From Nocardioides rotundus (GTDB lineage Bacteria > Actinomycetota > Actinomycetes > Propionibacteriales > Nocardioidaceae), in contig NZ_CP082922.1 of NCBI RefSeq assembly GCF_019931675.1, positions 2,805,001-2,869,000 on the forward strand: a DNA stretch of 64,000 nt, in the 5' to 3' direction. A program made the position numbers and the translations under genes. The notes beneath the pieces are model-generated. The model was not told the origin of the DNA and ran no database searches. It was given only the letters and a program-made list of their open reading frames with translations. Below, piece after piece: positions 1 through 64,000 of this stretch; positions within the stretch are counted from its first letter, which is position 1, and the number at the start of each line of letters is the position of its first letter.

Positions 1-95
1 ACGTCGCCGCCCAGCGCGCCTTCGCCGCCCGCGCCGAGCCGCTCCGGCGGGAGCTGATCGATGCGTGCGCCCGGCTCCTGGCCCTCGCCGGGTAG
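1..95 (+). CDS. C-terminal end of an unidentified protein (partial)
   Basis: An open frame enters from the left edge (codons begin at position 3) and stops at TAG 93-95. Of the 30 visible codons 29 end in G or C, the coding signature of this genome, so it is very likely the tail of a real gene. The visible tail is Ala/Leu/Arg-rich and probably helical, ending ARLLALAG. No start lies in the window and the family cannot be told. A strong hairpin follows 9 nt after the stop and is a fitting terminator for it. Confidence 0.6.
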   Translation, partial: VAAQRAFAARAEPLRRELIDACARLLALAG

Positions 96-104
96 GCCCC
101 GAGT

Positions 105-158
105 CCGGGGAGCGAAATGCAGGTTTCGCCCGCGGAGATCCTGCATTCTGCTCCCCGG
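105..158. terminator. Long hairpin after the left-edge gene
   Basis: The arm CCGGGGAGCGAAATGCAGG (105-123) pairs with CCTGCATTCTGCTCCCCGG (140-158) over 19 bp, apart from a TC/CT irregularity in the middle. The loop is 16 nt. No T tract follows on either strand, which is usual for GC-rich actinobacterial terminators. It lies between the left-edge gene and the putative lipoprotein. A protein-binding site or a dispersed repeat remains possible. Confidence 0.55.
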
Positions 159-196
159 TCCCGAGCGGCGACCGGTCAGACGCTCTACTCTCCCCG

Positions 197-571
197 CTGA
201 CCGCGCAGGGACACCGCATCCGCCTGCGTGTGGCGGTCGGCGCAGGTGTCGCGCTCCTCCTGACCGCCTGCGGCCAACCCGGCGAGGGACCGCTGTCGCT
301 GCGCCAGGGCGACGGCGGGGTGTCCGTCACCGAGGGCCGCGAAGGGTGGGTGAGCTTCGGAGCCTTCCTGCCGTGCTCCGCCGACGGGTCGCCCATCGAG
401 ATCACCGCCGTGCGCCCCATCGCGGGCGACCCGGTGCCGGTCGAGAGCGAGGTCTGGGTCCGCTCGCTCGACGGGGCCGCGCCGACGGCCTCGACCCTCG
501 GACGGCTGGGCCGACCGTTCGACGGCCCGGTGCGCGTCCGACGGGGCTGCGACTCCCCGCCCGCAGTCTGA
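197..571 (+). CDS. Putative lipoprotein of unknown function
   Basis: The frame encodes a short basic stretch (HRIRLR), a hydrophobic core and a lipobox ending LLLTAC-G, so the mature protein would be a membrane-anchored lipoprotein of about 100 residues outside the cell. Two further cysteines (FLPCS and RRGCDS) could form a disulfide after export. No family is recognised. The start is uncertain. A GTG at 230 would leave no positive residues before the hydrophobic core. A CTG at 197, 5 nt after a TACTCT box (186-191), gives a normal signal peptide and is chosen here, although CTG starts are rare. The gene is convergent with the DUF2237 gene. Confidence 0.55.
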   Translation: MTAQGHRIRLRVAVGAGVALLLTACGQPGEGPLSLRQGDGGVSVTEGREGWVSFGAFLPCSADGSPIEITAVRPIAGDPVPVESEVWVRSLDGAAPTASTLGRLGRPFDGPVRVRRGCDSPPAV

Positions 572-670
572 CGGTCGGCGAGTCAGTGAGCAGGTGCCGT
601 GGAGCATGCTCGCCTGCGGCAGCGGACTGGGCCCCAGCCTCCGCGAGGTCTGCTGACCCACGGCGGCGAC

Positions 671-1081
671 CTAGTCCAGCAGCGACCCGGGGTCGTCCGG
701 CACGTCGACGGCGTACTCCTGCAGCGCCTCGATCGGGACGACCTCCAGGGCCAGCTCGCTGGTGGCGGCGAGCACGACCGGGGCGGCGGCGCCGTGCTGG
801 TAGGCCTGCAGCCACCGGGCGGCGACCACGCACCAACGGTCGCCGGCGGTGAGGCCGGGGAAGCCGTATTCCTCGCGCGGCGTCGACAGGTCGTTGCCGA
901 CCGCCTTCTGATGGGCCAGGAACTCGTCGGTCATCACCACGCAGACCGCGTGCACGCCGGGGTCGCCGGAGCAGCGGCAGGACCCGTCGCGGAACCAGCC
1001 GGTCATCGGCTCGGTGCCGCACTGCTCCAGCGGGCCGCCGAGCACGTTCCGCTCGTCGGGCTCCTCCACCGTGTCGCTCAT
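671..1081 (-). CDS. DUF2237 family protein
   Basis: A 136-residue soluble protein recognised as the DUF2237 family by its order of motifs: NVLGGPLEQCG near residue 12, GWFRDGSC near 28, the VCVVMTDEFL strand near 46, and GDRWCVCVAARW-type text (here GDRWCVVAARW) near 80. The family has no established biochemical role. Conserved cysteines in the first third (GPLEQC, GSCRC) could bind metal or form disulfides, which is inference. Its ATG overlaps the stop of the aldo/keto reductase as ATGA, so the two are probably one transcript with coupled translation. Confidence 0.85.
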   Translation of the reverse strand: MSDTVEEPDERNVLGGPLEQCGTEPMTGWFRDGSCRCSGDPGVHAVCVVMTDEFLAHQKAVGNDLSTPREEYGFPGLTAGDRWCVVAARWLQAYQHGAAAPVVLAATSELALEVVPIEALQEYAVDVPDDPGSLLD

Positions 1082-1974
1082 GGGACGGGTGCTCCTTCCG
1101 CCGCCTCGAGGATCCGGAACCACCGCTGTCGCTCCATCGGGACGCCCACGGCGCCCGCGAGGTCGGTGACCCGCTCCGGGTTGGTCGTGCCGAGGACCGG
1201 CACCGGCCGGGAGGGGTGGCGCAGCACCCACGCCAGTGCCGTGGCGCCGACCGACAACCCGGTCTCCGCGCCGACCTGCTCCAGGGTCGCGCGGATCCGG
1301 GAGGGCCGCTCGGCGTCGGAGGTGAAGAGGTCGCCGCCGCCGAGCGCGGACCAGATCATCGGCGGGTAGCGGTGCAGCTGTGCGTCGTCCAGCGACCCGT
1401 CCCACAGCGCCCGGGTCGCGGACACGGACAGCTCGACCTGGTTCGTCACGAGGGGTACGTCGAGCCGCGAGCGCAGCAGGTCCAGCTGGTGCGGCGCGAA
1501 GTTGCTCACCCCGACCGCGCGGACCTTGCCGTCGCGCACCAGGCCGGCCAGCGCGCCGGCCGTCTCGTCGGCGTCCAGCAGCGGGTCGGGCCGGTGCAGC
1601 AGGAGCAGGTCGAGCCGGTCGACGCCGAGGTTGCGCAGCGACCGCTCGGCGGAGGAGACGACGTGCCGCGCGGTGGTGTCGTAGTGCTTGACCGTGTTCT
1701 CCGGGCGGGCGGGGTCGGTGAGCATGATGTCGCACTTGGAGACCAGCTCGAGCGATCCGCGGTCGCCGGCCCAGGTCCGCAGCCCGGCGCCGAAGGCCTC
1801 CTCCGCGCCGTACCCGCCGTAGATGTCGGCGTGGTCGAAGGTGGTGATCCCGAGCCCGACCGCGTGCTCGACGAGCTTCGCCACTCGCGCGGGGTCGTCC
1901 AGCGGGAGCCGCATCGCGCCGAACGCGAGCCGCGACAGGGTCAGCCCCTCGACGGGGGTGGGCACTCGCTCCAT
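1078..1974 (-). CDS. Aldo/keto reductase, YdhF-like
   Basis: A 298-residue cytosolic NADPH-dependent oxidoreductase with a TIM-barrel AKR fold. The usual catalytic residues are visible: Asp47 and Tyr52 in FDHADIYGGYGAEE, the Lys in LVSKCDI near residue 80, and the His in LLLLHRPDP near 125. The cofactor-binding end is seen in VLGTTNPERV. The wording FDHADIYGGY and the HRPDPLLDADE segment resemble the YdhF branch of the superfamily. The physiological substrate cannot be read from sequence. It starts a two-gene operon with the DUF2237 gene. A TAGGCT box lies 8 nt upstream of the ATG, so the mRNA is probably leaderless. Confidence 0.9.
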   Translation of the reverse strand: MERVPTPVEGLTLSRLAFGAMRLPLDDPARVAKLVEHAVGLGITTFDHADIYGGYGAEEAFGAGLRTWAGDRGSLELVSKCDIMLTDPARPENTVKHYDTTARHVVSSAERSLRNLGVDRLDLLLLHRPDPLLDADETAGALAGLVRDGKVRAVGVSNFAPHQLDLLRSRLDVPLVTNQVELSVSATRALWDGSLDDAQLHRYPPMIWSALGGGDLFTSDAERPSRIRATLEQVGAETGLSVGATALAWVLRHPSRPVPVLGTTNPERVTDLAGAVGVPMERQRWFRILEAAEGAPVP

Positions 1975-1982
1975 GGCGCCCG

Positions 1983-1999
1983 AGCCTAGCCACTACGTT
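1983..1999. promoter_or_regulatory. Back-to-back leaderless promoters
   Basis: Two -10-like TANNNT boxes face away from each other. On the minus strand TAGGCT (1988-1983) is 8 nt before the reductase ATG at 1974. On the plus strand TACGTT (1994-1999) is 7 nt before the pentapeptide gene ATG at 2007. Only 5 bp separate the boxes, so two polymerases could not sit there together. Confidence 0.6.
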
Positions 2000-2006
2000 G
2001 GTCGCC

Positions 2007-2603
2007 ATGGAGGGCCAGGCGGGCGGCGAGGTCCGCGACGAGGACTGGTACGGCGAGGACCTGGGGGCCGCGCAGTTCCGCGGCGTGGTCTTCACCGACG
2101 TCGACCTCACCGAGACCACCTCCCGGGGCGCCGTCTTCGACGACTGCGAGTTCCACGGCTGCCGCTTCAACGCCTCGACCCACACCGGCACCGCCTTCAC
2201 CGGGTGCGACTTCCGCCGCAGCGTCCTCTTCGACGCCACCCTGGACGGTTGCAAGCTCTCCGCCTCGGTCTTCGCGGACTGCACGCTGCGGCCGATGACC
2301 GTCACCGACGGGGTGTGGCGCGGCGTCTCGCTGCGCGGCGCGCGGCTGGAGGGGCTGGACCTCACGGGCGTCGACCTGCGCGACGCGGACCTGTCCATGG
2401 CCACGCTGTCCGGCACTGTGCTGCGCAACGCGCGGCTGGACGACGCGGTGATCCGCGAGGCGGACCTCGCGCGGGCCGACCTGCGCGGCGCCTCCCTCAC
2501 CGGGGTGGACCTGACCTCCGCCACGCTGCGGGAGACGCAGCTGGACCTGCCCGGCGCCGTCCTCCTCGCCGAGCTGCACGGCGCGGCCGTGGACCCGAGC
2601 TAG
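2007..2603 (+). CDS. Pentapeptide-repeat protein
   Basis: A 198-residue protein made mostly of A(D/N)LXX-type pentapeptides, for example RGARLEGLDLTGVDLRDADL near residues 112-131 and later ADLRGASLTGVDL. Proteins of this type fold as a right-handed quadrilateral beta-helix. Some members (MfpA, Qnr) mimic DNA and protect gyrase, but many have no known role and nothing here shows a gyrase function. The N-terminal half has more irregular repeats with FxDCxFxGCxF text. A TTG at 1998 is in frame, but the ATG at 2007 sits 7 nt behind a TACGTT box. The stop codon shares the CTAG sequence with the stop of the convergent TetR gene. Confidence 0.85.
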   Translation: MEGQAGGEVRDEDWYGEDLGAAQFRGVVFTDVDLTETTSRGAVFDDCEFHGCRFNASTHTGTAFTGCDFRRSVLFDATLDGCKLSASVFADCTLRPMTVTDGVWRGVSLRGARLEGLDLTGVDLRDADLSMATLSGTVLRNARLDDAVIREADLARADLRGASLTGVDLTSATLRETQLDLPGAVLLAELHGAAVDPS

Positions 2604-3163
2604 CGGCGCCGGCCGGGCGCCCGCGCCCCGACGCCGTCGACGACGAGCGCGACGCTGAGGTCGAAGTCCGGCTGGAGTCGCGGGTCGTCGGGCAGCGCTC
2701 CGGCCGCGACGGCCTGCAGGTGGGTCTGCTCCGCGGTGGTGTGGCCGAGCACCAGGTGCAGCAGGGTGCGGGCGGCGGTGTGGGCGAGCTCGTCGTCGAG
2801 GCCGGCGCCGTCGAGGGCGGCCCGGAGGTCGCCGTACGCCGCATCCGCGCCGAGCCCGTAGGCCTGGACGGTCGCGACCACCTCGGCGCCGTCGGTCCAT
2901 GCCAGCAACGCGTCGCGCAGCGAGCGGCACGCGGCCGACACCCGGTCGCGCCACGGAAGGTCGGCCGGCAGGGGAGTACGGCGAGCCAGGATCTCGTCCG
3001 CGACCGCGGCCAGCAGGTGCTGCTTGTCCGGGAAGTGGTGGTAGAGCGCCGAGGCCCGCACGTCGAGCTCAGCGCCCAGCCGGCGCATGGTCAGGTCGGC
3101 CAGGCCGTAGCGGTCGAGCACGCCGAGCGCGGTGGCGACGACGTCGGTGCGGCTGTGGCCCAT
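2600..3163 (-). CDS. bioQ: TetR-family regulator, probable biotin regulator BioQ
   Basis: A 187-residue TetR regulator. The N-terminal helix-turn-helix spans roughly residues 8-52 (RTDVVATALGVL... LTMRRLGAELDVRASALYHHFPDKQHLL), followed by a C-terminal ligand/dimer domain containing LLHLVLGHTTAEQ. ATG at 3163 is chosen because a GAGGAGAGAG Shine-Dalgarno sequence sits just upstream; a longer frame to 3244 would run through the operator. It is divergent from bioYMN, and BioQ is the established TetR-type biotin regulator in Corynebacterium and Mycobacterium. The palindrome in the shared promoter resembles the reported BioQ site as I recall it. The specific BioQ name rests on context and operator, not on unique residues. 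Confidence 0.75.
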   Translation of the reverse strand: MGHSRTDVVATALGVLDRYGLADLTMRRLGAELDVRASALYHHFPDKQHLLAAVADEILARRTPLPADLPWRDRVSAACRSLRDALLAWTDGAEVVATVQAYGLGADAAYGDLRAALDGAGLDDELAHTAARTLLHLVLGHTTAEQTHLQAVAAGALPDDPRLQPDFDLSVALVVDGVGARAPGRRR

Positions 3164-3204
3164 CTCTCTCCTCGACTGCGATTGACGCTGACCGGGGGGA
3201 ACCC

Positions 3205-3237
3205 TAACCTGAACGCCGTTCACCTGACCAGCGTTCA
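3205..3237. promoter_or_regulatory. Tandem BioQ-like operators over the bioY promoter
   Basis: A perfect 13-bp palindrome TGAACGCCGTTCA lies at 3210-3222 and a weaker copy TGACCAGCGTTCA at 3225-3237, with centres 15 bp apart. A TAACCT -10-like box (3205-3210) touches the first operator, so repressor binding should block bioY transcription and possibly that of the divergent regulator. The half-site TGAAC with a 3-bp centre matches the arrangement described for mycobacterial BioQ sites. The second operator ends 9 bp before the bioY start codon. Confidence 0.65.
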
Positions 3238-3246
3238 AGGACACCG

Positions 3247-3837
3247 ATGAAGCCTCGCGACCTCGCCCTGATCCCCGCCTTCACCGCGCTCATCGTGGTC
3301 TGCGCGCTCCTGCCCGCGATCCACGTCGCCGGGATGAGCGTGCCGATCACCCTGCAGACCTTCGCGGTGATGCTGGCCGGCGCCGTGCTCGGGGCGAAGC
3401 GCGGCTTCCTCGCGGCGCTGCTCTACCTCGCCCTCGGTTTCGCCGGCCTGCCGGTCTTCGCCGACGGCGCCTCCGGGCTGGCGGTCCTGGCCGGCCCCAG
3501 CGTCGGCTACCTGGTCGCGTTCCCGCTCGCCGCCGGCCTCTGCGGCCTCCTGGTCGAGCGGCTCCCCCGGCGGGGTCTCCCCCAGCCGGTGCTCATCTTC
3601 CTGGCCGGGCTGATCGCCTCCGCGGTGTTCACCCACACCCTCGGGATCCTCGGGATGATGTGGCGCCTGGACATCCCGTTCGGTGCGGCCTTCAAGCTCG
3701 ACATCGTCTTCTGGCCGGGCGACGTGCTCAAGAACGTGCTGATGGCCGTCGTCGCGACCGCCGTCCACCGCGCCTTCCCCGACCTGCTGGGCCGCCGCCG
3801 CTCCGCGCCGAGCAGCGCGGAGCCGGCCGCCGCGTGA
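3247..3837 (+). CDS. bioY: Biotin transporter substrate-binding subunit BioY
   Basis: A 196-residue integral membrane protein, the S component of an energy-coupling factor (ECF) biotin importer. It has about six hydrophobic helices. The BioY signatures are an early strand ending SVPITLQTFAVMLAGAVLG (residues 31-49), GFAGLPVFADGASGLAVLAGPSVGY (64-88), and the conserved WRLDIPFGAAFKLDIVFWPGD block before the last helix. It binds biotin in the membrane and hands it to the BioMN energising module encoded next. Its stop overlaps the bioM start as GTGA. Regulation is likely by the divergent TetR protein. Confidence 0.95.
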   Translation: MKPRDLALIPAFTALIVVCALLPAIHVAGMSVPITLQTFAVMLAGAVLGAKRGFLAALLYLALGFAGLPVFADGASGLAVLAGPSVGYLVAFPLAAGLCGLLVERLPRRGLPQPVLIFLAGLIASAVFTHTLGILGMMWRLDIPFGAAFKLDIVFWPGDVLKNVLMAVVATAVHRAFPDLLGRRRSAPSSAEPAAA

Positions 3838-4520
3838 GCCGGATCGAGCTGGACCGGGTCACCGTCCGCTTCCCCACGCACGACGACGAGGTCACGGTCC
3901 TGCACGAGACCTCGCTGGAGCTCACCGAGCCGCGGGTCGCGCTGATCGGTCCGAACGGGTCCGGGAAGTCCACGCTCGCCCGGCTGCTCAACGGCCTGGT
4001 CGAGCCGACGACCGGCCGGGTCACGGTGGACGGGCGGGACGTCGTGGAGGACGGCAAGGAGGTACGGCGCCGGGTCGGCTTCGTCTTCACCGACCCGGCC
4101 GCGCAGCTGGTCATGCCCACTGCCGCGGAGGACGTGGCCCTCTCGCTGCGCCGTACCCACCCCAAGGCGGAGCGCCGCGCCGCCGCCGAGCAGGTGCTCG
4201 CCGACTTCGGCCTCGCCGGGCTCGGCGACCGCAGCGTGCACGGCCTCTCCGGCGGCCAGCGGCAGCTGCTCGCGCTGGCCGGGGTGCTCGCGGTCGAGCC
4301 GGAGGTGATCGTGGCCGACGAGCCGACGACCCTGCTCGACCTCGGCAACGCGCGCCGGATCGGCGACCTGCTGCTCGGCCTGCCGCAGCAGCTGGTGCTG
4401 GTCACCCACGACCTCGAGCTGGCCGCGCGCTGCGACCGGGCACTGCTGATCCGCGACGGGCGCGTGGAGAAGGACGGTGCCGCGACGGACGTGGTGGAGC
4501 ACTACCGGGAGACGGCGTGA
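3834..4520 (+). CDS. bioM: ECF transporter ATPase BioM
   Basis: A 228-residue ABC ATPase that powers biotin uptake with BioN and BioY. Walker A is GPNGSGKST (residues 39-47), the signature motif is LSGGQRQ, Walker B is VIVADEPT, and the switch His is in LVTHD. The A component of ECF systems is typically this short, with no membrane domain. GTG at 3834 overlaps the bioY stop and its own stop overlaps bioN, so all three are translationally coupled. The biotin assignment comes from bioY and bioN next to it. Confidence 0.93.
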   Translation: MSRIELDRVTVRFPTHDDEVTVLHETSLELTEPRVALIGPNGSGKSTLARLLNGLVEPTTGRVTVDGRDVVEDGKEVRRRVGFVFTDPAAQLVMPTAAEDVALSLRRTHPKAERRAAAEQVLADFGLAGLGDRSVHGLSGGQRQLLALAGVLAVEPEVIVADEPTTLLDLGNARRIGDLLLGLPQQLVLVTHDLELAARCDRALLIRDGRVEKDGAATDVVEHYRETA

Positions 4521-5134
4521 CGTCGGCGGCGACCGGGCTGCTCGGCTCCTATGCTCCCGGCGACACCTGGCTGCACCGGCTGCCCGCCGGCGTGAAGTTC
4601 GGCGGCCTGTTCGTCGCCGGGCTGGTGGTGACGATCTGTCAGGGGTACGTCGGCGCCGTGGCGCTGCTGGTCGCCGCGGTTGCGGTGCTCGCCAGCAGCC
4701 GGGCCCGCCCCGGCCCGCTGCTGCGCAGCCTGCGCGGGCTGCTCGTGGTGGCCGTGCTCTTGGGGGCATGGCACACCTGGCAGAGCGGTTGGCCCCAGGC
4801 GGTGGAGGTGGTCGCCGACCTGCTGTCGCTCGTGCTGTTGGCGACCGCACTGACGGTGACCACCCCGGTCGACGAGCTGATCGACGTGCTCACCCGCCTG
4901 GTCCGGCCGCTGCGGCGGTTCGGCGTGAACCCGGAGCGGGTGGCGCTCGCGTTCTCCCTGGCGCTGCGGGCGATCCCGAGCACGATCGCGCTCGCCGAGG
5001 AGACCCGGGACGCCGCCCGGGCGCGCGGATTGGAGCGGGACCCGCGAGCCCGGGTCGTCCCGCTGGTGCTCCGGACCGTCGCGCACGCGCGGGACACCGG
5101 AGAGGCGCTGCACGCGCGCGGGGTCGCGGACTAG
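4517..5134 (+). CDS. bioN: ECF transporter transmembrane protein BioN
   Basis: A 205-residue membrane protein, the T component of the biotin importer, with about five hydrophobic segments between residues 25 and 120. The C-terminal cytoplasmic part has the two Ala-Arg-Gly coupling motifs that contact the ATPase: RDAARARGLERD and GEALHARGVAD. The gene is complete, but its last base is supplied by the insertion sequence: TAG at 5132-5134 is the TA of the target plus the first G of the IS. The same TAG would have existed in the uninterrupted CTAG target, so the protein is unchanged. Confidence 0.92.
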   Translation: MTSAATGLLGSYAPGDTWLHRLPAGVKFGGLFVAGLVVTICQGYVGAVALLVAAVAVLASSRARPGPLLRSLRGLLVVAVLLGAWHTWQSGWPQAVEVVADLLSLVLLATALTVTTPVDELIDVLTRLVRPLRRFGVNPERVALAFSLALRAIPSTIALAEETRDAARARGLERDPRARVVPLVLRTVAHARDTGEALHARGVAD

Positions 5135-6096
5135 GGCGTGTCTCCCAAAGAACGCGGGGTCGAGCCGGGATTGTTGACGCATGTCGCGTTCTGCGGTGCT
5201 GACTGACGCTCAGTGGGCTCGGATCGAGCCGTTGATGCCCTCCTCGGACGGCCAGCGGGGTCGGCCGTTTCGCGATCACCGACAGGTGATCGAGGGCATC
5301 GTCTACCGGTTCCGGACCGGGGTGGCGTGGCGGGACCTGCCCGAGTCCTTCGGCCCGTGGCAGACGATCTGGAAGCGCCACAAGCGGTTCAGCACCGACG
5401 GAACGTGGGACAAGGTACATGCCCGGCTGGTCGCCGAAGCCGACGCCGCCGGGCAGGTCGAGTGGGACGTGTCGGTGGACTCCACGATCAACCGGGCGCA
5501 CCAGCACGCCACCACGTTGAGCCGCATCGAGGTGCCAGCCGGGCGCCGCACGGGGGGCTGAGTCGAACTACAAGGACCTGCGTGCCGAGCCCCCTGACCA
5601 CGCGCTCGGTCGCTCCCGCGGCGGGATGTCGACCAAGATCCACCAACTCGTCGATGGGCAGGGCCGCCCGCTGGTCATCGCGCTCACGCCCGGCCAGGCC
5701 GGCGACTCCCCGATGCTCAAGCCACTCCTGTCGCACCTGGCCGTCAAGCGCCTCGGTCCGGGGCGGCCGCGCACTCGCCCGGACGCCGTGCTCGGCGACA
5801 AGGCCTACTCATCCCGCGCGATCCGCGCCGAGCTGCGATCCCGCCGAGTCAGGGCGGTCATCCCGCAGCCTTCGGACCAGATCGCCCACCGCAAACGGCG
5901 CGGATCGGCCGGCGGTCGTCCGCCCTCATTCGACGCCGTGACCTACAGGGGGCGCAACGTCATCGAGCGGTCCTTCAACGACCACAAGCAATGGCGCGGC
6001 CTGGCCACCCGCTACGACAAGCTCGCGGTGGTCTATCGAGGAGGCGTCGTCCTACGCGCCATCACCATCTGGCTTCGCGAATAGGGAGACACGCCC
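5134..6096 (+). mobile_element. IS5-family insertion sequence (IS427-like)
   Basis: A 963-bp element bounded by perfect 13-bp inverted repeats GGGCGTGTCTCCC at 5134-5146 and its complement at 6084-6096. It is flanked by a direct TA duplication (5132-5133 and 6097-6098), and the rejoined target reads CTAG, the preference known for the IS427 branch of IS5. The single plus-strand transposase is split over two frames. Intact ends and target duplication suggest a recent insertion. It sits between bioN and the amidase and breaks neither coding sequence. Confidence 0.92.
5181..6084 (+). CDS. IS5-family transposase, in two frames
   Basis: The first frame (5181-5561) holds the N-terminal DUF4096-like domain (LTDAQWARIEPLMP, WRDLPESFGPWQTI) and the first catalytic Asp in WDVSVDSTINRAHQH. 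The second frame, open from about 5551 to 6084, holds STKIHQLVDGQGRPL, the second Asp in VLGDKAYSS and the Glu in NVIERSFNDHKQWRGLATRYDK, so all three DDE residues are present. The frames differ by +1 (or -2). They meet at a run of six G at 5552-5557, two bases before the first stop, a natural slippage site. Two-frame transposases of this family are usually expressed by frameshifting, so it may be active. A plain inactivating mutation cannot be excluded. Confidence 0.85.
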
Positions 6097-6118
6097 TAGC
6101 CGCGTCGGGGCCGGCCGG

Positions 6119-7519
6119 TCAGCGCGGCGACCCGGCGACCGAGGGCGGGAGGAGCGGCCAGGGAGCGGCGGTCTCGATCTGCGCGGCGAGCGAGAGCAGC
6201 AGCGCCTCCTCGGCGGGCCGGGCGGCGAGCATCACGCCGACGGGCAGCCCCTCCGGCGTCACGTGCAGCGGCAGCGAGATCGCCGGCATGCCGGTGACGT
6301 TCCAGGCGCTGGTCCACGGCGTGAACCGCTTCTGCGCCTCGAAGTCGGCGGCGGGGTCCTCGTCGTCGCGGAGCGCGCCGACCGGCACCGGGGGCTGGGC
6401 GAGGGTGGGCGTGAGGACGACGTCGTACGGCGCGAGCGCGGCCAGCGCCTGCGCGGCGTAGCGCCGCATCGCACCGATGGCGAGCCCGAACTCCGGCCCG
6501 GAGACCGCCTCGCCGCGCTCGGTGAGCCACCGGGTCAGCGGCCGCAAGACCGAGCGGTCGGGCAGGTTGACCACCGACTGCGCGGTGAGCACGGCCCAGC
6601 AGGTCTCGAAGGTGGGCACCGCGTCCGGGGGCAGGGGCACCGGGACGTCCTCGACCTCGTGGCCCAGCGAGGCGAGCAGCGCGGAGGCGTCATCCCATGC
6701 CTTGAGGCACTCGGGGTCGACCTCGGCCCGGGTGATGATCGGCTCGGCGAACCGCGCGACCCGCAACCGGCCGGGCTCCCGCTCCGTCGCGCTGAGGAAC
6801 GGCGCGTCCGGGGCCGGTGCCCAGAACGGGTCGCCGACCGCCCGGCCGGCGAGGACGTCGAGCAGCGCGGCGGCGTCCCGGACGGTGCGGGCCAGGGGGC
6901 CCGCGGTGGCGAGGCCGACGGGGTCGCCGTACATCGGCGCGCCGGAGATCCGGCCGCGCGTGGGCTTCAGCCCGACCAGTCCGCAGCAGGAGGCGGGGAT
7001 CCGGATCGACCCGCCGCCGTCGGAGCCCTGCGCGACCGGCGCGAGCGCCGCGGCGACCGCGGCAGCCGCGCCGCCCGACGAGCCGCCCGCGGTGCGCGAG
7101 GTGTCCCACGGCGTCACCGCCGGCGGGGCGACGTCCGGCTCGGTGTAGCAGGGCGACCCGAACTCGGGGGTGTTCGTCTTGCCCAGGCTGGGCATGCCGG
7201 CGGCCCGCAGCCGCAGCGTCACCTCGTCGTCGACGTCGGGCACGAAGTCGGCGAAGGCCGCCGAGCCGAAGGTCGAGCGGACGCCGCGGGTGGCGTTGAG
7301 GTCCTTGATCGCGGTCGGCACGCCCCACAACGGCCCGGCGTCGTCCGGTCGCGGGCCCAGCGCGGCCGCCTCGGCCACCGCCTGCTCGGTGGTGCGGGTG
7401 ACGAACGCGCCGACCCCGTCGGCGCGGGCGGCGTAGTGCTCGACCAGCTCGGCGGGCGTCGCCTCCCCCGTCGCCACGAGGGTCCCCTGCTCGAGGGCGG
7501 TCAGCTCATGGAGGTCCAC
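6119..7519 (-). CDS. Amidase signature family hydrolase
   Basis: A 466-residue amidase. The Ser-cisSer-Lys machinery is visible: Lys in PTAIKDLNATRG near residue 72, and the Gly/Ser-rich signature TAGGSSGGAAAA followed by GSDGGGSIRIPAS near 145-175. The family cleaves amides such as indoleacetamide, nicotinamide or acyl-peptides; the substrate here is unknown. It is not GatA, which is present separately at 47188-48720. GTG at 7519 is chosen because a TAGCGT box (7532-7527) lies 7 nt upstream. The IS ends 22 bp beyond its stop codon. Confidence 0.88.
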   Translation of the reverse strand: MDLHELTALEQGTLVATGEATPAELVEHYAARADGVGAFVTRTTEQAVAEAAALGPRPDDAGPLWGVPTAIKDLNATRGVRSTFGSAAFADFVPDVDDEVTLRLRAAGMPSLGKTNTPEFGSPCYTEPDVAPPAVTPWDTSRTAGGSSGGAAAAVAAALAPVAQGSDGGGSIRIPASCCGLVGLKPTRGRISGAPMYGDPVGLATAGPLARTVRDAAALLDVLAGRAVGDPFWAPAPDAPFLSATEREPGRLRVARFAEPIITRAEVDPECLKAWDDASALLASLGHEVEDVPVPLPPDAVPTFETCWAVLTAQSVVNLPDRSVLRPLTRWLTERGEAVSGPEFGLAIGAMRRYAAQALAALAPYDVVLTPTLAQPPVPVGALRDDEDPAADFEAQKRFTPWTSAWNVTGMPAISLPLHVTPEGLPVGVMLAARPAEEALLLSLAAQIETAAPWPLLPPSVAGSPR

Positions 7520-7526
7520 AGCCGGC

Positions 7527-7532
7527 ACGCTA
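7527..7532 (-). promoter_or_regulatory. Leaderless -10 box of the amidase
   Basis: TAGCGT on the minus strand with 7 nt to the GTG at 7519; no Shine-Dalgarno sequence lies between. Confidence 0.5.
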
Positions 7533-7562
7533 GCGCCTGCCGCCGAGCGTACGACGGCCCGG

Positions 7563-9146
7563 TCAGTCCCGGTGGCGCCGACGCAATCCGAAGGTGAGCC
7601 CGTCGACGAGCGCACCCCAGGACGCCTCGATCACGTTCGCGCCGACGCCGACGGTCACCCAGGAGGTCTCCCCGTCCGCGGTCTCGATCAGCACCCGGGT
7701 GATCGCGTCCGTGCCGTGTCCCTGGTCCAGGATCCGCACCTTGTAGTCGATCAGCTCGAACTTCGCCACCTCGGGGTAGGCCTGGATGATCGCCTCGCGC
7801 AGCGCCGCGTCGAGCGCGTTGACCGGGCCGTTGCCCTCGCCGGTGACGACGTACCGCACCCCGGCAGCCCGCAGCTTGACCGTCGCCTCGGAGACCGCCT
7901 CCTCCCCCGGCCTGGTCTCAGTGATGACCCGCCAGGACTCCACGTCGAAGTACGACGGCCGCGATCCCTCGACCTCCTCGGTCAGCAGCAGCTCGAAGGA
8001 CGCGTCGGCCGCCTCGAAGGTGAAGCCGCGCGACTCCAGCGCCTTGACCCGGTCGGTGATCCGGGTGACCAGCTCCTTGTCGCCGCCGAGGTCGTAGCCG
8101 AGCTCGCGGCCCTTGAGCTCGATCGAGGCCCGGCCGGCCATGTCGGAGACCAGCAGCCGCATGTCGTTGCCGACCCCGGCGGGGTCCATGTGCTGGTAGA
8201 GGTTCGGGTCCACCTTGATCGCGCTCGCGTGCAGGCCGGCCTTGTGCGCGAACGCGCTGGTCCCGACATAGGGCTGTCGCGACGCGGGTGGGAAGTTGGT
8301 GACGTCCGCGACCGCGTGCGCGATCCGGGTGGCGTCGCCCAGCAGCCCGGGCGGCAGCACCCGCTTGTCCAGCTTGAGCTCGAGGTTGGCGACCACGGAG
8401 ACCAGGTCGGCGTTGCCGGTGCGCTCGCCGTACCCGTTGAGGGTGCCCTGCACGTGCGTGGCGCCCGCGTCCACGGCGGCGAGGGTGTTCGCCACCGCGC
8501 AGCCGGTGTCGTTGTGGCAGTGGATGCCGACCCGGACGCCGGTGGAGTCCTTCACGTCGTGCACGACGTCGGCGACCCAGCCCGGCAGCATGCCGCCGTT
8601 GGTGTCACACAGCGCCACCACCTCGGCGCCGGCGTCGTAGGCGGTGCGCAGCACCTCCAGCGCGTAGTCGCGGTTGTCGCGGTAGCCGTCGAAGAAGTGC
8701 TCGGCGTCGAGGAAGACGATCTGGCCCTCCGCCCGCAGGTGGGAGACGGTGTCCCGGATCATCGCCAGGTTCTCCTCCAGCGTGGTCCGCAGCGCGAGCT
8801 CCACGTGCCGGTCGTGGCTCTTGGCGACCAGCGTCACCACCGAGGCACCGGAGTCGCGCAGGGCCGCCACCAGGGGATCGTCGGCGGCCGCGACGCCCGC
8901 GCGCCGGGTGGCGCCGAACGCGGCGAGCCGGGCGTTGCGCAGGTCCAGCTCGTCGGCGGCCCGGCGGAAGAACTCGGTGTCCTTCGGGTTCGCGCCCGGC
9001 CAGCCGCCCTCGATGTAGCCCACGCCCAGCCCGTCCAGGTGGCGCGCGATGCTCAGCTTGTCGGCCACGGAGAGGTTGAGTCCCTCCTGCTGGGCGCCGT
9101 CGCGCAGGGTGGTGTCGTAGACGTGGAAGCCGCCGTGCAGGTCCAT
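7563..9146 (-). CDS. cimA: (R)-citramalate synthase
   Basis: A 527-residue enzyme that condenses pyruvate and acetyl-CoA to citramalate, the entry to the threonine-independent isoleucine route. The DRE-TIM start [18 protein letters not shown] (near residue 9), the metal-binding HCHNDTG near 210 and the long C-terminal regulatory domain ending with [18 protein letters not shown] fit CimA rather than 2-isopropylmalate synthase, which has another N-terminal region. The ATG at 9146 has a GAGAGAAG Shine-Dalgarno sequence. An attenuator with an Ile-rich leader peptide lies directly upstream, matching a role in isoleucine supply. Confidence 0.9.
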
Positions 9147-9182
9147 CGGTCTTCTCTCTGGTGGGGGTCGAACGGTCCGGGC

Positions 9183-9240
9183 AAAGAAAAAACCTCCCGT
9201 GGGGACGAGAGGTCGGCGCATCGGGGAGGTCCCGATGCGC
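9183..9240 (-). promoter_or_regulatory. Attenuator of cimA: two alternative hairpins and an intrinsic terminator
   Basis: In minus-strand order, a perfect 10-bp hairpin (arms 9240-9231 and 9225-9216) begins at the leader stop codon. It is followed by a 9-bp hairpin (9213-9205 with 9200-9192, loop CCCC, one G-U pair) and then six U residues, a textbook Rho-independent terminator. The loop region of the first hairpin contains ACCTCCC, an exact complement of GGGAGGT in the 3' arm of the terminator, so an alternative pairing could disable termination. This is what ribosome-mediated attenuation needs. Confidence 0.85.
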
Positions 9241-9278
9241 TAGGCAATGATGATCACGCGCGAACGCATGCCACCCAT
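9240..9278 (-). CDS. Leader peptide of cimA, MRSRVIIIA
   Basis: A short frame encodes MGGMRSRVIIIA, or MRSRVIIIA if the second ATG at 9269 is used. It has a valine codon and three consecutive isoleucine codons just before the stop, which is embedded in the first attenuator hairpin. Ribosomes stalling at the Ile codons when charged tRNA-Ile is scarce would change the fold downstream and allow cimA transcription. The peptide itself is unlikely to have another function. Which ATG is used is undecided; neither has a clear Shine-Dalgarno sequence. Confidence 0.8.
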   Translation of the reverse strand: MGGMRSRVIIIA

Positions 9279-9313
9279 GGTGCCATGCCCGCCCGGATGG
9301 TGGAACAGGCGTC

Positions 9314-10906
9314 TCAGGGGGAGAGCCAGCCGAAGGGTCCGTGGGCGAACGGCGCCCAGTCCGGCCCGGCCTGCGCGAAGGAGCCGACGAAGCCGGCGGC
9401 GACCAGGACGGCGACGAGGCTGAAGACCCAGACCAGCGGCCGTCGAGCCAGGGGGTGCACCACCCGGCGCAGCGGGCCGCGGACCCGGTGCCCGCCCGGG
9501 CCCAGCCCCAGCGAGCCGGCGAAGAGCACCCCGACGACCCCCATCACGGTCGGAGTGGTGGCCGCGGTGGCGTAGGAGAGCAGGCCCCCGGCGAACCCCA
9601 CCCCCAGACTCCACAGCCCGAGGCCGATCGTGCCCGGAACGGACTGCATGAGGTGCCAGGGCGTGGCGAACAGCGTCTGGAGGTGGTCATACCACTTCCG
9701 CCCGCGCAGCAGCCGCCGGTTCCCGGCCGCGCTGCCCGCCAGCGAACCGCTGCGCAGCAGCCAGGCGGCGATCAGCAGCGTGACGCCGGCGAGGACGGGG
9801 TACGCCGCCACCGCGGCACCCGCGGCCAGGGTCAGCCCGCCGAAGAGCCAGCTGCGTCGCAGCCGCTCCCACGTCGTCACGCGCGGCGGCGCGGTCGGCC
9901 CGACCCATCCGCCCTGGACCGGCGGTGGGACGACCCCGGTGACCGGGCGGGTGCGGAAGGGCTCGGGCTCGTCGACCCGGGTGGGCTCCTCGGGCCGGTA
10001 CCGTGGCGCCGCCTGGAGCGGCATGGTGAACGGCTGCGGATCGGCGAGCCGGACCGGTTCGTCCTCGCCGTCCGCCTCGCGGAAGAACGGGAAGTCCGGC
10101 TCCATGGCCGCGAGCTCCTCGCGCAGCTCGGCCACGGTCGGGCGGCGCTCCGGATCGGGGTCCAGCGCCGCGGCGAGCAGGTCGGCCAGCGGCTCCGGGA
10201 GACCGGAGAGGTCGTGCTCGCCCCGGCGGACCCGGTCCATGATCGCCATGCCCGGCCCGCGACCGAACGGCGGGCGACCGAGACCGGCGTACGCCACGGT
10301 GGCCGCCCAGGAGTGCACGTCGGAGGCGGTGGTGGCGTCGTCGCCGTACAGGATCTCCGGCGCGAGGTAGCCGGGCGTGCCGAGCAGCCAGCCGGTGTGG
10401 GTGAGCTTCGGGTCGTCGGCGACCCGCGCCAGCCCGAAGTCGATGAGGACCGGGTTGCGGCCCTCCATCAGCACGTTGGAGGGCTTGACGTCGCGGTGCA
10501 GGACCCCGCACGCGTGCACGGCCGCCAGCCCCTCGGCGAGCAGTGTCGCCAGGTGGGTCAGCTCCTCCTCGGCGACCGGCCCCTCCTCGGCCACGTGCTC
10601 GTGCAGCGAGAGGCCGGGGACGTAGCGGGTGGCGACGTAGGGGATTGCGCCCCACGGGTCCGCGTCCACGATCTCGGCCACCCGGGGCGAGCGGATCCGG
10701 CTCAGCGAGTTGACCTCCCGGGCCAGGCGGGCCCGGATCTCGTCGTCGCCCACGATGTGCGGCCGGAGCACCTTCAGGGCCACCCGCGGGCCGTCGCCGC
10801 GCCGGGCCAGGTGCACGACGCCCATCCCGCCCTCGCCGATCCGGGTGAGCAGGGTGTAGCCGTCGACGGTCAGGCCCGGAGGTGGCGCCTGAGGGGAAGT
10901 CGTCAC
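9314..10906 (-). CDS. Membrane-anchored Ser/Thr protein kinase (PknB type)
   Basis: A 530-residue Hanks-type kinase. The kinase domain covers about residues 17-275: glycine loop IGEGGMGVV (23-31), ATP-binding Lys45 in ALKVLRP, catalytic HRDVKPSN with Asp139, and DFG with Asp156. A Pro-rich linker with many acidic residues follows to about 355. The C-terminal 170 residues hold four to five hydrophobic segments instead of the single helix and PASTA repeats of PknB, so the kinase is tethered by an unusual multi-pass domain and has no obvious external sensor. The GTG at 10906 lies 6 nt behind a TACCCT box (10918-10913), suggesting a leaderless transcript that starts near the end of nhaA. Confidence 0.9.
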   Translation of the reverse strand: MTTSPQAPPPGLTVDGYTLLTRIGEGGMGVVHLARRGDGPRVALKVLRPHIVGDDEIRARLAREVNSLSRIRSPRVAEIVDADPWGAIPYVATRYVPGLSLHEHVAEEGPVAEEELTHLATLLAEGLAAVHACGVLHRDVKPSNVLMEGRNPVLIDFGLARVADDPKLTHTGWLLGTPGYLAPEILYGDDATTASDVHSWAATVAYAGLGRPPFGRGPGMAIMDRVRRGEHDLSGLPEPLADLLAAALDPDPERRPTVAELREELAAMEPDFPFFREADGEDEPVRLADPQPFTMPLQAAPRYRPEEPTRVDEPEPFRTRPVTGVVPPPVQGGWVGPTAPPRVTTWERLRRSWLFGGLTLAAGAAVAAYPVLAGVTLLIAAWLLRSGSLAGSAAGNRRLLRGRKWYDHLQTLFATPWHLMQSVPGTIGLGLWSLGVGFAGGLLSYATAATTPTVMGVVGVLFAGSLGLGPGGHRVRGPLRRVVHPLARRPLVWVFSLVAVLVAAGFVGSFAQAGPDWAPFAHGPFGWLSP

Positions 10907-10912
10907 CGCACG

Positions 10913-10918
10913 AGGGTA
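10913..10918 (-). promoter_or_regulatory. Leaderless -10 box of the Ser/Thr kinase
   Basis: TACCCT on the minus strand with 6 nt to the GTG at 10906. It lies in the 17-bp gap between nhaA and the kinase gene. Confidence 0.5.
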
Positions 10919-10923
10919 ACGCG

Positions 10924-12783
10924 TCACCTCAGCGGTTCGCCGGACTCCAGCTCGGCGATCAGCGTCTTCGCGTCGTAGGGCCCGACATGGCGGCGGTCGC
11001 CGACGAAGAAGGTCGGCGTGCCGCGCGCGCCGCTCTCCCCTGCGCTCAGCACGTCCCGCTGGACGCGCGCCTCGAGGTCCTCGTCGTCCATGTCGGCGAT
11101 GAACCGCTCGACGTCCAGGTCCAGCTCGACGGCGTAGTCGACCAGGTCGTCGTCCTCGAGGTGGTCCTGGTGGCGGAACAGGTGCTCGTGCATCTCCCAG
11201 TACCTCCCCTGCCGGCCGGCCGCCTCCGCGGCGAGCGCGGCGCGCCAGGCATGCTCGTGCACCTCCAGCGGAAGATGACGTACGACGTAGCGCAGCCGAT
11301 CGCCGAAGTGCCGGCGGATGTCGTCGGCCACGCCGGTCGCGCGCGCACAGAACGGGCACTCGTAGTCGAGGTACTCCACCAGCGTCAGCGGGGCGTCGAT
11401 CTCGCCGCGGATGTGGTCGACGTCCCCCTCGACCGGCTCGCTCAGCACCCGCAGCAGGGCGGCGTCCCGCTGGCCGAGGAAGCGGGCGGCGAAGCGGAAG
11501 ATCGCCCAGCCGAGCAGGCTCGCGAACAGCGCGGAGAGCAGGACGCCCACCCGGGCCTCGTTCTGCAGGCGGCCGGAGTCGAAGGCGAGGGAGACGATCA
11601 GCAGGGAGACGGTGAAGCCGATGCCGGAGAGCGCGCCGCCGGCCATCACGTGACCGAAGCCGACGCCCTGCGGCAGCCTGCCCCAGCCCAGCTTGACGCT
11701 GCCGAAGGCGCCCAGGGTGATGCCGATCGTCTTGCCCAGCACCAGGCCGGCGACGATGCCCCAGGTGAGCCGAGAGGAGAGGGCGTCCTGCAGCACGCCG
11801 TCGCGCAGGTCCACGCCGGCGTTGGCGAGGGCGAAGATCGGCACGATCACGTAGCCGCTCGGCACGTGCAGCGCCTCCTGCAGCCGCTCGTTGACCGAGA
11901 TCGCCCGGGTGAGGCTACGCCGGGCCGAGCGCTGCATGTCCGGCATCGGCGACTGCCGGAACGCGCGGAACCGCAGGGTCGCCTCCTCCACGTCGCTGCG
12001 GCGCGGGTCCAGCGCCGGCACCAGCAGGCCCGACACCATCCCGGCGATCGAGGCGTGCAGGCCCGACTCCACCGTGGCCGCCCAGAGCAGCACGACGACC
12101 AGGACGTACGGCGCGGCCTGCCACACGCAGAACCGGTCGAGCAGGACCAGCGCGACCAGGCAGGCCGCCGCCACCAGCATCGGCACGACCTTGAGGTCCT
12201 CGGAGTAGACCAACCCGATCACCGAGACCGCGACGATGTCGTCGATCACCGTCAGCGTGAGCAGGAAGATCCGCAGCTGGGTGGAGACCCGCGGCCCCAC
12301 CAGGGCCATCACGCCCAGCAGGAAGGCGGTGTCGGTGCCGATCACCGCGCCCCAGCCGTTGGCGGCCTCCCCACGGGAGTTGAGGGAGAGGAAGATCAGC
12401 GCCGGGACGATCATCCCCGTGATCCCGGCGACCAGCGGGATCACGATCCGGCGCCGGTCGGTGAGCTCGCCGATGGCGAACTCGCGTCGCACCTCCAGCC
12501 CGATGACGAAGAAGAACACCACCATCAGGGCGTTGTTGATCCAGTGGCTGAGGTCCATCGACATGGCCCAGCCGCCGACCCGGATCTCGGCGACGGTGTG
12601 CCACAGGTCGAAGTAGCTCTCCGACCACGGCGAGTTCGCCCAGACCAGGGCGACCACCACCGCGACCACCATCAGGGCGGCCGACCCGGACTCGGTGTGC
12701 ATGAAGTGCCGCATCCCCGAGCGCAGCTGTCCCGCCTGCGAGGACGGGCCGGACGTGGTGTCTGTCGCGGTGTCTCCGCTCAT
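10924..12783 (-). CDS. nhaA: Na+/H+ antiporter NhaA fused to a DsbA-like thioredoxin domain
   Basis: A 619-residue fusion. Residues 1 to about 430 are NhaA, with about a dozen membrane helices, the double-Asp region [17 protein letters not shown], and [15 protein letters not shown]. Residues about 440-619 are a DsbA-type thioredoxin fold with the motif C476-P-F-C479 and the cis-Pro segment [12 protein letters not shown]. NhaA alone is about 390 residues in enterobacteria. The antiporter removes Na+ in exchange for protons; the appended domain could carry out thiol-disulfide or peroxide chemistry. Which side of the membrane it faces is not certain. The ATG overlaps the ilvE stop (ATGA), giving an unexpected coupling to amino acid synthesis. 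Confidence 0.92.
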
Positions 12784-13859
12784 CCGACCCGGTGCATCCA
12801 GCCGAAGGAGTCCTCGGCCCGGCCGTACTGGATGTCCACCAGGCTCTGCCGGATCCTGCCGGTCAGCTCGGTGGAGGCCGGCGCCGGCACGGTGCCCGCG
12901 GCCGACCGGAGCTCACCGACGGGCGTGACCACCGCGGCGGTGCCGCAGGCGAAGATCTCCACGATCTCCCCGGACTCCACGCCGGTGCGCCACTCGTCGA
13001 TGGAGAACCTGCGCTCCTCGACCTGGTGGCCCATCTTGCCGGCCAGCTCGATCACCGAGGCGCGGGTGATGCCCTCGAGGATCGTGCCGGTCGCGGGGGT
13101 GACGATCCGGCCGTCGGCGAAGACGTAGTACATGTTCATGCCGCCGAGCTCCTCGACGTACTTCCCCTCCTGGGAGTCCAGGAAGACCACCTGGTCGCAG
13201 CCGTGGGCCATCGCCTCCTGCTGCGCGACCAGGGAGGAGGCGTAGTTGCCGCCCGTCTTCGCCGCGCCCATGCCGCCGCGACCGGCGCGGGTGTACTCCT
13301 CGGTGAGCCAGAGGCTGACCGGCTTCACGCCGCCCTTGAAGTAGGCGCCGGCCGGCGAGGCGATCACCATGAAGGTCACGTGCTGGGCCGGCCGCACCCC
13401 GAGGAACGCCTCGCTGGCGAACATGAACGGACGGACGTAGAGGCTCTTCTCCCCCGCGTTGTCCGGCACCCAGCGCCGGTCGGTGTCGACCAGCGCGTCG
13501 ACGGCCTGGACGAAGTCCTCGACCGGCAGCTCGGGGAAGGCCAGCCGCTGGGAGGAGCGGATCATCCGCTTCGCGTTCTCCTCGGGCCGGAAGGTCCACA
13601 CCGACCCGTCCTCGTGCCGGTAGGCCTTCATCCCCTCGAAGGTCTCCTGGGCGTAGTGCAGCACCGCGGTCGCCGGGTCCAGCGACAGCGGGCCGTAGGC
13701 CTCGATCCGGGCGTTGTGCCACCCCTGCTCCGGCGTCCACTCCACCAGCAGCATGTGGTCGGTGAAGTGGGTGCCGAAGCCGGGGTTGGCCAGGATCTCC
13801 GCCACCTCGGCGTCGGTGCGGGGGCTCGCGGAGGGGGTGATGGAGATGTCGAGCGTCAT
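12780..13859 (-). CDS. ilvE: Branched-chain amino acid aminotransferase
   Basis: A 359-residue PLP enzyme of fold type IV that makes the last step to Ile, Leu and Val using glutamate. Visible features are [18 protein letters not shown] near residue 91, the PLP-lysine region [14 protein letters not shown] near 200, and the [20 protein letters not shown] segment near 237 that closes the pocket. Its length fits the long-type IlvE of actinobacteria. A TAGGTT box (13871-13866) lies 6 nt before the ATG with no Shine-Dalgarno sequence, so it is probably leaderless. The stop overlaps nhaA. Confidence 0.96.
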
Positions 13860-13865
13860 GAGGGC

Positions 13866-13871
13866 AACCTA
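13866..13871 (-). promoter_or_regulatory. Leaderless -10 box of ilvE
   Basis: TAGGTT on the minus strand with 6 nt to the ATG at 13859. ilvE and the overlapped nhaA could share this start. Confidence 0.55.
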
Positions 13872-13900
13872 TCCGGTCCAGCGGGCGTGCAGGGGCGGGG

Positions 13901-14965
13901 TCAGCCGCCTACTCGCGCCGCGATCGCGTCGCCCACCTCGGAGGTACGGCGCTCGCCTCCGGACCGCCGCTCGGCCAGGTCCGCCAGCACCGCGGACTCG
14001 ACAGTCCGCGCGGCCTCGGCGTGGCCGAGGTGGTCCAGCAGCAGGCTCGCGGAGAGGATGGCCGCGGTCGGGTCCGCCTTCTGCTGACCGGCGATGTCGG
14101 GCGCCGAGCCGTGCACCGGCTCGAACATCGAGGGCGCGGTCCGGTCCGGGTTGATGTTGCCGGACGCCGCCAGGCCGATCCCGCCGGTCACGGCCGCGGC
14201 CAGGTCGGTGATGATGTCGCCGAAGAGGTTGTCGGTGACGATCACGTCGAACCGCGACGGGTTCACCGTCATGTGGATCGTGGCGGCGTCGATGTGCATG
14301 TAGTCGGTGGTGACGTCGGGGTACTCCTGGGCCACGGCGTCGAAGACCCGCCACCACAGGGAGCCGGCGTGCACCAGCACGTTGGTCTTGTGGACCAGGG
14401 TGAGGTGCCGGCGGGGTCGCCGCTGGGCGCGCTCGAAGGCGTCGCGCACGACCCGCTCCACGCCGTAGGCGGTGTTGAGGCTGACCTCGGTGGCGACCTC
14501 GGCCGGGGTGTCGGCGCGGAGTCGGCCGCCGTTGCCGGTGTAGGGCCCCTCGGTGCCCTCGCGGGCCACCACGAAGTCCACCTCGCCGGGGTCGGCGAGC
14601 GGGCCGGGCTGGCCGGGGAAGATCCGGCTGGGGCGCAGGTTGACGTAGTGGTCGAACTCGAAGCGCAGCTTGAGCAGCAGTCCCCGCTCGAGGATGCCCG
14701 GGGGCAGGTTCGGGTCGTTGGGCTTGCCGCCGACGGCTCCGAGCAGGATGGCGTCGTGCTCCCGGATCTCGGCGAGCACGGAGTCCGGCAGCACCTCTCC
14801 GGTCGAGAGGTAGCGCTCGGCGCCGAGGTCGTAGGTCGTCTGCTCGATGGCGACCGGCGAGACCGCGGTGAGGACCTTCAAGGCCTCCGCGGTCACCTCC
14901 GGGCCGATCCCGTCGCCGGGAACGACGGCGAGCCTGACGGGGTCCTGCTGCTGCTGAGTCGTCAT
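13901..14965 (-). CDS. leuB: 3-isopropylmalate dehydrogenase
   Basis: A 354-residue NAD-dependent beta-decarboxylating dehydrogenase in leucine synthesis. The N-terminal [19 protein letters not shown], the substrate-loop region [18 protein letters not shown], the metal-binding aspartates in [20 protein letters not shown] and the NAD-binding end [19 protein letters not shown] are all present. The segment NLRPSR with [12 protein letters not shown] is the LeuB form rather than isocitrate or tartrate dehydrogenase. No Shine-Dalgarno sequence precedes the ATG. The upstream 41-codon frame ends 10 nt before it, so coupling or a leaderless start from TAACGT (14978-14973) are both possible. A leader-peptide frame lies about 380 nt upstream. 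Confidence 0.95.
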
Positions 14966-14975
14966 GGGCGGAACG

Positions 14976-15101
14976 TTAGTTGTCGTCGGGGCGCGGGCCG
15001 CCGTTGTCCCGCAGGTCGAGTGCCGCCTGGACGGCCTCGTGGCTGTTCGGGCTCTCGGGGTTGGTCCGGTCCGGGCCCCAGTCGGGGTACATGTCGTACA
15101 T
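14976..15101 (-). CDS. Small 41-residue protein before leuB
   Basis: A 42-codon frame with a good Shine-Dalgarno sequence (GAGGAGATCGCG just before ATG 15101) encodes a hydrophilic, acidic protein beginning [19 protein letters not shown] and ending GGPRPDDN. It has no membrane segment, no cysteine and no run of Leu, Ile or Val codons, so it is not a conventional attenuator peptide. It ends 10 nt before the leuB start. I do not recognise a family. Codon third positions are mostly G or C, which supports translation, but the frame is short. Confidence 0.55.
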
Positions 15102-15491
15102 CGCGATCTCCTCGCAGCGGGTCGTGGATGGTGACCCCGAAGCCACTGCTCCCGTGGCGGGAGTGGAGGAACGAGCGACGGACCGGCGGATCACGCGGAT
15201 CCTCGGCTCCCCCGACCAGACGAGTGCGGGTCGCGCGACGACGTCGGGTGGACCCGCCACGGAGGCGGTGGCTTCGGGAGCGAAGGACCGGTGGCGGGAG
15301 AGTCGACCTCGCACGCCGAACACCGCGACGAGGTGGCCCTTCTTCTCAGGCCTCGCCGCGGCGAACGATAAGTACGAACACGCTCCGCATGATGCGACCA
15401 GGCTAGGACGGCCCACGGGCCGCCGTACAGGGGCCGAGACGGATGTGTCGCATGCTGAGACAACCGACCGGTGATGCCAGACTTGGACCCC
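15102..15491. promoter_or_regulatory. 390-bp leader region between leuB block and methyltransferase gene
   Basis: No long gene fits here. The minus strand carries, in transcript order, a TAGCCT box (+ strand 15400-15405), the leader peptide frame at 15390-15346, a large stem made of CCCGCCAC and GTGGCGGG (15298-15291 with 15260-15253) enclosing a smaller CTTCG/CGAAG hairpin, and a second hairpin CTCCCG-CCA-CGGGAG (15163-15149) before the small gene. No T tract is present, so any attenuator would be non-canonical. The plus-strand side holds the promoter region of the methyltransferase gene, with no clear -10 box. Confidence 0.5.
15346..15390 (-). CDS. Probable leader peptide MRSVFVLIVRRGEA upstream of leuB
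   Basis: A 15-codon frame encodes MRSVFVLIVRRGEA. Five of six consecutive codons after Ser specify Val, Leu or Ile (V-F-V-L-I-V, with one Phe). A TAGCCT box lies 9 nt upstream of the ATG. The MR start and basic tail resemble the ilvB leader [13 protein letters not shown] in this window. By analogy it would sense branched-chain aminoacyl-tRNA levels for the leuB transcript. The long distance to leuB and the lack of a U-rich terminator make this less certain than the cimA and ilvB leaders. Confidence 0.6.
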   Translation of the reverse strand: MRSVFVLIVRRGEA

Positions 15492-16058
15492 ATGAGCGCG
15501 AGCCCCGACCTGCCCCCGATCGTGACCCGTGCCTTCGACGTGTCGCGGCAGGCGGGCTATGTCTCCTTCTGCCGCAACGAGACCGGTCGCCTGCTGGCGA
15601 CGCTGGCCGCGACCCGCACCGGGACGCTGGCCGAGTTCGGGACCGGGACCGGGGTCGGCACGGCCTGGCTGCGCTCGGGGAAGACCGGCGAGGCCCGGAT
15701 CCTCACCGCCGAGCGGGAGCCGAAGCTGGCCGCCGCGGCGGCGGCGATCTTCGCCGACGACGAGACGGTCGAGGTGCTGGCGGCCGACTGGTCGACGCTG
15801 CGCGACCGCGGCCCCTACTCCCTGCTCTTCTTGGACTCCGGCGTCCCCTCGGAGGTCACGGTGGACAAGGTGATCGACCTGGTCGAGGACGGCGGCATCG
15901 TGGTGCTCGACGACTTCACCCCGTGCTCGTCCTGGCCGCCGATCAGCTACGGCCGGGTGGACACCCTGCGCGAGTCCTGGCTCTCCGACGACCGGTTCGC
16001 CGCGGCCGAGGTGATGGTGGCCGACGACGCGTCGACCATCATCGCGACGAAGCGCTAG
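15492..16058 (+). CDS. Class I SAM-dependent methyltransferase, O-methyltransferase-like
   Basis: A 188-residue protein with a Rossmann-like methyltransferase fold. Motif I is LAEFGTGTGVGTAWL (near residue 46), the acidic residue after strand 2 is in ILTAEREPK, and the later strand LLFLDSG and IVVLDDFTPC fit the O-methyltransferase/class I layout. The N-terminal lid is short. The substrate is unknown. ATG at 15492 is preferred over in-frame ATGs at 15471 and 15474, which lie in poorer context. Its last 20 bp overlap the convergent YczE gene. Confidence 0.75.
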   Translation: MSASPDLPPIVTRAFDVSRQAGYVSFCRNETGRLLATLAATRTGTLAEFGTGTGVGTAWLRSGKTGEARILTAEREPKLAAAAAAIFADDETVEVLAADWSTLRDRGPYSLLFLDSGVPSEVTVDKVIDLVEDGGIVVLDDFTPCSSWPPISYGRVDTLRESWLSDDRFAAAEVMVADDASTIIATKR

Positions 16059-16707
16059 GCAGGTCGACGGTCCACCACGGCAGGAACGCCTGGGTGAGCG
16101 GGCCGATCGCCAGCGCGTAGAGCACGGTGCCGACGCCGAGCGCACCGCCGAGCAGCAGCCCGACGAGCACGACCGCCACCTCCAGCAGGGTGCGCACCAG
16201 CCGGAGCGAGCGTCCGGTACGGCGGGACAGGCCGGTCATCAGCCCGTCGCGCGGTCCCCGGCCGAGCTGCGCCCCGATGTACATCGCGGTCGCCAGGCCG
16301 TTGACGACCACGCCGGCCAGCAGGACGAGCACCCGCAGCGGCCACCCCTGGACCGGGTCGAGGACGGCCAGGGTGGCGTCCGCGGCGAGCCCGACCACGA
16401 CCGCGTTCGAGATCGTGCCCAGGCCCGGCTTCTCCCGCAGCGGGATCCACAGCACGAGGACGAGGAAGCTGAAGAGGATCACCGCCTGCCCCAGGGTGAT
16501 CGGCACATGCCGGATGAAGCCGGAGTGCAGCACGTCCCAGGGCGCGAGGCCCAGCGTGCTGCGCACCATCAGTGCCAGCGAGCAGCCGTAGAGCACCAGT
16601 CCGAGGTAGAGCTGCGGCAGCCGTCGGGCCAGCCGCCCGGCGCGCAGCTGGGCGATCGGGCCGAGGTCGGCCAACGGGCGGTCGGAGCGGGTCATCGTGC
16701 GAAGCAT
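16039..16707 (-). CDS. YczE-like membrane protein
   Basis: A 222-residue membrane protein with five or so helices. The wording LYGCSLALMVRSTLGLAPWDVLHSGF and the later GQLGRGPRDGLMTGLSRRTG-like segment (here GAQLGRGPRDGLMTGLSRRTG region) identify the YczE/YyaS/YitT group. The biochemical role is unknown; related proteins are thought to be transporters. It is divergent from a MocR regulator, a pairing documented for yczE and yczR in other bacteria. ATG at 16707 or 16695 could be the start; neither has a clear Shine-Dalgarno sequence. Confidence 0.85.
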   Translation of the reverse strand: MLRTMTRSDRPLADLGPIAQLRAGRLARRLPQLYLGLVLYGCSLALMVRSTLGLAPWDVLHSGFIRHVPITLGQAVILFSFLVLVLWIPLREKPGLGTISNAVVVGLAADATLAVLDPVQGWPLRVLVLLAGVVVNGLATAMYIGAQLGRGPRDGLMTGLSRRTGRSLRLVRTLLEVAVVLVGLLLGGALGVGTVLYALAIGPLTQAFLPWWTVDLPSASSR

Positions 16708-16767
16708 GCTGCCACGATGGCGCCAAGTGGCCTTGGATCGAATAGCCAATCCTGCGATAGTGGCCTC
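16708..16767. promoter_or_regulatory. Shared promoter/operator of the MocR-YczE pair
   Basis: The 60-bp gap carries GGATCGAATAGCCAATCC (16736-16753), an imperfect inverted repeat with GGAT and ATCC ends, and two copies of a TGGCC motif at its edges. A GATAGT -10-like box (16756-16761) stands 6 nt before the MocR ATG. MocR regulators bind direct or inverted repeats between themselves and the target gene, so this is the likely operator. Confidence 0.45.
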
Positions 16768-18213
16768 ATGTCCGGCTCGATCAGCGCCTCTCGCGTGGCC
16801 ACCCTGGTCGGGGAGTTCGACCGCAGCCCGGCCTACCTGGGCTTGGCCGAGGCCCTGCGCCTGCTCATCGGCGACGGCCGGGTCGGGCTCGACGTACGGC
16901 TGCCCAGCGAGCGGGAGCTCACCGAGGCGCTGGACGTCTCGCGCACCACGGTGACCCGCGCCTACGCCACGCTGCGGGAGGCGGGCTATGCCGAGGCCCG
17001 CCGCGGGTCGGGCACGTTCACCCGGGTCCCCGGCGACCGGGCCCGCGCCCACGACCGCTCGCTCCTCCCTCGCAGCAGCGACCCGGACACGATCGACCTC
17101 AACTGCGCGGCGCCGACCGCCCCGGCCGGCCTGGCGGCCGCCTATGCCGAGGCGACCGACGAGCTGCCCGTCTACCTGCGCGGCCACGGCTACTTCCCGC
17201 TCGGGCTGCCCGCGCTGCAGGAGGCGATCGCGGCGCGCTACGACGCCCAGGGGCTCCCCACCTCGCCCCAGCAGGTCATGGTCACCCCCGGCGCCCTCGC
17301 CGGGGCCGCGATCCTCGCGCAGGCACTCACCGGCGCGGGCGACCGCGTGCTCGTCGAGTCGCCGACCTACCCCAACGCCACCGCCGCGGTCCGGTCCTCC
17401 GGTGCCCGGCTGGTCGCCTCCCCGGTGGACCACGAGCGCGGCTGGGACCTGGACGCGGTGGCGGCGCTGCTGCGGCAGTCGGCGCCGCGGATGGCCTACC
17501 TGGTCCCGGACTTCCACAACCCGACCGGCCACCTGATGGCTCCGGAGACGCGGGAGGAGTACGCCGCCCTGTTGCGCCGTACCCACACCGTCCCGGTCAT
17601 CGACGAGGCGCACCGCGACCTGATGCTCGACGAGCTCGAGCTGCCCGCGCCGTTCGCCGCCCACACCGGGGAGGCGATCACCGTCGGCAGCGCCAGCAAG
17701 AGCTTCTGGGGCGGCCTGCGCCTGGGGTGGGTGCGAGCGCCGATAGCTCTCATGGACCGCATGCTGAAGGCACGGATCGCCCTGGATCTCGGGACCCCGG
17801 TCCTCGAGCAGCTGGTCCTGACCAGGCTGCTGGGTCAGGAGGCCGAGGTCCTGGCCGAGCATCGGCTGCGGCTGCGCGAGCAGCGCGACGCCCTCGCCGC
17901 CACGGTGCGGGAGCTGCTGCCCACGTGGCGCTTCCGGGAGCCGGCCGGCGGGCTGGCGTTGTGGTGCCGGCTCCCCGGTCGGGGCGCCACCGCCCTGGCG
18001 GCCGAGGCGGAGCGCCGCGGCGTGGTCCTCGCGCCGGGCCCGGTCTTCGCCGTCGAGGGCGGGCTGGACGGGTTCATCCGGATCCCCTTCACCCGGCCCG
18101 CACCCGAGCTCGCGGAGGCGGTGCGCCGACTCGCGGGCGCGTGGGAGCGGGTGCAGAACGACGCCCCGGACTCCGTCGCCGGAGCCGGGGCCCGTCGCGT
18201 GCTCGTGGCCTGA
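16768..18213 (+). CDS. MocR-type PLP-dependent transcriptional regulator (YczR-like)
   Basis: A 481-residue fusion of an N-terminal GntR winged helix (about 20-88: ALRLLIGDGRVGLDVRLPSERELTEALDVSRTTVTRAYATLREAGY) and a C-terminal aminotransferase-like domain of fold type I. The PLP lysine lies in VGSASKSFWGGLRLGWVRA and the NPTG asparagine in PDFHNPTGHLM. It probably controls the divergent yczE gene, as YczR does elsewhere; some MocR proteins instead regulate pyridoxal synthesis (PdxR) or GABA use (GabR), but no pdx or gab genes are present. The ligand is unknown. Confidence 0.88.
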   Translation: MSGSISASRVATLVGEFDRSPAYLGLAEALRLLIGDGRVGLDVRLPSERELTEALDVSRTTVTRAYATLREAGYAEARRGSGTFTRVPGDRARAHDRSLLPRSSDPDTIDLNCAAPTAPAGLAAAYAEATDELPVYLRGHGYFPLGLPALQEAIAARYDAQGLPTSPQQVMVTPGALAGAAILAQALTGAGDRVLVESPTYPNATAAVRSSGARLVASPVDHERGWDLDAVAALLRQSAPRMAYLVPDFHNPTGHLMAPETREEYAALLRRTHTVPVIDEAHRDLMLDELELPAPFAAHTGEAITVGSASKSFWGGLRLGWVRAPIALMDRMLKARIALDLGTPVLEQLVLTRLLGQEAEVLAEHRLRLREQRDALAATVRELLPTWRFREPAGGLALWCRLPGRGATALAAEAERRGVVLAPGPVFAVEGGLDGFIRIPFTRPAPELAEAVRRLAGAWERVQNDAPDSVAGAGARRVLVA

Positions 18214-18258
18214 GCGGCCGGCGTACTGACCGGGCAGGCGGCGGGTCTGCCACCGGGA

Positions 18259-19848
18259 TCAGGCCAGGTCGACGGTCACCAGGGAGTGGGCGTCGATCTC
18301 CTGCTCGATCTCGGCCACGGTCTCGGCCGGGATCGCGGAGTCGACCGACAGGGCGACCAGGGCCGCGCCGCCCTTGGCGTCCCGCGCGACCTGCATGCCG
18401 GCGATGTTGACCTGCGCCTCGCCGAGCAGTCGGCCCATCACGCCGACCACGCCGGGGCGGTCGTCGTAGGTGAGGATCGCCAGGTGCTGAGTGGGCTCGA
18501 TGTCCACGTCGAAGCCGTTGACCTCGACGATCCGCTCCCGCTGGGCGATCCCGATCAGGGTGCCGGAGACCGAGACCTGCGAGCCGTCGGCGAGGGTGCC
18601 GCGCAGGGTGATCAGGTTGCGGTGGTCGGGGCTGTCGGGCTCGGTGATCAGCCGCACCTCGGTGCCGCGCTCGGCGGCGAGCAGCGGCGCGTTGACGTAG
18701 GAGACGGTCTCGTCGACGACGTCGGCGAAGGCGCCCTTGAGAGCGGCCAGCTCGAGCACCTTGACGTCGTACTCGGTGATCTCGCCGCGCACCTCGACGT
18801 CCAGGCTCTGCGCGGCACCGCCGGCCAGCGCGGTGAAGACCTGACCGAGCTTCTCCACCAGCGGGATGCCCGGCCGGACGTCCTCGGCGATCACGCCGCC
18901 CTGCACGTTGACCGCGTCGGGGACCAGCTCCCCGCCGAGGGCGAGGCGGACCGACCTCGCCACCGCGATGCCGGCCTTCTCCTGCGCCTCGTCGGTCGAG
19001 GCGCCCAGGTGCGGCGTGGCCACGACGTTCTCCAGCTCGAAGAGCGGGCTGTCGGTGCAGGGCTCGGAGGCGAAGACGTCCAGGCCGGCGCCGGCGATCC
19101 GGCCCTCCTTGAGGGCGGCGTAGAGCGCGTCCTCGTCGACGATGCCGCCGCGGGCGGCGTTGACCAGGACCAGGTTGGGCTTGGCCTTGGCCAGCTCCTC
19201 GGTGCCGATCAGGCCGAGCGTCTCCGGGGTCTTGGGCAGGTGCACGGACATGAAGTCGGACTCTGCGAGGAGGGTGTCGAGGTCGACCAGGCGCACGCCC
19301 ATCTGCGCGGCGCGGCCCGCCTGGACGTAGGGGTCGTAGGCGATGACCTCCATGCCGAACGCGCTCAGCCGCTGCGCGACCAGGACGCCGATCCGGCCCA
19401 GGCCGACGATGCCGACGGTCTTCTCGTAGAGCTCGATGCCGGTGTACTTCGACCGCTTCCACTCGCCGTTCTTCAGCGCGGCGTGCGCCGGCGAGATGTT
19501 GCGCGCCGCGGCGAGCATCAGCGCGACCGCCAGCTCGGCCGCGGAGACGATGTTGGAGGTCGGGGCGTTCACGACCATGACGCCGGACTGGGTCGCGGCC
19601 TTGACGTCGACGTTGTCCAGGCCGACTCCGGCGCGGGCGATGACCTGCAGGCGCTTCGCGGCGGCCAGCGCCTCGGCGTCCACCTTGGTCGCGGAGCGCA
19701 CCAGGATCGCGTCGACGTCGGCGATGGCGGGCAGGAGCTCCTCGCGGTCGGCTCCGTTGCAGTGCCGGATCTCGAAGTCGGGCCCGAGCGCCTCGACGGT
19801 GGCGGGGCTGAGCTCTTCGGCGATGAGTACGACGGGGCGGGTGGTCAC
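18259..19848 (-). CDS. serA: D-3-phosphoglycerate dehydrogenase
   Basis: A 529-residue enzyme that oxidises 3-phosphoglycerate in the first step of serine synthesis. It is the long type 1 form: substrate domain, NAD domain with VGIVGLGRIGVLVAQRL (near 145-162), catalytic HLGAST near 280, an intervening domain of about 130 residues, and a C-terminal ACT domain starting ILTYDDRPGVVGVMGRLLGE. ACT domains of this type give serine feedback inhibition in the mycobacterial enzyme. GTG at 19848 has a GAGGA Shine-Dalgarno sequence 8 nt upstream. It lies in the common actinobacterial order ilvBNC-serA-leuB. Confidence 0.96.
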   Translation of the reverse strand: MTTRPVVLIAEELSPATVEALGPDFEIRHCNGADREELLPAIADVDAILVRSATKVDAEALAAAKRLQVIARAGVGLDNVDVKAATQSGVMVVNAPTSNIVSAAELAVALMLAAARNISPAHAALKNGEWKRSKYTGIELYEKTVGIVGLGRIGVLVAQRLSAFGMEVIAYDPYVQAGRAAQMGVRLVDLDTLLAESDFMSVHLPKTPETLGLIGTEELAKAKPNLVLVNAARGGIVDEDALYAALKEGRIAGAGLDVFASEPCTDSPLFELENVVATPHLGASTDEAQEKAGIAVARSVRLALGGELVPDAVNVQGGVIAEDVRPGIPLVEKLGQVFTALAGGAAQSLDVEVRGEITEYDVKVLELAALKGAFADVVDETVSYVNAPLLAAERGTEVRLITEPDSPDHRNLITLRGTLADGSQVSVSGTLIGIAQRERIVEVNGFDVDIEPTQHLAILTYDDRPGVVGVMGRLLGEAQVNIAGMQVARDAKGGAALVALSVDSAIPAETVAEIEQEIDAHSLVTVDLA

Positions 19849-19932
19849 AGCAGCTGTCCTCTGAGTGGGAGGTGGATGGGTGTGTCCCGCGGATCAGGTC
19901 CACGCGGGGTGCACGGCGCTGTGCTGAGAACC

Positions 19933-19938
19933 AGCATA
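19933..19938 (-). promoter_or_regulatory. Probable -10 box of serA
   Basis: TATGCT on the minus strand lies about 85 nt upstream of the serA GTG. Transcription from it would give a roughly 80-nt 5' leader with a hairpin made of CCCGCG and CGCGGG (about 19886-19909). No -35 is clear. Confidence 0.4.
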
Positions 19939-19952
19939 CCCACGCCCCGGCG

Positions 19953-20564
19953 TCAGTCCGACGCCCGTCCCAGCACGCGGCCCACAGCCTCCGCATCCCA
20001 GTCCGCCATCCCGGGACGCGTCACCAGATGCTCGACGACCGCGTCCTCGTCCAGGCCGTGGGTGTCCCTCAGCCCGCGGGCGAGGATGGAGAGGTACGCC
20101 GGCACGGGCGGGTTGAGACCGAGGCTCCGCGGGTCGTCGGCGGTGAAGGTGAGCATCGGCGTCCCCTCCAGCTCGCCCAGCAGGTGCAGCGTCTCGTAGC
20201 GCCCCGGGCCCAGCGCGTGCCGGCGATGCTCGAGCACGTGCGCCAGGTCGAGGTCCTGACCCGGCTCCTGGTGCATCTCCTGTGCGGCCACGTCGGCGAA
20301 CTGCGCCTCGGTGAGCAGGTAGGCCCGGCCGTAGGCGGTGTCGTCGGCATCGGCGTCCAGGAAGCTCACCCCGCCGCCCCAGGTGGGCGACTCCCAGCCG
20401 AAGAACATCCGGCCCGGGACGACCACCGCCCGCTCGTCGGCGGGCGGGGTGGTGTCGCGGGCTCCCGGGACCGCGCGCCGGGCGCCTGCCGCGCGACCGC
20501 CGGTGAGGTAGCGCAGGAAGCGGTCCCGGTCCAGGTTCGAGCCGTAGCCGACGTACCAGAGCAT
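19953..20564 (-). CDS. Gamma-glutamylcyclotransferase-like protein
   Basis: A 203-residue protein with the start motif LWYVGYGSNLDRDRFLRYL, the hallmark of the GGCT/butirosin BtrG fold, in which YGSNL binds the gamma-glutamyl substrate. A segment FFGWESPTWGGGVSFLDAD follows near residue 54. The conserved catalytic glutamate of GGCT is not obvious from the text, so enzyme activity is unproven. Homologues in actinobacteria are usually annotated as hypothetical or histone-deacetylase-like. A TAGCAT box (20577-20572) is 7 nt before the ATG, indicating a leaderless mRNA. Confidence 0.7.
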   Translation of the reverse strand: MLWYVGYGSNLDRDRFLRYLTGGRAAGARRAVPGARDTTPPADERAVVVPGRMFFGWESPTWGGGVSFLDADADDTAYGRAYLLTEAQFADVAAQEMHQEPGQDLDLAHVLEHRRHALGPGRYETLHLLGELEGTPMLTFTADDPRSLGLNPPVPAYLSILARGLRDTHGLDEDAVVEHLVTRPGMADWDAEAVGRVLGRASD

Positions 20565-20600
20565 TCCCCCGATGCTAGGTGCGCTGGTTGACTGCCCGGC

Positions 20601-21176
20601 ATGGGTGCCCAGGAGGACGCGGAGCGGGTGGAGCCCGACACCCTGGAGGGCTGGTCGCGCTGGCTCGCGGACAACCACGGGCGGGGGTACGGCGTGTGGC
20701 TGGTGCAGCGACGCCGGGCCGCCGAGCGGGCGTGGGACTACGAGGAGTCGGTCCTGGAGGCGCTCCGCTTCGGCTGGGTCGACTCGACCCAGCGGACCCT
20801 GGACGAGGACCGGTCGATGATGTGGTTCGCACCGCGGCGACCGCAGAGCCTGTGGACCCAGCCGAACCGGGAACACATCGCACGGCTCGAGGAAGCCGGG
20901 CTGCTCGAGCCGGCCGGTAGGGCCGCGGTCGACGCCGCGCGCGCCAACGGCAACTGGTCGCTGCTGGAGCCGGCCGAGCGCGGCGAGGTCCCCGATGACC
21001 TCGCCGCCGCGCTGGCCGCTCGTCCGGAGGCGCTGCGCCAGTGGGACGCCTTCCCGCCGTCGGCCCGCAAGGCCGCGCTGGTGTGGGTGGTCACGGCACG
21101 ACGGCCGGCCACCCGCGACCGGCGGGTCGCGGCGATCGTCGATGGCGCGGCCGACGGCGTCCGTGTCCCTGGCTGA
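20601..21176 (+). CDS. YdeI/OmpD-associated family protein
   Basis: A 191-residue soluble protein with the family block YEESVLEALRFGWVDSTQRTLDEDRSMMWFAPRRPQSLWT and the tail FPPSARKAALVWVVTARRPATRDRRVAAIV. In family members the long N-terminal block and the C-terminal OmdA-like helix pair are typical. The role is poorly known; E. coli YdeI-type proteins were linked to polymyxin or bacteriocin resistance. It lies divergent from the GGCT-like gene, with a 36-bp gap, and convergent with ilvC, whose stop directly abuts its own. Confidence 0.88.
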   Translation: MGAQEDAERVEPDTLEGWSRWLADNHGRGYGVWLVQRRRAAERAWDYEESVLEALRFGWVDSTQRTLDEDRSMMWFAPRRPQSLWTQPNREHIARLEEAGLLEPAGRAAVDAARANGNWSLLEPAERGEVPDDLAAALAARPEALRQWDAFPPSARKAALVWVVTARRPATRDRRVAAIVDGAADGVRVPG

Positions 21177-22797
<1,621 letters not shown>

Positions 22798-22807
22798 CGG
22801 CTGCTCC

Positions 22808-24598
22808 TCACAGGTCGTCCTCGTCGAAGGTGGGCGCGAGGTCGCGGGCGTACTTGATCTCGTCGTTGCTGGTCCCGGCGGCGACCATCGGCCACACCAT
22901 CGCGTCGCGGTGCACCCGGAAGTCCACGACCACCGGCACGTCGTCGATCTCCATCGCCTTGCGGATCGTGGCGTCGACCTCGTCCGCGGTCTCGCAGGAC
23001 AGCCCGACGCAGCCGTAGGCGTCGGCCAGCTTGGGGAAGTCCGGGATCCGGGCCGGCGGCGGGGAGCCCTTGCCCTCGGGGCTGCGCTGCAGGTCGGTGT
23101 TGGAGTAGCGCTCGTTGTAGAACAGCGTCTGCCACTGCCGCACCATGCCCAGGGACTGGTTGTTGATCAGCGCCACCTTGATCGGGATGTTCTCGATCGC
23201 GCAGGTGGCCAGCTCCTGGTTGGTCATCTGGAAGCAGCCGTCGCCGTCGATCGACCACACGGTCGCGTCCGGCCGGCCGACCTTGGCGCCCATGGCCGCC
23301 GGCACGGAGAAGCCCATCGTGCCCAGGCCGCCGGAGTTGATCCAGGTGTTGGGGTTCTCGTAGTCGACGAAGTGGGCGGCCCACATCTGGTGCTGCCCCA
23401 CGCCGGCGACGTAGATCGACTCGGGACCGGAGATGGCGCTGAGCCGCTCGATGACGTACTGCGGGGCCAGCGAGTCCTCGTGGGTGTCATAGCCCAGCGG
23501 GTAGCGCTTCTTCACCCCGGCCAGGAAGTCCACCCACTGCTCGTAGTCGCCGGTGTGACCGGCGTCGGCCTGGGTGCGGAGCAGGGTGATGAGGTCGTTG
23601 ACGACCTCGCGCACGTCGCCCACGATCGGGACGTCGGCGAACCGGTTCTTGCCGATCTCGGCCGGGTCGATGTCGGCGTGGATCACCTTCGCGTTCGGGG
23701 CGAAGGAGTCCAGGTTGCCGGTCACCCGGTCGTCGAAGCGGGCGCCCAGGCTGATGATCAGGTCGCTGCGCTGAAGCCCCGCGACGGCCGCGACGGTGCC
23801 GTGCATGCCGGGCATGCCGAGGTGCTGGGGGTGACTGTCGGGGAACGCGCCGCGCGCCATCAGCGTGGTGACGACCGGCATCCCGGTCAGCTCGGCCAGC
23901 TCGCGCAGCTCGCGGGAGGCGCCGGAGCGGATGGTGCCGCCGCCGACGTAGAGCACCGGCCGCCGGGCCTCCAGGATCAGCCGGGCCGCCTCGCGCACCT
24001 GCTTGGCGTGCGGCCGGGTCGTCGGGTGGTAGCCGGGCAGCGCGAGGTGGGTCGGCCAGGCGAACGTCGTGTCGGCCACCAGCGCCGACTTGGCCACGTC
24101 GACCAGCACCGGGCCCGGCCGTCCGGTGGAGGCGATGTGGAAGGCCTCGGCCACCGTCCGGGGGATGTCGGTGGGGTCGGTGACCAGGAAGTTGTGCTTG
24201 GTGATCGGCATGGTGATGCCGCGGATGTCGGCCTCCTGGAAGGCGTCGGTGCCGATCATCGACGCGCCGACCTGCCCGGTGACAGCCACCAGCGGGACCG
24301 AGTCCATGTGGGCGTCCGCGAGCGGGGTGACCAGGTTGGTCGCGCCGGGACCGCTGGTGGCCATGCACACACCGACCCGGCCCGTCGCGGCGGCGTACCC
24401 CTGCGCGGCGTGCCCGGCGCCCTGCTCGTGCCGCACCAGGATGTGCCGGATCCTCGTGGAGTCCAACAGGGGGTCGTAGGCCGGGAGGATGGCGCCGCCG
24501 GGGATCCCGAAGATGGTGTCGGCGCCCGCCGACTCCAACGACCTGATCAGGCTCTGGGCGCCGGTCATGGCCTCGCCCTGCGGCTCCTGCTCACTCAT
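22808..24598 (-). CDS. ilvB: Acetolactate synthase large subunit
   Basis: A 596-residue thiamine diphosphate and FAD enzyme that joins pyruvate with pyruvate or 2-oxobutyrate, the first common step for Val/Leu and Ile. It has the TPP pyrimidine-domain glutamate in [16 protein letters not shown], the FAD-binding centre, and the [25 protein letters not shown] TPP-Mg motif. Acetolactate synthase is favoured over pyruvate oxidase by its partner ilvN. It heads the ilvBNC operon and has an attenuator leader with consecutive Ile, Leu and Val codons upstream. Confidence 0.97.
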
Positions 24599-24645
24599 CT
24601 GCTCTGTCCTCGGCTCGTGCTCGTGATGGGGGTGGGGTCGGGCAA

Positions 24646-24724
24646 CAAAAAACCCCTCGGCCGCTCCTGCGGCGACGAGGGGTGACGCGAGGTCCGTCCA
24701 GCTGGCTGGATCAGTCCGCGCGTC
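24646..24724 (-). promoter_or_regulatory. Attenuator of ilvBNC
   Basis: On the minus strand a stem ACCCCTCG (24683-24676) with CGAGGGGT (24659-24652), with an inner GCCGC-AGGA-GCGGC hairpin, is followed by six U residues: a strong intrinsic terminator. Upstream, GACGCGCGG (24724-24716, inside the leader after the Ile-Leu-Val codons) can pair with CCTCGCGTC (24692-24684), which abuts the terminator. That is the usual arrangement of pause or protector stem and terminator in a ribosome-controlled attenuator. The exact antiterminator was not resolved. Confidence 0.85.
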
Positions 24725-24752
24725 GCGTGCGTACGAGAATCTCTGGGCGCAT
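24711..24752 (-). CDS. Leader peptide of ilv[16 protein letters not shown]
   Basis: A 14-codon frame encodes [13 protein letters not shown], with Ile, Leu and Val codons in a row (ATT CTC GTA). Leader peptides with such a run precede ilvB in Corynebacterium and Streptomyces, where starvation for the amino acids raises transcription. Shortage of any of the three charged tRNAs would stall the ribosome here. A TAGGGC box lies only 2 nt upstream of the ATG, closer than at other leaderless genes, so the true start of transcription is unclear. Confidence 0.85.
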
Positions 24753-24945
24753 GCGCCCTACGGTCGCCGCCGGTGGGGTCCGGCGTCAACTCAGTCTGCC
24801 ATGCGTCCCACATCGTGGTACGTCGGTCCCGGATGCTGGCCAGTTTCCGCGCGCGCGTGCGTGCGTGTCGCGCGGATTCAGCGGTCGCGGGTCCATACCG
24901 TTGGCCCCACATCCTCACTTCCCCCCTTCTGGAGGACGGTTTCTC

Positions 24946-27900
24946 GTGTTTTCTCATCGCAATCGGCTCGGAGCGGTGGCTGCCGCCGCCACGGCCGGTC
25001 TTCTGACCATCACCTCAGCGGGCACCGCCTGGGCCGGCCCCGACGCCGACCCGCAGCGGCTGGCCGACAGCGAGCCGCTCGACCCCTCGCAGGTCGACGT
25101 CTCGCAGGCGCCCGCCTTCGCCAAGGACCAGCAGCGCACCTGGTTCGTCCGGTTCGAGGGCCGCGGGGTCGCCGACCTGCGGCGCAGCACCCCGTCCGCG
25201 CGGCTGCAGCAGCGCTCCACGATCCGCGGCCGCGCCACGGACGCGGTGACCACCGCCCGCACGCGGGACGCACGCGCGTCCCGACTCTTCGTGCTCACCA
25301 ACTCCGTCCCGGGCGTCGGCGTGCGCACCACCCCGGCGGGGGCCAAGGCCCTTGAGCAGCGTCGCGACGTGGTGTCGGTGACCCCGGTGGTCCCGCGCAC
25401 CACGAGCAACGCCAACGCCGCGGTGCTGGAGCGGGCGGTCAACGCCTGGCGCCGGGCCAACGGCCTCGGCGAGGGCGTCAAGGTCGGGATCATCGACACC
25501 GGCATCGACTACACCCACGCGACCTTCGGCGGTCCGGGCACCACGACGGCCTACGACCGCGAGGACCCGACGTCGGCGGACTGGCGCAGCCGGCTGCCGC
25601 GGCTGGGCAAGGCGAAGATCCGGGGCGGCTACGACTTCGCCGGCGACGACTACAACGCCGATCCCACCTCCGAGGACTACCAGCCCTCCCCCTCCCCCGA
25701 CCCGAACCCGTTGGACTACAACGGCCACGGCTCGCACGTGGCCGGCACGGCGGCGGGGTACGGCGTCACCGAGGCGGGCAGGCCCTTCACCGGCGACTAC
25801 TCGTCGCTGAACGCCTCCTCGCTCAAGCAGATGAAGGTCGGGCCCGGCATGGCCCCGGCCGCCCAGCTCTACGGCCTGAAGGTCTTCGGCACCGAGGGCT
25901 CCACCGACCTGGTGCTGCCCGCCCTGGACTGGGCCCTGGACCCCAACGGCGACGGTGACTTCTCCGACCGCCTCGACATCGTCAACATGTCGCTGGGCTC
26001 GGCCTACGGTGCCGTCGACGACCCGCAGAACCTCGTGGTCAACGCGCTCTCCCGGCACGGCGTCCTCACCGTCAACTCCGAGGGCAACGAGGGCGACACC
26101 ACCGACATCGGCGGCTCGCCGGGCTCCTCGGCCAGCGCCCTGACCGTCGCCAGCACGGTCGACGGCTACCAGCTGCTCGACGGCCTGCGCGTGGACGCGC
26201 CGGCCGACCTGGCCGGCGTCGTCGCCGGGCAGAACTCCGTCGCCTACGACTGGGCGAACGAGGAGCCGGTCAGCGGGGACGTCGCGCCGCTCAGCGAGGG
26301 GAACGCCGACGGGTGCAGCACCCTCAGCGGCACCGACGCGGCCGCCGTCCAGGGCAAGGTCGCCTGGCTGGAGTGGGACAGCAACGACGGCACCCGGCGC
26401 TGCGGCTCGGTGGCTCGGGCCGCGAACGTCGAGGCCGCGGGCGCGGTGGGCGCGATCTTCACCGGCGACGTGAACCCCTTCGGCGCCGGCATCACCGGCA
26501 GCGCGAACATCCCGGTCTTCCAGCTGACCAAGACCGCCACCGACCGGCTGCGGCCGGCCGCCGAGGCGGGCACGCTGGCCGTCACCTTCGACGGCGAGCT
26601 GACGGGGAGCCAGCAGGACCAGGACCCGTCGATCTCCGACACGATCTCCTCCTTCTCCTCCCGCGGCGCCCACGGGTCGCTCGGTGTGGTGAAGCCGGAC
26701 GTCGCGGCCGTCGGCGACTCGGTGGTCTCCGCGATGGCCGGCTCCGGCTCGGAGCCGACCAGCATCTCGGGCACCTCGATGGCCTCCCCGAACGTGGCCG
26801 GCATCGCCGCGCTCGTCGCCGCCCGCCAGCCGTCGTGGACGCCGGCGATGCTCAAGGCCGCGGTGATGAACACCGCCGTGCACGACGTGTGGACCGGCCC
26901 GAACAAGACCGGTGACCGCTACGCGCCGGCCCGCGTCGGCGCCGGCCGCGTGGACGCCAGTCGGGCGACCAGCGCGTCCCTGCTCGTCGACTCCCCCGGA
27001 GGCAACGGCCGGGTCTCGGCGGTCTTCGGGGTGGTCTCGGTGCCGGAGGGCTCCGAGGTGCTCACCCGCACCCGCAAGGTCCGGGTCCGCAACACCGGCA
27101 ACAAGGCGACCACGGCCACGCTGCGCTACGAGCCGGTCAACAGCACGCCCGGCATCACCTACTCGGTCTCGCCGTCCACGCTGAGCGTGGCCGCCGGCAA
27201 GAGCGCCACGGCCGAGGTGACCATGCGGGTCGACGGGGCGCGGCTGCGCCGCACGATGGACCCGACCATGGCCGAGGACATGCTCGGGATCGGGCTGCGT
27301 CGCGACTACGTGCCCGACTCCTCGGGTCGGTTGGTCGTGGAGCGCGGTGACGGGGGCGCGCCGTACCGTCTGCCCGTCTATGGCACCGCCGAGCCGGTGT
27401 CCACCACGAAGGGCTCGGTGAACGAGGCCGGCGACGGGATCGACCTCACCGGCCAGGGCGTCGCGCAGGGCTTCGGCGGCCAGGCCTACCGGTCGCTGGC
27501 CTCGGTGCTCGAGCTGGGCGCGAGCGACGGCAGGACCGCCGCCTGCACCTACCCCGACTCGCTGCCGGGCTGCACGACGGCGGCCGACCGCGCCAGCGAC
27601 CTGCGCTACATCGGCGCAGGCCAGGGCGACGGGCTGCTCTACTTCGGCCTGGCCAGCTACGACGACTGGACCCAGGTGGGCGGTGCGCTGACGCCGTACG
27701 TCGACTATGACACCGACGGCGACGGGGCTGCCGACTACCAGACCTACGTCGACAACTACGGCAACGGCGACGTCTACGTCGCGATCACCGTGGACCTCGC
27801 CGCAGGGCCCGACGCCGACCCGGTCGACGTCCAGCTGCTCAACTTCACCGATGGCGACACCGACACCAACAAGTTCGACACCAACGTCGCACTGCTGCCG

Positions 27901-28176
27901 GTCGACCCGACCCTGCTCGACCTGCCCACCGAGGGCGCGGCCCCCGTGGACTACACCGTCGGCGTCTACAACGGCGCGTCGGGCACGGTCCTGGAGGAGG
28001 TGTCGACCGAGCAGCCCTACCAGGTGGGCGAGCCGCGGATCTCGACCGAGAACGCGCTGTACGACGACCAGGGCGGCACCACCATCCCGATCGAGGGGTC
28101 CGGCGGGGCGCAGGCCCTGCTGGTGCACCTCAACGGCACCCCCGGCGCCCGCGCCGAGGTGCTGGACGTGCCGTAG
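24946..28176 (+). CDS. Large secreted subtilisin-like serine protease (S8 family)
   Basis: A 1076-residue exported protease. The signal peptide is the first 32 or so residues, ending SAGTAWA-GPDAD. An I9-type propeptide follows (about 55-150), then the S8 domain with catalytic Asp184 (VGIIDTGIDYTH), His261 (NGHGSHVAGTA) and Ser611 (SGTSMASPNVAGIAALVA). The long gap before Ser611 holds a PA-domain insertion (about 400-550). After the protease come Fn3/Ig-like domains (HMM-like text VRVRNTGNKATTATLRYEP near 700) and a C-terminal module with DTDGDGAADYQTY, a calcium-type repeat. GTG at 24946 has GGAGGA 9 nt upstream. Protein hydrolysis outside the cell is the likely role. Confidence 0.92.
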   Translation: MFSHRNRLGAVAAAATAGLLTITSAGTAWAGPDADPQRLADSEPLDPSQVDVSQAPAFAKDQQRTWFVRFEGRGVADLRRSTPSARLQQRSTIRGRATDAVTTARTRDARASRLFVLTNSVPGVGVRTTPAGAKALEQRRDVVSVTPVVPRTTSNANAAVLERAVNAWRRANGLGEGVKVGIIDTGIDYTHATFGGPGTTTAYDREDPTSADWRSRLPRLGKAKIRGGYDFAGDDYNADPTSEDYQPSPSPDPNPLDYNGHGSHVAGTAAGYGVTEAGRPFTGDYSSLNASSLKQMKVGPGMAPAAQLYGLKVFGTEGSTDLVLPALDWALDPNGDGDFSDRLDIVNMSLGSAYGAVDDPQNLVVNALSRHGVLTVNSEGNEGDTTDIGGSPGSSASALTVASTVDGYQLLDGLRVDAPADLAGVVAGQNSVAYDWANEEPVSGDVAPLSEGNADGCSTLSGTDAAAVQGKVAWLEWDSNDGTRRCGSVARAANVEAAGAVGAIFTGDVNPFGAGITGSANIPVFQLTKTATDRLRPAAEAGTLAVTFDGELTGSQQDQDPSISDTISSFSSRGAHGSLGVVKPDVAAVGDSVVSAMAGSGSEPTSISGTSMASPNVAGIAALVAARQPSWTPAMLKAAVMNTAVHDVWTGPNKTGDRYAPARVGAGRVDASRATSASLLVDSPGGNGRVSAVFGVVSVPEGSEVLTRTRKVRVRNTGNKATTATLRYEPVNSTPGITYSVSPSTLSVAAGKSATAEVTMRVDGARLRRTMDPTMAEDMLGIGLRRDYVPDSSGRLVVERGDGGAPYRLPVYGTAEPVSTTKGSVNEAGDGIDLTGQGVAQGFGGQAYRSLASVLELGASDGRTAACTYPDSLPGCTTAADRASDLRYIGAGQGDGLLYFGLASYDDWTQVGGALTPYVDYDTDGDGAADYQTYVDNYGNGDVYVAITVDLAAGPDADPVDVQLLNFTDGDTDTNKFDTNVALLPVDPTLLDLPTEGAAPVDYTVGVYNGASGTVLEEVSTEQPYQVGEPRISTENALYDDQGGTTIPIEGSGGAQALLVHLNGTPGARAEVLDVP

Positions 28177-28196
28177 GCCGCATTCATCACCACCGC

Positions 28197-28233
28197 ACCG
28201 AGCCCCCCGCGAGCATCTCGCGGGGGGCTCGGT
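28197..28233. terminator. Bidirectional terminator between subtilase and pterin-dehydratase fusion
   Basis: A perfect 17-bp stem (ACCGAGCCCCCCGCGAG, 28197-28213, with its complement at 28217-28233) with a 3-nt loop. It starts 20 bp after the subtilase stop and ends 11 bp before the stop of the convergent fusion gene. It can serve both genes; no T tract follows on either side. Confidence 0.85.
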
Positions 28234-28244
28234 CCGTGTCGGGG

Positions 28245-28916
28245 TCAGTCGCGCTCGGCCATCGTGCAGATGCACGAGCGGTTGCCATCGGCGTCCTCCA
28301 GCACCCAGAAGGACGGCGCGGCGGCGTCGCTGACCATCGTGCCGCCGGCGTCGAGCGCCGCCTGGATCCGACTCTCGGCGGCCTCGAACGGCACCCACAC
28401 GTCGAAGTGCCAGCGCTGGGGTACGGCGGACTCCGGCAGCTCCGGGCCGCCGCCGCCCGGCTCCTGGAACCACAGGGTCGGCACCTGGCCGCTGGCGTCC
28501 ACCGGCTCCCCGTCCTGCACCTCGCCGCCGAGGAGCGCTGCGTAGAACGGCGCCAGCCGCTTCCCGTCGGCCGTGTCCAACCCGGGCTCGAGCTGGGTCA
28601 GGCCCTCGATGTCGGCCTTCACCCCAGCCTCCGCGGCGAAGCCGCTGATCTGCCGGGCCAGGTCGAGGTCGCGGCTGGTGATGCCGCCGACGTCGTGGCT
28701 GGCCAGGGTGACGATCACCTCGGGGTAGGTCAGGAAGATGTCGGGGTGGTGGTTCGCCTCCTCCGCGGCCGCACCGATCCGGTCGACGAGGGCCAGTCCG
28801 GTGGCGAAGTCGCCGGTCTTGAAGCGTGCACGGATGCCGCTGAGCAGTTGGCGCCAGTCCTGAAGACCGGCCTCACGGATCTCGGTGGGGGTCAGCTTCT
28901 GCTTCGGATCGCTCAT
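28245..28916 (-). CDS. Pterin-4a-carbinolamine dehydratase fused to a VOC (glyoxalase-like) domain
   Basis: A 223-residue two-domain protein. Residues 1 to about 108 resemble pterin-4a-carbinolamine dehydratase: catalytic His pair in ANHHPDIFLTYPEVIVTLASHDVGGIT, and a nearby DLDLARQI helix. Residues about 112-223 form a VOC domain of the Glyoxalase_6 type (LAPFYAALLGGEV, RWHFDVWVPFEAAESRIQAALDAGG, WVLEDADGNRSCI). PCD recycles oxidised pterin cofactor after aromatic hydroxylation; the VOC half may bind a metal and a small ligand. Such fusions occur in actinobacteria. No pterin-dependent hydroxylase is nearby, so the substrate is open. Confidence 0.8.
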   Translation of the reverse strand: MSDPKQKLTPTEIREAGLQDWRQLLSGIRARFKTGDFATGLALVDRIGAAAEEANHHPDIFLTYPEVIVTLASHDVGGITSRDLDLARQISGFAAEAGVKADIEGLTQLEPGLDTADGKRLAPFYAALLGGEVQDGEPVDASGQVPTLWFQEPGGGGPELPESAVPQRWHFDVWVPFEAAESRIQAALDAGGTMVSDAAAPSFWVLEDADGNRSCICTMAERD

Positions 28917-29057
28917 GGCGGCGACGCTGCCACGTCGGGTCCGGGGATACCAGAGGGTGGACGAACCCTTGCGGACAGCCCCCGACCGCGGGCTCGGGCC
29001 CGCGTCCTAGCATGGCCGGCGCACCGCAGAGGACGTCGAAGGAGCAGGGGGACTGCG

Positions 29058-29708
29058 ATGCCGGGCGAGACCTGGACGGCCGATGCCGCCGGGGCGCACC
29101 ACGAGGTCACGATCAGCATCGGAATGCGCAACTCGATCGCCTGGTCGATCGACGGCGAGCAGGTCGCGGAGAAGGTCACCATGGACGACGGCCCGGTGCT
29201 GTCGTACGGCGGCCAGGCGATCAAGGTGCGCACCCGCCATGCGAAGGTCCGCCGAGTGACGCTGGTGGAGGCCGAGGGCCCGATGGCCGGGGCCGCCGCC
29301 CTCGTGCGCTCCGGCGTGGAGCTGGAGCCCGTGCCCGGGTCCGAGGCGGCCCGGCGACTGGAGTGGATCCGCGACCACCCCCGGCTGCACGCCCTGCGAT
29401 CCGGCGCCCTGACGGCGCTCGGGCTCGGCCTGATCGCTCTGCTGACGTGGCTGGGCTCGTTGATCCCATGGCCCTCGGTGGACCTGCCGGACATCCCTGT
29501 GCCCACCATCCCTTGGCCGGACATCCCCTGGCCGGATCTGCCCCGCGTTCCGCTGCCGGACTGGCGGGTCCCGGGCTGGCTGGAGCAGGTGCTGGGCCTC
29601 GTGCAGTATGTCTGGCCGGTGCTGGTGGCGATCGGCCTCGCGGCCGCCGAGTCCCGGCGCCGGCGTCGTCAGGACGCGCGTCGCCACCAGCACAAAGACT
29701 CCCCCTAG
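29058..29708 (+). CDS. Membrane protein with Pro-Trp repeat linker, unknown function
   Basis: A 216-residue protein. The first 110 residues are soluble and beta-rich (HHEVTISIGMRNSIAWSIDGEQV), like a small cytoplasmic or surface domain. A hydrophobic helix near 118-137 (LTALGLGLIALLTWLGSLI) leads into a striking repeat of Pro-Trp-Pro and Pro-Asp units (VPTIPWPDIPWPDLPRVPLPD, about 144-167), then a second helix near 182-200 and an Arg/His-rich tail. The Pro/Trp stretch would be an extended rod or a surface patch between two helices. No family is recognised. The GGGGGA Shine-Dalgarno sequence supports ATG 29058. Confidence 0.65.
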   Translation: MPGETWTADAAGAHHEVTISIGMRNSIAWSIDGEQVAEKVTMDDGPVLSYGGQAIKVRTRHAKVRRVTLVEAEGPMAGAAALVRSGVELEPVPGSEAARRLEWIRDHPRLHALRSGALTALGLGLIALLTWLGSLIPWPSVDLPDIPVPTIPWPDIPWPDLPRVPLPDWRVPGWLEQVLGLVQYVWPVLVAIGLAAAESRRRRRQDARRHQHKDSP

Positions 29709-29805
29709 GGGTGAGCAGCATCACATTCTCCTCACGTGTGATGGACCGGTTGGCCCATCCCGGGCCGAGGCGCCCCACACGGCGCCCCACATGGGGAGGG
29801 AAAGA

Positions 29806-30465
29806 ATGATGAGGATGATGAGGAACCGGCTCCGTCCGGTCAGCCTGCTCGTCGCGATGCTGACGGCGCTCATGCTGGCGCTCGCCACCGGAGGCGTGTC
29901 GGCGACGGCGGCGGTCGAGAGCGGCAGCACCGGCGGCACGATCGGCGCCGTACGCACGGTCGCCGACAACGCCCAGGGCACGATGAAGAGCCGCATCGTC
30001 GGCACCACCGGCAACGGCCGGCAGGTCACCGGCAACTTCGTGCCGTTGAAGTTCATCAAGAAGGACGGGACCATCCGGGTCCGCGGCCTGATCAACGGCG
30101 TGGTGCACAACACCGACGGGTCCACGCAGACGTTCTCGGCGCTGCGCACCATGAAGGTGGCGGCGATGAACGGCACCCCGGTCACCACGCAGGCGACCTC
30201 GGCCCGTCAGGCGCCGAGCGCGCGTGCGGCGGCGTGTGACGTGCTGAAGTTGCGGCTCGGCCCGCTCGACCTGGACGTGCTCGGCCTGAAGATCAACCTG
30301 AACCGGGTGGTCCTCGACATCGTGGCGCAGTCCGGCGCCGGCAAGCTGCTCGGCAACCTGCTGTGCGCGGTGGCCGGTCTGCTCGACGGCGGCCTGTCCG
30401 GTCTGCTCGGCCGGATCACCGACCTGCTGAACCAGATCCTGGGCTCGCTGCGCCTGGGCGGCTGA
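29806..30465 (+). CDS. Secreted protein with conserved Leu-rich C-terminal module
   Basis: A 219-residue exported protein. The start MMRMMRNRLRPVSLL is followed by a hydrophobic core and an AxA-like cleavage site near TAAVES (about residue 35). The mature part has a lysine/threonine-rich N-terminal domain and a C-terminal module LRLGPLDLDVLGLKINLN with a conserved Cys pair (AAACDVL... LLCAVAGLL). Similar modules recur in secreted hypothetical proteins of actinobacteria, where the two cysteines probably form a disulfide, but no function is known. ATG at 29806 follows a GGGAGGGA sequence. The 3' end overlaps kynU by 50 bp. Confidence 0.7.
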   Translation: MMRMMRNRLRPVSLLVAMLTALMLALATGGVSATAAVESGSTGGTIGAVRTVADNAQGTMKSRIVGTTGNGRQVTGNFVPLKFIKKDGTIRVRGLINGVVHNTDGSTQTFSALRTMKVAAMNGTPVTTQATSARQAPSARAAACDVLKLRLGPLDLDVLGLKINLNRVVLDIVAQSGAGKLLGNLLCAVAGLLDGGLSGLLGRITDLLNQILGSLRLGG

Positions 30466-31654
30466 CCAGCGCCTCTCGCACGGCCTCGAACCCCCTGTCC
30501 ACCTCGGTCACCGAGGTGGACAGGGGCGAGAGGCCGATCCGGAGGCCGCCGGGGTCGCGATAGTCCGGGATCACGTCGCGCTGCCACAGCGCCGCGACCA
30601 CCTCGCGCATCGCCGCGTGACGCAGCGTGACGTGGCCACCCCGCCGCTGCGGGTCGCGGGGAGACGCCAGGACGACCCCGAGGGGCGCCAGCACCTCGTC
30701 GACGAGCTCGACGGCGTACGACGTCAGCGCGACCGACTTCTCCCGGACCGCGACCATCCCGACCTCGTCGATGAGCGCGAGCATGTCGAGCATCGCCAGC
30801 ATCCCCAGGATCGGCGGGGTGCCGGAGAGGAAGCGCCGGATACCCGGCGAGGGGGTGTAGCCCGGACCCATGAGGAACGGGTCGGCATGCCCCATCCAGC
30901 CCTGGATCGGCTGGGCGAGCCGCTCGTGGTGCCGGGAGGCGACGTACCCGAAGGCGGGTGAGCCGGGCCCTCCGTTGAGGTACTTGTAGGTGCACCCGGC
31001 CGCGAGGTCGACCTCCCACGCGTCCAGCTCGGTCGGCACCGAGCCGGCGGAGTGGCTGAGGTCCCACAGCACCAGTGCCCCGGCCTCGTGCGCGAGCCGG
31101 GTCAGGCGGGGTACGTCGGCCAGCCAGGCCGAGCGGTAGGCCACGTGGCTGAGCAGCACCAGCGCCGTCCGCTCCGAGAGCGCCGACGACAGCCCCTCGA
31201 CGTCGATCCCCCGCTCGGGGTCGGTCTCCACCCAGCGCACGGTCAGGCCGCGCTCGGCGGCGATCCCCTCGGCGAGGTAGCGGTCGGTCGGGAAGTTGTC
31301 GGTGTCCACGACGATCTCGTCGCGCGCGGCGTCCCGGCCCCGCTGGTGGTCGACCGCCGCGCGGGCGAGCTTGTAGAGCAGCACCGTGGTCGAGTCACCG
31401 ACGAAGACCTGTCCCGGCGCCGCACCGAGGACGACCCGCCCGAGCTCGTCGCCGACGGTGAGCGGCAGGTCGTACCACCCCTCGTCCCAGCCGCGGATCA
31501 GCCGCCCGGCCCACTCCTGCTCGACAAAGTCACCCAGCCGGTCCGCGGTCGCGCGCAACGGGCGCCCGAGGCTGTTGCCGTCGAAGTAGACGAGGCCGGC
31601 CGGGCCCGGCACGAACCGGTCGAGGTACGCCGCGAGCGGGTCGTTCGGCGCCAT
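30416..31654 (-). CDS. kynU: Kynureninase
   Basis: A 412-residue PLP enzyme of fold type I that hydrolyses kynurenine or 3-hydroxykynurenine to anthranilates and alanine. The signatures are VYFDGNSLGRPLRAT near residue 22, DTDNFPTDRYLAEG near 120, the PLP lysine in AGCTYKYLNGGPGSPAFGYV near 225-244 and LLSHVAYRSAWLADV near 172. No other kynurenine gene is in the window. Its ATG overlaps the ilvD stop (ATGA), so it is co-translated with a valine/isoleucine gene. The C-terminal coding part contains a perfect palindrome at 30492-30526. Confidence 0.9.
   Translation of the reverse strand: MAPNDPLAAYLDRFVPGPAGLVYFDGNSLGRPLRATADRLGDFVEQEWAGRLIRGWDEGWYDLPLTVGDELGRVVLGAAPGQVFVGDSTTVLLYKLARAAVDHQRGRDAARDEIVVDTDNFPTDRYLAEGIAAERGLTVRWVETDPERGIDVEGLSSALSERTALVLLSHVAYRSAWLADVPRLTRLAHEAGALVLWDLSHSAGSVPTELDAWEVDLAAGCTYKYLNGGPGSPAFGYVASRHHERLAQPIQGWMGHADPFLMGPGYTPSPGIRRFLSGTPPILGMLAMLDMLALIDEVGMVAVREKSVALTSYAVELVDEVLAPLGVVLASPRDPQRRGGHVTLRHAAMREVVAALWQRDVIPDYRDPGGLRIGLSPLSTSVTEVDRGFEAVREALVSRPGAASPGSGSAGR
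30492..30526. terminator. Palindromic hairpin inside the 3' end of kynU
   Basis: Arms CCCCTGTCCACCTCGGT (30492-30508) and ACCGAGGTGGACAGGGG (30510-30526) form a perfect 17-bp inverted repeat around a single C. It lies 27 bp past the stop of the convergent secreted-protein gene and inside the last part of kynU. It may terminate the plus-strand transcript while also being coding on the other strand. A protein-binding site is the alternative. Confidence 0.55.
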
Positions 31655-33336
31655 CAGCCGCAGACGGCCCCGTGGGCGGCGGACTGGACGACCTTGGCGT
31701 ACTTGCCGAGGACGCCGCGGGTGTACTTCGGCGGGTTCGGCTCCCAGCCCTGGGCGCGCTGGGCGAGCTCCTCGGCGGAGAGGTCCACATCCAAACGCCG
31801 GTTGGCGACGTCCAGGGTGATCTGGTCGCCGTCGCGGAGGAACGCGATCGGGCCGGCGTCGACCGCCTCGGGGGCGATGTGCCCGACGCACAGGCCGGTG
31901 GTGCCGCCGGAGAAGCGGCCGTCGGTGATCAGCAGGACGTCCTTGCCGAGGCCGGCGCCCTTGATCGCGCCGGTGATGGCGAGCATCTCCCGCATCCCCG
32001 GCCCACCCTTGGGGCCCTCGTAGCGGATCACCACCACGTCGCCGGCACCGATGGCGCCCTCCTCCAGGGCGTCCATCGCGGCACGCTCGCCGTCGAAGAC
32101 CCGAGCGGTCCCGGTGAAGGTGGAGTCGTCGAAGCCGGCGCTCTTCACCACCGCCCCCTCGGGGGCGAGCGTGCCCTTGAGGATGGTCAGGCCGCCGGAG
32201 GCGTGGATCGGCTTGTCCATGGTGCGCAGGATGTCGCCGTCCAGCGGCTTGGGGTCCAGCTCGTCGAGGTTCTCGGCCATCGTCTTGCCGGTGCAGGTGA
32301 GCACGTCGCCGTTGAGGTGCCCGGCGTCCATCAGTGCCCGGAGCAGGACGGGGATGCCGCCGACGCGGTCGAAGTCGGTCCACACGTAGCGGCCGAACGG
32401 CTTCATGTCCGCCAGGTGCGGGACCTTCTCCCCGATCCGGGTGAAGTCGTCCAGGGTCAGGTCGACCTCGGCCTCACGAGCGATCGCGAGCAGGTGCAGC
32501 ACGGCGTTGGTGGAGCCGCCGAGCGCCATCGCCATCGCGATCGCGTTCTCGAACGCGGGGCGGGTCATGATCTGGCGCGCCGTGATGCCGCGGCGCAGCA
32601 TCTCCACCACGGCCTCGCCGGAGCGGTGCGCGAAGCCGTCGCGCCGGCGGTCCACCGCCGGCGGGGAGGACGAGCCGGGCAGGCTCATCCCGAGCGCCTC
32701 GGCGACGCTGGCCATGGTGTTCGCGGTGTAGGCCCCGCCGCAGGCGCCCTCGCCGGGACAGATGGCCCGCTCGACCTCGTCCACCTTCTCCCGGCTGATC
32801 TTGCCGGCCAGGCAGGCGCCGACCGCCTCGAAGGCGTCGATGATGGTGACGTCCTTGCCGTCGACCTGTCCGGGCAGGATGGTGCCGGCGTAGAGGAAGA
32901 CGCTGGCCAGGTCCAGCCGCGCGGCCGCCATCAGCATCCCGGGCAGGGACTTGTCGCAGCCGGCCAGCAGCACCGAGCCGTCGAGCCGCTCGGCCATCAT
33001 CACCGTCTCGACCGAGTCGGCGATCACCTCGCGGGAGACCAGCGAGAAGTGCATGCCCTCGTGCCCCATGGAGATGCCGTCGGAGACCGAGATGGTGCCG
33101 AACTCCAACGGGTACCCGCCCGCCGCGTGCACCCCGTTCTTCACCGCCTTGGCCAGCCGGTCCAGGGAGAGGTTGCACGGGGTGATCTCGTTCCAGCTCG
33201 ACGCGACGCCGATCTGCGGCTTCTCCCAGTCCTCGTCGCCCATGCCGACGGCACGGAGCATGCCGCGCGCCGCGGCCTTCTCCAGGCCGTCGGTGACGTC
33301 GCGGGATCGGGGCTTGATGTCCGGCTGGTAGTTCAT
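31654..33336 (-). CDS. ilvD: Dihydroxy-acid dehydratase
   Basis: A 560-residue iron-sulfur enzyme that dehydrates dihydroxy-acids to the 2-oxoacid precursors of Val, Leu and Ile. Cluster-binding cysteines lie in the family blocks [26 protein letters not shown] and [16 protein letters not shown]; the end holds [23 protein letters not shown] text (here [14 protein letters not shown]). The usual family length is 550-620, so it is complete. TAGCCT (33348-33343) lies 6 nt before the ATG, with no Shine-Dalgarno sequence, implying a leaderless start. It is separate from the ilvBNC block, about 7 kb away. Confidence 0.96.
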
Positions 33337-33342
33337 GTGCTC

Positions 33343-33348
33343 AGGCTA
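33343..33348 (-). promoter_or_regulatory. Leaderless -10 box of ilvD
   Basis: TAGCCT on the minus strand, 6 nt before the ilvD ATG at 33336. It includes the stop codon of the XRE gene. Confidence 0.5.
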
Positions 33349-33981
33349 GACCTGCTCGCCACCCCGCTCGCGACGCGTCTCGTCCCACCGCCGCCTCGCG
33401 GCCGCTCGCCGGCGTTTGTCCCACTCGACATTGGCCACCGCGCGACGGCGATCCCGTTCGCGCAACTCATCGACCATCTCGGCCAGCGTCGGGTGATCGT
33501 CGGGGACCGGACGGAATCGGCGCATCAGGTCCCGGCCGCGTCGACGCCGGTATCGCGCCTGCGGGTCCCCGGCTCCCTTGGACCGGCGATACTCCACGTC
33601 GTAGGCGGTCTCCAGGTGGATCCCCGGACGCCGAGGCACGAACCAGTCCAACGGCTCCACGTCCAGATGCGCGGGCTGATAGCGCCCCGCCCGGTCCGGC
33701 TCAGCCGCGTAGCTCATGGGGGCGACCTCGTCGCCGTCGGCATCGACCAGGGCGATCCGCAGCCCCGCGAGTCCTGCGGCCGCATGCAACTGGTCGGTGC
33801 TCGGACACGTCTGCCCGATCTCCCACCGCGCGACCACCGACTTCCCCACGCCGAGCTCACGCGCCAGATCACGCTGCGAGAGGTCGGCCAGCCGACGGAT
33901 CCTCCGCATCAGCCCGGGCAGGGCCAGCCATGGCTCGTGAAGGAGTGTCTCCATGTCGTCGTTGGCCCGGGCGTCGCTCAT
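33346..33981 (-). CDS. XRE-family helix-turn-helix regulator
   Basis: A 211-residue protein whose residues about 24-75 form a Cro/C1-type helix-turn-helix (MRRIRRLADLSQRDLARELGVGKSVVARWEIGQTCPSTDQL). The middle contains an aromatic segment (EPLDWFVPRRPGIHLETAYDVEYRRS) and the last 60 residues are highly Arg/Glu-rich, probably a long charged helix. The target and ligand are unknown. The stop lies within the ilvD promoter box, so the two genes are close but perhaps separately transcribed. AGGAGAGGCCG precedes the ATG. Confidence 0.8.
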   Translation of the reverse strand: MSDARANDDMETLLHEPWLALPGLMRRIRRLADLSQRDLARELGVGKSVVARWEIGQTCPSTDQLHAAAGLAGLRIALVDADGDEVAPMSYAAEPDRAGRYQPAHLDVEPLDWFVPRRPGIHLETAYDVEYRRSKGAGDPQARYRRRRGRDLMRRFRPVPDDHPTLAEMVDELRERDRRRAVANVEWDKRRRAAARRRWDETRRERGGEQV

Positions 33982-34040
33982 CGGCCTCTCCTCTCGGCTT
34001 CACCCGAGCACACCAGGCGCCACCGACAACCGGGGGTCGC

Positions 34041-34081
34041 GCGCTCGACAGTGCCCCGCTCGGCGGGGCAGTGTCGAGCGC
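34041..34081. terminator. Hairpin between XRE gene and VOC gene
   Basis: Arms 34041-34059 (GCGCTCGACAGTGCCCCGC) and 34063-34081 pair over 19 positions with one mismatch and a 3-nt loop TCG. It stands 8 bp after the VOC gene stop codon in minus-strand reading and would end the transcript of the operon from 37380 down. No T tract follows. Confidence 0.75.
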
Positions 34082-34089
34082 GACGAGGG

Positions 34090-34458
34090 TCAGCCGAGCT
34101 CGTCGAGGGTGGTGAGACAGAACGGGTTGCCGGCCGGGTCGGCGAAGACCAGGCAGTGGTCGACGTTGGGCTGTGCCTCCATCCGTACGGCGCCGGCGGC
34201 CTCGACCCTGGCCGCCGAGGCGTCCAGGTCATCGACCAGGAAGTCCAGGTGGACCAGGCCGCTCTGCTCCGGCCAGGACACCGGCTGGAAGTCGTGCACG
34301 GTCTGGAAGTCGATCCGTCCTCCCGACGTCGCCAGCGTCGCCCACGCCGGATGGGTGAAGGTGATCTCGCCGCCGGTGATGGTGGCGTAGAAGCCGGCCA
34401 ACGCACCGGCATCGGGACAGTTGACCGTGACGGAGCTGAGCCGCAGATCGCGGCTCAC
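34090..34458 (-). CDS. VOC family (glyoxalase-like) protein
   Basis: A 122-residue VOC protein with two beta-alpha-beta-beta-beta units: VSRDLRLSSVTVNCPDAGALAGFYATITGG at the start and GLVHLDFLVDDLDASAARVEAAGAV in the middle, ending VFADPAGNPFCLTT. Members range from glyoxalases and dioxygenases to antibiotic-binding resistance proteins. Being last in an ABC exporter operon makes a role in resistance or detoxification possible but unproven. The GTG at 34458 overlaps the stop of the Asp-box gene (GTGA). Confidence 0.85.
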   Translation of the reverse strand: MSRDLRLSSVTVNCPDAGALAGFYATITGGEITFTHPAWATLATSGGRIDFQTVHDFQPVSWPEQSGLVHLDFLVDDLDASAARVEAAGAVRMEAQPNVDHCLVFADPAGNPFCLTTLDELG

Positions 34459-35552
34459 GCGACGGCCGCCGCCCGCACCACCAGCACGTCGGGGAGGTCG
34501 CGGGCGACCTCGGACCAGCTCTCGCCCTCGTCGGGCGAGGCGAAGACCGAGCCGTTGCGGCCGCCGAAGTAGACCCCGGAGACGTCGTGGTCGTCGGCGC
34601 ACATGGCGTCGCGCATGACGGCGGCGAAGTACTGGTCGGGCAGCTGCCCCTCCCCCAGCGACGTCCAGGACTCGCCGGCGTCGTCGGTGCGGTAGACCCG
34701 CGCGCGCCCGTCGACCGGCCAGCGGGCCCCGGCGTCGGCGATCGGGAAGGTGTATGCCGTCCCGCCGCGTCGCGGGTGGGCGACCATGGCGAACCCGAAC
34801 TCGGCGGGCAGGCCGGGGGCGATGTCGGTCCAGGACGCCCCGCCGTCGTCGGAGCGGTAGACGCCGCCGTGGTTCTGCAGGTAGAGCCGCTCGGGGTCCT
34901 CGGCGTCGCGCGCCACCTTGTGCACGCACTGGCCGAACTCGGGATAGTTGCGCTCCCCGGGGAAGAACTCCGCCTTCACCCCGGTGTTGGACGGGTGCCA
35001 GGAGGCGCCGCCGTCCTCGGTGGCGTAGACGCCGCCGGTCGAGATCGCGGCGAGCACCCGATCGGCGTCGGTGGGGTGCGGCAGGATCGTGTGGAATGCC
35101 TGGCCGCCGAACCCGGCGTTCCACTCCCCGCGGTGCGGGTGGTCCCAGAGCCCGCGGACCAGCTCGAAGGTCTCGCCGTGGTCGGTGGAGCGGAAGATCG
35201 CGCCGGGCTCGGTGCCGGCCCAGACGACGCGGTCGTCGCCGGCGGCGGAGCCGGGCTGGAGCTGCCAGACCGAGGCGAGCGTGGCGTCGGTGCCCTCGGG
35301 GAAGCGGACCGCCCCGTTGGGCGTCTCCGCCCAGGTCTCGCCGAGGTCGTCGGAGCGCCACACCTGCGGCCCGAGCCAGCTGGACGCCGTACCCGCGAAG
35401 AGCCGCGGCCGGTCTCCCCGCTGGTCGAGCAGGACGGAGTAGACCTCCTCCATGCCGAAGTGCGGCCCGGACCAGGACCACTCGCGCCGCGCCTCGTCCG
35501 AGGTGCCCAGCCAGAGCCCCTTGCGGGTGCCCACCATCAGCAGCGTCTTCAT
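34455..35552 (-). CDS. Asp-box (BNR) beta-propeller protein
   Basis: A 365-residue predicted propeller with at least six Asp boxes of the form S/T-x-D-x-G-x-x-W/F: SDDLGETW, STDHGETF, TEDGGASW, SDDGGASW, TDDAGESW and SPDEGESW. Starting MKTLLMVGTRKGLWLG it has no signal peptide, so it may be cytoplasmic. Similar proteins are annotated as glycosyl hydrolases or sialidase-like, but the catalytic residues of sialidases are not evident, so an enzyme function is doubtful. The GGAG Shine-Dalgarno sequence precedes ATG 35552. It sits between the exporter genes and the VOC gene. Confidence 0.8.
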   Translation of the reverse strand: MKTLLMVGTRKGLWLGTSDEARREWSWSGPHFGMEEVYSVLLDQRGDRPRLFAGTASSWLGPQVWRSDDLGETWAETPNGAVRFPEGTDATLASVWQLQPGSAAGDDRVVWAGTEPGAIFRSTDHGETFELVRGLWDHPHRGEWNAGFGGQAFHTILPHPTDADRVLAAISTGGVYATEDGGASWHPSNTGVKAEFFPGERNYPEFGQCVHKVARDAEDPERLYLQNHGGVYRSDDGGASWTDIAPGLPAEFGFAMVAHPRRGGTAYTFPIADAGARWPVDGRARVYRTDDAGESWTSLGEGQLPDQYFAAVMRDAMCADDHDVSGVYFGGRNGSVFASPDEGESWSEVARDLPDVLVVRAAAVA

Positions 35553-35563
35553 CGTCGACTCCT

Positions 35564-36399
35564 TCACGTCATGGTGCGGTTGCGGAAGACCTTGAGGGCG
35601 AGCGGCGCCACGACCGCGGTGATGAGCACCGTCCACAGCACGGTGAACACCACGGGGTGCTGCATCGGCAGGTGCGCGTCGGCGGGCGCCGGCCCGGTGT
35701 TGCCCCACAGCTGCCGGACCGCGAGCACGAGGGAGGAGATCGGGTTCCACTCGGCGATGGCCCGCAGCACCGTGCCCATCCGCTCGGTCGGCGCGAACGC
35801 GTTGGAGAGGAACGTCAGCGGGAAGATCGAGGTGAACATGACCCCGTTCACCGCCTCCACCGACCGCATCGCCGAGCCGACCAGGATGCCGATCCAGATC
35901 ATCGCGAAGCCCCACATCAGCAGCAGGCCGTAGGCCGCGACCGCCTCCAGGAACGACCCGCGGATCCGCCAGCCCACGATCAGCCCGGTCAGCGACATCA
36001 CCACGATCCCGATGAAGGAGTGGGTGAGGCTGGACAGGCTGCGCCCGACCAGGATCGCCGCGGGGTTGATCGGCAGCGAGCGGAACCGGTCCACGATCCC
36101 CTTGTCGATGTCGGCGTTGAGCCCGACCGCGACGATGAACGAGGCGAACGCGATGGTCTGACCCATGATCCCGCCGAGCAGCCACTCCCGATAGCCGGTC
36201 GGCGACCCGGAGACGGCGATCGCGCCGCCGAAGACGTAGGCGAACAGCAGCACGAACATGACCGGCTGGATGGTGACGTCCATCAGCATCTCCGGCATCC
36301 GCCGGATGTGGATCAGGTTGCGCCGGAAGATCGTCACGGACTGGTGCCACAACGACGTACGGCGGATCTCGGGCCGCTCCAGCCCCGGGTGCGCGGCGG

Positions 36400-36403
<4 letters not shown>
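35564..36403 (-). CDS. ABC-2 type exporter permease
   Basis: A 279-residue membrane protein with six helices of the DrrB/ABC-2 type. Typical blocks are RRMPEMLMDVTIQPVMFVLLFAYVFGGAI (about 34-63), DIDKGIVDRFRSLPINPAAILVGR (about 98-121, the coupling loop) and a late helix. It forms a drug or lipid exporter with the overlapped ATPase (ATGA). The substrate cannot be predicted from sequence. Divergent PadR regulator suggests induction by the exported compound. Confidence 0.92.
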
Positions 36404-37380
<977 letters not shown>

Positions 37381-37407
37381 GGACACTCCCTCCCGTATTC
37401 CGATTAG

Positions 37408-37423
37408 GAACAGTACAGTGTTC
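37408..37423. promoter_or_regulatory. PadR-type operator between exporter and regulator
   Basis: GAACA (37408-37412) and TGTTC (37419-37423) form an inverted repeat with a 6-bp centre. It covers a TACAGT -10-like box (37414-37419) 9 nt before the PadR ATG, and the exporter start is 28 bp away on the other strand. The site could give both autorepression and exporter control. Confidence 0.55.
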
Positions 37424-37428
37424 TCATC

Positions 37429-37986
37429 ATGCGTCAAGATCTCCCGGCCACCGCCTACGCGCTGCTCGGGCTGCTCACCCTCGGCGAGGAGCCGGTGACC
37501 GGCTACGAGCTGAAGCAGCGCGCGGACTCGACCCTGCGCTTCTACTGGGTCTCCCCCGCGATGAGCCAGATCTACTCCGAGCTGGCGCGGCTCACCGAGC
37601 GCGGCCTGGTGGCGGCCACCAGCGAGCAGGACGGCGGCCGCGAGGTCACGTCGTACGCCATCACCGCCGCCGGCCGCGAGGCGCTGCACACCTGGATGGC
37701 CGACACCCCCGCCGGCTTCCCCGTGCTCAAGCACAGCGTCTGCCTGCGCCTGCTGATGGGCCACGCGGCCGACCCCGAGGGCACGGTGCGGATGCTGGAG
37801 GAGTACGTCGAGGAGTGCGCCGCCGCGCGGGCGGACCTGCAGCAGGTCCGGGACGGCCTGCGCGGCAACGACGGTCCCGGGCAGCCGTTCTTCCACCCCT
37901 CGCTGGTCGCCGACTGGGGGCTGGACTACTTCGAGGACGAGGCGCGGCACGCCCGCCGCGCGCTAGACAGGCTGCGCGAGGACTGA
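37429..37986 (+). CDS. PadR-family transcriptional regulator
   Basis: A 185-residue PadR repressor. The winged helix covers about residues 8-85 (YALLGLLTLGEEPVTGYELKQRADSTLRFYWVSPAMSQIYSELARLTERGLV), followed by a C-terminal helical dimer domain with many acidic residues (VRMLEEYVEECAAARADLQQVRDGL). PadR proteins commonly control drug exporters next to them, and this one is divergent from an ABC exporter. Short spacing and the overlapping palindrome imply local autoregulation. Confidence 0.9.
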   Translation: MRQDLPATAYALLGLLTLGEEPVTGYELKQRADSTLRFYWVSPAMSQIYSELARLTERGLVAATSEQDGGREVTSYAITAAGREALHTWMADTPAGFPVLKHSVCLRLLMGHAADPEGTVRMLEEYVEECAAARADLQQVRDGLRGNDGPGQPFFHPSLVADWGLDYFEDEARHARRALDRLRED

Positions 37987-37997
37987 CCCGCCCCACC

Positions 37998-38003
37998 TAG
38001 TCT
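37998..38003 (+). promoter_or_regulatory. Leaderless -10 box of the EamA transporter
   Basis: TAGTCT, 7 nt before the ATG at 38011. Confidence 0.5.
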
Positions 38004-38010
38004 GACGACC

Positions 38011-38868
38011 ATGGTCGCGCCGCGTGTCTCCCCGGTGTGGCTGGTGCTCATGGGCATCGCGTCGGTGCAGTTCGGCGCCGCGATCGCCAAGGGCCTGTTC
38101 GCCGACATCGGGCCCACCTCGATGGTCTTCCTCCGCCTGGCCACCTCCGCGGCCCTGCTCACCCTGATCGCCCGTCCCCGGCTGCGCGGGCGCACCCGCC
38201 AGGACTGGCTGGTCGTGCTCGGCTTCGGCGCGAGCCTGGGGCTGATGAACTGGTCGATCTACCAGTCCTTCGCCCGGATCCCCCTGGGCATCGCGGTGAC
38301 CATCGAGTTCATCGGCCCGCTGCTCGTGGCTGTCGGCGGCAGCCGCCGGCCGCGGGATCTGCTCTGGGTGATCCTCGCGGGGCTCGGGGTGGCCGCGCTC
38401 GGCGCGGAGCCGGGCGACGTGACCCTTCCCGGCGTGCTCTTCGCGCTGCTCGCCGGAGCGGCGTGGGCGGCCTACATCCTGCTGTCGGCCCAGACCGGCC
38501 GGCGCTGGCCGGGGCTGGACGGCCTGGCGATCGCGTCGGTGGTCGGCACACTCATGCTCTCGCCGGCCGCGGCGGCGGTCGGCGGGACGCAGCTGCTGGA
38601 GCCGCGGGTGCTGGCGATCGGTGCGGCGGTCGGGGTGCTCAGCTCGGTGATCCCCTACTCCCTGGAGATGATCGCGTTGCGCAGCCTGCGTCCGTCGGTG
38701 TTCGGCATCCTGATGAGCATGGAGCCGGCGGCCGCGGCCCTGGCCGGTCTCTTGGTGCTCGGCGAGTTCCTCTCCCCGCTGCAGTGGCTCGCGGTGGGCT
38801 GCGTGGTCGCCGCGAGCGTGGGGGCGACCCGCAGCAGCCCGCCGCAGGTCGAGCCGCCCCCTGACTGA
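38011..38868 (+). CDS. EamA-family (DMT) transporter, RhtA-like
   Basis: A 285-residue membrane protein with ten predicted helices and two EamA repeats. The N-terminal part SVQFGAAIAKGLFADIGPTSMVFLRLATSAALL and the second-half SYVIPYSLEMIALRSLRPSVFGILMSMEPA-like segment (here SSVIPYSLEMIALRSLRPSVF) resemble the threonine/homoserine exporter RhtA. Substrates of close relatives are amino acids, purines or drugs; none can be assigned. TAGTCT (37998-38003) lies 7 nt before the ATG, so it is probably leaderless and independent of the PadR gene. Confidence 0.88.
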   Translation: MVAPRVSPVWLVLMGIASVQFGAAIAKGLFADIGPTSMVFLRLATSAALLTLIARPRLRGRTRQDWLVVLGFGASLGLMNWSIYQSFARIPLGIAVTIEFIGPLLVAVGGSRRPRDLLWVILAGLGVAALGAEPGDVTLPGVLFALLAGAAWAAYILLSAQTGRRWPGLDGLAIASVVGTLMLSPAAAAVGGTQLLEPRVLAIGAAVGVLSSVIPYSLEMIALRSLRPSVFGILMSMEPAAAALAGLLVLGEFLSPLQWLAVGCVVAASVGATRSSPPQVEPPPD

Positions 38869-38896
38869 CCCGACCTTCGGACAGCCGGCGAGACGC

Positions 38897-40591
38897 TCAG
38901 CCGGCGCCCTCCTCGCGCAGCGTGTCGCGCACGATCGTCCGGCGGTCCGGCGCCGGCTTGGCCCGCGGCGTGACGCTGCGGCGCCGCGGCTGCCGGGTCG
39001 GGTCGGGAGCCGGCTCGGTGGGCGCGTCCAGGGTCTGCTGCATCCCCCGCTCCCCGTCCGTGAGCTCGAACCGGGCCCGGGTGAAGACCGGTGCCCCGGG
39101 CTCGAGCACGTAGGGCAGGCACCGGTAGTCCGCGGTCATCGAGTCCGGCGTGATGGTGGTGGAGATGTAGCCCCGCAGGTTCGTCCAGAACCGGATGTTC
39201 GGGTTGTACGCCGACCACGGGTGCTCGCCGGTCGGGCTGTCGTAGCCGTCGCCGCCGGAGCTGATCGAGGAGGTGATGAACTCCGAGCCGACCGGCGTGG
39301 TCTGGTCGTCGTAGTCGACGTAGAGGTCCGAGGCCCAGTGCGCGTGCACGTCGCCGGTGAGCACGACCGGGTTGCGCACCCCCGCGTCGACCCAGCCCTG
39401 GGTGATCCGCCGCCGGGAGGCGCGGTAGCCGTCCCAGGCGTCCATCGAGACCTTGGTGACCTCGGGGTCGGGGTCGGAGTCGCGCCGGCCGAAGAACACC
39501 TGCTGGCCCAGCAGGTCCCACCGCGCGGTCGACTGGCGGAAGCCGTCGAGCAGCCACCGCTCCTGCTCCATGCCGGGCAGCGAACGGGACTCCAGGTCCG
39601 CCTCGGGGGTGTCCTTGTAGCCGTCGCCGGCGGCCTGGTCGTCGCGGTACTGCCGGGTGTCGAGCATGTGGAAGGTGGCCAGGTCGCCCCAGTGGATGCG
39701 GCGGAACAGTTGCAGGTCGGGGCCGCGCGGGATCGACGTACGCCGCAGCGGCATGTTCTCGTAGTAGGCCTGGTACGCCGCGGCCCGGCGCTGCACGAAG
39801 CCGGGCTGCTCGACCGCCCGGTCGGCGATCTCGTCGGCGTAGTTGTTGTCCACCTCGTGGTCGTCCCAGACCGCCAGCCACGGCGCGGCGGCGTGCGCGG
39901 CCTGCAGGTCTGGGTCGGTCTTGTACTGCGCCTGCCGCTGGCGGTAGTTGGCCAGCGTCACCGTCTCCGGGCCCGCGTGCCGCCGTGGGAGGCCCGCGCG
40001 GCCGGGGCCCTCGTACTGGTAGTCACCCAGGTGCAGGATCAGGTCCGGGCGCTCCTCGGCGAGCCGGCGGTAAGCGGTGAAGAAGCCGCCCTGCCAGTTG
40101 GAACAGGACACGAACGCCATCGCCAGCGCCGCCGGGGTGGTGCCGCGAGCGGGCGTGGTCAGCGAGCGGCCCGCGGGCGAGAGGTGCCGGCCGGTGCGGA
40201 AGCGGTAGTAGTACTCCCGCCCCGGCTCCAGCCCGGTGACCTCGACGTGCACCGAGTGCGCCGACTCCGGCAGTGCCTTCACCGACCCGGCGCGCACCAC
40301 GTCGGCGAAGCGGGGGTCGGTCGCGACCTGCCAGCCCACCGACTGCCGCTTCGGCGGCATCCCGCCCAGGCCGTCGTCGGCGAGCGGGTCGAGCGCCAGC
40401 CGGGTCCAGATCACGAAGCCGTCGGCGGCGGGGTCGCCGCTGGCCACGCCGAGCGTGAACGGGTTGCTGCGCAGCGGGGTGGTGGCGGCCGCGTTGCGGG
40501 CCGCGGCGGGGCTCGGGGTGAGCGTGGCGGCGGGGACGGCGGCACCGAGCAGCGCGCCGGTCCGAAGCAGGTTCCTCCGAGATGTCTGCAT
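38897..40591 (-). CDS. phoD: Tat-exported PhoD-like alkaline phosphatase
   Basis: A 564-residue phosphodiesterase/phosphatase. The start MQTSRRNLLRTGALLGAA carries a twin-arginine motif and the hydrophobic part ends before AAARNAA, so it is exported folded. The PhoD N-terminal Ig-like domain (about 45-150) precedes the metallophosphatase domain with FVSCSNWQGGFFTAYRRLAE, LILHLGDYQYEG, WDDHEVDNNYAD and TGDVHAHWASDLYVD; the Cys in VSCSNW, Asp in GDYQYE and Asp/His in DDHE are the expected Fe/Ca ligands. It releases phosphate from phosphodiesters outside the cell. A further in-frame ATG lies at 40621. No Pho box was identified. Confidence 0.92.
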   Translation of the reverse strand: MQTSRRNLLRTGALLGAAVPAATLTPSPAAARNAAATTPLRSNPFTLGVASGDPAADGFVIWTRLALDPLADDGLGGMPPKRQSVGWQVATDPRFADVVRAGSVKALPESAHSVHVEVTGLEPGREYYYRFRTGRHLSPAGRSLTTPARGTTPAALAMAFVSCSNWQGGFFTAYRRLAEERPDLILHLGDYQYEGPGRAGLPRRHAGPETVTLANYRQRQAQYKTDPDLQAAHAAAPWLAVWDDHEVDNNYADEIADRAVEQPGFVQRRAAAYQAYYENMPLRRTSIPRGPDLQLFRRIHWGDLATFHMLDTRQYRDDQAAGDGYKDTPEADLESRSLPGMEQERWLLDGFRQSTARWDLLGQQVFFGRRDSDPDPEVTKVSMDAWDGYRASRRRITQGWVDAGVRNPVVLTGDVHAHWASDLYVDYDDQTTPVGSEFITSSISSGGDGYDSPTGEHPWSAYNPNIRFWTNLRGYISTTITPDSMTADYRCLPYVLEPGAPVFTRARFELTDGERGMQQTLDAPTEPAPDPTRQPRRRSVTPRAKPAPDRRTIVRDTLREEGAG

Positions 40592-40662
40592 GCGCTCCAC
40601 CCCAAGCGCCGAAGGCGACATCCAGGTGACGGCCGCCTGACCGGATGCCGTCGAGGTCCGGG

Positions 40663-41757
40663 TCAGAAGGTGAAGACCGCCGAGAGCACGTGCCGCCGCC
40701 GCGCGGCCAGGTCGTCCATCAGGCCGGGGCCGTCGTCGAAGGGGACGACGTCGGAGATGATGTGCCGGCGTACGTCGTCGCCGCGCGAGCGCAGCAGGCT
40801 CACCGTCTCCGCGGAGAACCGGCGCCGGTCCCACGAGCCCGACAGGCCGCGCGGCACCCGGCCGATCTGGGCGGACACGAGCCGCAGGCCGTTGTGGTGG
40901 AACTCCTCGCCGAGCCGCAGGTCGTCGGCGCCGCCGGTGTAGAAGGCGAGGTCGACCAGGCTGCCCTGCGGGCGCAGGCAGCGCAGCGCCGCGTGCAGGG
41001 CGGCCGAGCGGCCGCGGCACTGGAAGACCACGTCGGCGCCGTGGTCGGCCGGGCCGTGGCGCCAGCGGGTCTTCAGCACCCGGCCGGGATCCTCCTCCAG
41101 GTCCAGGGTGGCGAAGCCGAGCCGCTCGGCGATCGCGCGGCGGCGCTCGTCGGCGTCGATCACCACGACCTCCTGCGCGCCGTGCTCCTGCGCCAGCAGC
41201 GCCACGAGCAGGCCGATGGCACCCGCCCCGGTCACGGCGACCAGCCGGCCCGCGACCCCGTCGGCCAGGCTCGCCACGCCGCCGCCGGTCGCCTCGCCGG
41301 CCGCGTGCAGCAGTCCGTTGGCGCAGATCGGGCCGAGGTGGGCGACGTAGACGCCGAGCAGCGGGTCCAGGTCCTCGGGCAGCGGGACGACGTGCTCGCG
41401 GACCGGGTCGGAGACGTGGTGGGTGGCATGGCCGTACGGCGTCGCCACGAGGGTGCCCTCGGCGAAGGCCGGGGTCCGCGACTCCACGACGCGTCCGACC
41501 TCCATGTAGCCCAGCCGGGTCACGGGGTAGACCTGCTCGCGCTCCCCCTCGGTGGCGGGCACGAAGAGGCCGAGCTCAGGGTCCATCGGCGCGTGCAGCG
41601 CCGGGTTGTCGCCCTTGAGGAAGGTCAGCTCGGTGCCCGCCGAGAGCCCCGAGGCGACCGTCTCCAGCAGCAGGCCGCCCTCGGGGACCTCCGGCAGCTC
41701 CTCCTTCACGATCTGCAGGTCGCCGGGGGCGGCGACCACCATGTTGCGGCGGATCAC
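40663..41757 (-). CDS. MDR-family zinc-type dehydrogenase
   Basis: A 364-residue medium-chain dehydrogenase. The N-terminal part is atypical for alcohol dehydrogenases, with no GHE zinc motif visible, while the NAD(P) motif VAVTGAGAIGLLVALLAQEHGAQEVVVIDADE (about 175-205) is clear. Related MDR proteins in glycosylation or bacteriochlorin pathways oxidise a sugar or ring alcohol. It is the last gene of the gpgS operon; GTG at 41757 overlaps the stop of the MocA-like gene (GTGA). The substrate is unknown. Confidence 0.8.
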   Translation of the reverse strand: MIRRNMVVAAPGDLQIVKEELPEVPEGGLLLETVASGLSAGTELTFLKGDNPALHAPMDPELGLFVPATEGEREQVYPVTRLGYMEVGRVVESRTPAFAEGTLVATPYGHATHHVSDPVREHVVPLPEDLDPLLGVYVAHLGPICANGLLHAAGEATGGGVASLADGVAGRLVAVTGAGAIGLLVALLAQEHGAQEVVVIDADERRRAIAERLGFATLDLEEDPGRVLKTRWRHGPADHGADVVFQCRGRSAALHAALRCLRPQGSLVDLAFYTGGADDLRLGEEFHHNGLRLVSAQIGRVPRGLSGSWDRRRFSAETVSLLRSRGDDVRRHIISDVVPFDDGPGLMDDLAARRRHVLSAVFTF

Positions 41758-42725
41758 GACGCGACCACCTCGTCCATCCGCACCGTCCCACCGGAGCGCA
41801 CCGAGCGGGCGATCGCCAGGGCGAAGCGGTGGCTGGCCAGGGCGTCGGCGTAGGGCACCCGCGCGACCGGGCGCTCGCCGCGCACGGCGGCCACGAAGTC
41901 GCGGTCGACCTCCTCGCGCGGGTCGAAGGAGGGGGTGTGCTCCTCCGCGTCGGTGCCGCGGGTGACGACGAGTCGCTCCTCGGCCAGGTCCAGGTGCAGG
42001 CCGGGGGCGACCAGCTCCAGCCCGGCGCCGCGCTTGGCGGTGAGCGCGCACGAGGCGGACAGCGTCACGACCGCGCCGGAGTCGAAGCGTGCGAGCACCG
42101 CGGTGGCGTCGTCGACGTGGTCCTCCTCGACCTCTCCGTCGTTGGCCGCGGCCGCGGTCACCTCGACCGGCTCGCCGAGCAGGTGCCGGGCCAGGTCGAG
42201 GATGTGTGCCAGCTGCTCCACCACCTGGCCGCCGGAGAGGTGGCGGCGCTGCCACCAGTCCACGGGCGGACGCTTGTCCAGCCACCGGCCGTGCGCGAGC
42301 AGGGCGGGCGTCTCCGTCAGCAGGTCGCGGGCCCGCTCGACGGTGTCCAGGCAGCGCCAGTGGTAGCCGGTGCCGGTCACGATGCCCGCGTCGTGGACCC
42401 GCCGGGCGACCTGCTCGGCCACCTCGAGGTCCAGCGCGACCGGCTTCTCGACGAACATCGGCAGGCCCCGGTCCAGCACGGCCGCCTCGGCCTCACCGTG
42501 GGCGAACGGCGGGACGCAGACGTACGCCGCGTCCACGGGCCGCTCGGCCAGCGCCCGCTCCGGCTGGTCGAACGCCTCGGCGCCCACCGCCCCGGCCAGC
42601 GCCCGGGCGGCCTCGGGCACCAGGTCGGTGACCGAGACGACCTCGACGTCCTCCAGGCCGGACAGCACCTTGGCGTGGCGCTGGGCCACACCCCCGGCCC
42701 CGATCATCGCGATCCGCAGGCTCAC
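41754..42725 (-). CDS. Gfo/Idh/MocA-family oxidoreductase
   Basis: A 323-residue dehydrogenase with an N-terminal Rossmann motif SLRIAMIGAGGVAQRHAKVLSGLEDVEVVSV and the catalytic lysine of the family in FVEKPVALDLEVAEQ (EKP motif, near residue 95). The C-terminal alpha/beta domain includes GTGYHWRCLDTVERARDLL. Such enzymes act on sugars or inositols, often as UDP-sugar or glycoside dehydrogenases. Its position between a glycosyltransferase and an MDR dehydrogenase suggests sequential oxidation or epimerisation of a sugar. GTG at 42725 overlaps the upstream stop. Confidence 0.88.
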   Translation of the reverse strand: MSLRIAMIGAGGVAQRHAKVLSGLEDVEVVSVTDLVPEAARALAGAVGAEAFDQPERALAERPVDAAYVCVPPFAHGEAEAAVLDRGLPMFVEKPVALDLEVAEQVARRVHDAGIVTGTGYHWRCLDTVERARDLLTETPALLAHGRWLDKRPPVDWWQRRHLSGGQVVEQLAHILDLARHLLGEPVEVTAAAANDGEVEEDHVDDATAVLARFDSGAVVTLSASCALTAKRGAGLELVAPGLHLDLAEERLVVTRGTDAEEHTPSFDPREEVDRDFVAAVRGERPVARVPYADALASHRFALAIARSVRSGGTVRMDEVVAS

Positions 42726-43852
42726 CCGCGACTCCTCCTCAACAGCTCGTCGTACAGCTCCAGATAGTCCGCCGCCATCTGCTTGGGCGTCCACGGCGCG
42801 GCCGCGCGGCGGCACTCGGCCGGGTCGATCTCGTCGATCCGAGCGAGGGCGGCCACCAGCCCGTCCTCGTCCTCGGCGAGGAAGCCGGTGGACCCGTCGG
42901 CCACGAGGGAGGGCAGCACGCCGAGCGGCGTGCCGACCACCGGCACCCCGCGGGTGAGGGCCTCGACCACCCCGGTCGCGCCTGGCTCGGCCCACCGGTT
43001 GGGGGTGAGCAGGCAGCGCGCGGACTGCAGCAGCAGCTCCTTGTCCCGGCCCGCGACGCCGCCGACCCAGCGGACCGTGTCGCCGTCGATGAGCGGCTCC
43101 ACCTCGTCGAGGAACCAGGCGACATCGGGGTGCTGGCGCAGCTCCGGCTCGCTCCGCACCCGCTCGCGCAGCTCGTCGGGGTCGCCGATCCCGGCGACCG
43201 GGCCGGCGATCACGAGCGGGATGCCGGCCTCCCGGCAGATCCGCGCGGCGATGTCCTGCCCCTTGTCGCGGGTGATCCGCGCCAGGATCAGCGCGTGCTC
43301 GCCGCGCTCGACCCCAACGTCCTCCGGCGGCGGCACGGCGAGGGGGACGACCCCCAGCGTCTGCCGCTGGATCGCCTCGGGCGCCCGCTCGAGCTGGGAG
43401 CGGGAGACCGCGGCGAACCCGACGCGGCCGCCGCCGTCGAAGGCGGAGTAGAAGTCCGCGTGCTTGCGCATGTCCCAGTGCAGCGTCTGCAGGGTGGGCG
43501 GCGCCGCGGAGCCCATCGCGGCGAGGACGGCCACCCCGACGACCTCCAGGTGGTCGTGCACCAGGTCGAAGGAGCCCTCCCGCACCGTGCGGGCGACCGC
43601 CTGCATGTGGGCGTGCGCGATGCCGGAGACCTGGTTGTAGGGGCGGGCGATGTCGCGGAACCGCGGCGCGTCCACGGTGCGCACCACGTCGTCGACCTCG
43701 ATGCCGGGCTCACCGACCGTCGCCAGGGTGACCCGCACCCCGGCGTCGCGGAGCGCGGACACCAGCGTGGCCACCACGGTCTCGATGCCGCCGTAGCCCT
43801 CCGGCGGGACCGGCAGCCAGGGACCCGCGTTGACCAGGACGTCGAGCGTCAT
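42722..43852 (-). CDS. GT4-family glycosyltransferase
   Basis: A 376-residue GT-B glycosyltransferase. The acceptor side has PPEGYGGIETVVATLVSALRDAGVRVTLATVGEPG (about 16-50) and FDLVHDHLEVVGVAVLAAMG; the donor side has LILARITRDKGQDIAARICREAGIPLVIAGPV and the E-x7-E region in RWAEPGATGVVEALTRGVPVVGT. The family uses nucleotide sugars with retention of configuration. Linked to gpgS, it may add a second sugar to glucosylglycerate or act on another acceptor. Its ATG overlaps the gpgS stop (ATGA). Confidence 0.88.
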   Translation of the reverse strand: MTLDVLVNAGPWLPVPPEGYGGIETVVATLVSALRDAGVRVTLATVGEPGIEVDDVVRTVDAPRFRDIARPYNQVSGIAHAHMQAVARTVREGSFDLVHDHLEVVGVAVLAAMGSAAPPTLQTLHWDMRKHADFYSAFDGGGRVGFAAVSRSQLERAPEAIQRQTLGVVPLAVPPPEDVGVERGEHALILARITRDKGQDIAARICREAGIPLVIAGPVAGIGDPDELRERVRSEPELRQHPDVAWFLDEVEPLIDGDTVRWVGGVAGRDKELLLQSARCLLTPNRWAEPGATGVVEALTRGVPVVGTPLGVLPSLVADGSTGFLAEDEDGLVAALARIDEIDPAECRRAAAPWTPKQMAADYLELYDELLRRSRG

Positions 43853-44826
43853 CAGAGCCCCACGGCCTGCGGCCACCGCCGTCCGGCGCGGACGTCGACC
43901 ATCCGCGGCCGCTCGCCGAAGACGATCTCGGTGGTGGCGGAGTCGAAGGCGTCCCCACGCCGGGTGAACTGGACCAGCTCGCCGGCCGGCTCCTCGCTGC
44001 ACACCATCCGGCGGTGCTTGCCCAGGCGGGAGTGCACCGTCAGCTGGATCTGCGCGGCCATCCGGGAGAGCTGGTCGTCGGAGGAGTTCCGGTGCCGGCG
44101 CACGCCCAGGTCGACCTGGGCCATCCGGTCCAGGCCGTACTTCTCGACCAGGTCGATCATCAGGCCGATCTCCACGCCGTAGCCCGAGACGAACGGCACC
44201 GACTCCAGGCACGCGCGGGTGCCGGCGTACTCCCCCGCCAGCGGCTGGACGAAGCCGGCCAGCTCGGGCCAGTAGAGGTTGAGCAGCGGACGCGCGACCA
44301 GCTCGGTGACCCGGCCCCCACCGGCCGGGAGCACCGTCTCGCCGGACGCGAGCGGCCGGTCGTAGCAGCCCTTGACGAAGTCGACCCCCTCGCAGAGCAC
44401 CGGCGCGAGCAGCCCGACCACGAACTGCGGGTCGAAGTCGCGCAGGTCGGCATCGCAGAACGCGACCACGTCGCCGCGGGTGACGGCCAGCGACTTCCAC
44501 AGCGCCTCGCCCTTGCCCGGGACGTCGCCGAGCTCGGGCAGGATGTCGCCCTGCCGCTCCACCCGGGCGCCCGCGGCGCGGGCCCGAGCCGCCGTCCGAT
44601 CCGTGGAGTGGGAGTCGATGACCACGATCTCGTCGACCAGGCGCACGTCCTCCATCAGGCGCTCGCGGATGGCCTGGACGATCGCCCCGACGGTCTCCTC
44701 CTCGTCGCGTGCGGGCAGGACGACGCTCACGGTGCGGCCGCGCTTGGCGGCGGCCACGTGTGATGGGGTGTAGTGGCGACCGTGGTAGGTCCGTCGCTCG
44801 AACCAGCTTCGCGTGTCGGTGCGCAT
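43852..44826 (-). CDS. gpgS: Glucosyl-3-phosphoglycerate synthase
   Basis: A 324-residue GT-A/GT81 glycosyltransferase that transfers glucose from UDP-glucose to 3-phosphoglycerate. The nucleotide motif VSVVLPARDEEETVGAIVQAIRERL, the metal-binding DAD in VVAFCDADLRDFDPQFVVG, FVKGCYDRPLASGETVLPAGGGRVTELVARPLLNLYWPELAGFVQPLAGEYAG and the acceptor region SGYGVEIGLMIDLVEKYGLDRMAQVDLG match mycobacterial GpgS. It heads a four-gene operon. GGAG precedes the ATG 44826. A gpgP-like gene is divergent, 174 bp away. Confidence 0.92.
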   Translation of the reverse strand: MRTDTRSWFERRTYHGRHYTPSHVAAAKRGRTVSVVLPARDEEETVGAIVQAIRERLMEDVRLVDEIVVIDSHSTDRTAARARAAGARVERQGDILPELGDVPGKGEALWKSLAVTRGDVVAFCDADLRDFDPQFVVGLLAPVLCEGVDFVKGCYDRPLASGETVLPAGGGRVTELVARPLLNLYWPELAGFVQPLAGEYAGTRACLESVPFVSGYGVEIGLMIDLVEKYGLDRMAQVDLGVRRHRNSSDDQLSRMAAQIQLTVHSRLGKHRRMVCSEEPAGELVQFTRRGDAFDSATTEIVFGERPRMVDVRAGRRWPQAVGL

Positions 44827-45000
44827 GGGAACTCCTGTCTACGCCGATGAGCGCGCGGTGTGCCGCTGCGGTGGGCCCCGGATCCCGGTGGCCCCCAGAC
44901 CTTAGGCTTGGCCGGGCGGGGAGCAGCACCACCCGTACGTGTGGAGTCACCCGTCCGGCGAGTTCCAACACTTTCGGATCAGTACCGAGGGAGGGGCAGC

Positions 45001-45666
45001 GTGGCGCAGGAGAAGGCCGGACGGCGGCTGGTGCTGTGGCGACACGGCCGGACCGCGTGGAACGTGGAGAACCGCGCCCAGGGCCAGCTGGACGTGCCCC
45101 TGGACGAGGTCGGCCGGGAGCAGGCGAAGCGCTCCGCGCGGCACCTGGCGGATCTGTCACCCGTAGGGGTGTGGAGCTCCGACCTCGAGCGCTGTCTGGA
45201 CACCGCGCGGGAGCTGACGACGCTGCTGGGGACCGAGCCACGGGTGGACCCACGGCTGCGGGAGTACGACGTGGGGATGCGCGGCGGGCTGACCTTCGAG
45301 GAGTTCCGCGACGCGCATCCGCAGGTGCACGAGCGGTTCTTCTCCGACCCCGACTACCACGTCCCGGGCGCCGAGCACCCGGCCGAGGTCGTCGCCCGGG
45401 TCTCCGAGGCGCTGCGCGACGTCGCCGCCGCGATCGAGCCCGGCGAGGTCGCGGTGGTCGCCGGCCACGGGGCGGCCCTGGTGAGCGGGCTGCTCGGCTT
45501 CTTCGGCGCCCCGTCCTCGCTGGCCCAGATGTTCGCCGGGATGGACAACTGCGCGTGGGCGGTGCTGCACGAGCACCCGGCCCGCGGGTGGCAGATCGTG
45601 GACTACAACGCCCGCGACCTGCCCGCCGAGCAGAGCCTGGAGGGCAACCCGGACGGGCCGGGCTGA
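45001..45666 (+). CDS. gpgP: Histidine phosphatase family enzyme, probable glucosyl-3-phosphoglycerate phosphatase
   Basis: A 221-residue phosphatase. The RHG motif is in LVLWRHGRTAWNVENRAQGQLDVPLDEVGREQA with His and Arg near residues 15-16, and the second His in VVAGHGAALVSGLLGFFG. The GQLD and SSDLERCLDTARELT blocks resemble mycobacterial GpgP (Rv2419c). In the pathway it removes the phosphate from glucosyl-3-phosphoglycerate to give glucosylglycerate. It is divergent from gpgS, strengthening the assignment. GTG at 45001 follows a GGGAGGGG sequence. A general phosphoglycerate-mutase-like phosphatase is the alternative. Confidence 0.8.
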   Translation: MAQEKAGRRLVLWRHGRTAWNVENRAQGQLDVPLDEVGREQAKRSARHLADLSPVGVWSSDLERCLDTARELTTLLGTEPRVDPRLREYDVGMRGGLTFEEFRDAHPQVHERFFSDPDYHVPGAEHPAEVVARVSEALRDVAAAIEPGEVAVVAGHGAALVSGLLGFFGAPSSLAQMFAGMDNCAWAVLHEHPARGWQIVDYNARDLPAEQSLEGNPDGPG

Positions 45667-45682
45667 CCCCGCCCGGCCAGCG

Positions 45683-47191
45683 TCAGGCCAGCTTCTCCAG
45701 GATCAGCTCGCGCACCCGGCCGGCATCGGCCTGGCCGCGCATCTCCTTCATCACCGCGCCGATCAGCGCCCCCGCTGCGGCGACCTTGCCGTCGCGGATC
45801 TTCTGGGCGACGTCCGGGTTCGCCTCGATGGCGTTGTCCACGGCGGCCGAGAGCGCGCCGTCGTCGGAGACCACGGCGAGGCCGCGCTTCTCCACGACCT
45901 CGTCAGGGGTGCCCTCACCGGCCAGCACGCCCTCGAAGACCTGCCGGGCGAGCTTGTCGTTGACCGTCCTCTCGTCCACCAGCGCCTGGATCCGGGCGAC
46001 GTCGGCCGGGGTCACCGGGAGCGCTGCCAGCTCGACCCCGTCCTCGTTGGCCCGCCGGGCGAGCTCCCCCAGCCACCACTTGCGCGCGGCCTGCGGGGCC
46101 GTGCCCAGCGCCACGGTCTCCTCCACCAGGCCGAGCGCGCCGGCGCCGACGGTGTCGCGCATCTCCAGGTCGGAGAGGCCCCACTCGGCCTGCAGGCGCG
46201 CCCGCTTGGCGGCCGGGTTCTCCGGGAGCGTGCCGCGCAGCTCCTCGACCCACTCCCGCGACGGGGCGACCGGCACCAGGTCCGGCTCGGGGAAGTAGCG
46301 GTAGTCCTCCGCGTCGGACTTCTCCCGGCCGCTGGTCGTGATGCCCGTGTCCTCGTGCCAGTGCCGGGTCTCCTGGGTCACCGACCCGCCCTCGGCGAGC
46401 AGCGCCGCCTGGCGCTCGATCTCATAGCGGACCGCGCGCTCCACGGAGCGGAAGGAGTTGACGTTCTTGGTCTCGGTGCGGGTGCCGAGGTCACCCGAGC
46501 CCGCCGGCGCCAGGGAGAGGTTCACGTCCGCGCGCAGGTTGCCGCGGTCCATCCGGGCCTCGGAGACGCCGAGCGCGACGATCAGGTCGCGCAGCTGCGC
46601 GACATAGGCGCGCGCGACCTCCGGGGCGAGCTCCCCCACGCCGGTGATCGGCCGGGTGACGATCTCGATCAGCGGGATCCCGGCACGGTTGTAGTCGACC
46701 AGCGAGTAGTCCGCGCCGTGGATACGGCCGGTGGAGCCCACGTGCGTGGACTTGCCGGTGTCCTCCTCCATGTGCGCGCGCTCGATCTCCACCCGGACGG
46801 TGCGGGTCTCCCCCGTCGCCGGGTCCGGGACGTCGACGTCGAGGTAGCCGTCGAAGGCGATCGGCTCGTCGTACTGCGAGGTCTGGAAGTTCTTCGGCAT
46901 GTCGGGGTAGAAGTAGTTCTTCCGGGCGAACCGGCACCACTCCGCGATGTCGCAGTTGAGCGCCAGGCCGATCCGGATCGCCGACTCCACGGCCTTGCCG
47001 TTGACCACCGGCATCGAGCCCGGCAGTCCCAGGCAGGTCGGGCAGACCTGGGTGTTCGGGTCGCCGCCGAAGGTGGCCGGGCAGCCGCAGAACATCTTGG
47101 TCGCGGTGGAGAGCTCGACGTGCACCTCCAGGCCCAGCGCGGGGTCGTAGGACGCCAGCGCGTCCTCGAACGGCATCAGGGTCTCGGTCAT
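45683..47191 (-). CDS. gatB: Asp-tRNA(Asn)/Glu-tRNA(Gln) amidotransferase subunit B
   Basis: A 502-residue subunit of GatCAB, which converts mischarged Glu-tRNA-Gln (and Asp-tRNA-Asn) to the correct form. The N-terminal [45 protein letters not shown] has the zinc cysteines; [10 protein letters not shown] and [14 protein letters not shown] are family blocks, and the C-terminal YqeY-like tail ends [23 protein letters not shown]. The ATG overlaps the gatA stop (ATGA). The gene order gatC-gatA-gatB is as in mycobacteria. Confidence 0.97.
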
Positions 47192-48720
47192 CGCTGTGCT
47201 CCTGCCTCGTCGAGGGCCGGCGCCCGGTCCAGCAGCGGGCCGCCCCACCGGTCGGCCAGCAGCGCCTCCAGGGCCGCTCCGACCCGGTAGCACCGGTCGT
47301 CGGCCAGGGCCGGCGCGAGGATCTGGAACCCGCTGGGCAGCCCGTCCTCCTCGGCGAGCCCGTTGGGCACCGAGATGCCGGGTACGCCGGCCAGGTTGGC
47401 CGGGATCGTGGCCAGGTCGTTGAGGTACATCGCCAGGGGGTCGTCCACCTTGGCGCCGATCTCGAACGCGGTGGTCGGCGCGGTCGGGCTGACCAGCACG
47501 TCGCACTGCTCGAAGGCGGCCGCGAAGTCGCGCGAGATCAGGGTGCGCACCTTCTGCGCCTGGCCGTAGTAGGCGTCGTAGTAGCCGCTGGACAGCGCAT
47601 AGGTGCCCAGGATGATCCGGCGCTTGACCTCCTCGCCGAACCCGGCGTCGCGGGTCGCCCGCATCACCTCCTCCGCCGACGGTGCGGCCACGCCCTCGGG
47701 CAGCACCCGCAGGCCGTAGCGCATCGCGTCGAAGCGGGCCAGGTTGGAGGACGCCTCGGCCGGCAGGATCAGGTAGTAGGTGGCCAGTGCGTGCACGAAG
47801 CTCGGGCAGGACACCTCGACCACCTCGGCGCCGGCCGTGGTCAGCAGCTCCACGGACTCGCGGAACAGCGCCTCGACGCCCGCCTGGTATCCCTCGCCAC
47901 CGAGCTCGCGGATCACCCCGACGCGGACGCCGCTCAGGTCGCCCGAGGCGCCCGCCCTGGCGGCAGCGACCAGGTCGCCGACCGGCCGGTCGATCGAGGT
48001 GGAGTCCATCGGGTCGTGGCCGGCCACCAGCTCCTGCAGCAGCGCGGCGTCCAGGACGGTCCGGGTGACCGGGCCGACCTGGTCCAGGGAGTTGGCCAGC
48101 GCGACCAGGCCGTAGCGGGAGACCCCGCCGTAGGTCGGCTTCACGCCGACCGTCCCGGTCACCGCGCCGGGCTGGCGGATCGAGCCGCCGGTGTCGGTGC
48201 CGAGCGCCAGCGGCGCCTCGAACGCGGCGACCGCGGCCGCGGACCCGCCGCCGGAGCCACCGGGGATCCGGCCCAGGTCCCAGGGGTTGTGCGTGGGGCC
48301 GTAGGCGGAGTGCTCGGTGGAGGAGCCCATCGCGAACTCGTCCATGTTGGTCTTGCCGAGCACCGGCAGGCCGCCCTCGTGCACCCGGCGCACGACGGTG
48401 GCGTCGTACGGCGGCACCCACCCCTCGAGGATCCGCGACCCGCAGGTCGTCGGCATCCCGCGGGTGGCGAGCACGTCCTTGACCGCGATCGGCACGCCGT
48501 CCAGGGTCGAGGCGGGCCGGCCGTCGGCGCGGCGCCGGTCGGAGGCGGCGGCCTGCTCCAGCGCGGACTCGCGCGCCACGTGCAAGAAGGCGTGCACCGC
48601 CCCGTCGACGGCGTCGATCCGGTCCAGGCTCGCCTCGGTCAGCTCGACCGAGGTGGTCTCCCCGGCGGCGAGGGCGTCGGCGAGCTCGGCGGCGGTACGG
48701 CGCACCAGGTCCCCGCTCAC
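47188..48720 (-). CDS. gatA: Asp-tRNA(Asn)/Glu-tRNA(Gln) amidotransferase subunit A
   Basis: A 510-residue amidase-signature subunit that releases ammonia from glutamine or asparagine. The Lys ([19 protein letters not shown], near residue 80), the [13 protein letters not shown]er region and cis-Ser [11 protein letters not shown] are visible; [30 protein letters not shown] is a typical late block. GTG at 48720 overlaps the gatC stop. It differs from the free amidase at 6119-7519 in this late block and length. Confidence 0.97.
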
Positions 48721-49031
48721 TGCTCGTCCCCCAGGATCCGCGGCACCGCGAAGCGCTGCTCCTCCGCCGCCGGAGCACCGGAGAGCGCCTCCTCGGCGGT
48801 CAGCCCCGGCACCACGACGTCCTCGCGGAACACGTTGGTGAGCGGCAGCGGGTGCGAGGTGGGCGGGATGTCCCCGGCGGCGACCTCGCTGATCGAGGCG
48901 ACCGACTCCAGGATCACCGACAGCTGCGGAGCCAGGTGGTCCAGCTCCTCGTCGGACAGGTCGATCCGCGCGAGGTTCGCGAGGTGGGCGACCTCCTCGC
49001 GGGAGATCGACGCGGCAGGGGTCTCAGGCAT
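48717..49031 (-). CDS. gatC: Asp-tRNA(Asn)/Glu-tRNA(Gln) amidotransferase subunit C
   Basis: A 104-residue subunit that wraps around GatA and GatB. The family motif [33 protein letters not shown] is at residues 9-41, and the acidic C-terminal part is short as expected. TAGGAT (49044-49039) lies 7 nt before the ATG with no Shine-Dalgarno sequence, so gatCAB mRNA is probably leaderless. The divergent sigma-factor gene begins 86 bp away. Confidence 0.95.
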
Positions 49032-49038
49032 GCTGACG

Positions 49039-49044
49039 ATCCTA
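49039..49044 (-). promoter_or_regulatory. Leaderless -10 box of gatCAB
   Basis: TAGGAT on the minus strand, 7 nt before the gatC ATG at 49031. Confidence 0.55.
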
Positions 49045-49116
49045 GAGGCCGCCCGAGCCAACCCCGAGACGGGATCGGGCGTCCTCATGGGTGACAGCAC
49101 ACCCGAGGAGGATGCC

Positions 49117-49629
49117 GTGGCCCGACCACCGACCGACGCCGAGTTCACCGAGTTCGTCCACGCCGCGTGGCCGGGTCTCTACCGCACGGCCTACCTGCTC
49201 CTCGGCGACCGCGGGCTGGCCGAGGACCTGGTCCAGACCAGCCTGACCAAGACCTACGCCGCCTGGCCCCGCGTACGGGACGTGACCACCGCACCCGCCT
49301 ATGCCCGGCGCACCCTGGTCAACACCGCCTACGGCATGTTCCGCCGGCGGTCCTGGCGCCGGGAGCAGCCGACCGAGCACCTTCCGGAGACCGCCCACGA
49401 GACCGATCCCACGCACCGACCCGCCATCGTCGACGCCCTCCGACAGCTGCCCCCGCGGCAACGGGCCGTCATCGTGCTGCGCTACTTCGACGACCTGACC
49501 GTCGCCGACACCGCCCAGGCCCTCGACGTGAGCGAGGGCACCGTCAAGAGCCAGACCTCCGACGCCCTCGCCCGGCTGCGCACGCTGCTCGGCGAGGCCG
49601 TCCTCCCGATCGGAGCCCACCATGACTGA
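49117..49629 (+). CDS. SigE-family RNA polymerase sigma factor
   Basis: A 170-residue ECF sigma factor. Region 2 is [42 protein letters not shown] and region 4 is [44 protein letters not shown]. The short spacing and [13 protein letters not shown] are typical of the SigE-type subfamily in actinobacteria. GTG at 49117 has a GAGGAGGA sequence directly upstream; the ATG at 49087 lies farther from any such site. The next gene overlaps by 8 bp and may encode a membrane partner controlling it. Confidence 0.9.
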
Positions 49630-50725
49630 CCGTCTCGCCACCCTCCTGCACGACGAGGCCGACCGCCTCGACGTCCCCGCCCCTCCCGCCGCGGACATCC
49701 TCCGCGGGGGCCGGCGGATCCGCCGCCGGCGCCGCCTCGCCGCCGGAGGCGCCGCCCTGGCGCTCGCGGCGGTCGCGGGCACCGGTGCCGCCGTACTCCT
49801 GGACCGGGAGCCTGCCTCCCAGGTCGCGGCGGAGCCGACCGGCCCGGACTACCGCACCGTCTACGCCGCCGGGTCGACCGTGGTCGTGGACGGCGCCCGC
49901 GCCACCGTGCCGGGCGCGGTGCACGACATGCTCTACACCAGCGCCGGGGTACTGGTCCGCTCGAACCAGAACGGCGGCAGCTCCGACGGCTCCGGCACCG
50001 AGACCCTCACCCTCGTGGGTCCGGACGGGCAGGCCACCCCGCTGGGCACGATGCCCGAGGGAGTCGGTCCCGCCACCGACCCCGACCAGGCGGTCTACGC
50101 CCTGGCCGAGCCGGACGGCGAGGGCTTCGTCGCGGTGGTCCGCGACGTCCGCACCCGCGAGGTGGTGGCCCGGGTGCCGCTGCCGGACCTGCCGATGTCC
50201 TACTGGGACGTCCCGCCGCTGAGCCTCAGCGGGGACACGCTCTACGCCGGGTACAAGAGCTCGACCTGGGCGGTCGACTGGCCCACGGGCGAGGGCGGGC
50301 GCGAGGTTCCCGCGATCGGCGGCGGCCTGCAGGAGATCTCCGCCGGCCGGGTCGTGGACGGGTCGGAGGGGAAGGCCCGGGTCGTGGACCTGGCCACCGG
50401 CGCCGAGGTGCTCTCCGTCGACACCGGCCCCGACGCGTGGTCCCAGCTCTCCCCGGACGGCACGCGACTGCTGGTGACCGTCTACGGGCGGTCCGAGAGC
50501 GTCACCACGCTCTACGACGTGGAGTCCGGCCGCAGCCGGGAGCTCCCCACCCCGGCGATGCGGAACGGCATGGGCTTCGGCTGGCGCTGGGCCTCCGACG
50601 GCCGTGCCGTGACCCGCGACGGCGACCAACTGCTCACCTGCGGCCTGGACGCCTGCGACCGCACGCCGACCGCGGACGGGCTGAGCGGCGACCTGCGGTA
50701 CGGCGGGGGCCGGCTGGAGTCCTGA
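49622..50725 (+). CDS. Single-pass membrane protein with propeller-like external domain
   Basis: A 367-residue protein. The N-terminal 30 residues are cytoplasmic and end with an Arg cluster (RRIRRRRR), followed by one helix (about 39-58, LAAGGAALALAAVAGTGAAV). The rest is beta-rich and probably outside the membrane, like a TolB/WD40-type propeller (SPDGTRLLVTVYGR, WASDGRAVTRDGDQLLTCG). Being overlapped with a SigE-family gene, it may regulate that factor. No zinc-binding anti-sigma motif (HxxxCxxC) is seen. The end carries two cysteines (LLTCGLDACDR). Confidence 0.7.
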   Translation: MTDRLATLLHDEADRLDVPAPPAADILRGGRRIRRRRRLAAGGAALALAAVAGTGAAVLLDREPASQVAAEPTGPDYRTVYAAGSTVVVDGARATVPGAVHDMLYTSAGVLVRSNQNGGSSDGSGTETLTLVGPDGQATPLGTMPEGVGPATDPDQAVYALAEPDGEGFVAVVRDVRTREVVARVPLPDLPMSYWDVPPLSLSGDTLYAGYKSSTWAVDWPTGEGGREVPAIGGGLQEISAGRVVDGSEGKARVVDLATGAEVLSVDTGPDAWSQLSPDGTRLLVTVYGRSESVTTLYDVESGRSRELPTPAMRNGMGFGWRWASDGRAVTRDGDQLLTCGLDACDRTPTADGLSGDLRYGGGRLES

Positions 50726-50731
50726 CCGGCG

Positions 50732-53643
<2,912 letters not shown>

Positions 53644-54709
53644 GCCCGCAGGCGGGGGTGACCACCAGGCTCGGCCCGGGCTCCAGCCCGACCATGTCCA
53701 GCCATCGCTCGACCCGCTGCGTGACCGCCGCGTCGCCGGGCGGGTCGTCGGGCTCGGTGGACGGCACCACGCCCAGCGCCACGGCGTCGCCCGCCTCCAG
53801 CGTCTCCGCGAGCACGTCCTGGCCGGCCGCGTCCACCAGGGCCAGGTCGACCGAGAGCCCCCGCGCCCCCGCGCCGCGGAGGAGGGCCAGCGGCGCGCCG
53901 GGCGCACAGGAGTGCACCCACGGCTCGGCGCCGGCGCCGGCGATCGCGCCCAGGACCCACTCCAGCGCCTCGGAGGCCTCCGGCTTGTCGACCGAGCGGT
54001 GCTTGCCGAAACCGCTGGCCGTCGGCACCCTCCCGCCCATGACGGCCGGGAGCGCGGGCTCGTCGACCTGCACGACGAGGCGGGAGACGCCGGCCACGCG
54101 ACGGCGTACGTCGGCCACGTGGGCCGCCACGCCCTCGGCCAGCGCCTGGGCCAGCTCGCGCCGCGCCCCGTGGTCGGCCAGCAGCTTGTCCCCGCGCGGA
54201 CGCTCCACCGTCGCGGCCAGCGTCCACGGCCCGGCGACCTGCACCTTGAGCGGGCCGGCGTACTCCTGGCCCAGCTCCTCCAGCGTGTCCAGGTCCTGGG
54301 CCAGCAGCGAGCGCGCGCGGCGCTGGTCGACCCCGGCGGCGTCGGTCAGCCGCCACCCGGCGGGTTGCAGATCGGCGCCGAGCTCGACCACCATCGCCAG
54401 GGCACGACCGGTCATCGAGGCGATCGCGCCGCGACCCGGGAGCTCGGGGACCGCGGGCAGGGAGAGCGTGTCCAGGCTCGCGCGGACCCACTCGCCGTAG
54501 GCCCGCGCGGAGTCGCCGGGGAAGGACCCGACCGAGCTCGAGAGCACCATGCTGCGCAGTCTTGCAGAGGGCTCGATCCCGGCCGCTACCGTGGACGGTA
54601 CGACGCCCGGGGCTCGACGTGGCAGGGCTCACGCACCGTTCCGGAAACTCCCGAGAGCCGCCGTTCGTCGTACCTTCGACCGCACGCTGTACCCCACCCC
54701 GCAGGAACG

Positions 54710-55504
54710 ATGTCCGCCACCACCACGCCCCCGTCCCCCGACGCCCCCGACGAGGCCAAGGAGGAGAAGCCCGCCGGCCTCGGGCTCAGCATCCCGCAGG
54801 TCACCGGCTCCGCCCTGGCCGCCGTGTCGGCCGCCGTCGCCGCCTCCTGGCTCGGCGTCGCCGGCACGATCATCGGCGCCGCCGTCGGTAGCGTCATCGC
54901 CACCGTCGGCTCGGCCGTCTACGCCCAGACCCTCCGGCAGAGCCGCGAGGCCGTTCGCAAGATCACCCCCAGCCGGGACGGCAAGTCCGTCCGGGTCGGC
55001 GAGGTGACCCTCAAGGAGAAGCTCCAGGACCTGCCGTGGAAGCGGGTGCTCGCGGCCGCCGGCGTGGTGCTGGTGATCGCGCTCGCCGCGATCACCATCT
55101 TCGAGCAGATCAGTGGCAAGTCCGTCTCCAGCGTCACCCGCGGCGAGAGCGGCAAGGGTGGCACGACGGTCGGCAGCGTCTTCGGCAACGACCGCACCCG
55201 GGACGAGGACCGCCAGCCGGACTCCGAGCCGACCGGGCAGCCGACCGACGGGACGACCACGGACCCCTCGGACCCGGCCCAGCCCTCGGACCCGGCCGGC
55301 ACGCCGACCGCGCCCACCGACGAGGAGACCTCGCAGCCGGAGCCGACCCCCACGCCGACCCCGACGCCGACCAGCGAACCGACGACCGAGCCGTCGCCGA
55401 CCTCGGACCCGACGGTGGGCAGCGACGAGCGCGGTACGGGCCAGGACCCGAACCTCCCGCAGCGAGCGCTGCGCGACGGGAGCGCTACGCCCGAGGCCGG
55501 GTGA
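54710..55504 (+). CDS. Membrane protein with Thr/Pro/Asp-rich tail
   Basis: A 264-residue protein of unknown function. The first half contains a glycine/alanine-rich hydrophobic segment (about 34-64, [19 protein letters not shown]) and a second helix near 108-126 ([21 protein letters not shown]). The C-terminal half is a low-complexity extension of Pro, Thr, Asp and Glu ([23 protein letters not shown]), probably extended and extracellular. The last 20 bp overlap mnmA. A Cys-free soluble tail and two helices are all that can be said with confidence. Confidence 0.7.
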
Positions 55505-56612
55505 CGTCGCGCTCGGTGGCCGTGATGGTCGCCGAGCCGACGACCCGGCTGCCGTCGTAGATCACGGCGGCCTGCCCCGGGGCGATGCCGTAGGCCGGGT
55601 CCTCCAAGTCGATCTCGACCCGGTCGCCGTCCACGGTGACCCGGCAGCGGTGCTCCTCGCCGTGCGCGCGCAGCTGGACGGTCGCGTCCAACGTCGTCGG
55701 CGCGGTGCCGCACCAGCGCGGCCGGTCGCCGGTGATCGCGGTGACCTTGAGCCGCTCGCGGCCGCCGACCCGGACCGTGCCGCTGACCGGCTCGATGTCC
55801 AGGACGAACCGAGGCTTGCCGTCGGGGGCCGGGCGGCCGATCCGCAGGCCCTTGCGCTGGCCCACGGTGAAGCCGTAGGTCCCCTCGTGCCGGCCCAGCT
55901 CCTCGCCGGTCGCGTCGTCGACGATCCGGCCGGCGAGCCCCGCGACCGCCTCCGCGCCGACCCGGTCGGGCAGCTTCTCCCGCAGCCAGCCGGCGTTGTC
56001 GCCGTCGGCGACGAAGCAGATGTCGTGGGAGTCCGGCTTGTCGGCGACCCGCAGCCCGCGCCGGTCCGCCTCCTCGCGCACCAGCGGCTTGGGGGTGTCC
56101 CACAGCGGGAACAGCGAGTGCCGCAACTGGTCCTGGGTCAGCACGCCGAGCACGTAGGACTGGTCCTTCGCGGCGTCCTGCGCCCGGTGCAGCTCGACGG
56201 TCCCGTCCTCGGCCGTGCGCACCGTCGCGTAGTGGCCGGTGACCACGCCGTCGAAGCCGAGCCGCAGCGCGCGGTCGAGCACGGCGGCGAACTTGATCTT
56301 CTCGTTGCACCGCAGGCATGGGTTGGGCGTGCCACCGGCGGCGTAGGTGTCCATGAAGTCCTCGACGACGTCGTGATGGAACTCCTCGGAGAGGTCCCAG
56401 ACGTAGAACGGGATCCCGATCACGTCGGCCGCGCGCCGGGCGTCGTTGGCGTCCTCGATGGTGCAGCAGCCGCGGGCGCCGGAGCGGTACGACGCGGGGT
56501 TGCGGCTGAGCGCGAGGTGGATGCCGGTGACGTCGTACCCCTGCTCCTTCGCGCGGGCCGCCGCCACCGCGGAGTCCACGCCGCCGCTCATCGCGGCGAT
56601 CACCCGCCTCAT
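55485..56612 (-). CDS. mnmA: tRNA-specific 2-thiouridylase
   Basis: A 375-residue enzyme that thiolates U34 of tRNA-Lys, -Glu and -Gln. The PP-loop SGGVDSAV is at residues 9-16, the catalytic cysteines lie in [14 protein letters not shown] (about 95-108) and [10 protein letters not shown] (about 195), and [12 protein letters not shown] and [13 protein letters not shown] are family blocks. The sulfur comes from the adjacent cysteine desulfurase, which overlaps by ATGA. The 3' end overlaps the low-complexity membrane protein gene by 20 bp. Confidence 0.96.
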
Positions 56613-57781
56613 CGGGCGACGCGGGTGCCGCGCACCCGCTCCACGGCCGAGCCGATGGCGGCCACGACGGCGTCCACGTCGGCCCGCGTCGAGGTGTGGC
56701 CGAGGCTGAAGCGCAGCGAGGAGCGGGCCGGCTCGTCGTCGTACCCCATGGCGAGCAGCACGTGGGAGGCCTGCGGGACACCGGCCGAGCAGGCCGACCC
56801 GGTGGAGCAGGCGATGCCGGCGGCGTCGAGCAGCATGAGCAGCGAGTCGCCCTCACAGCCGGGGAAGGTCAGGTGCGCGTTGCCGGGCAGCCGATGCTCG
56901 GGGTCGCCGTTGAGGGTCGCATCCGGCACGCGCGCGCGGATCCCGTCGACGAGCGCGTCGCGCAGGGCGCCCAGACGGCGGGCGTGCTCCTCGCGACCCT
57001 CCACCGCCTCGGCCACCGCGGCCGCCAGGGCGGCGACCCCCGGCACGTCGAGGGTGCCCGAGCGCAGCCCGCGCTCCTGGCCGCCGCCGTGCGCCAGCGG
57101 GGTCAGCTGCGCCTCCCGCCGGGTGACCAGGCCGCCGACGCCGAAGGGCCCGCCCAGCTTGTGGCCGGTGAAGGTGAGCGCGTGCACGCCGCTGGCCGCG
57201 AAGTCGACCGGCACCGCGCCGACGGCCTGCACGGCGTCGGTGTGCACGGGGATGCCGTGCTCGGCGGCGATCCCGGCCACCTCGGCGACCGGCTGGACGG
57301 TCCCGACCTCGTTGTTGGCCCACATCACGCTGGCCAGCGCGACGGAGTCGGGGTCGCGCTCGACCGCTGCGCGGAAGGTCTCCGGGTCCAGGCGGCCGTG
57401 CCGGTCGACGTCGAGGAGCTCGACCTTCGCCCCCGCCTGGGCGGCCAGCCACTGCATCGGGTCGAGCACGGCGTGGTGCTCGACGGTGGTGGACAGGATC
57501 CGGACCCGCCGCGGGTCCTCGGCGTGCCGGGACCAGAAGAGCCCCTTGACCGCCAGGTTGTCCGCCTCGGTGCCGCCGGAGGTGAGGACGACCTCGCCCG
57601 GCCGGCAGCCCAGCGCGGCGGCGATCCGCTCGCGGGACTCTTCGACCACCCGCCGCGCCTGCCGCCCGGCGGCATGCGAGCTCCCGGCGTTGCCGACGCT
57701 GCCCAGGTGCTCGGTCATCGCCTCGATCGCGACGGCACGCATCGGCGTGGTCGCGGCGTGGTCGAGGTAGTGCTGGTCCAT
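56609..57781 (-). CDS. Cysteine desulfurase
   Basis: A 390-residue PLP enzyme of the NifS/IscS group that removes sulfur from cysteine. The start [35 protein letters not shown], the PLP lysine in [18 protein letters not shown] and the persulfide Cys in [21 protein letters not shown] are clear. Its overlap with mnmA indicates it supplies sulfur for tRNA thiolation, as in mycobacterial iscS-trmU pairs. No Fe-S assembly genes are adjacent, so a general role is not shown. Confidence 0.93.
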
Positions 57782-57853
57782 GACGACACCAAGCCTACGA
57801 CCCGCTCACTGCCGGGGACGGCGCCTGTCCGCATGCGGTCCTAGTCTCCTGCC

Positions 57854-58414
57854 ATGACCTCCACCGAGACCGCCGCCCGCCCCGCCCTCCTCGTCGTCGA
57901 CGTCCAGGTGGACGTGATGGCGACCTGCATCGACGCCGAGCAGACGATCGGCAACATCGCCTCCCTGGTCGAGGGCGCCCGGGCCGCGGGCACGCCGGTC
58001 GTCTGGGTCCGGCACAACGCCGACCGGGAGCTGCTCAAGGGCACGCCCGGGTGGGAGATCGTGCCCGAGCTGCAGCCCGCCGAGGGCGAGCCGATCGTGG
58101 ACAAGCGGTACGGGGACTCCTTCGCCGAGACCGACCTCGCCGAGCGGCTGGCCGAGGTCGGCGCCGACTCCTACCTGCTGTGCGGTGCGCAGACCGACGC
58201 GTGCATCCGGTCCACGTTCTACGGAGGGGTCTACCGCGGCTACCCCGTCACCCTGGTCACCGACGCGCACACCACCGAGGACATGCGGGAGTGGGGCGCC
58301 GGCTTCTCCCCCGAACAGTCGATCGCCGTACTCAACCTCCAGGCCGAGCACACCAGCCTCCCCGGCCTCCAGGGCGCGGTGACCACGACCGCCGAGGCCT
58401 TCGCCGCCCGGTGA
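57854..58414 (+). CDS. Isochorismatase-family cysteine hydrolase
   Basis: A 186-residue hydrolase with the catalytic triad visible: Asp16 in LLVVDVQ, Lys84 in IVDKRYGDSF and Cys117 in GAQTDACIRSTFYGGVYRG. The family includes nicotinamidase, isochorismatase and N-carbamoyl hydrolases; the metal-binding motif of nicotinamidases is not evident. TAGTCT (57842-57847) is 6 nt before the ATG, so it is leaderless. It is divergent from cysteine desulfurase and terminates at a symmetric hairpin shared with the next gene. Confidence 0.88.
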   Translation: MTSTETAARPALLVVDVQVDVMATCIDAEQTIGNIASLVEGARAAGTPVVWVRHNADRELLKGTPGWEIVPELQPAEGEPIVDKRYGDSFAETDLAERLAEVGADSYLLCGAQTDACIRSTFYGGVYRGYPVTLVTDAHTTEDMREWGAGFSPEQSIAVLNLQAEHTSLPGLQGAVTTTAEAFAAR

Positions 58415-58420
58415 GACCGC

Positions 58421-58467
58421 GACCGTGTGGGTTCGAGGTCATCTGATGGCCCCGAACCCACACGGTC
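58421..58467. terminator. Bidirectional terminator between two convergent genes
   Basis: A perfect 15-bp stem: GACCGTGTGGGTTCG (58421-58435) with CGAACCCACACGGTC (58453-58467), loop 17 nt. It starts 7 bp after the isochorismatase stop and ends 25 bp before the stop of the convergent orphan gene. Confidence 0.8.
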
Positions 58468-58491
58468 CCCGGCGAGAGCGCCGCCGGGTCC

Positions 58492-58884
58492 TCAGACCCG
58501 CGGCGAACGGACTCCCAGAATCCTGGCGACGGTATCGGCGAGGGCTGCACCGTCCCGAACGCCTCGACCGCTGAGCTCCAGAAGGAGCTCGGGCAGGTTC
58601 CAGCCCTCGAACTTGAGCCGGCACAGGCCGGCGGATGCGTCGATCTCGACCCAGTAGTCGATGCAGGGCGTGTCCGGCCAGCCGTCGCCGTACTCCTCCT
58701 CGATCCCGCTGTCGGGATACCTCGACGCGAACTTCTGCGGATCCGCCTCCCACAGCAGGGCCGTGACGACGGTCGGCTCCTGGGCGTCATACATCACCTG
58801 GTGGACGAACCCGACGTCCGCCGCCTGGAACACCGGGTCACAGGCTCGGATGATCTCGGCGACCCACGCGGTGTCTGGCTGCAT
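58492..58884 (-). CDS. Hypothetical protein of 130 residues
   Basis: A soluble acidic protein, MQPDTAWVAEIIRACDPVFQAADVGFVHQVMYDAQ at the start, with an aromatic middle (YGDGWPDTPCIDYWVEIDASAG) and a helical tail. I do not recognise a family. TAGCGT (58897-58892) is 7 nt before the ATG, the leaderless pattern of neighbouring genes, and codon use is normal, so it is likely real. It sits just after proB where mycobacteria carry other genes. Confidence 0.75.
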   Translation of the reverse strand: MQPDTAWVAEIIRACDPVFQAADVGFVHQVMYDAQEPTVVTALLWEADPQKFASRYPDSGIEEEYGDGWPDTPCIDYWVEIDASAGLCRLKFEGWNLPELLLELSGRGVRDGAALADTVARILGVRSPRV

Positions 58885-58920
58885 GTCGAGAAGCGTACGG
58901 CGAATGAGTGCCGCCGCCCC

Positions 58921-60030
58921 TCAGAGCAGGACCAGGTCGTCGCGGTGGACGACCTCGCGCTCGTACGCCGCCCCCAGCTCGCGCTTGAGGTCGCCGGTGG
59001 AGCGCCCGAGGAGCGCCGGCACCTCCTCGGCGTCGAAGTTCACCAGCCCCCGGGCGACCGGGAGGCCGTCCGGGTCCAGGAGATCCACCGGGTCGCCGGC
59101 GATGAAGGTGCCGGACAGCCCGGTCACCCCGGCCGCGAGCAGGGAGGCGCCGCGCTGGGTCACCGCGCGCACCGCTCCGGCGTCGAGGGTGAGCGAGCCC
59201 AGCGGCTCGGTGGCGTGCTTGAGCCACAGCAGCCGGCTCGGCCGCCGCTTGCCGGTCGGCCGGAAGAGCGTGCCGACCTCCTCCCCGGCCAGCGCGGCGC
59301 CGGCGCGGTCGGCCGAGGTCAGCACGACCGGGATCCCTGCGCCGGTCGCGATCCGCGCGGCCTCCACCTTGGTGACCATGCCCCCGGTCCCGACCCCGGC
59401 GGCGCCGGTGGAGCCGATCGAGATGGTCTCCAGCACCGACCAGTCGGAGACCTCTGGCACCAGGCGGGTGCCGGGGGCGGTCGGCGGGCCGTCGTACAAC
59501 CCGTCCACGTCGGAGAGCAGCACCAGCAGGTCGGCGTGCACCAGGTGCGCCACCAGCGCGGCCAGCCGGTCGTTGTCGCCGAAGCGGATCTCGCTGGTCG
59601 CGACCGTGTCGTTCTCGTTGACGATCGGCAGGGTGCCGAGCTCGAGCAGCTTGGCGAAGGTCTGGTGGGCGTTGCGGTAGTGCGAGCGCCGGGTCACGTC
59701 GTCCACGGTGAGCAGCACCTGGCCGGCGACCACGCCGTGCCGGGCGAGCTCCTCGGTGTAGCGGTGCACCAGCAGCCCCTGCCCCACCGCGGCCGCGGCC
59801 TGCTGCGCGGGCAGCGCCCGCGGCCGTCGCTTGAGGTGCAGCGGCGCCAGCCCGGCGGCGATGGCCCCGGAGGAGACCAGCACGACCTCCACGCCGCGCG
59901 CTCGGGCGCCAGCGAGTACGTCGACCAGCTCGTGCACGCGGTCGGGGTCGATGCCGCCCTCGGCCGTGGTCAGCGACGACGAGCCCACCTTGACCACGAC
60001 ACGGCGGGCCGCGGTGACCGGCTCCCTCAT
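58921..60030 (-). CDS. proB: Glutamate 5-kinase
   Basis: A 369-residue kinase, the first step of proline synthesis. The amino-acid-kinase domain (about 1-255) has [55 protein letters not shown] and [20 protein letters not shown]; a PUA domain occupies about 275-355 ([30 protein letters not shown]). proA is not in the window. Its ATG overlaps the obgE stop (ATGA), giving the usual obgE-proB order. Confidence 0.96.
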
Positions 60031-61616
60031 GCCGAGGGGGAGTCGTCGGGGTCGCGGTCCGGGTCCTCCTCGGAGCCGATCTCGTAGGAGACCGGCCCCT
60101 GGTGCGGCCGGTTCTCCCGCGCCAGCCGCTTGTCCTGCTCGGCCCGCGCCTCCTTCGCCTCGGCGTCGATCCGGCGTGCGACGTCGGCCCGGGTCTCGCC
60201 CTCGGCGCGGTCGGCCATCGCCTCGTCGATCGCACGGCGGCGGCGCGCGGCCGGCCGCTCCTCGGCGAAGCGCTGGTCCTCGCCGCGGCGGGCCAGGATC
60301 TCCGCGCCCGCGTCCACCGCCGGGTCGAAGTCGAAGACCACCGCGTTGTCCGGGTGCCCGATCAGCACCGTGTCACCGGGGTCGGCGCCGAGCTCGAGCA
60401 GCCGCTCCTCCACCCCGAGCCGGTTGAGCCGGTCGGCGAGGAAGCCGACCGCCTCGTCGTTGGAGAAGTCGGTCTGGCGCACCCAGCGCTCCGGCTTCTG
60501 GCCGCGCACCCGCCAGCCCTCGGCGGTCTCGGTGACGGTGAAGTCCTCTCCCCCGTCGACCGAGCGGGGCCGCAGCACGATCCGCTGCGCCTCCGCGGCG
60601 GGCTTCTCCTCGCGCGCGTCGTGCACGATGTCGGCCATCGCGAAGGTCAGCTCGCGCAGCCCGGCGCCGGAGGCGGCGCTCACCGGGAAGACCCGCAGGT
60701 CGCGGCCGCGCAGCTCGTCGGCGACCATGTCCGCGATCTCCGCGCCGTCGGGGACGTCGACCTTGTTGAGGGCGACCAGGCGCGGGCGGTCCTCGAGGCC
60801 GCCGTACCTGCTCAGCTCCGCCTCGATCACGTCCAGGTCGTCGACCGGGTTGCGCCCGGGCTCGATGGTTGCGGTGTCGATGACGTGCACGATCGCCGCG
60901 CAGCGCTCGATGTGCCGCAGGAAGTCGTGCCCCAGGCCGCGGCCCTCGGCGGCGCCCTCGATGAGGCCGGGTACGTCGGCGACGGTGAACGTGGTGTCGC
61001 CGGCCCGGACGACGCCCAGGTTGGGCACCAGCGTCGTGAACGGGTAGTCGGCGATCTTGGGCCGGGCGCGCGACATGGAGGCGATCAGGCTGGACTTGCC
61101 GGCGCTGGGGAAGCCGACCAGGCCCACGTCGGCGACCACCTTCAGCTCCAGCACGACCTCGAGCTCGTCGCCGGGCTCGCCGAGCAGCGCGAAGCCCGGG
61201 GCCTTGCGCTTGCTGCTGGCCAGCGCGGCGTTGCCCAGCCCGCCGCGGCCGCCCTGGGCGATGACCATCTCGGTGCCGGCGCCGACCAGGTCGGCGAGCA
61301 CCTCCCCCTGGGGCGTGGTCACCAGGGTGCCGTCGGGGACGGGGAGCACGAGGTCGGCGCCGTGCGCGCCGTTGCGGTGCCCGCCGGCGCCCTGGCCGCC
61401 GTTCTCGGCGCGGCGCTTCGGGCTGTGGTGGTAGTCCACCAGCGTGGTCACGTCGGGGTCCACCCGCAGGATCACGCTGCCGCCGGGACCGCCGTTGCCG
61501 CCGTCGGGGCCCCCGAGCGGCTTGAACTTCTCCCGGTGCACCGACGCGACGCCGTTGCCGCCGCGGCCCGCGGCGATGTGCAGGCTCACGCGGTCCACGA
61601 AGGTCGGGATCGCCAT
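60027..61616 (-). CDS. obgE: GTPase ObgE/CgtA
   Basis: A 529-residue ribosome-associated GTPase. The glycine-rich Obg domain (about 2-158) opens [39 protein letters not shown]; the GTPase domain (about 160-335) has [30 protein letters not shown] and NKVD motifs; an OCT domain follows (to about 430) and a charged tail. It acts in large-subunit maturation and growth control. A strong AGGAGG Shine-Dalgarno sequence lies 5 nt before the ATG. A hairpin separates it from rpmA. Confidence 0.96.
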
Positions 61617-61649
61617 CGGTGCCTCCTGGTGAGGTAGGGGGTGGAAATG

Positions 61650-61685
61650 GCACGGAGGGCGCCCCGAGCGGGGCGCCCTCCGTGC
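61650..61685 (-). terminator. Hairpin between rpmA and obgE
   Basis: A perfect 16-bp stem (GCACGGAGGGCGCCCC, 61650-61665, with 61670-61685) and 4-nt loop GAGC. It lies 24 bp after the rpmA stop. On the minus strand it is followed by CATTTCCACC, a weak U stretch, so it probably terminates or attenuates rplU-rpmA transcription before obgE. Confidence 0.75.
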
Positions 61686-61709
61686 ACGATGATCAGTGGT
61701 GCTGCCGGG

Positions 61710-61970
61710 TCACTCCGCGGCAGCGGGGACGATGTTGACGACCTTGCGGCCACGCCGCCGGCCGAACTCGACATTGCCCGCGACCAGCGCGAACAGGGTG
61801 TCGTCGCCACCGCGGCCGACGCCGGCGCCCGGGTGGAAGTGGGTGCCGCGCTGGCGGACCAGGATCTCGCCGGCGTTGACGGCCTGGCCACCGAAGCGCT
61901 TGACGCCGAGGCGCTGGGAGTTGCTGTCGCGGCCGTTCTTGGTGCTGGCCGCGCCCTTCTTGTGAGCCAT
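61710..61970 (-). CDS. rpmA: 50S ribosomal protein bL27
   Basis: An 86-residue ribosomal protein of the large subunit. The start [28 protein letters not shown] and the segment [26 protein letters not shown] are diagnostic. It contacts the peptidyl-transferase centre with its N-terminal tail. AAGGA precedes the ATG. rplU is 48 bp upstream in the same transcript. Confidence 0.98.
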
Positions 61971-62018
61971 GGTTTCGAATCCTTCGTGAGTCGAGCGGGT
62001 CGAGGTCCGAGCGGGAGC

Positions 62019-62324
62019 TCAGAGCTTGATGTCGGTGACCTTGACCTGGGTGTACTTCTGCCGGTGACCCTGGCGCTTCTTGTAGCCGGTCTTGTTCTTG
62101 TACTTCTGGATGACGATCTTCTTGCCCTTGGTCTCGCCCACGACCTCGGCGGTGACCGCGGCCTTGTCCAGACCGCTGGAGGTGACGTTGTCGCCGTCGA
62201 CGACCAGCACCACCGGCAGGGTCACCGAGGAGCCCTCACCGGCGTCGGCCACGCGGTCGATCTCGATGACGTCGCCCACGGCAACCTTCTGCTGCTTGCT
62301 GCCACTGCGCACGATCGCGTACAC
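62019..62324 (-). CDS. rplU: 50S ribosomal protein bL21
   Basis: A 101-residue ribosomal protein. [24 protein letters not shown] at the start and [28 protein letters not shown] at the end are the family blocks. The GTG at 62324 has a GAGGAGAG Shine-Dalgarno sequence. It heads the rplU-rpmA transcript, following RNase E/G after a 186-bp gap. Confidence 0.98.
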
Positions 62325-62510
62325 GGCGACTCACTCTCCTCGTCGGACTTCTTCGAAAACTAAAGGTCTCGCGGCCCACAGACAGCCGGCATCCGCCCGG
62401 ATCCCGGTCGGTGCCTCGCCACGGAGCACACGGACGTCGGCGCGTTCAGCACGCCGACGGTCAAGAGTACGGGATCGGCCCAGCCCGCCGCAAAACGCGG
62501 GCGGCCCGCC
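62325..62510 (-). promoter_or_regulatory. rplU 5' region and RNase E/G 3' region
   Basis: This 186-bp gap has no gene. Near the rne stop a G/C-rich hairpin (about 62480-62500, GCCCGCCGCAAAACGCGGGC) may end the RNase E/G transcript. A second hairpin CGTCGGCG...CGCCGACG (62435-62459) follows. An A/T-rich stretch with TTTAGTTTT about 30-45 nt before the rplU start may be the -10 region, or part of a leader. No ligand-binding aptamer was recognised. Confidence 0.45.
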
Positions 62511-64000
62511 TCAGCGCTTGCGCGCCCCGCGCTTCTTCACCGGCACGTGCGTCACCGTGGGCGGCTCGGCCTCGGCCGCGGGCTCGCTGCCGGGCTCGAC
62601 GTCGACCGTGCCGGGCTCCACGGCCCCCTCGTCGGGCGGGGTGCCGATGCCGGGGAGTACGTCGTCCCCGGCGGACTCCCCCGACGCGGGCTCCCCCGAC
62701 GCGGGCTGGCTGCTCGGCGGGCCGGCCGGGCGGCTGGCGCTGCGCCGGCGGGTACGGGTGACCACGGCCGGGGCGGCCGGCTGGGGGGCCCGCTCCGGCT
62801 CGGGGGCGGGCTCGCGGGTCGGCTCCTGGGCCGACTCGCGGGCCGGCTCCTGGGAGACGGGCTCGGGCGGTGTGGACGCCGCCGCCTCGGGCTGCTCGCC
62901 CTTCGGCTCCTCCGTCTTCTGCTGCTCGCCCTTCGGCTCCTGGTCCTTCTGCTCCTCGCCCTTCGGCTCCTCGGTCGCCGGCTGGCGGCCGCGGCGCGGC
63001 TTCTGGGCGGGCTTCTCCGAGGAGCCCGAACCGTCCGCGGCCTGCTCCGAGCCCGCGTCCGCAGCACCGGAGGTGTCCTCCTCGGCCTGCTCGTGCCGCG
63101 ACATGGCCGCCACGTCCTTGGGCGAGGGCGGCTTGGAGCCGTTGTCGCCGTTGTCGCCGCCCTTGCCGGAGCCGTTGCGGCCGCGGCCGCCGCGGCCACG
63201 ACGACCGCGGCGCCCGCCGCCGTCGTCGTCGCCGGAGCCCTTGGGGTCGACCGGCCGGTCCTTGATCATCAGACCACGGCCGCCGCAGTGCTCGCAGGTC
63301 TCGCTGAAGGCCTCCAGCAGACCGGTCCCGATCCGTTTGCGGGTCATCTGCACCAGGCCCAGCGAGGTCACCTCGGCGACCTGGTGGCGGGTGCGGTCCC
63401 GGCCCAGGCACTCCACCAGCCGGCGCAGCACCAGGTCCCGGTTGGACTCCAGCACCATGTCGATGAAGTCGACGACGATGATGCCGCCGATGTCGCGCAG
63501 CCGGAGCTGGCGGACGATCTCCTCGGCGGCCTCCAGGTTGTTCTTGGTGACCGTCTCCTCCAGGTTGCCGCCGGAGCCGGTGAACTTGCCGGTGTTGACG
63601 TCGACGACGGTCATCGCCTCGGTGCGGTCGATGATCAGCGACCCGCCCGAGGGCAGCCAGACCTTGCGGTCCAGGCCCTTGGCGATCTGCTCGTCGACCC
63701 GGTAGGTCGCGAAGACCGACAGCCCGTCCTGCGGTGTGTAGCGCTCCAGCCGGTCCGCGAGGTCGGGCGCGACGTGCGAGACGTAGCCCTGCACGGTGTC
63801 CCAGGCCTTCTCGCCCTCGATGACCAGCTTGCTGAAGTCCTCGGTGAAGAGGTCCCGCACGACCTTCAGGGTCAGGTCGGGCTCGCCGTAGAGCAGCTGG
63901 GGCGCCGACCCCTTGGCCTTGCGCTCGATGTCCTCCCAGCGCGCCTTGAGCCGCTCGACGTCGCGGGTGAGCTCGTCCTCGGCGGCCCCCTCGGCCGCCG
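62511..64000 (-). CDS. Ribonuclease E/G family protein (5' end outside window)
   Basis: The C-terminal 496 codons of an endoribonuclease that processes rRNA and mRNA; the frame is open through the right edge and the S1 and upstream parts are missing. Visible are the DNase I-like catalytic segment EAMTVVDVNTGKFTGSG, RLRDIGGIIVVDFIDMVLESNR with metal-binding Asp residues, and the zinc-link CEHCGGRG. The last 250 residues are a disordered tail rich in Arg/Gly (RRGRRGRGGRGR) and EPKGE repeats, probably binding RNA or partner enzymes. Whether it is the Rne or Rng type needs the missing N-terminus; long tail and position favour the Rne type. Confidence 0.9.
   Translation of the reverse strand, partial: AAEGAAEDELTRDVERLKARWEDIERKAKGSAPQLLYGEPDLTLKVVRDLFTEDFSKLVIEGEKAWDTVQGYVSHVAPDLADRLERYTPQDGLSVFATYRVDEQIAKGLDRKVWLPSGGSLIIDRTEAMTVVDVNTGKFTGSGGNLEETVTKNNLEAAEEIVRQLRLRDIGGIIVVDFIDMVLESNRDLVLRRLVECLGRDRTRHQVAEVTSLGLVQMTRKRIGTGLLEAFSETCEHCGGRGLMIKDRPVDPKGSGDDDGGGRRGRRGRGGRGRNGSGKGGDNGDNGSKPPSPKDVAAMSRHEQAEEDTSGAADAGSEQAADGSGSSEKPAQKPRRGRQPATEEPKGEEQKDQEPKGEQQKTEEPKGEQPEAAASTPPEPVSQEPARESAQEPTREPAPEPERAPQPAAPAVVTRTRRRSASRPAGPPSSQPASGEPASGESAGDDVLPGIGTPPDEGAVEPGTVDVEPGSEPAAEAEPPTVTHVPVKKRGARKR

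Follow-up and report, generated by a model that had tools for sequence, protein, structure and literature searches.

In the trp-type attenuators of E. coli, a leader peptide with cognate codons is followed by a hairpin at the leader end and by a terminator. The element described here, located upstream of the citramalate synthase gene cimA of Nocardioides rotundus, likewise has a cognate-codon leader, a hairpin at the leader end and a terminator, and differs from the E. coli type in that no 2:3 antiterminator is conserved, the first hairpin (P1) stands 0-2 nt from the terminator and the leader appears to start leaderless. The accessible part of PMC8079986 describes two S. lividans leaders, LeuL2 before leuS (MRAVRLLLSEPR) and IlvL before ilvBHC (MRTRILVLGKRVG), which resemble the cimA element in having a tiny ORF, a run of cognate codons, a hairpin and a U-rich terminator; these sister leaders are reported there to be leaderless, as the cimA leader probably is, whereas the gene here is cimA and the codons of the run are Ile only. 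For Corynebacterium ilvB-II and M. tuberculosis ilvB1, the excerpts of PMC10272879 and PMC13236596, both of which deal with ilvB, describe a similar combination of a uORF with branched-chain codons, an intrinsic terminator and a decision made by ribosome position. In those systems an antiterminator is drawn and the codons are mixed, whereas here none is conserved and the codons are Ile only.

The same excerpt of PMC13236596 reports that changing LVVI to AAAA in the M. tuberculosis ilvB1 leader abolished the response, which counts for an attenuator reading of such leaders, and replacing codons of the S. coelicolor ilvB leader was reportedly without effect (PMC1262725, in part), which counts against it. 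The available section of PMC1262725 treats trp, cys, ilvB, leuA, leuS, trpS and ileS elements and that of PMC8079986 eight leaders, none of them for cimA; cimA is not mentioned in the former section, nor citramalate in either. Among the titles and abstracts of the open-licence literature no report of leader control of cimA or citramalate synthase was found, nor was there an Rfam record.

In the window, i.e., the whole 64,000-nt stretch of N. rotundus DNA that was analysed, the region upstream of cimA is very probably a transcription attenuator that depends on the ribosome and controls cimA according to tRNA-Ile charging. This isoleucine-attenuator reading of the cimA leader is strongly supported by sequence comparison, from which termination in the cell, a response to Ile and the direction of that response are predicted. 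The features of the locus are as follows:

9277..9285, minus strand: extended -10 box TGGCACCAT of the putative leader promoter, by its match to the aligned copies
9240..9269, minus strand: leader ORF MRSRVIIIA*, read directly; probably leaderless
9246..9254, minus strand: regulatory Ile codons ATC ATC ATT, read directly and with Ile kept at the matching codons of other copies
9216..9240, minus strand: hairpin P1, 10 bp, starting at the G of TAG, by reading, fold and covariation
9187..9214, minus strand: intrinsic terminator, one base from P1, by terminator search, fold and comparison of copies
9151..9159, minus strand: purine-rich AGAGAGAAG, likely ribosome-binding site of cimA, by reading
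7563..9146, minus strand: cimA, citramalate synthase, the putatively controlled gene (TIGR00977, 636.9 bits against a curated cut-off of 450)
9314-14965, minus strand: leuB, ilvE, an NhaA antiporter with a thioredoxin-like C-terminal part and a kinase-like gene, just upstream of cimA

The initial annotation had described a leader peptide MRSRVIIIA with three consecutive Ile codons, a hairpin beginning at its stop codon, a 9-bp terminator with six U residues and cimA as the downstream gene, and all four descriptions were borne out. The leader codons (9269-9240, minus strand) are ATG CGT TCG CGC GTG ATC ATC ATT GCC TAG, so that a short ORF carries consecutive codons for Ile, the product amino acid, near its stop codon (TAG, 9242-9240), as in leaderless attenuators. 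P1 has the arms and loop GCGCATCGGG/ACCTC/CCCGATGCGC (9240-9216), and the terminator hairpin GACCTCTCGT/CCCC/ACGGGAGGTT (9214-9191) has a stem of 9 bp plus one G-U; the six T stand at 9192-9187, the first one or two of them pairing within the terminator stem. This intrinsic terminator between leader and gene, also expected of a leaderless attenuator and seen here in both sequence and covariation, was the only hit of a terminator search over both strands of 801 bp, where 0.3 would be expected. The T-run ends at 9187, 40 nt from the cimA start, and AGAGAGAAG lies within these 40 nt. The end given in the initial annotation, 9278, implies an ATG three codons upstream of 9269; ATG 9269, 7 nt from the -10 box TGGCACCAT, is favoured as the leader start because the distance from -10 box to start is conserved.

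The 96-nt region was predicted to fold into P1, the terminator and a weaker 5' hairpin, with an energy of -47.5 kcal/mol; shuffled versions averaged -31.2, and none of 200 was as low (z -4.6). An alignment of 42 copies (A1; 24 from the loci of a CimA scan, 18 from a genus search or the window's own genome) was used to build a covariance model, R1. In A1, 95.2% of cells pair, nine of the 16 pairs vary on both sides and 56 cells are two-sided. Four of five covariation measures were reached by 0 of 500 shuffles and the fifth (further pair types, 22) by 33 of 500; sliding the columns by 1-3 lowered the pairing to 39-57%. A second alignment, A2, whose 69 distinct rows were fitted to R1 and are thus biased toward the model, had 95.7% of cells paired and 115 two-sided cells, its further pair types being reached by 154 of 500 shuffles. 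P1 covaries across copies. Among 91 copies, P1 and the terminator are separated by 0, 1 and 2 nt in 49, 36 and 6, respectively, and in 73 the first base of P1 is also the final base of the stop-codon position. The leader continues through P1 in some families and ends in RRAG or similar, the distance from the Ile codons to P1 being kept.

The promoter and the codon run were analysed in 104 distinct copies, obtained from 117 R1 matches (for one of them, L193, the gene behind it was unchecked). A -10 hexamer stood 5-8 nt before an in-frame ATG or GTG in 95 of the 104, compared with 3.4% in shuffled upstream sequence, the spacing being 6-7 nt in 92. In the aligned copies the bases preceding the -10 were T (.97), G (.93) and G (.85), which the search pattern had not demanded; TGG was followed by C (.92) and then by a fixed A and T. 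No -35 box was conserved in copies aligned on the -10. A leaderless transcript fits the 6-7 nt spacing in 92 of 104 copies, and transcription would thus begin at or next to the leader start codon; the sequence gave no sign of a start downstream of the leader. Upstream of the leader promoter, an inverted repeat GAGAC-N2-6-GTCTC was present in 12 of the 47 genus sequences, where shuffles would give 0.05, among them L125, L133, L138, L140 and L143, and may be a candidate operator; the window has GAGAC only, at ~9300-9320.

The three codons preceding the last sense codon encode Ile in 68, 99 and 103 of the 104 copies, respectively; because two Ile codons were required of its training copies, R1 favours Ile among its matches. 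Of the 202 Ile codons at the two core positions, 106 are ATT, compared with 21 of 1529 in cimA genes; ATT may be chosen to slow reading.

The CimA scan of genome contigs gave 80 loci, and in many of the actinobacterial ones Ile-rich short ORFs, followed by a GCGCG hairpin and a T-run, were read before cimA. R1 matched 32 of the 80 at E ≤ 5e-10, all just upstream of cimA and eight of them outside the training set. L063 had a single weak match (E 0.035) located elsewhere than just upstream of cimA, and nothing was found by R1 in the other 47 loci, including Nitriliruptoria, Paenibacillus, Nitrospinae and other Acidimicrobiia; L042, L056 and L059 start inside cimA and could not show the element. 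L055 (Nitriliruptorales), missed by R1, has an ORF ending in TIIIRPLP* that stops 119 nt before the CimA match and may be a distant relative or a chance occurrence.

Of 118 genomes searched in the genus, 110 have cimA, and R1 adjoins it in 104 of these, at a distance of 26-122 nt upstream of the first CimA codon matched (18 of the 42 training copies of R1 come from the genus or the window). This recurrence of Ile run and terminator beside cimA takes the element beyond chance. In one of the other six cimA-bearing genomes (G031) cimA is cut; the upstream region is readable in the remaining five and was found to contain no Ile leader, which counts against the attenuator reading. Among the eight genus genomes without cimA, four had a match before leuS only and four had none. 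In the class (216 genomes), CimA was found in 171 genomes and R1 in 134, and among the matches listed R1 lies 28-227 nt upstream of at least 108 of the 150 cimA genes listed. Of the 42 class cimA genes without a listed match, 19 were read: that of G290 carries the element (L216) and the other 18 do not. No cimA element was found in families f19 and f27 among the upstream regions read and the matches listed, which also counts against the attenuator reading; in f27 and in G159, cimA directly follows a gene that reads as ilvE. In the phylum outside the class, 16 genomes (119 searched in all) had R1 at E 1e-3 or better, with 19 matches. Among the 14 of these that were read, one (L273) was a cimA element, with the leader MSASIIIIA*. 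The isoleucine-type leader and terminator of the initial annotation are thereby conserved far beyond the genus.

The same layout occurs before other genes. R1 matches away from cimA were present in 34 genus genomes, and the 10 that were read all precede leuS and have Leu runs, e.g., MRRILLLI*, MCRTLLLS* and MQHALLLA* (leuS was called by a motif in nine cases and by reading frame in L157; L158 by TIGR00396, 941.3 bits). These leaders have P1 and the abutting terminator in common with the cimA leaders, and their final run codon is CTT in 10 of 10, whereas CTT accounts for 93 of the 5191 Leu codons of cimA genes. Outside the 10 read, a strong off-cimA match of the genus lies at a contig end (G004:C9). 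In the class, 42 matches lay off the listed cimA rows, some possibly adjoining further cimA genes; 19 of them were read and preceded ilvB (11), leuA (2), leuS (1), cimA (1), an ACT-like gene (2) and a threonine dehydratase-like gene (2). Outside the class, the 14 read preceded ilvB (9), leuA (1) and cimA (1), with three before no assigned gene. The ilvB leaders have mixed branched-chain codons and the leuS and leuA leaders Leu codons; in six ilvB leaders the -10 rule gave no leader start. The ACT-like proteins (~105 aa, PF13291 below cut-off) are preceded by MFTPRIII* in L198 (G215) and MFALVIIM* in L207 (G291), in the same layout. In family f19, MQLHLMAIT* (L211, G262) and MPQHLMIIN* (L212, G280) stand with the same hairpins before the threonine dehydratase-like gene.

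A codon run that follows the downstream gene on a common layout is the strongest evidence for amino-acid sensing. More tentatively, the copies might represent a phylum-wide interchangeable cassette, made up of a leaderless ORF, a gene-matched codon run (Ile for cimA and the threonine dehydratase-like gene, Leu for leuS and leuA, mixed branched-chain for ilvB), one further codon, a stop-fused GCGC-based hairpin and a touching terminator, in which termination would be decided by the position of the ribosome on the hairpin and no antiterminator would be involved.

Under the preferred reading, attenuation of cimA by tRNA-Ile charging, transcription would begin at or next to ATG 9269 and the leader would be translated from a leaderless 5' end. 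With ample Ile-tRNA the ribosome would pass ATC ATC ATT and leave at TAG, after which P1 and the abutting terminator would fold and RNA polymerase would stop ~40 nt before cimA. With scarce Ile-tRNA the ribosome would wait on the Ile codons while the polymerase continued into cimA, and the readthrough would lead to more citramalate synthase and more isoleucine. When centred on the first, second and third Ile codon and the stop codon, a 26-nt ribosome footprint, adopted from the part of PMC13236596 available, covers ~1, 4, 7 and 10 nt of the 10-nt P1 5' arm, respectively, and P1 would therefore be the part that feels the ribosome. P1 may be needed for full termination and be disturbed by the stall; it may form only with the ribosome held back and then hamper the terminator next to it; or the P1 strand, once free, may capture the terminator in the window copy, as the initial annotation proposed.

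This last proposal is a more specific version of the attenuator reading, in which P1 is opened by a stall and ACCTCCC then pairs with the terminator 3' arm; it is improbable as an account of the element. ACCTCCC is the exact complement of GGGAGGT, as had been claimed, but only five of its seven nt are in the P1 loop, where the initial annotation had placed the whole segment; the other two are in the P1 stem. In the window, shuffles give -9.7 for the duplex of this segment with the terminator 3' arm, and the real sequence gives -15.6 (p 0.01). The equilibrium value of the terminator, 0.97 when nothing is masked, falls to 0.21 once 12 nt (the stop codon and 9 nt more) are masked, but is 0.77 for a mask of 9 nt and 0.96 for one of 15 nt. 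As long as the 3' arm has yet to be made, pairing of the terminator 5' arm rises from 0.13 in the free state to 0.32-0.37 with P1 masked, also in line with the proposal. The pairing was tested further in 91 sequences picked by a two-Ile pattern (L198, L207 and L212 among them are not before cimA), all of which fold as two plain hairpins. Here, the predicted loss of the terminator (<0.5 with 12 nt masked) recurred in only three, L001 (the window), L151 and L177, and masking the P1 5' arm left the terminator in place in most copies (mean 0.93-0.96 at equilibrium), which counts against the attenuator reading more generally. P1 paired with its own terminator 3' arm at -10.84 kcal/mol and with swapped partners at -10.90 (p 0.62), while the positive controls gave z -20 for P1 and z -15 for the terminator; split by leader type, p was 0.74 and 0.083, the latter for the 26 copies whose leader runs into P1. 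Compared with shuffles (-9.44), pairing over all 91 was somewhat stronger, with 20% of copies at p ≤0.05, and in 26 dissimilar copies it stood out little, z being -0.27 and -0.57 against -0.06 and -0.20 in reversed controls. P1 with the terminator 3' arm was thus rejected as a conserved antiterminator, and the lack of one is a further point against the attenuator reading. Pairing of P1 with the terminator 5' arm, which was weak and no better than shuffles or swaps, was also rejected, as was a GACC or GGAC loop motif, whose frequency was the same as in shuffles. The ACCTCCC pairing can form in the window copy, where it may act as an antiterminator of the trp type, and is no conserved part of the family. 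No single pairing thus explains release in the family.

A kinase-like gene on the same strand ends at 9314, and the hairpins could be its plain terminator, with the Ile run unread; given that the conserved extended -10 box sits between that gene and the terminator, and that the Ile run, the rare ATT and the codon swap before leuS, leuA and ilvB would be left unexplained, this is very unlikely. The conserved Ile-Ile-Ile might instead belong to a small functional peptide that is itself under conservation, but its remaining residues and length vary, the synonymous codon ATT is selected, and Leu or mixed codons stand for Ile before other genes, making such a peptide extremely unlikely. T-boxes are predicted before ileS in several actinobacteria, according to the section of PMC1262725 available, so that a riboswitch or T-box binding isoleucine or tRNA-Ile directly might be considered; with no Rfam family, and hence no T-box or known riboswitch, over 8900-9600 at E up to 1, and with two plain hairpins in all 91 copies, it is scarcely credible.

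The genome also has ilvA (TIGR01127, 442.6 bits; cut-off 378.75), and the citramalate route is therefore additional to the threonine route. A pattern search of the ilvA upstream region of this genome found no Ile/Leu/Val-rich ORF ending there, so the sensor would sit on the citramalate branch only. The initial annotation had called the attenuator a dedicated sensor for this pathway, which agrees with its place in this genome and is too narrow for relatives, where the same device serves leuS, leuA and ilvB. In the genus, 36 genomes with the attenuator were tested, and ilvA exceeded the TIGR01127 cut-off in 31 of them, against one of five genomes without it (Fisher p 0.006); the 36 are not a random draw and the five may be few independent events. 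The class counts, 80 of 108 with and eight of 42 without, differ wholly on account of f19 and f27 (p 1.0 without those families). These numbers hint that cimA is attenuated where the citramalate route is optional. If the attenuator reading is true, the pyruvate (citramalate) route to isoleucine has its own Ile-tRNA gauge, apart from the threonine route, in much of Actinomycetota. The many copies, together with the Leu and mixed sister versions, are natural controls that make an unsettled point testable: codon changes in the ilvB-type leaders reportedly mattered in M. tuberculosis and not in S. coelicolor, and this layout conserves no antiterminator. The element would be useful for engineering isoleucine or citramalate production in actinobacteria.

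In f19, TIGR01127 was matched in one of 17 genomes, and the proteins of L211 and L212 fall below every curated cut-off; their Ile leaders raise the idea that f19 may carry the Ile sensor on ilvA instead of cimA. In L152-L155 (G027, G035, G042 and G099) the leader is absent and a CimA variant starts with DGMQQEGLNPTVADK; none of these genomes has ilvA over the TIGR01127 cut-off. Elsewhere in the window, on the plus strand at 5181-6084, two ORFs (126 and 152 aa), each in its own frame, resemble a transposase in two pieces.
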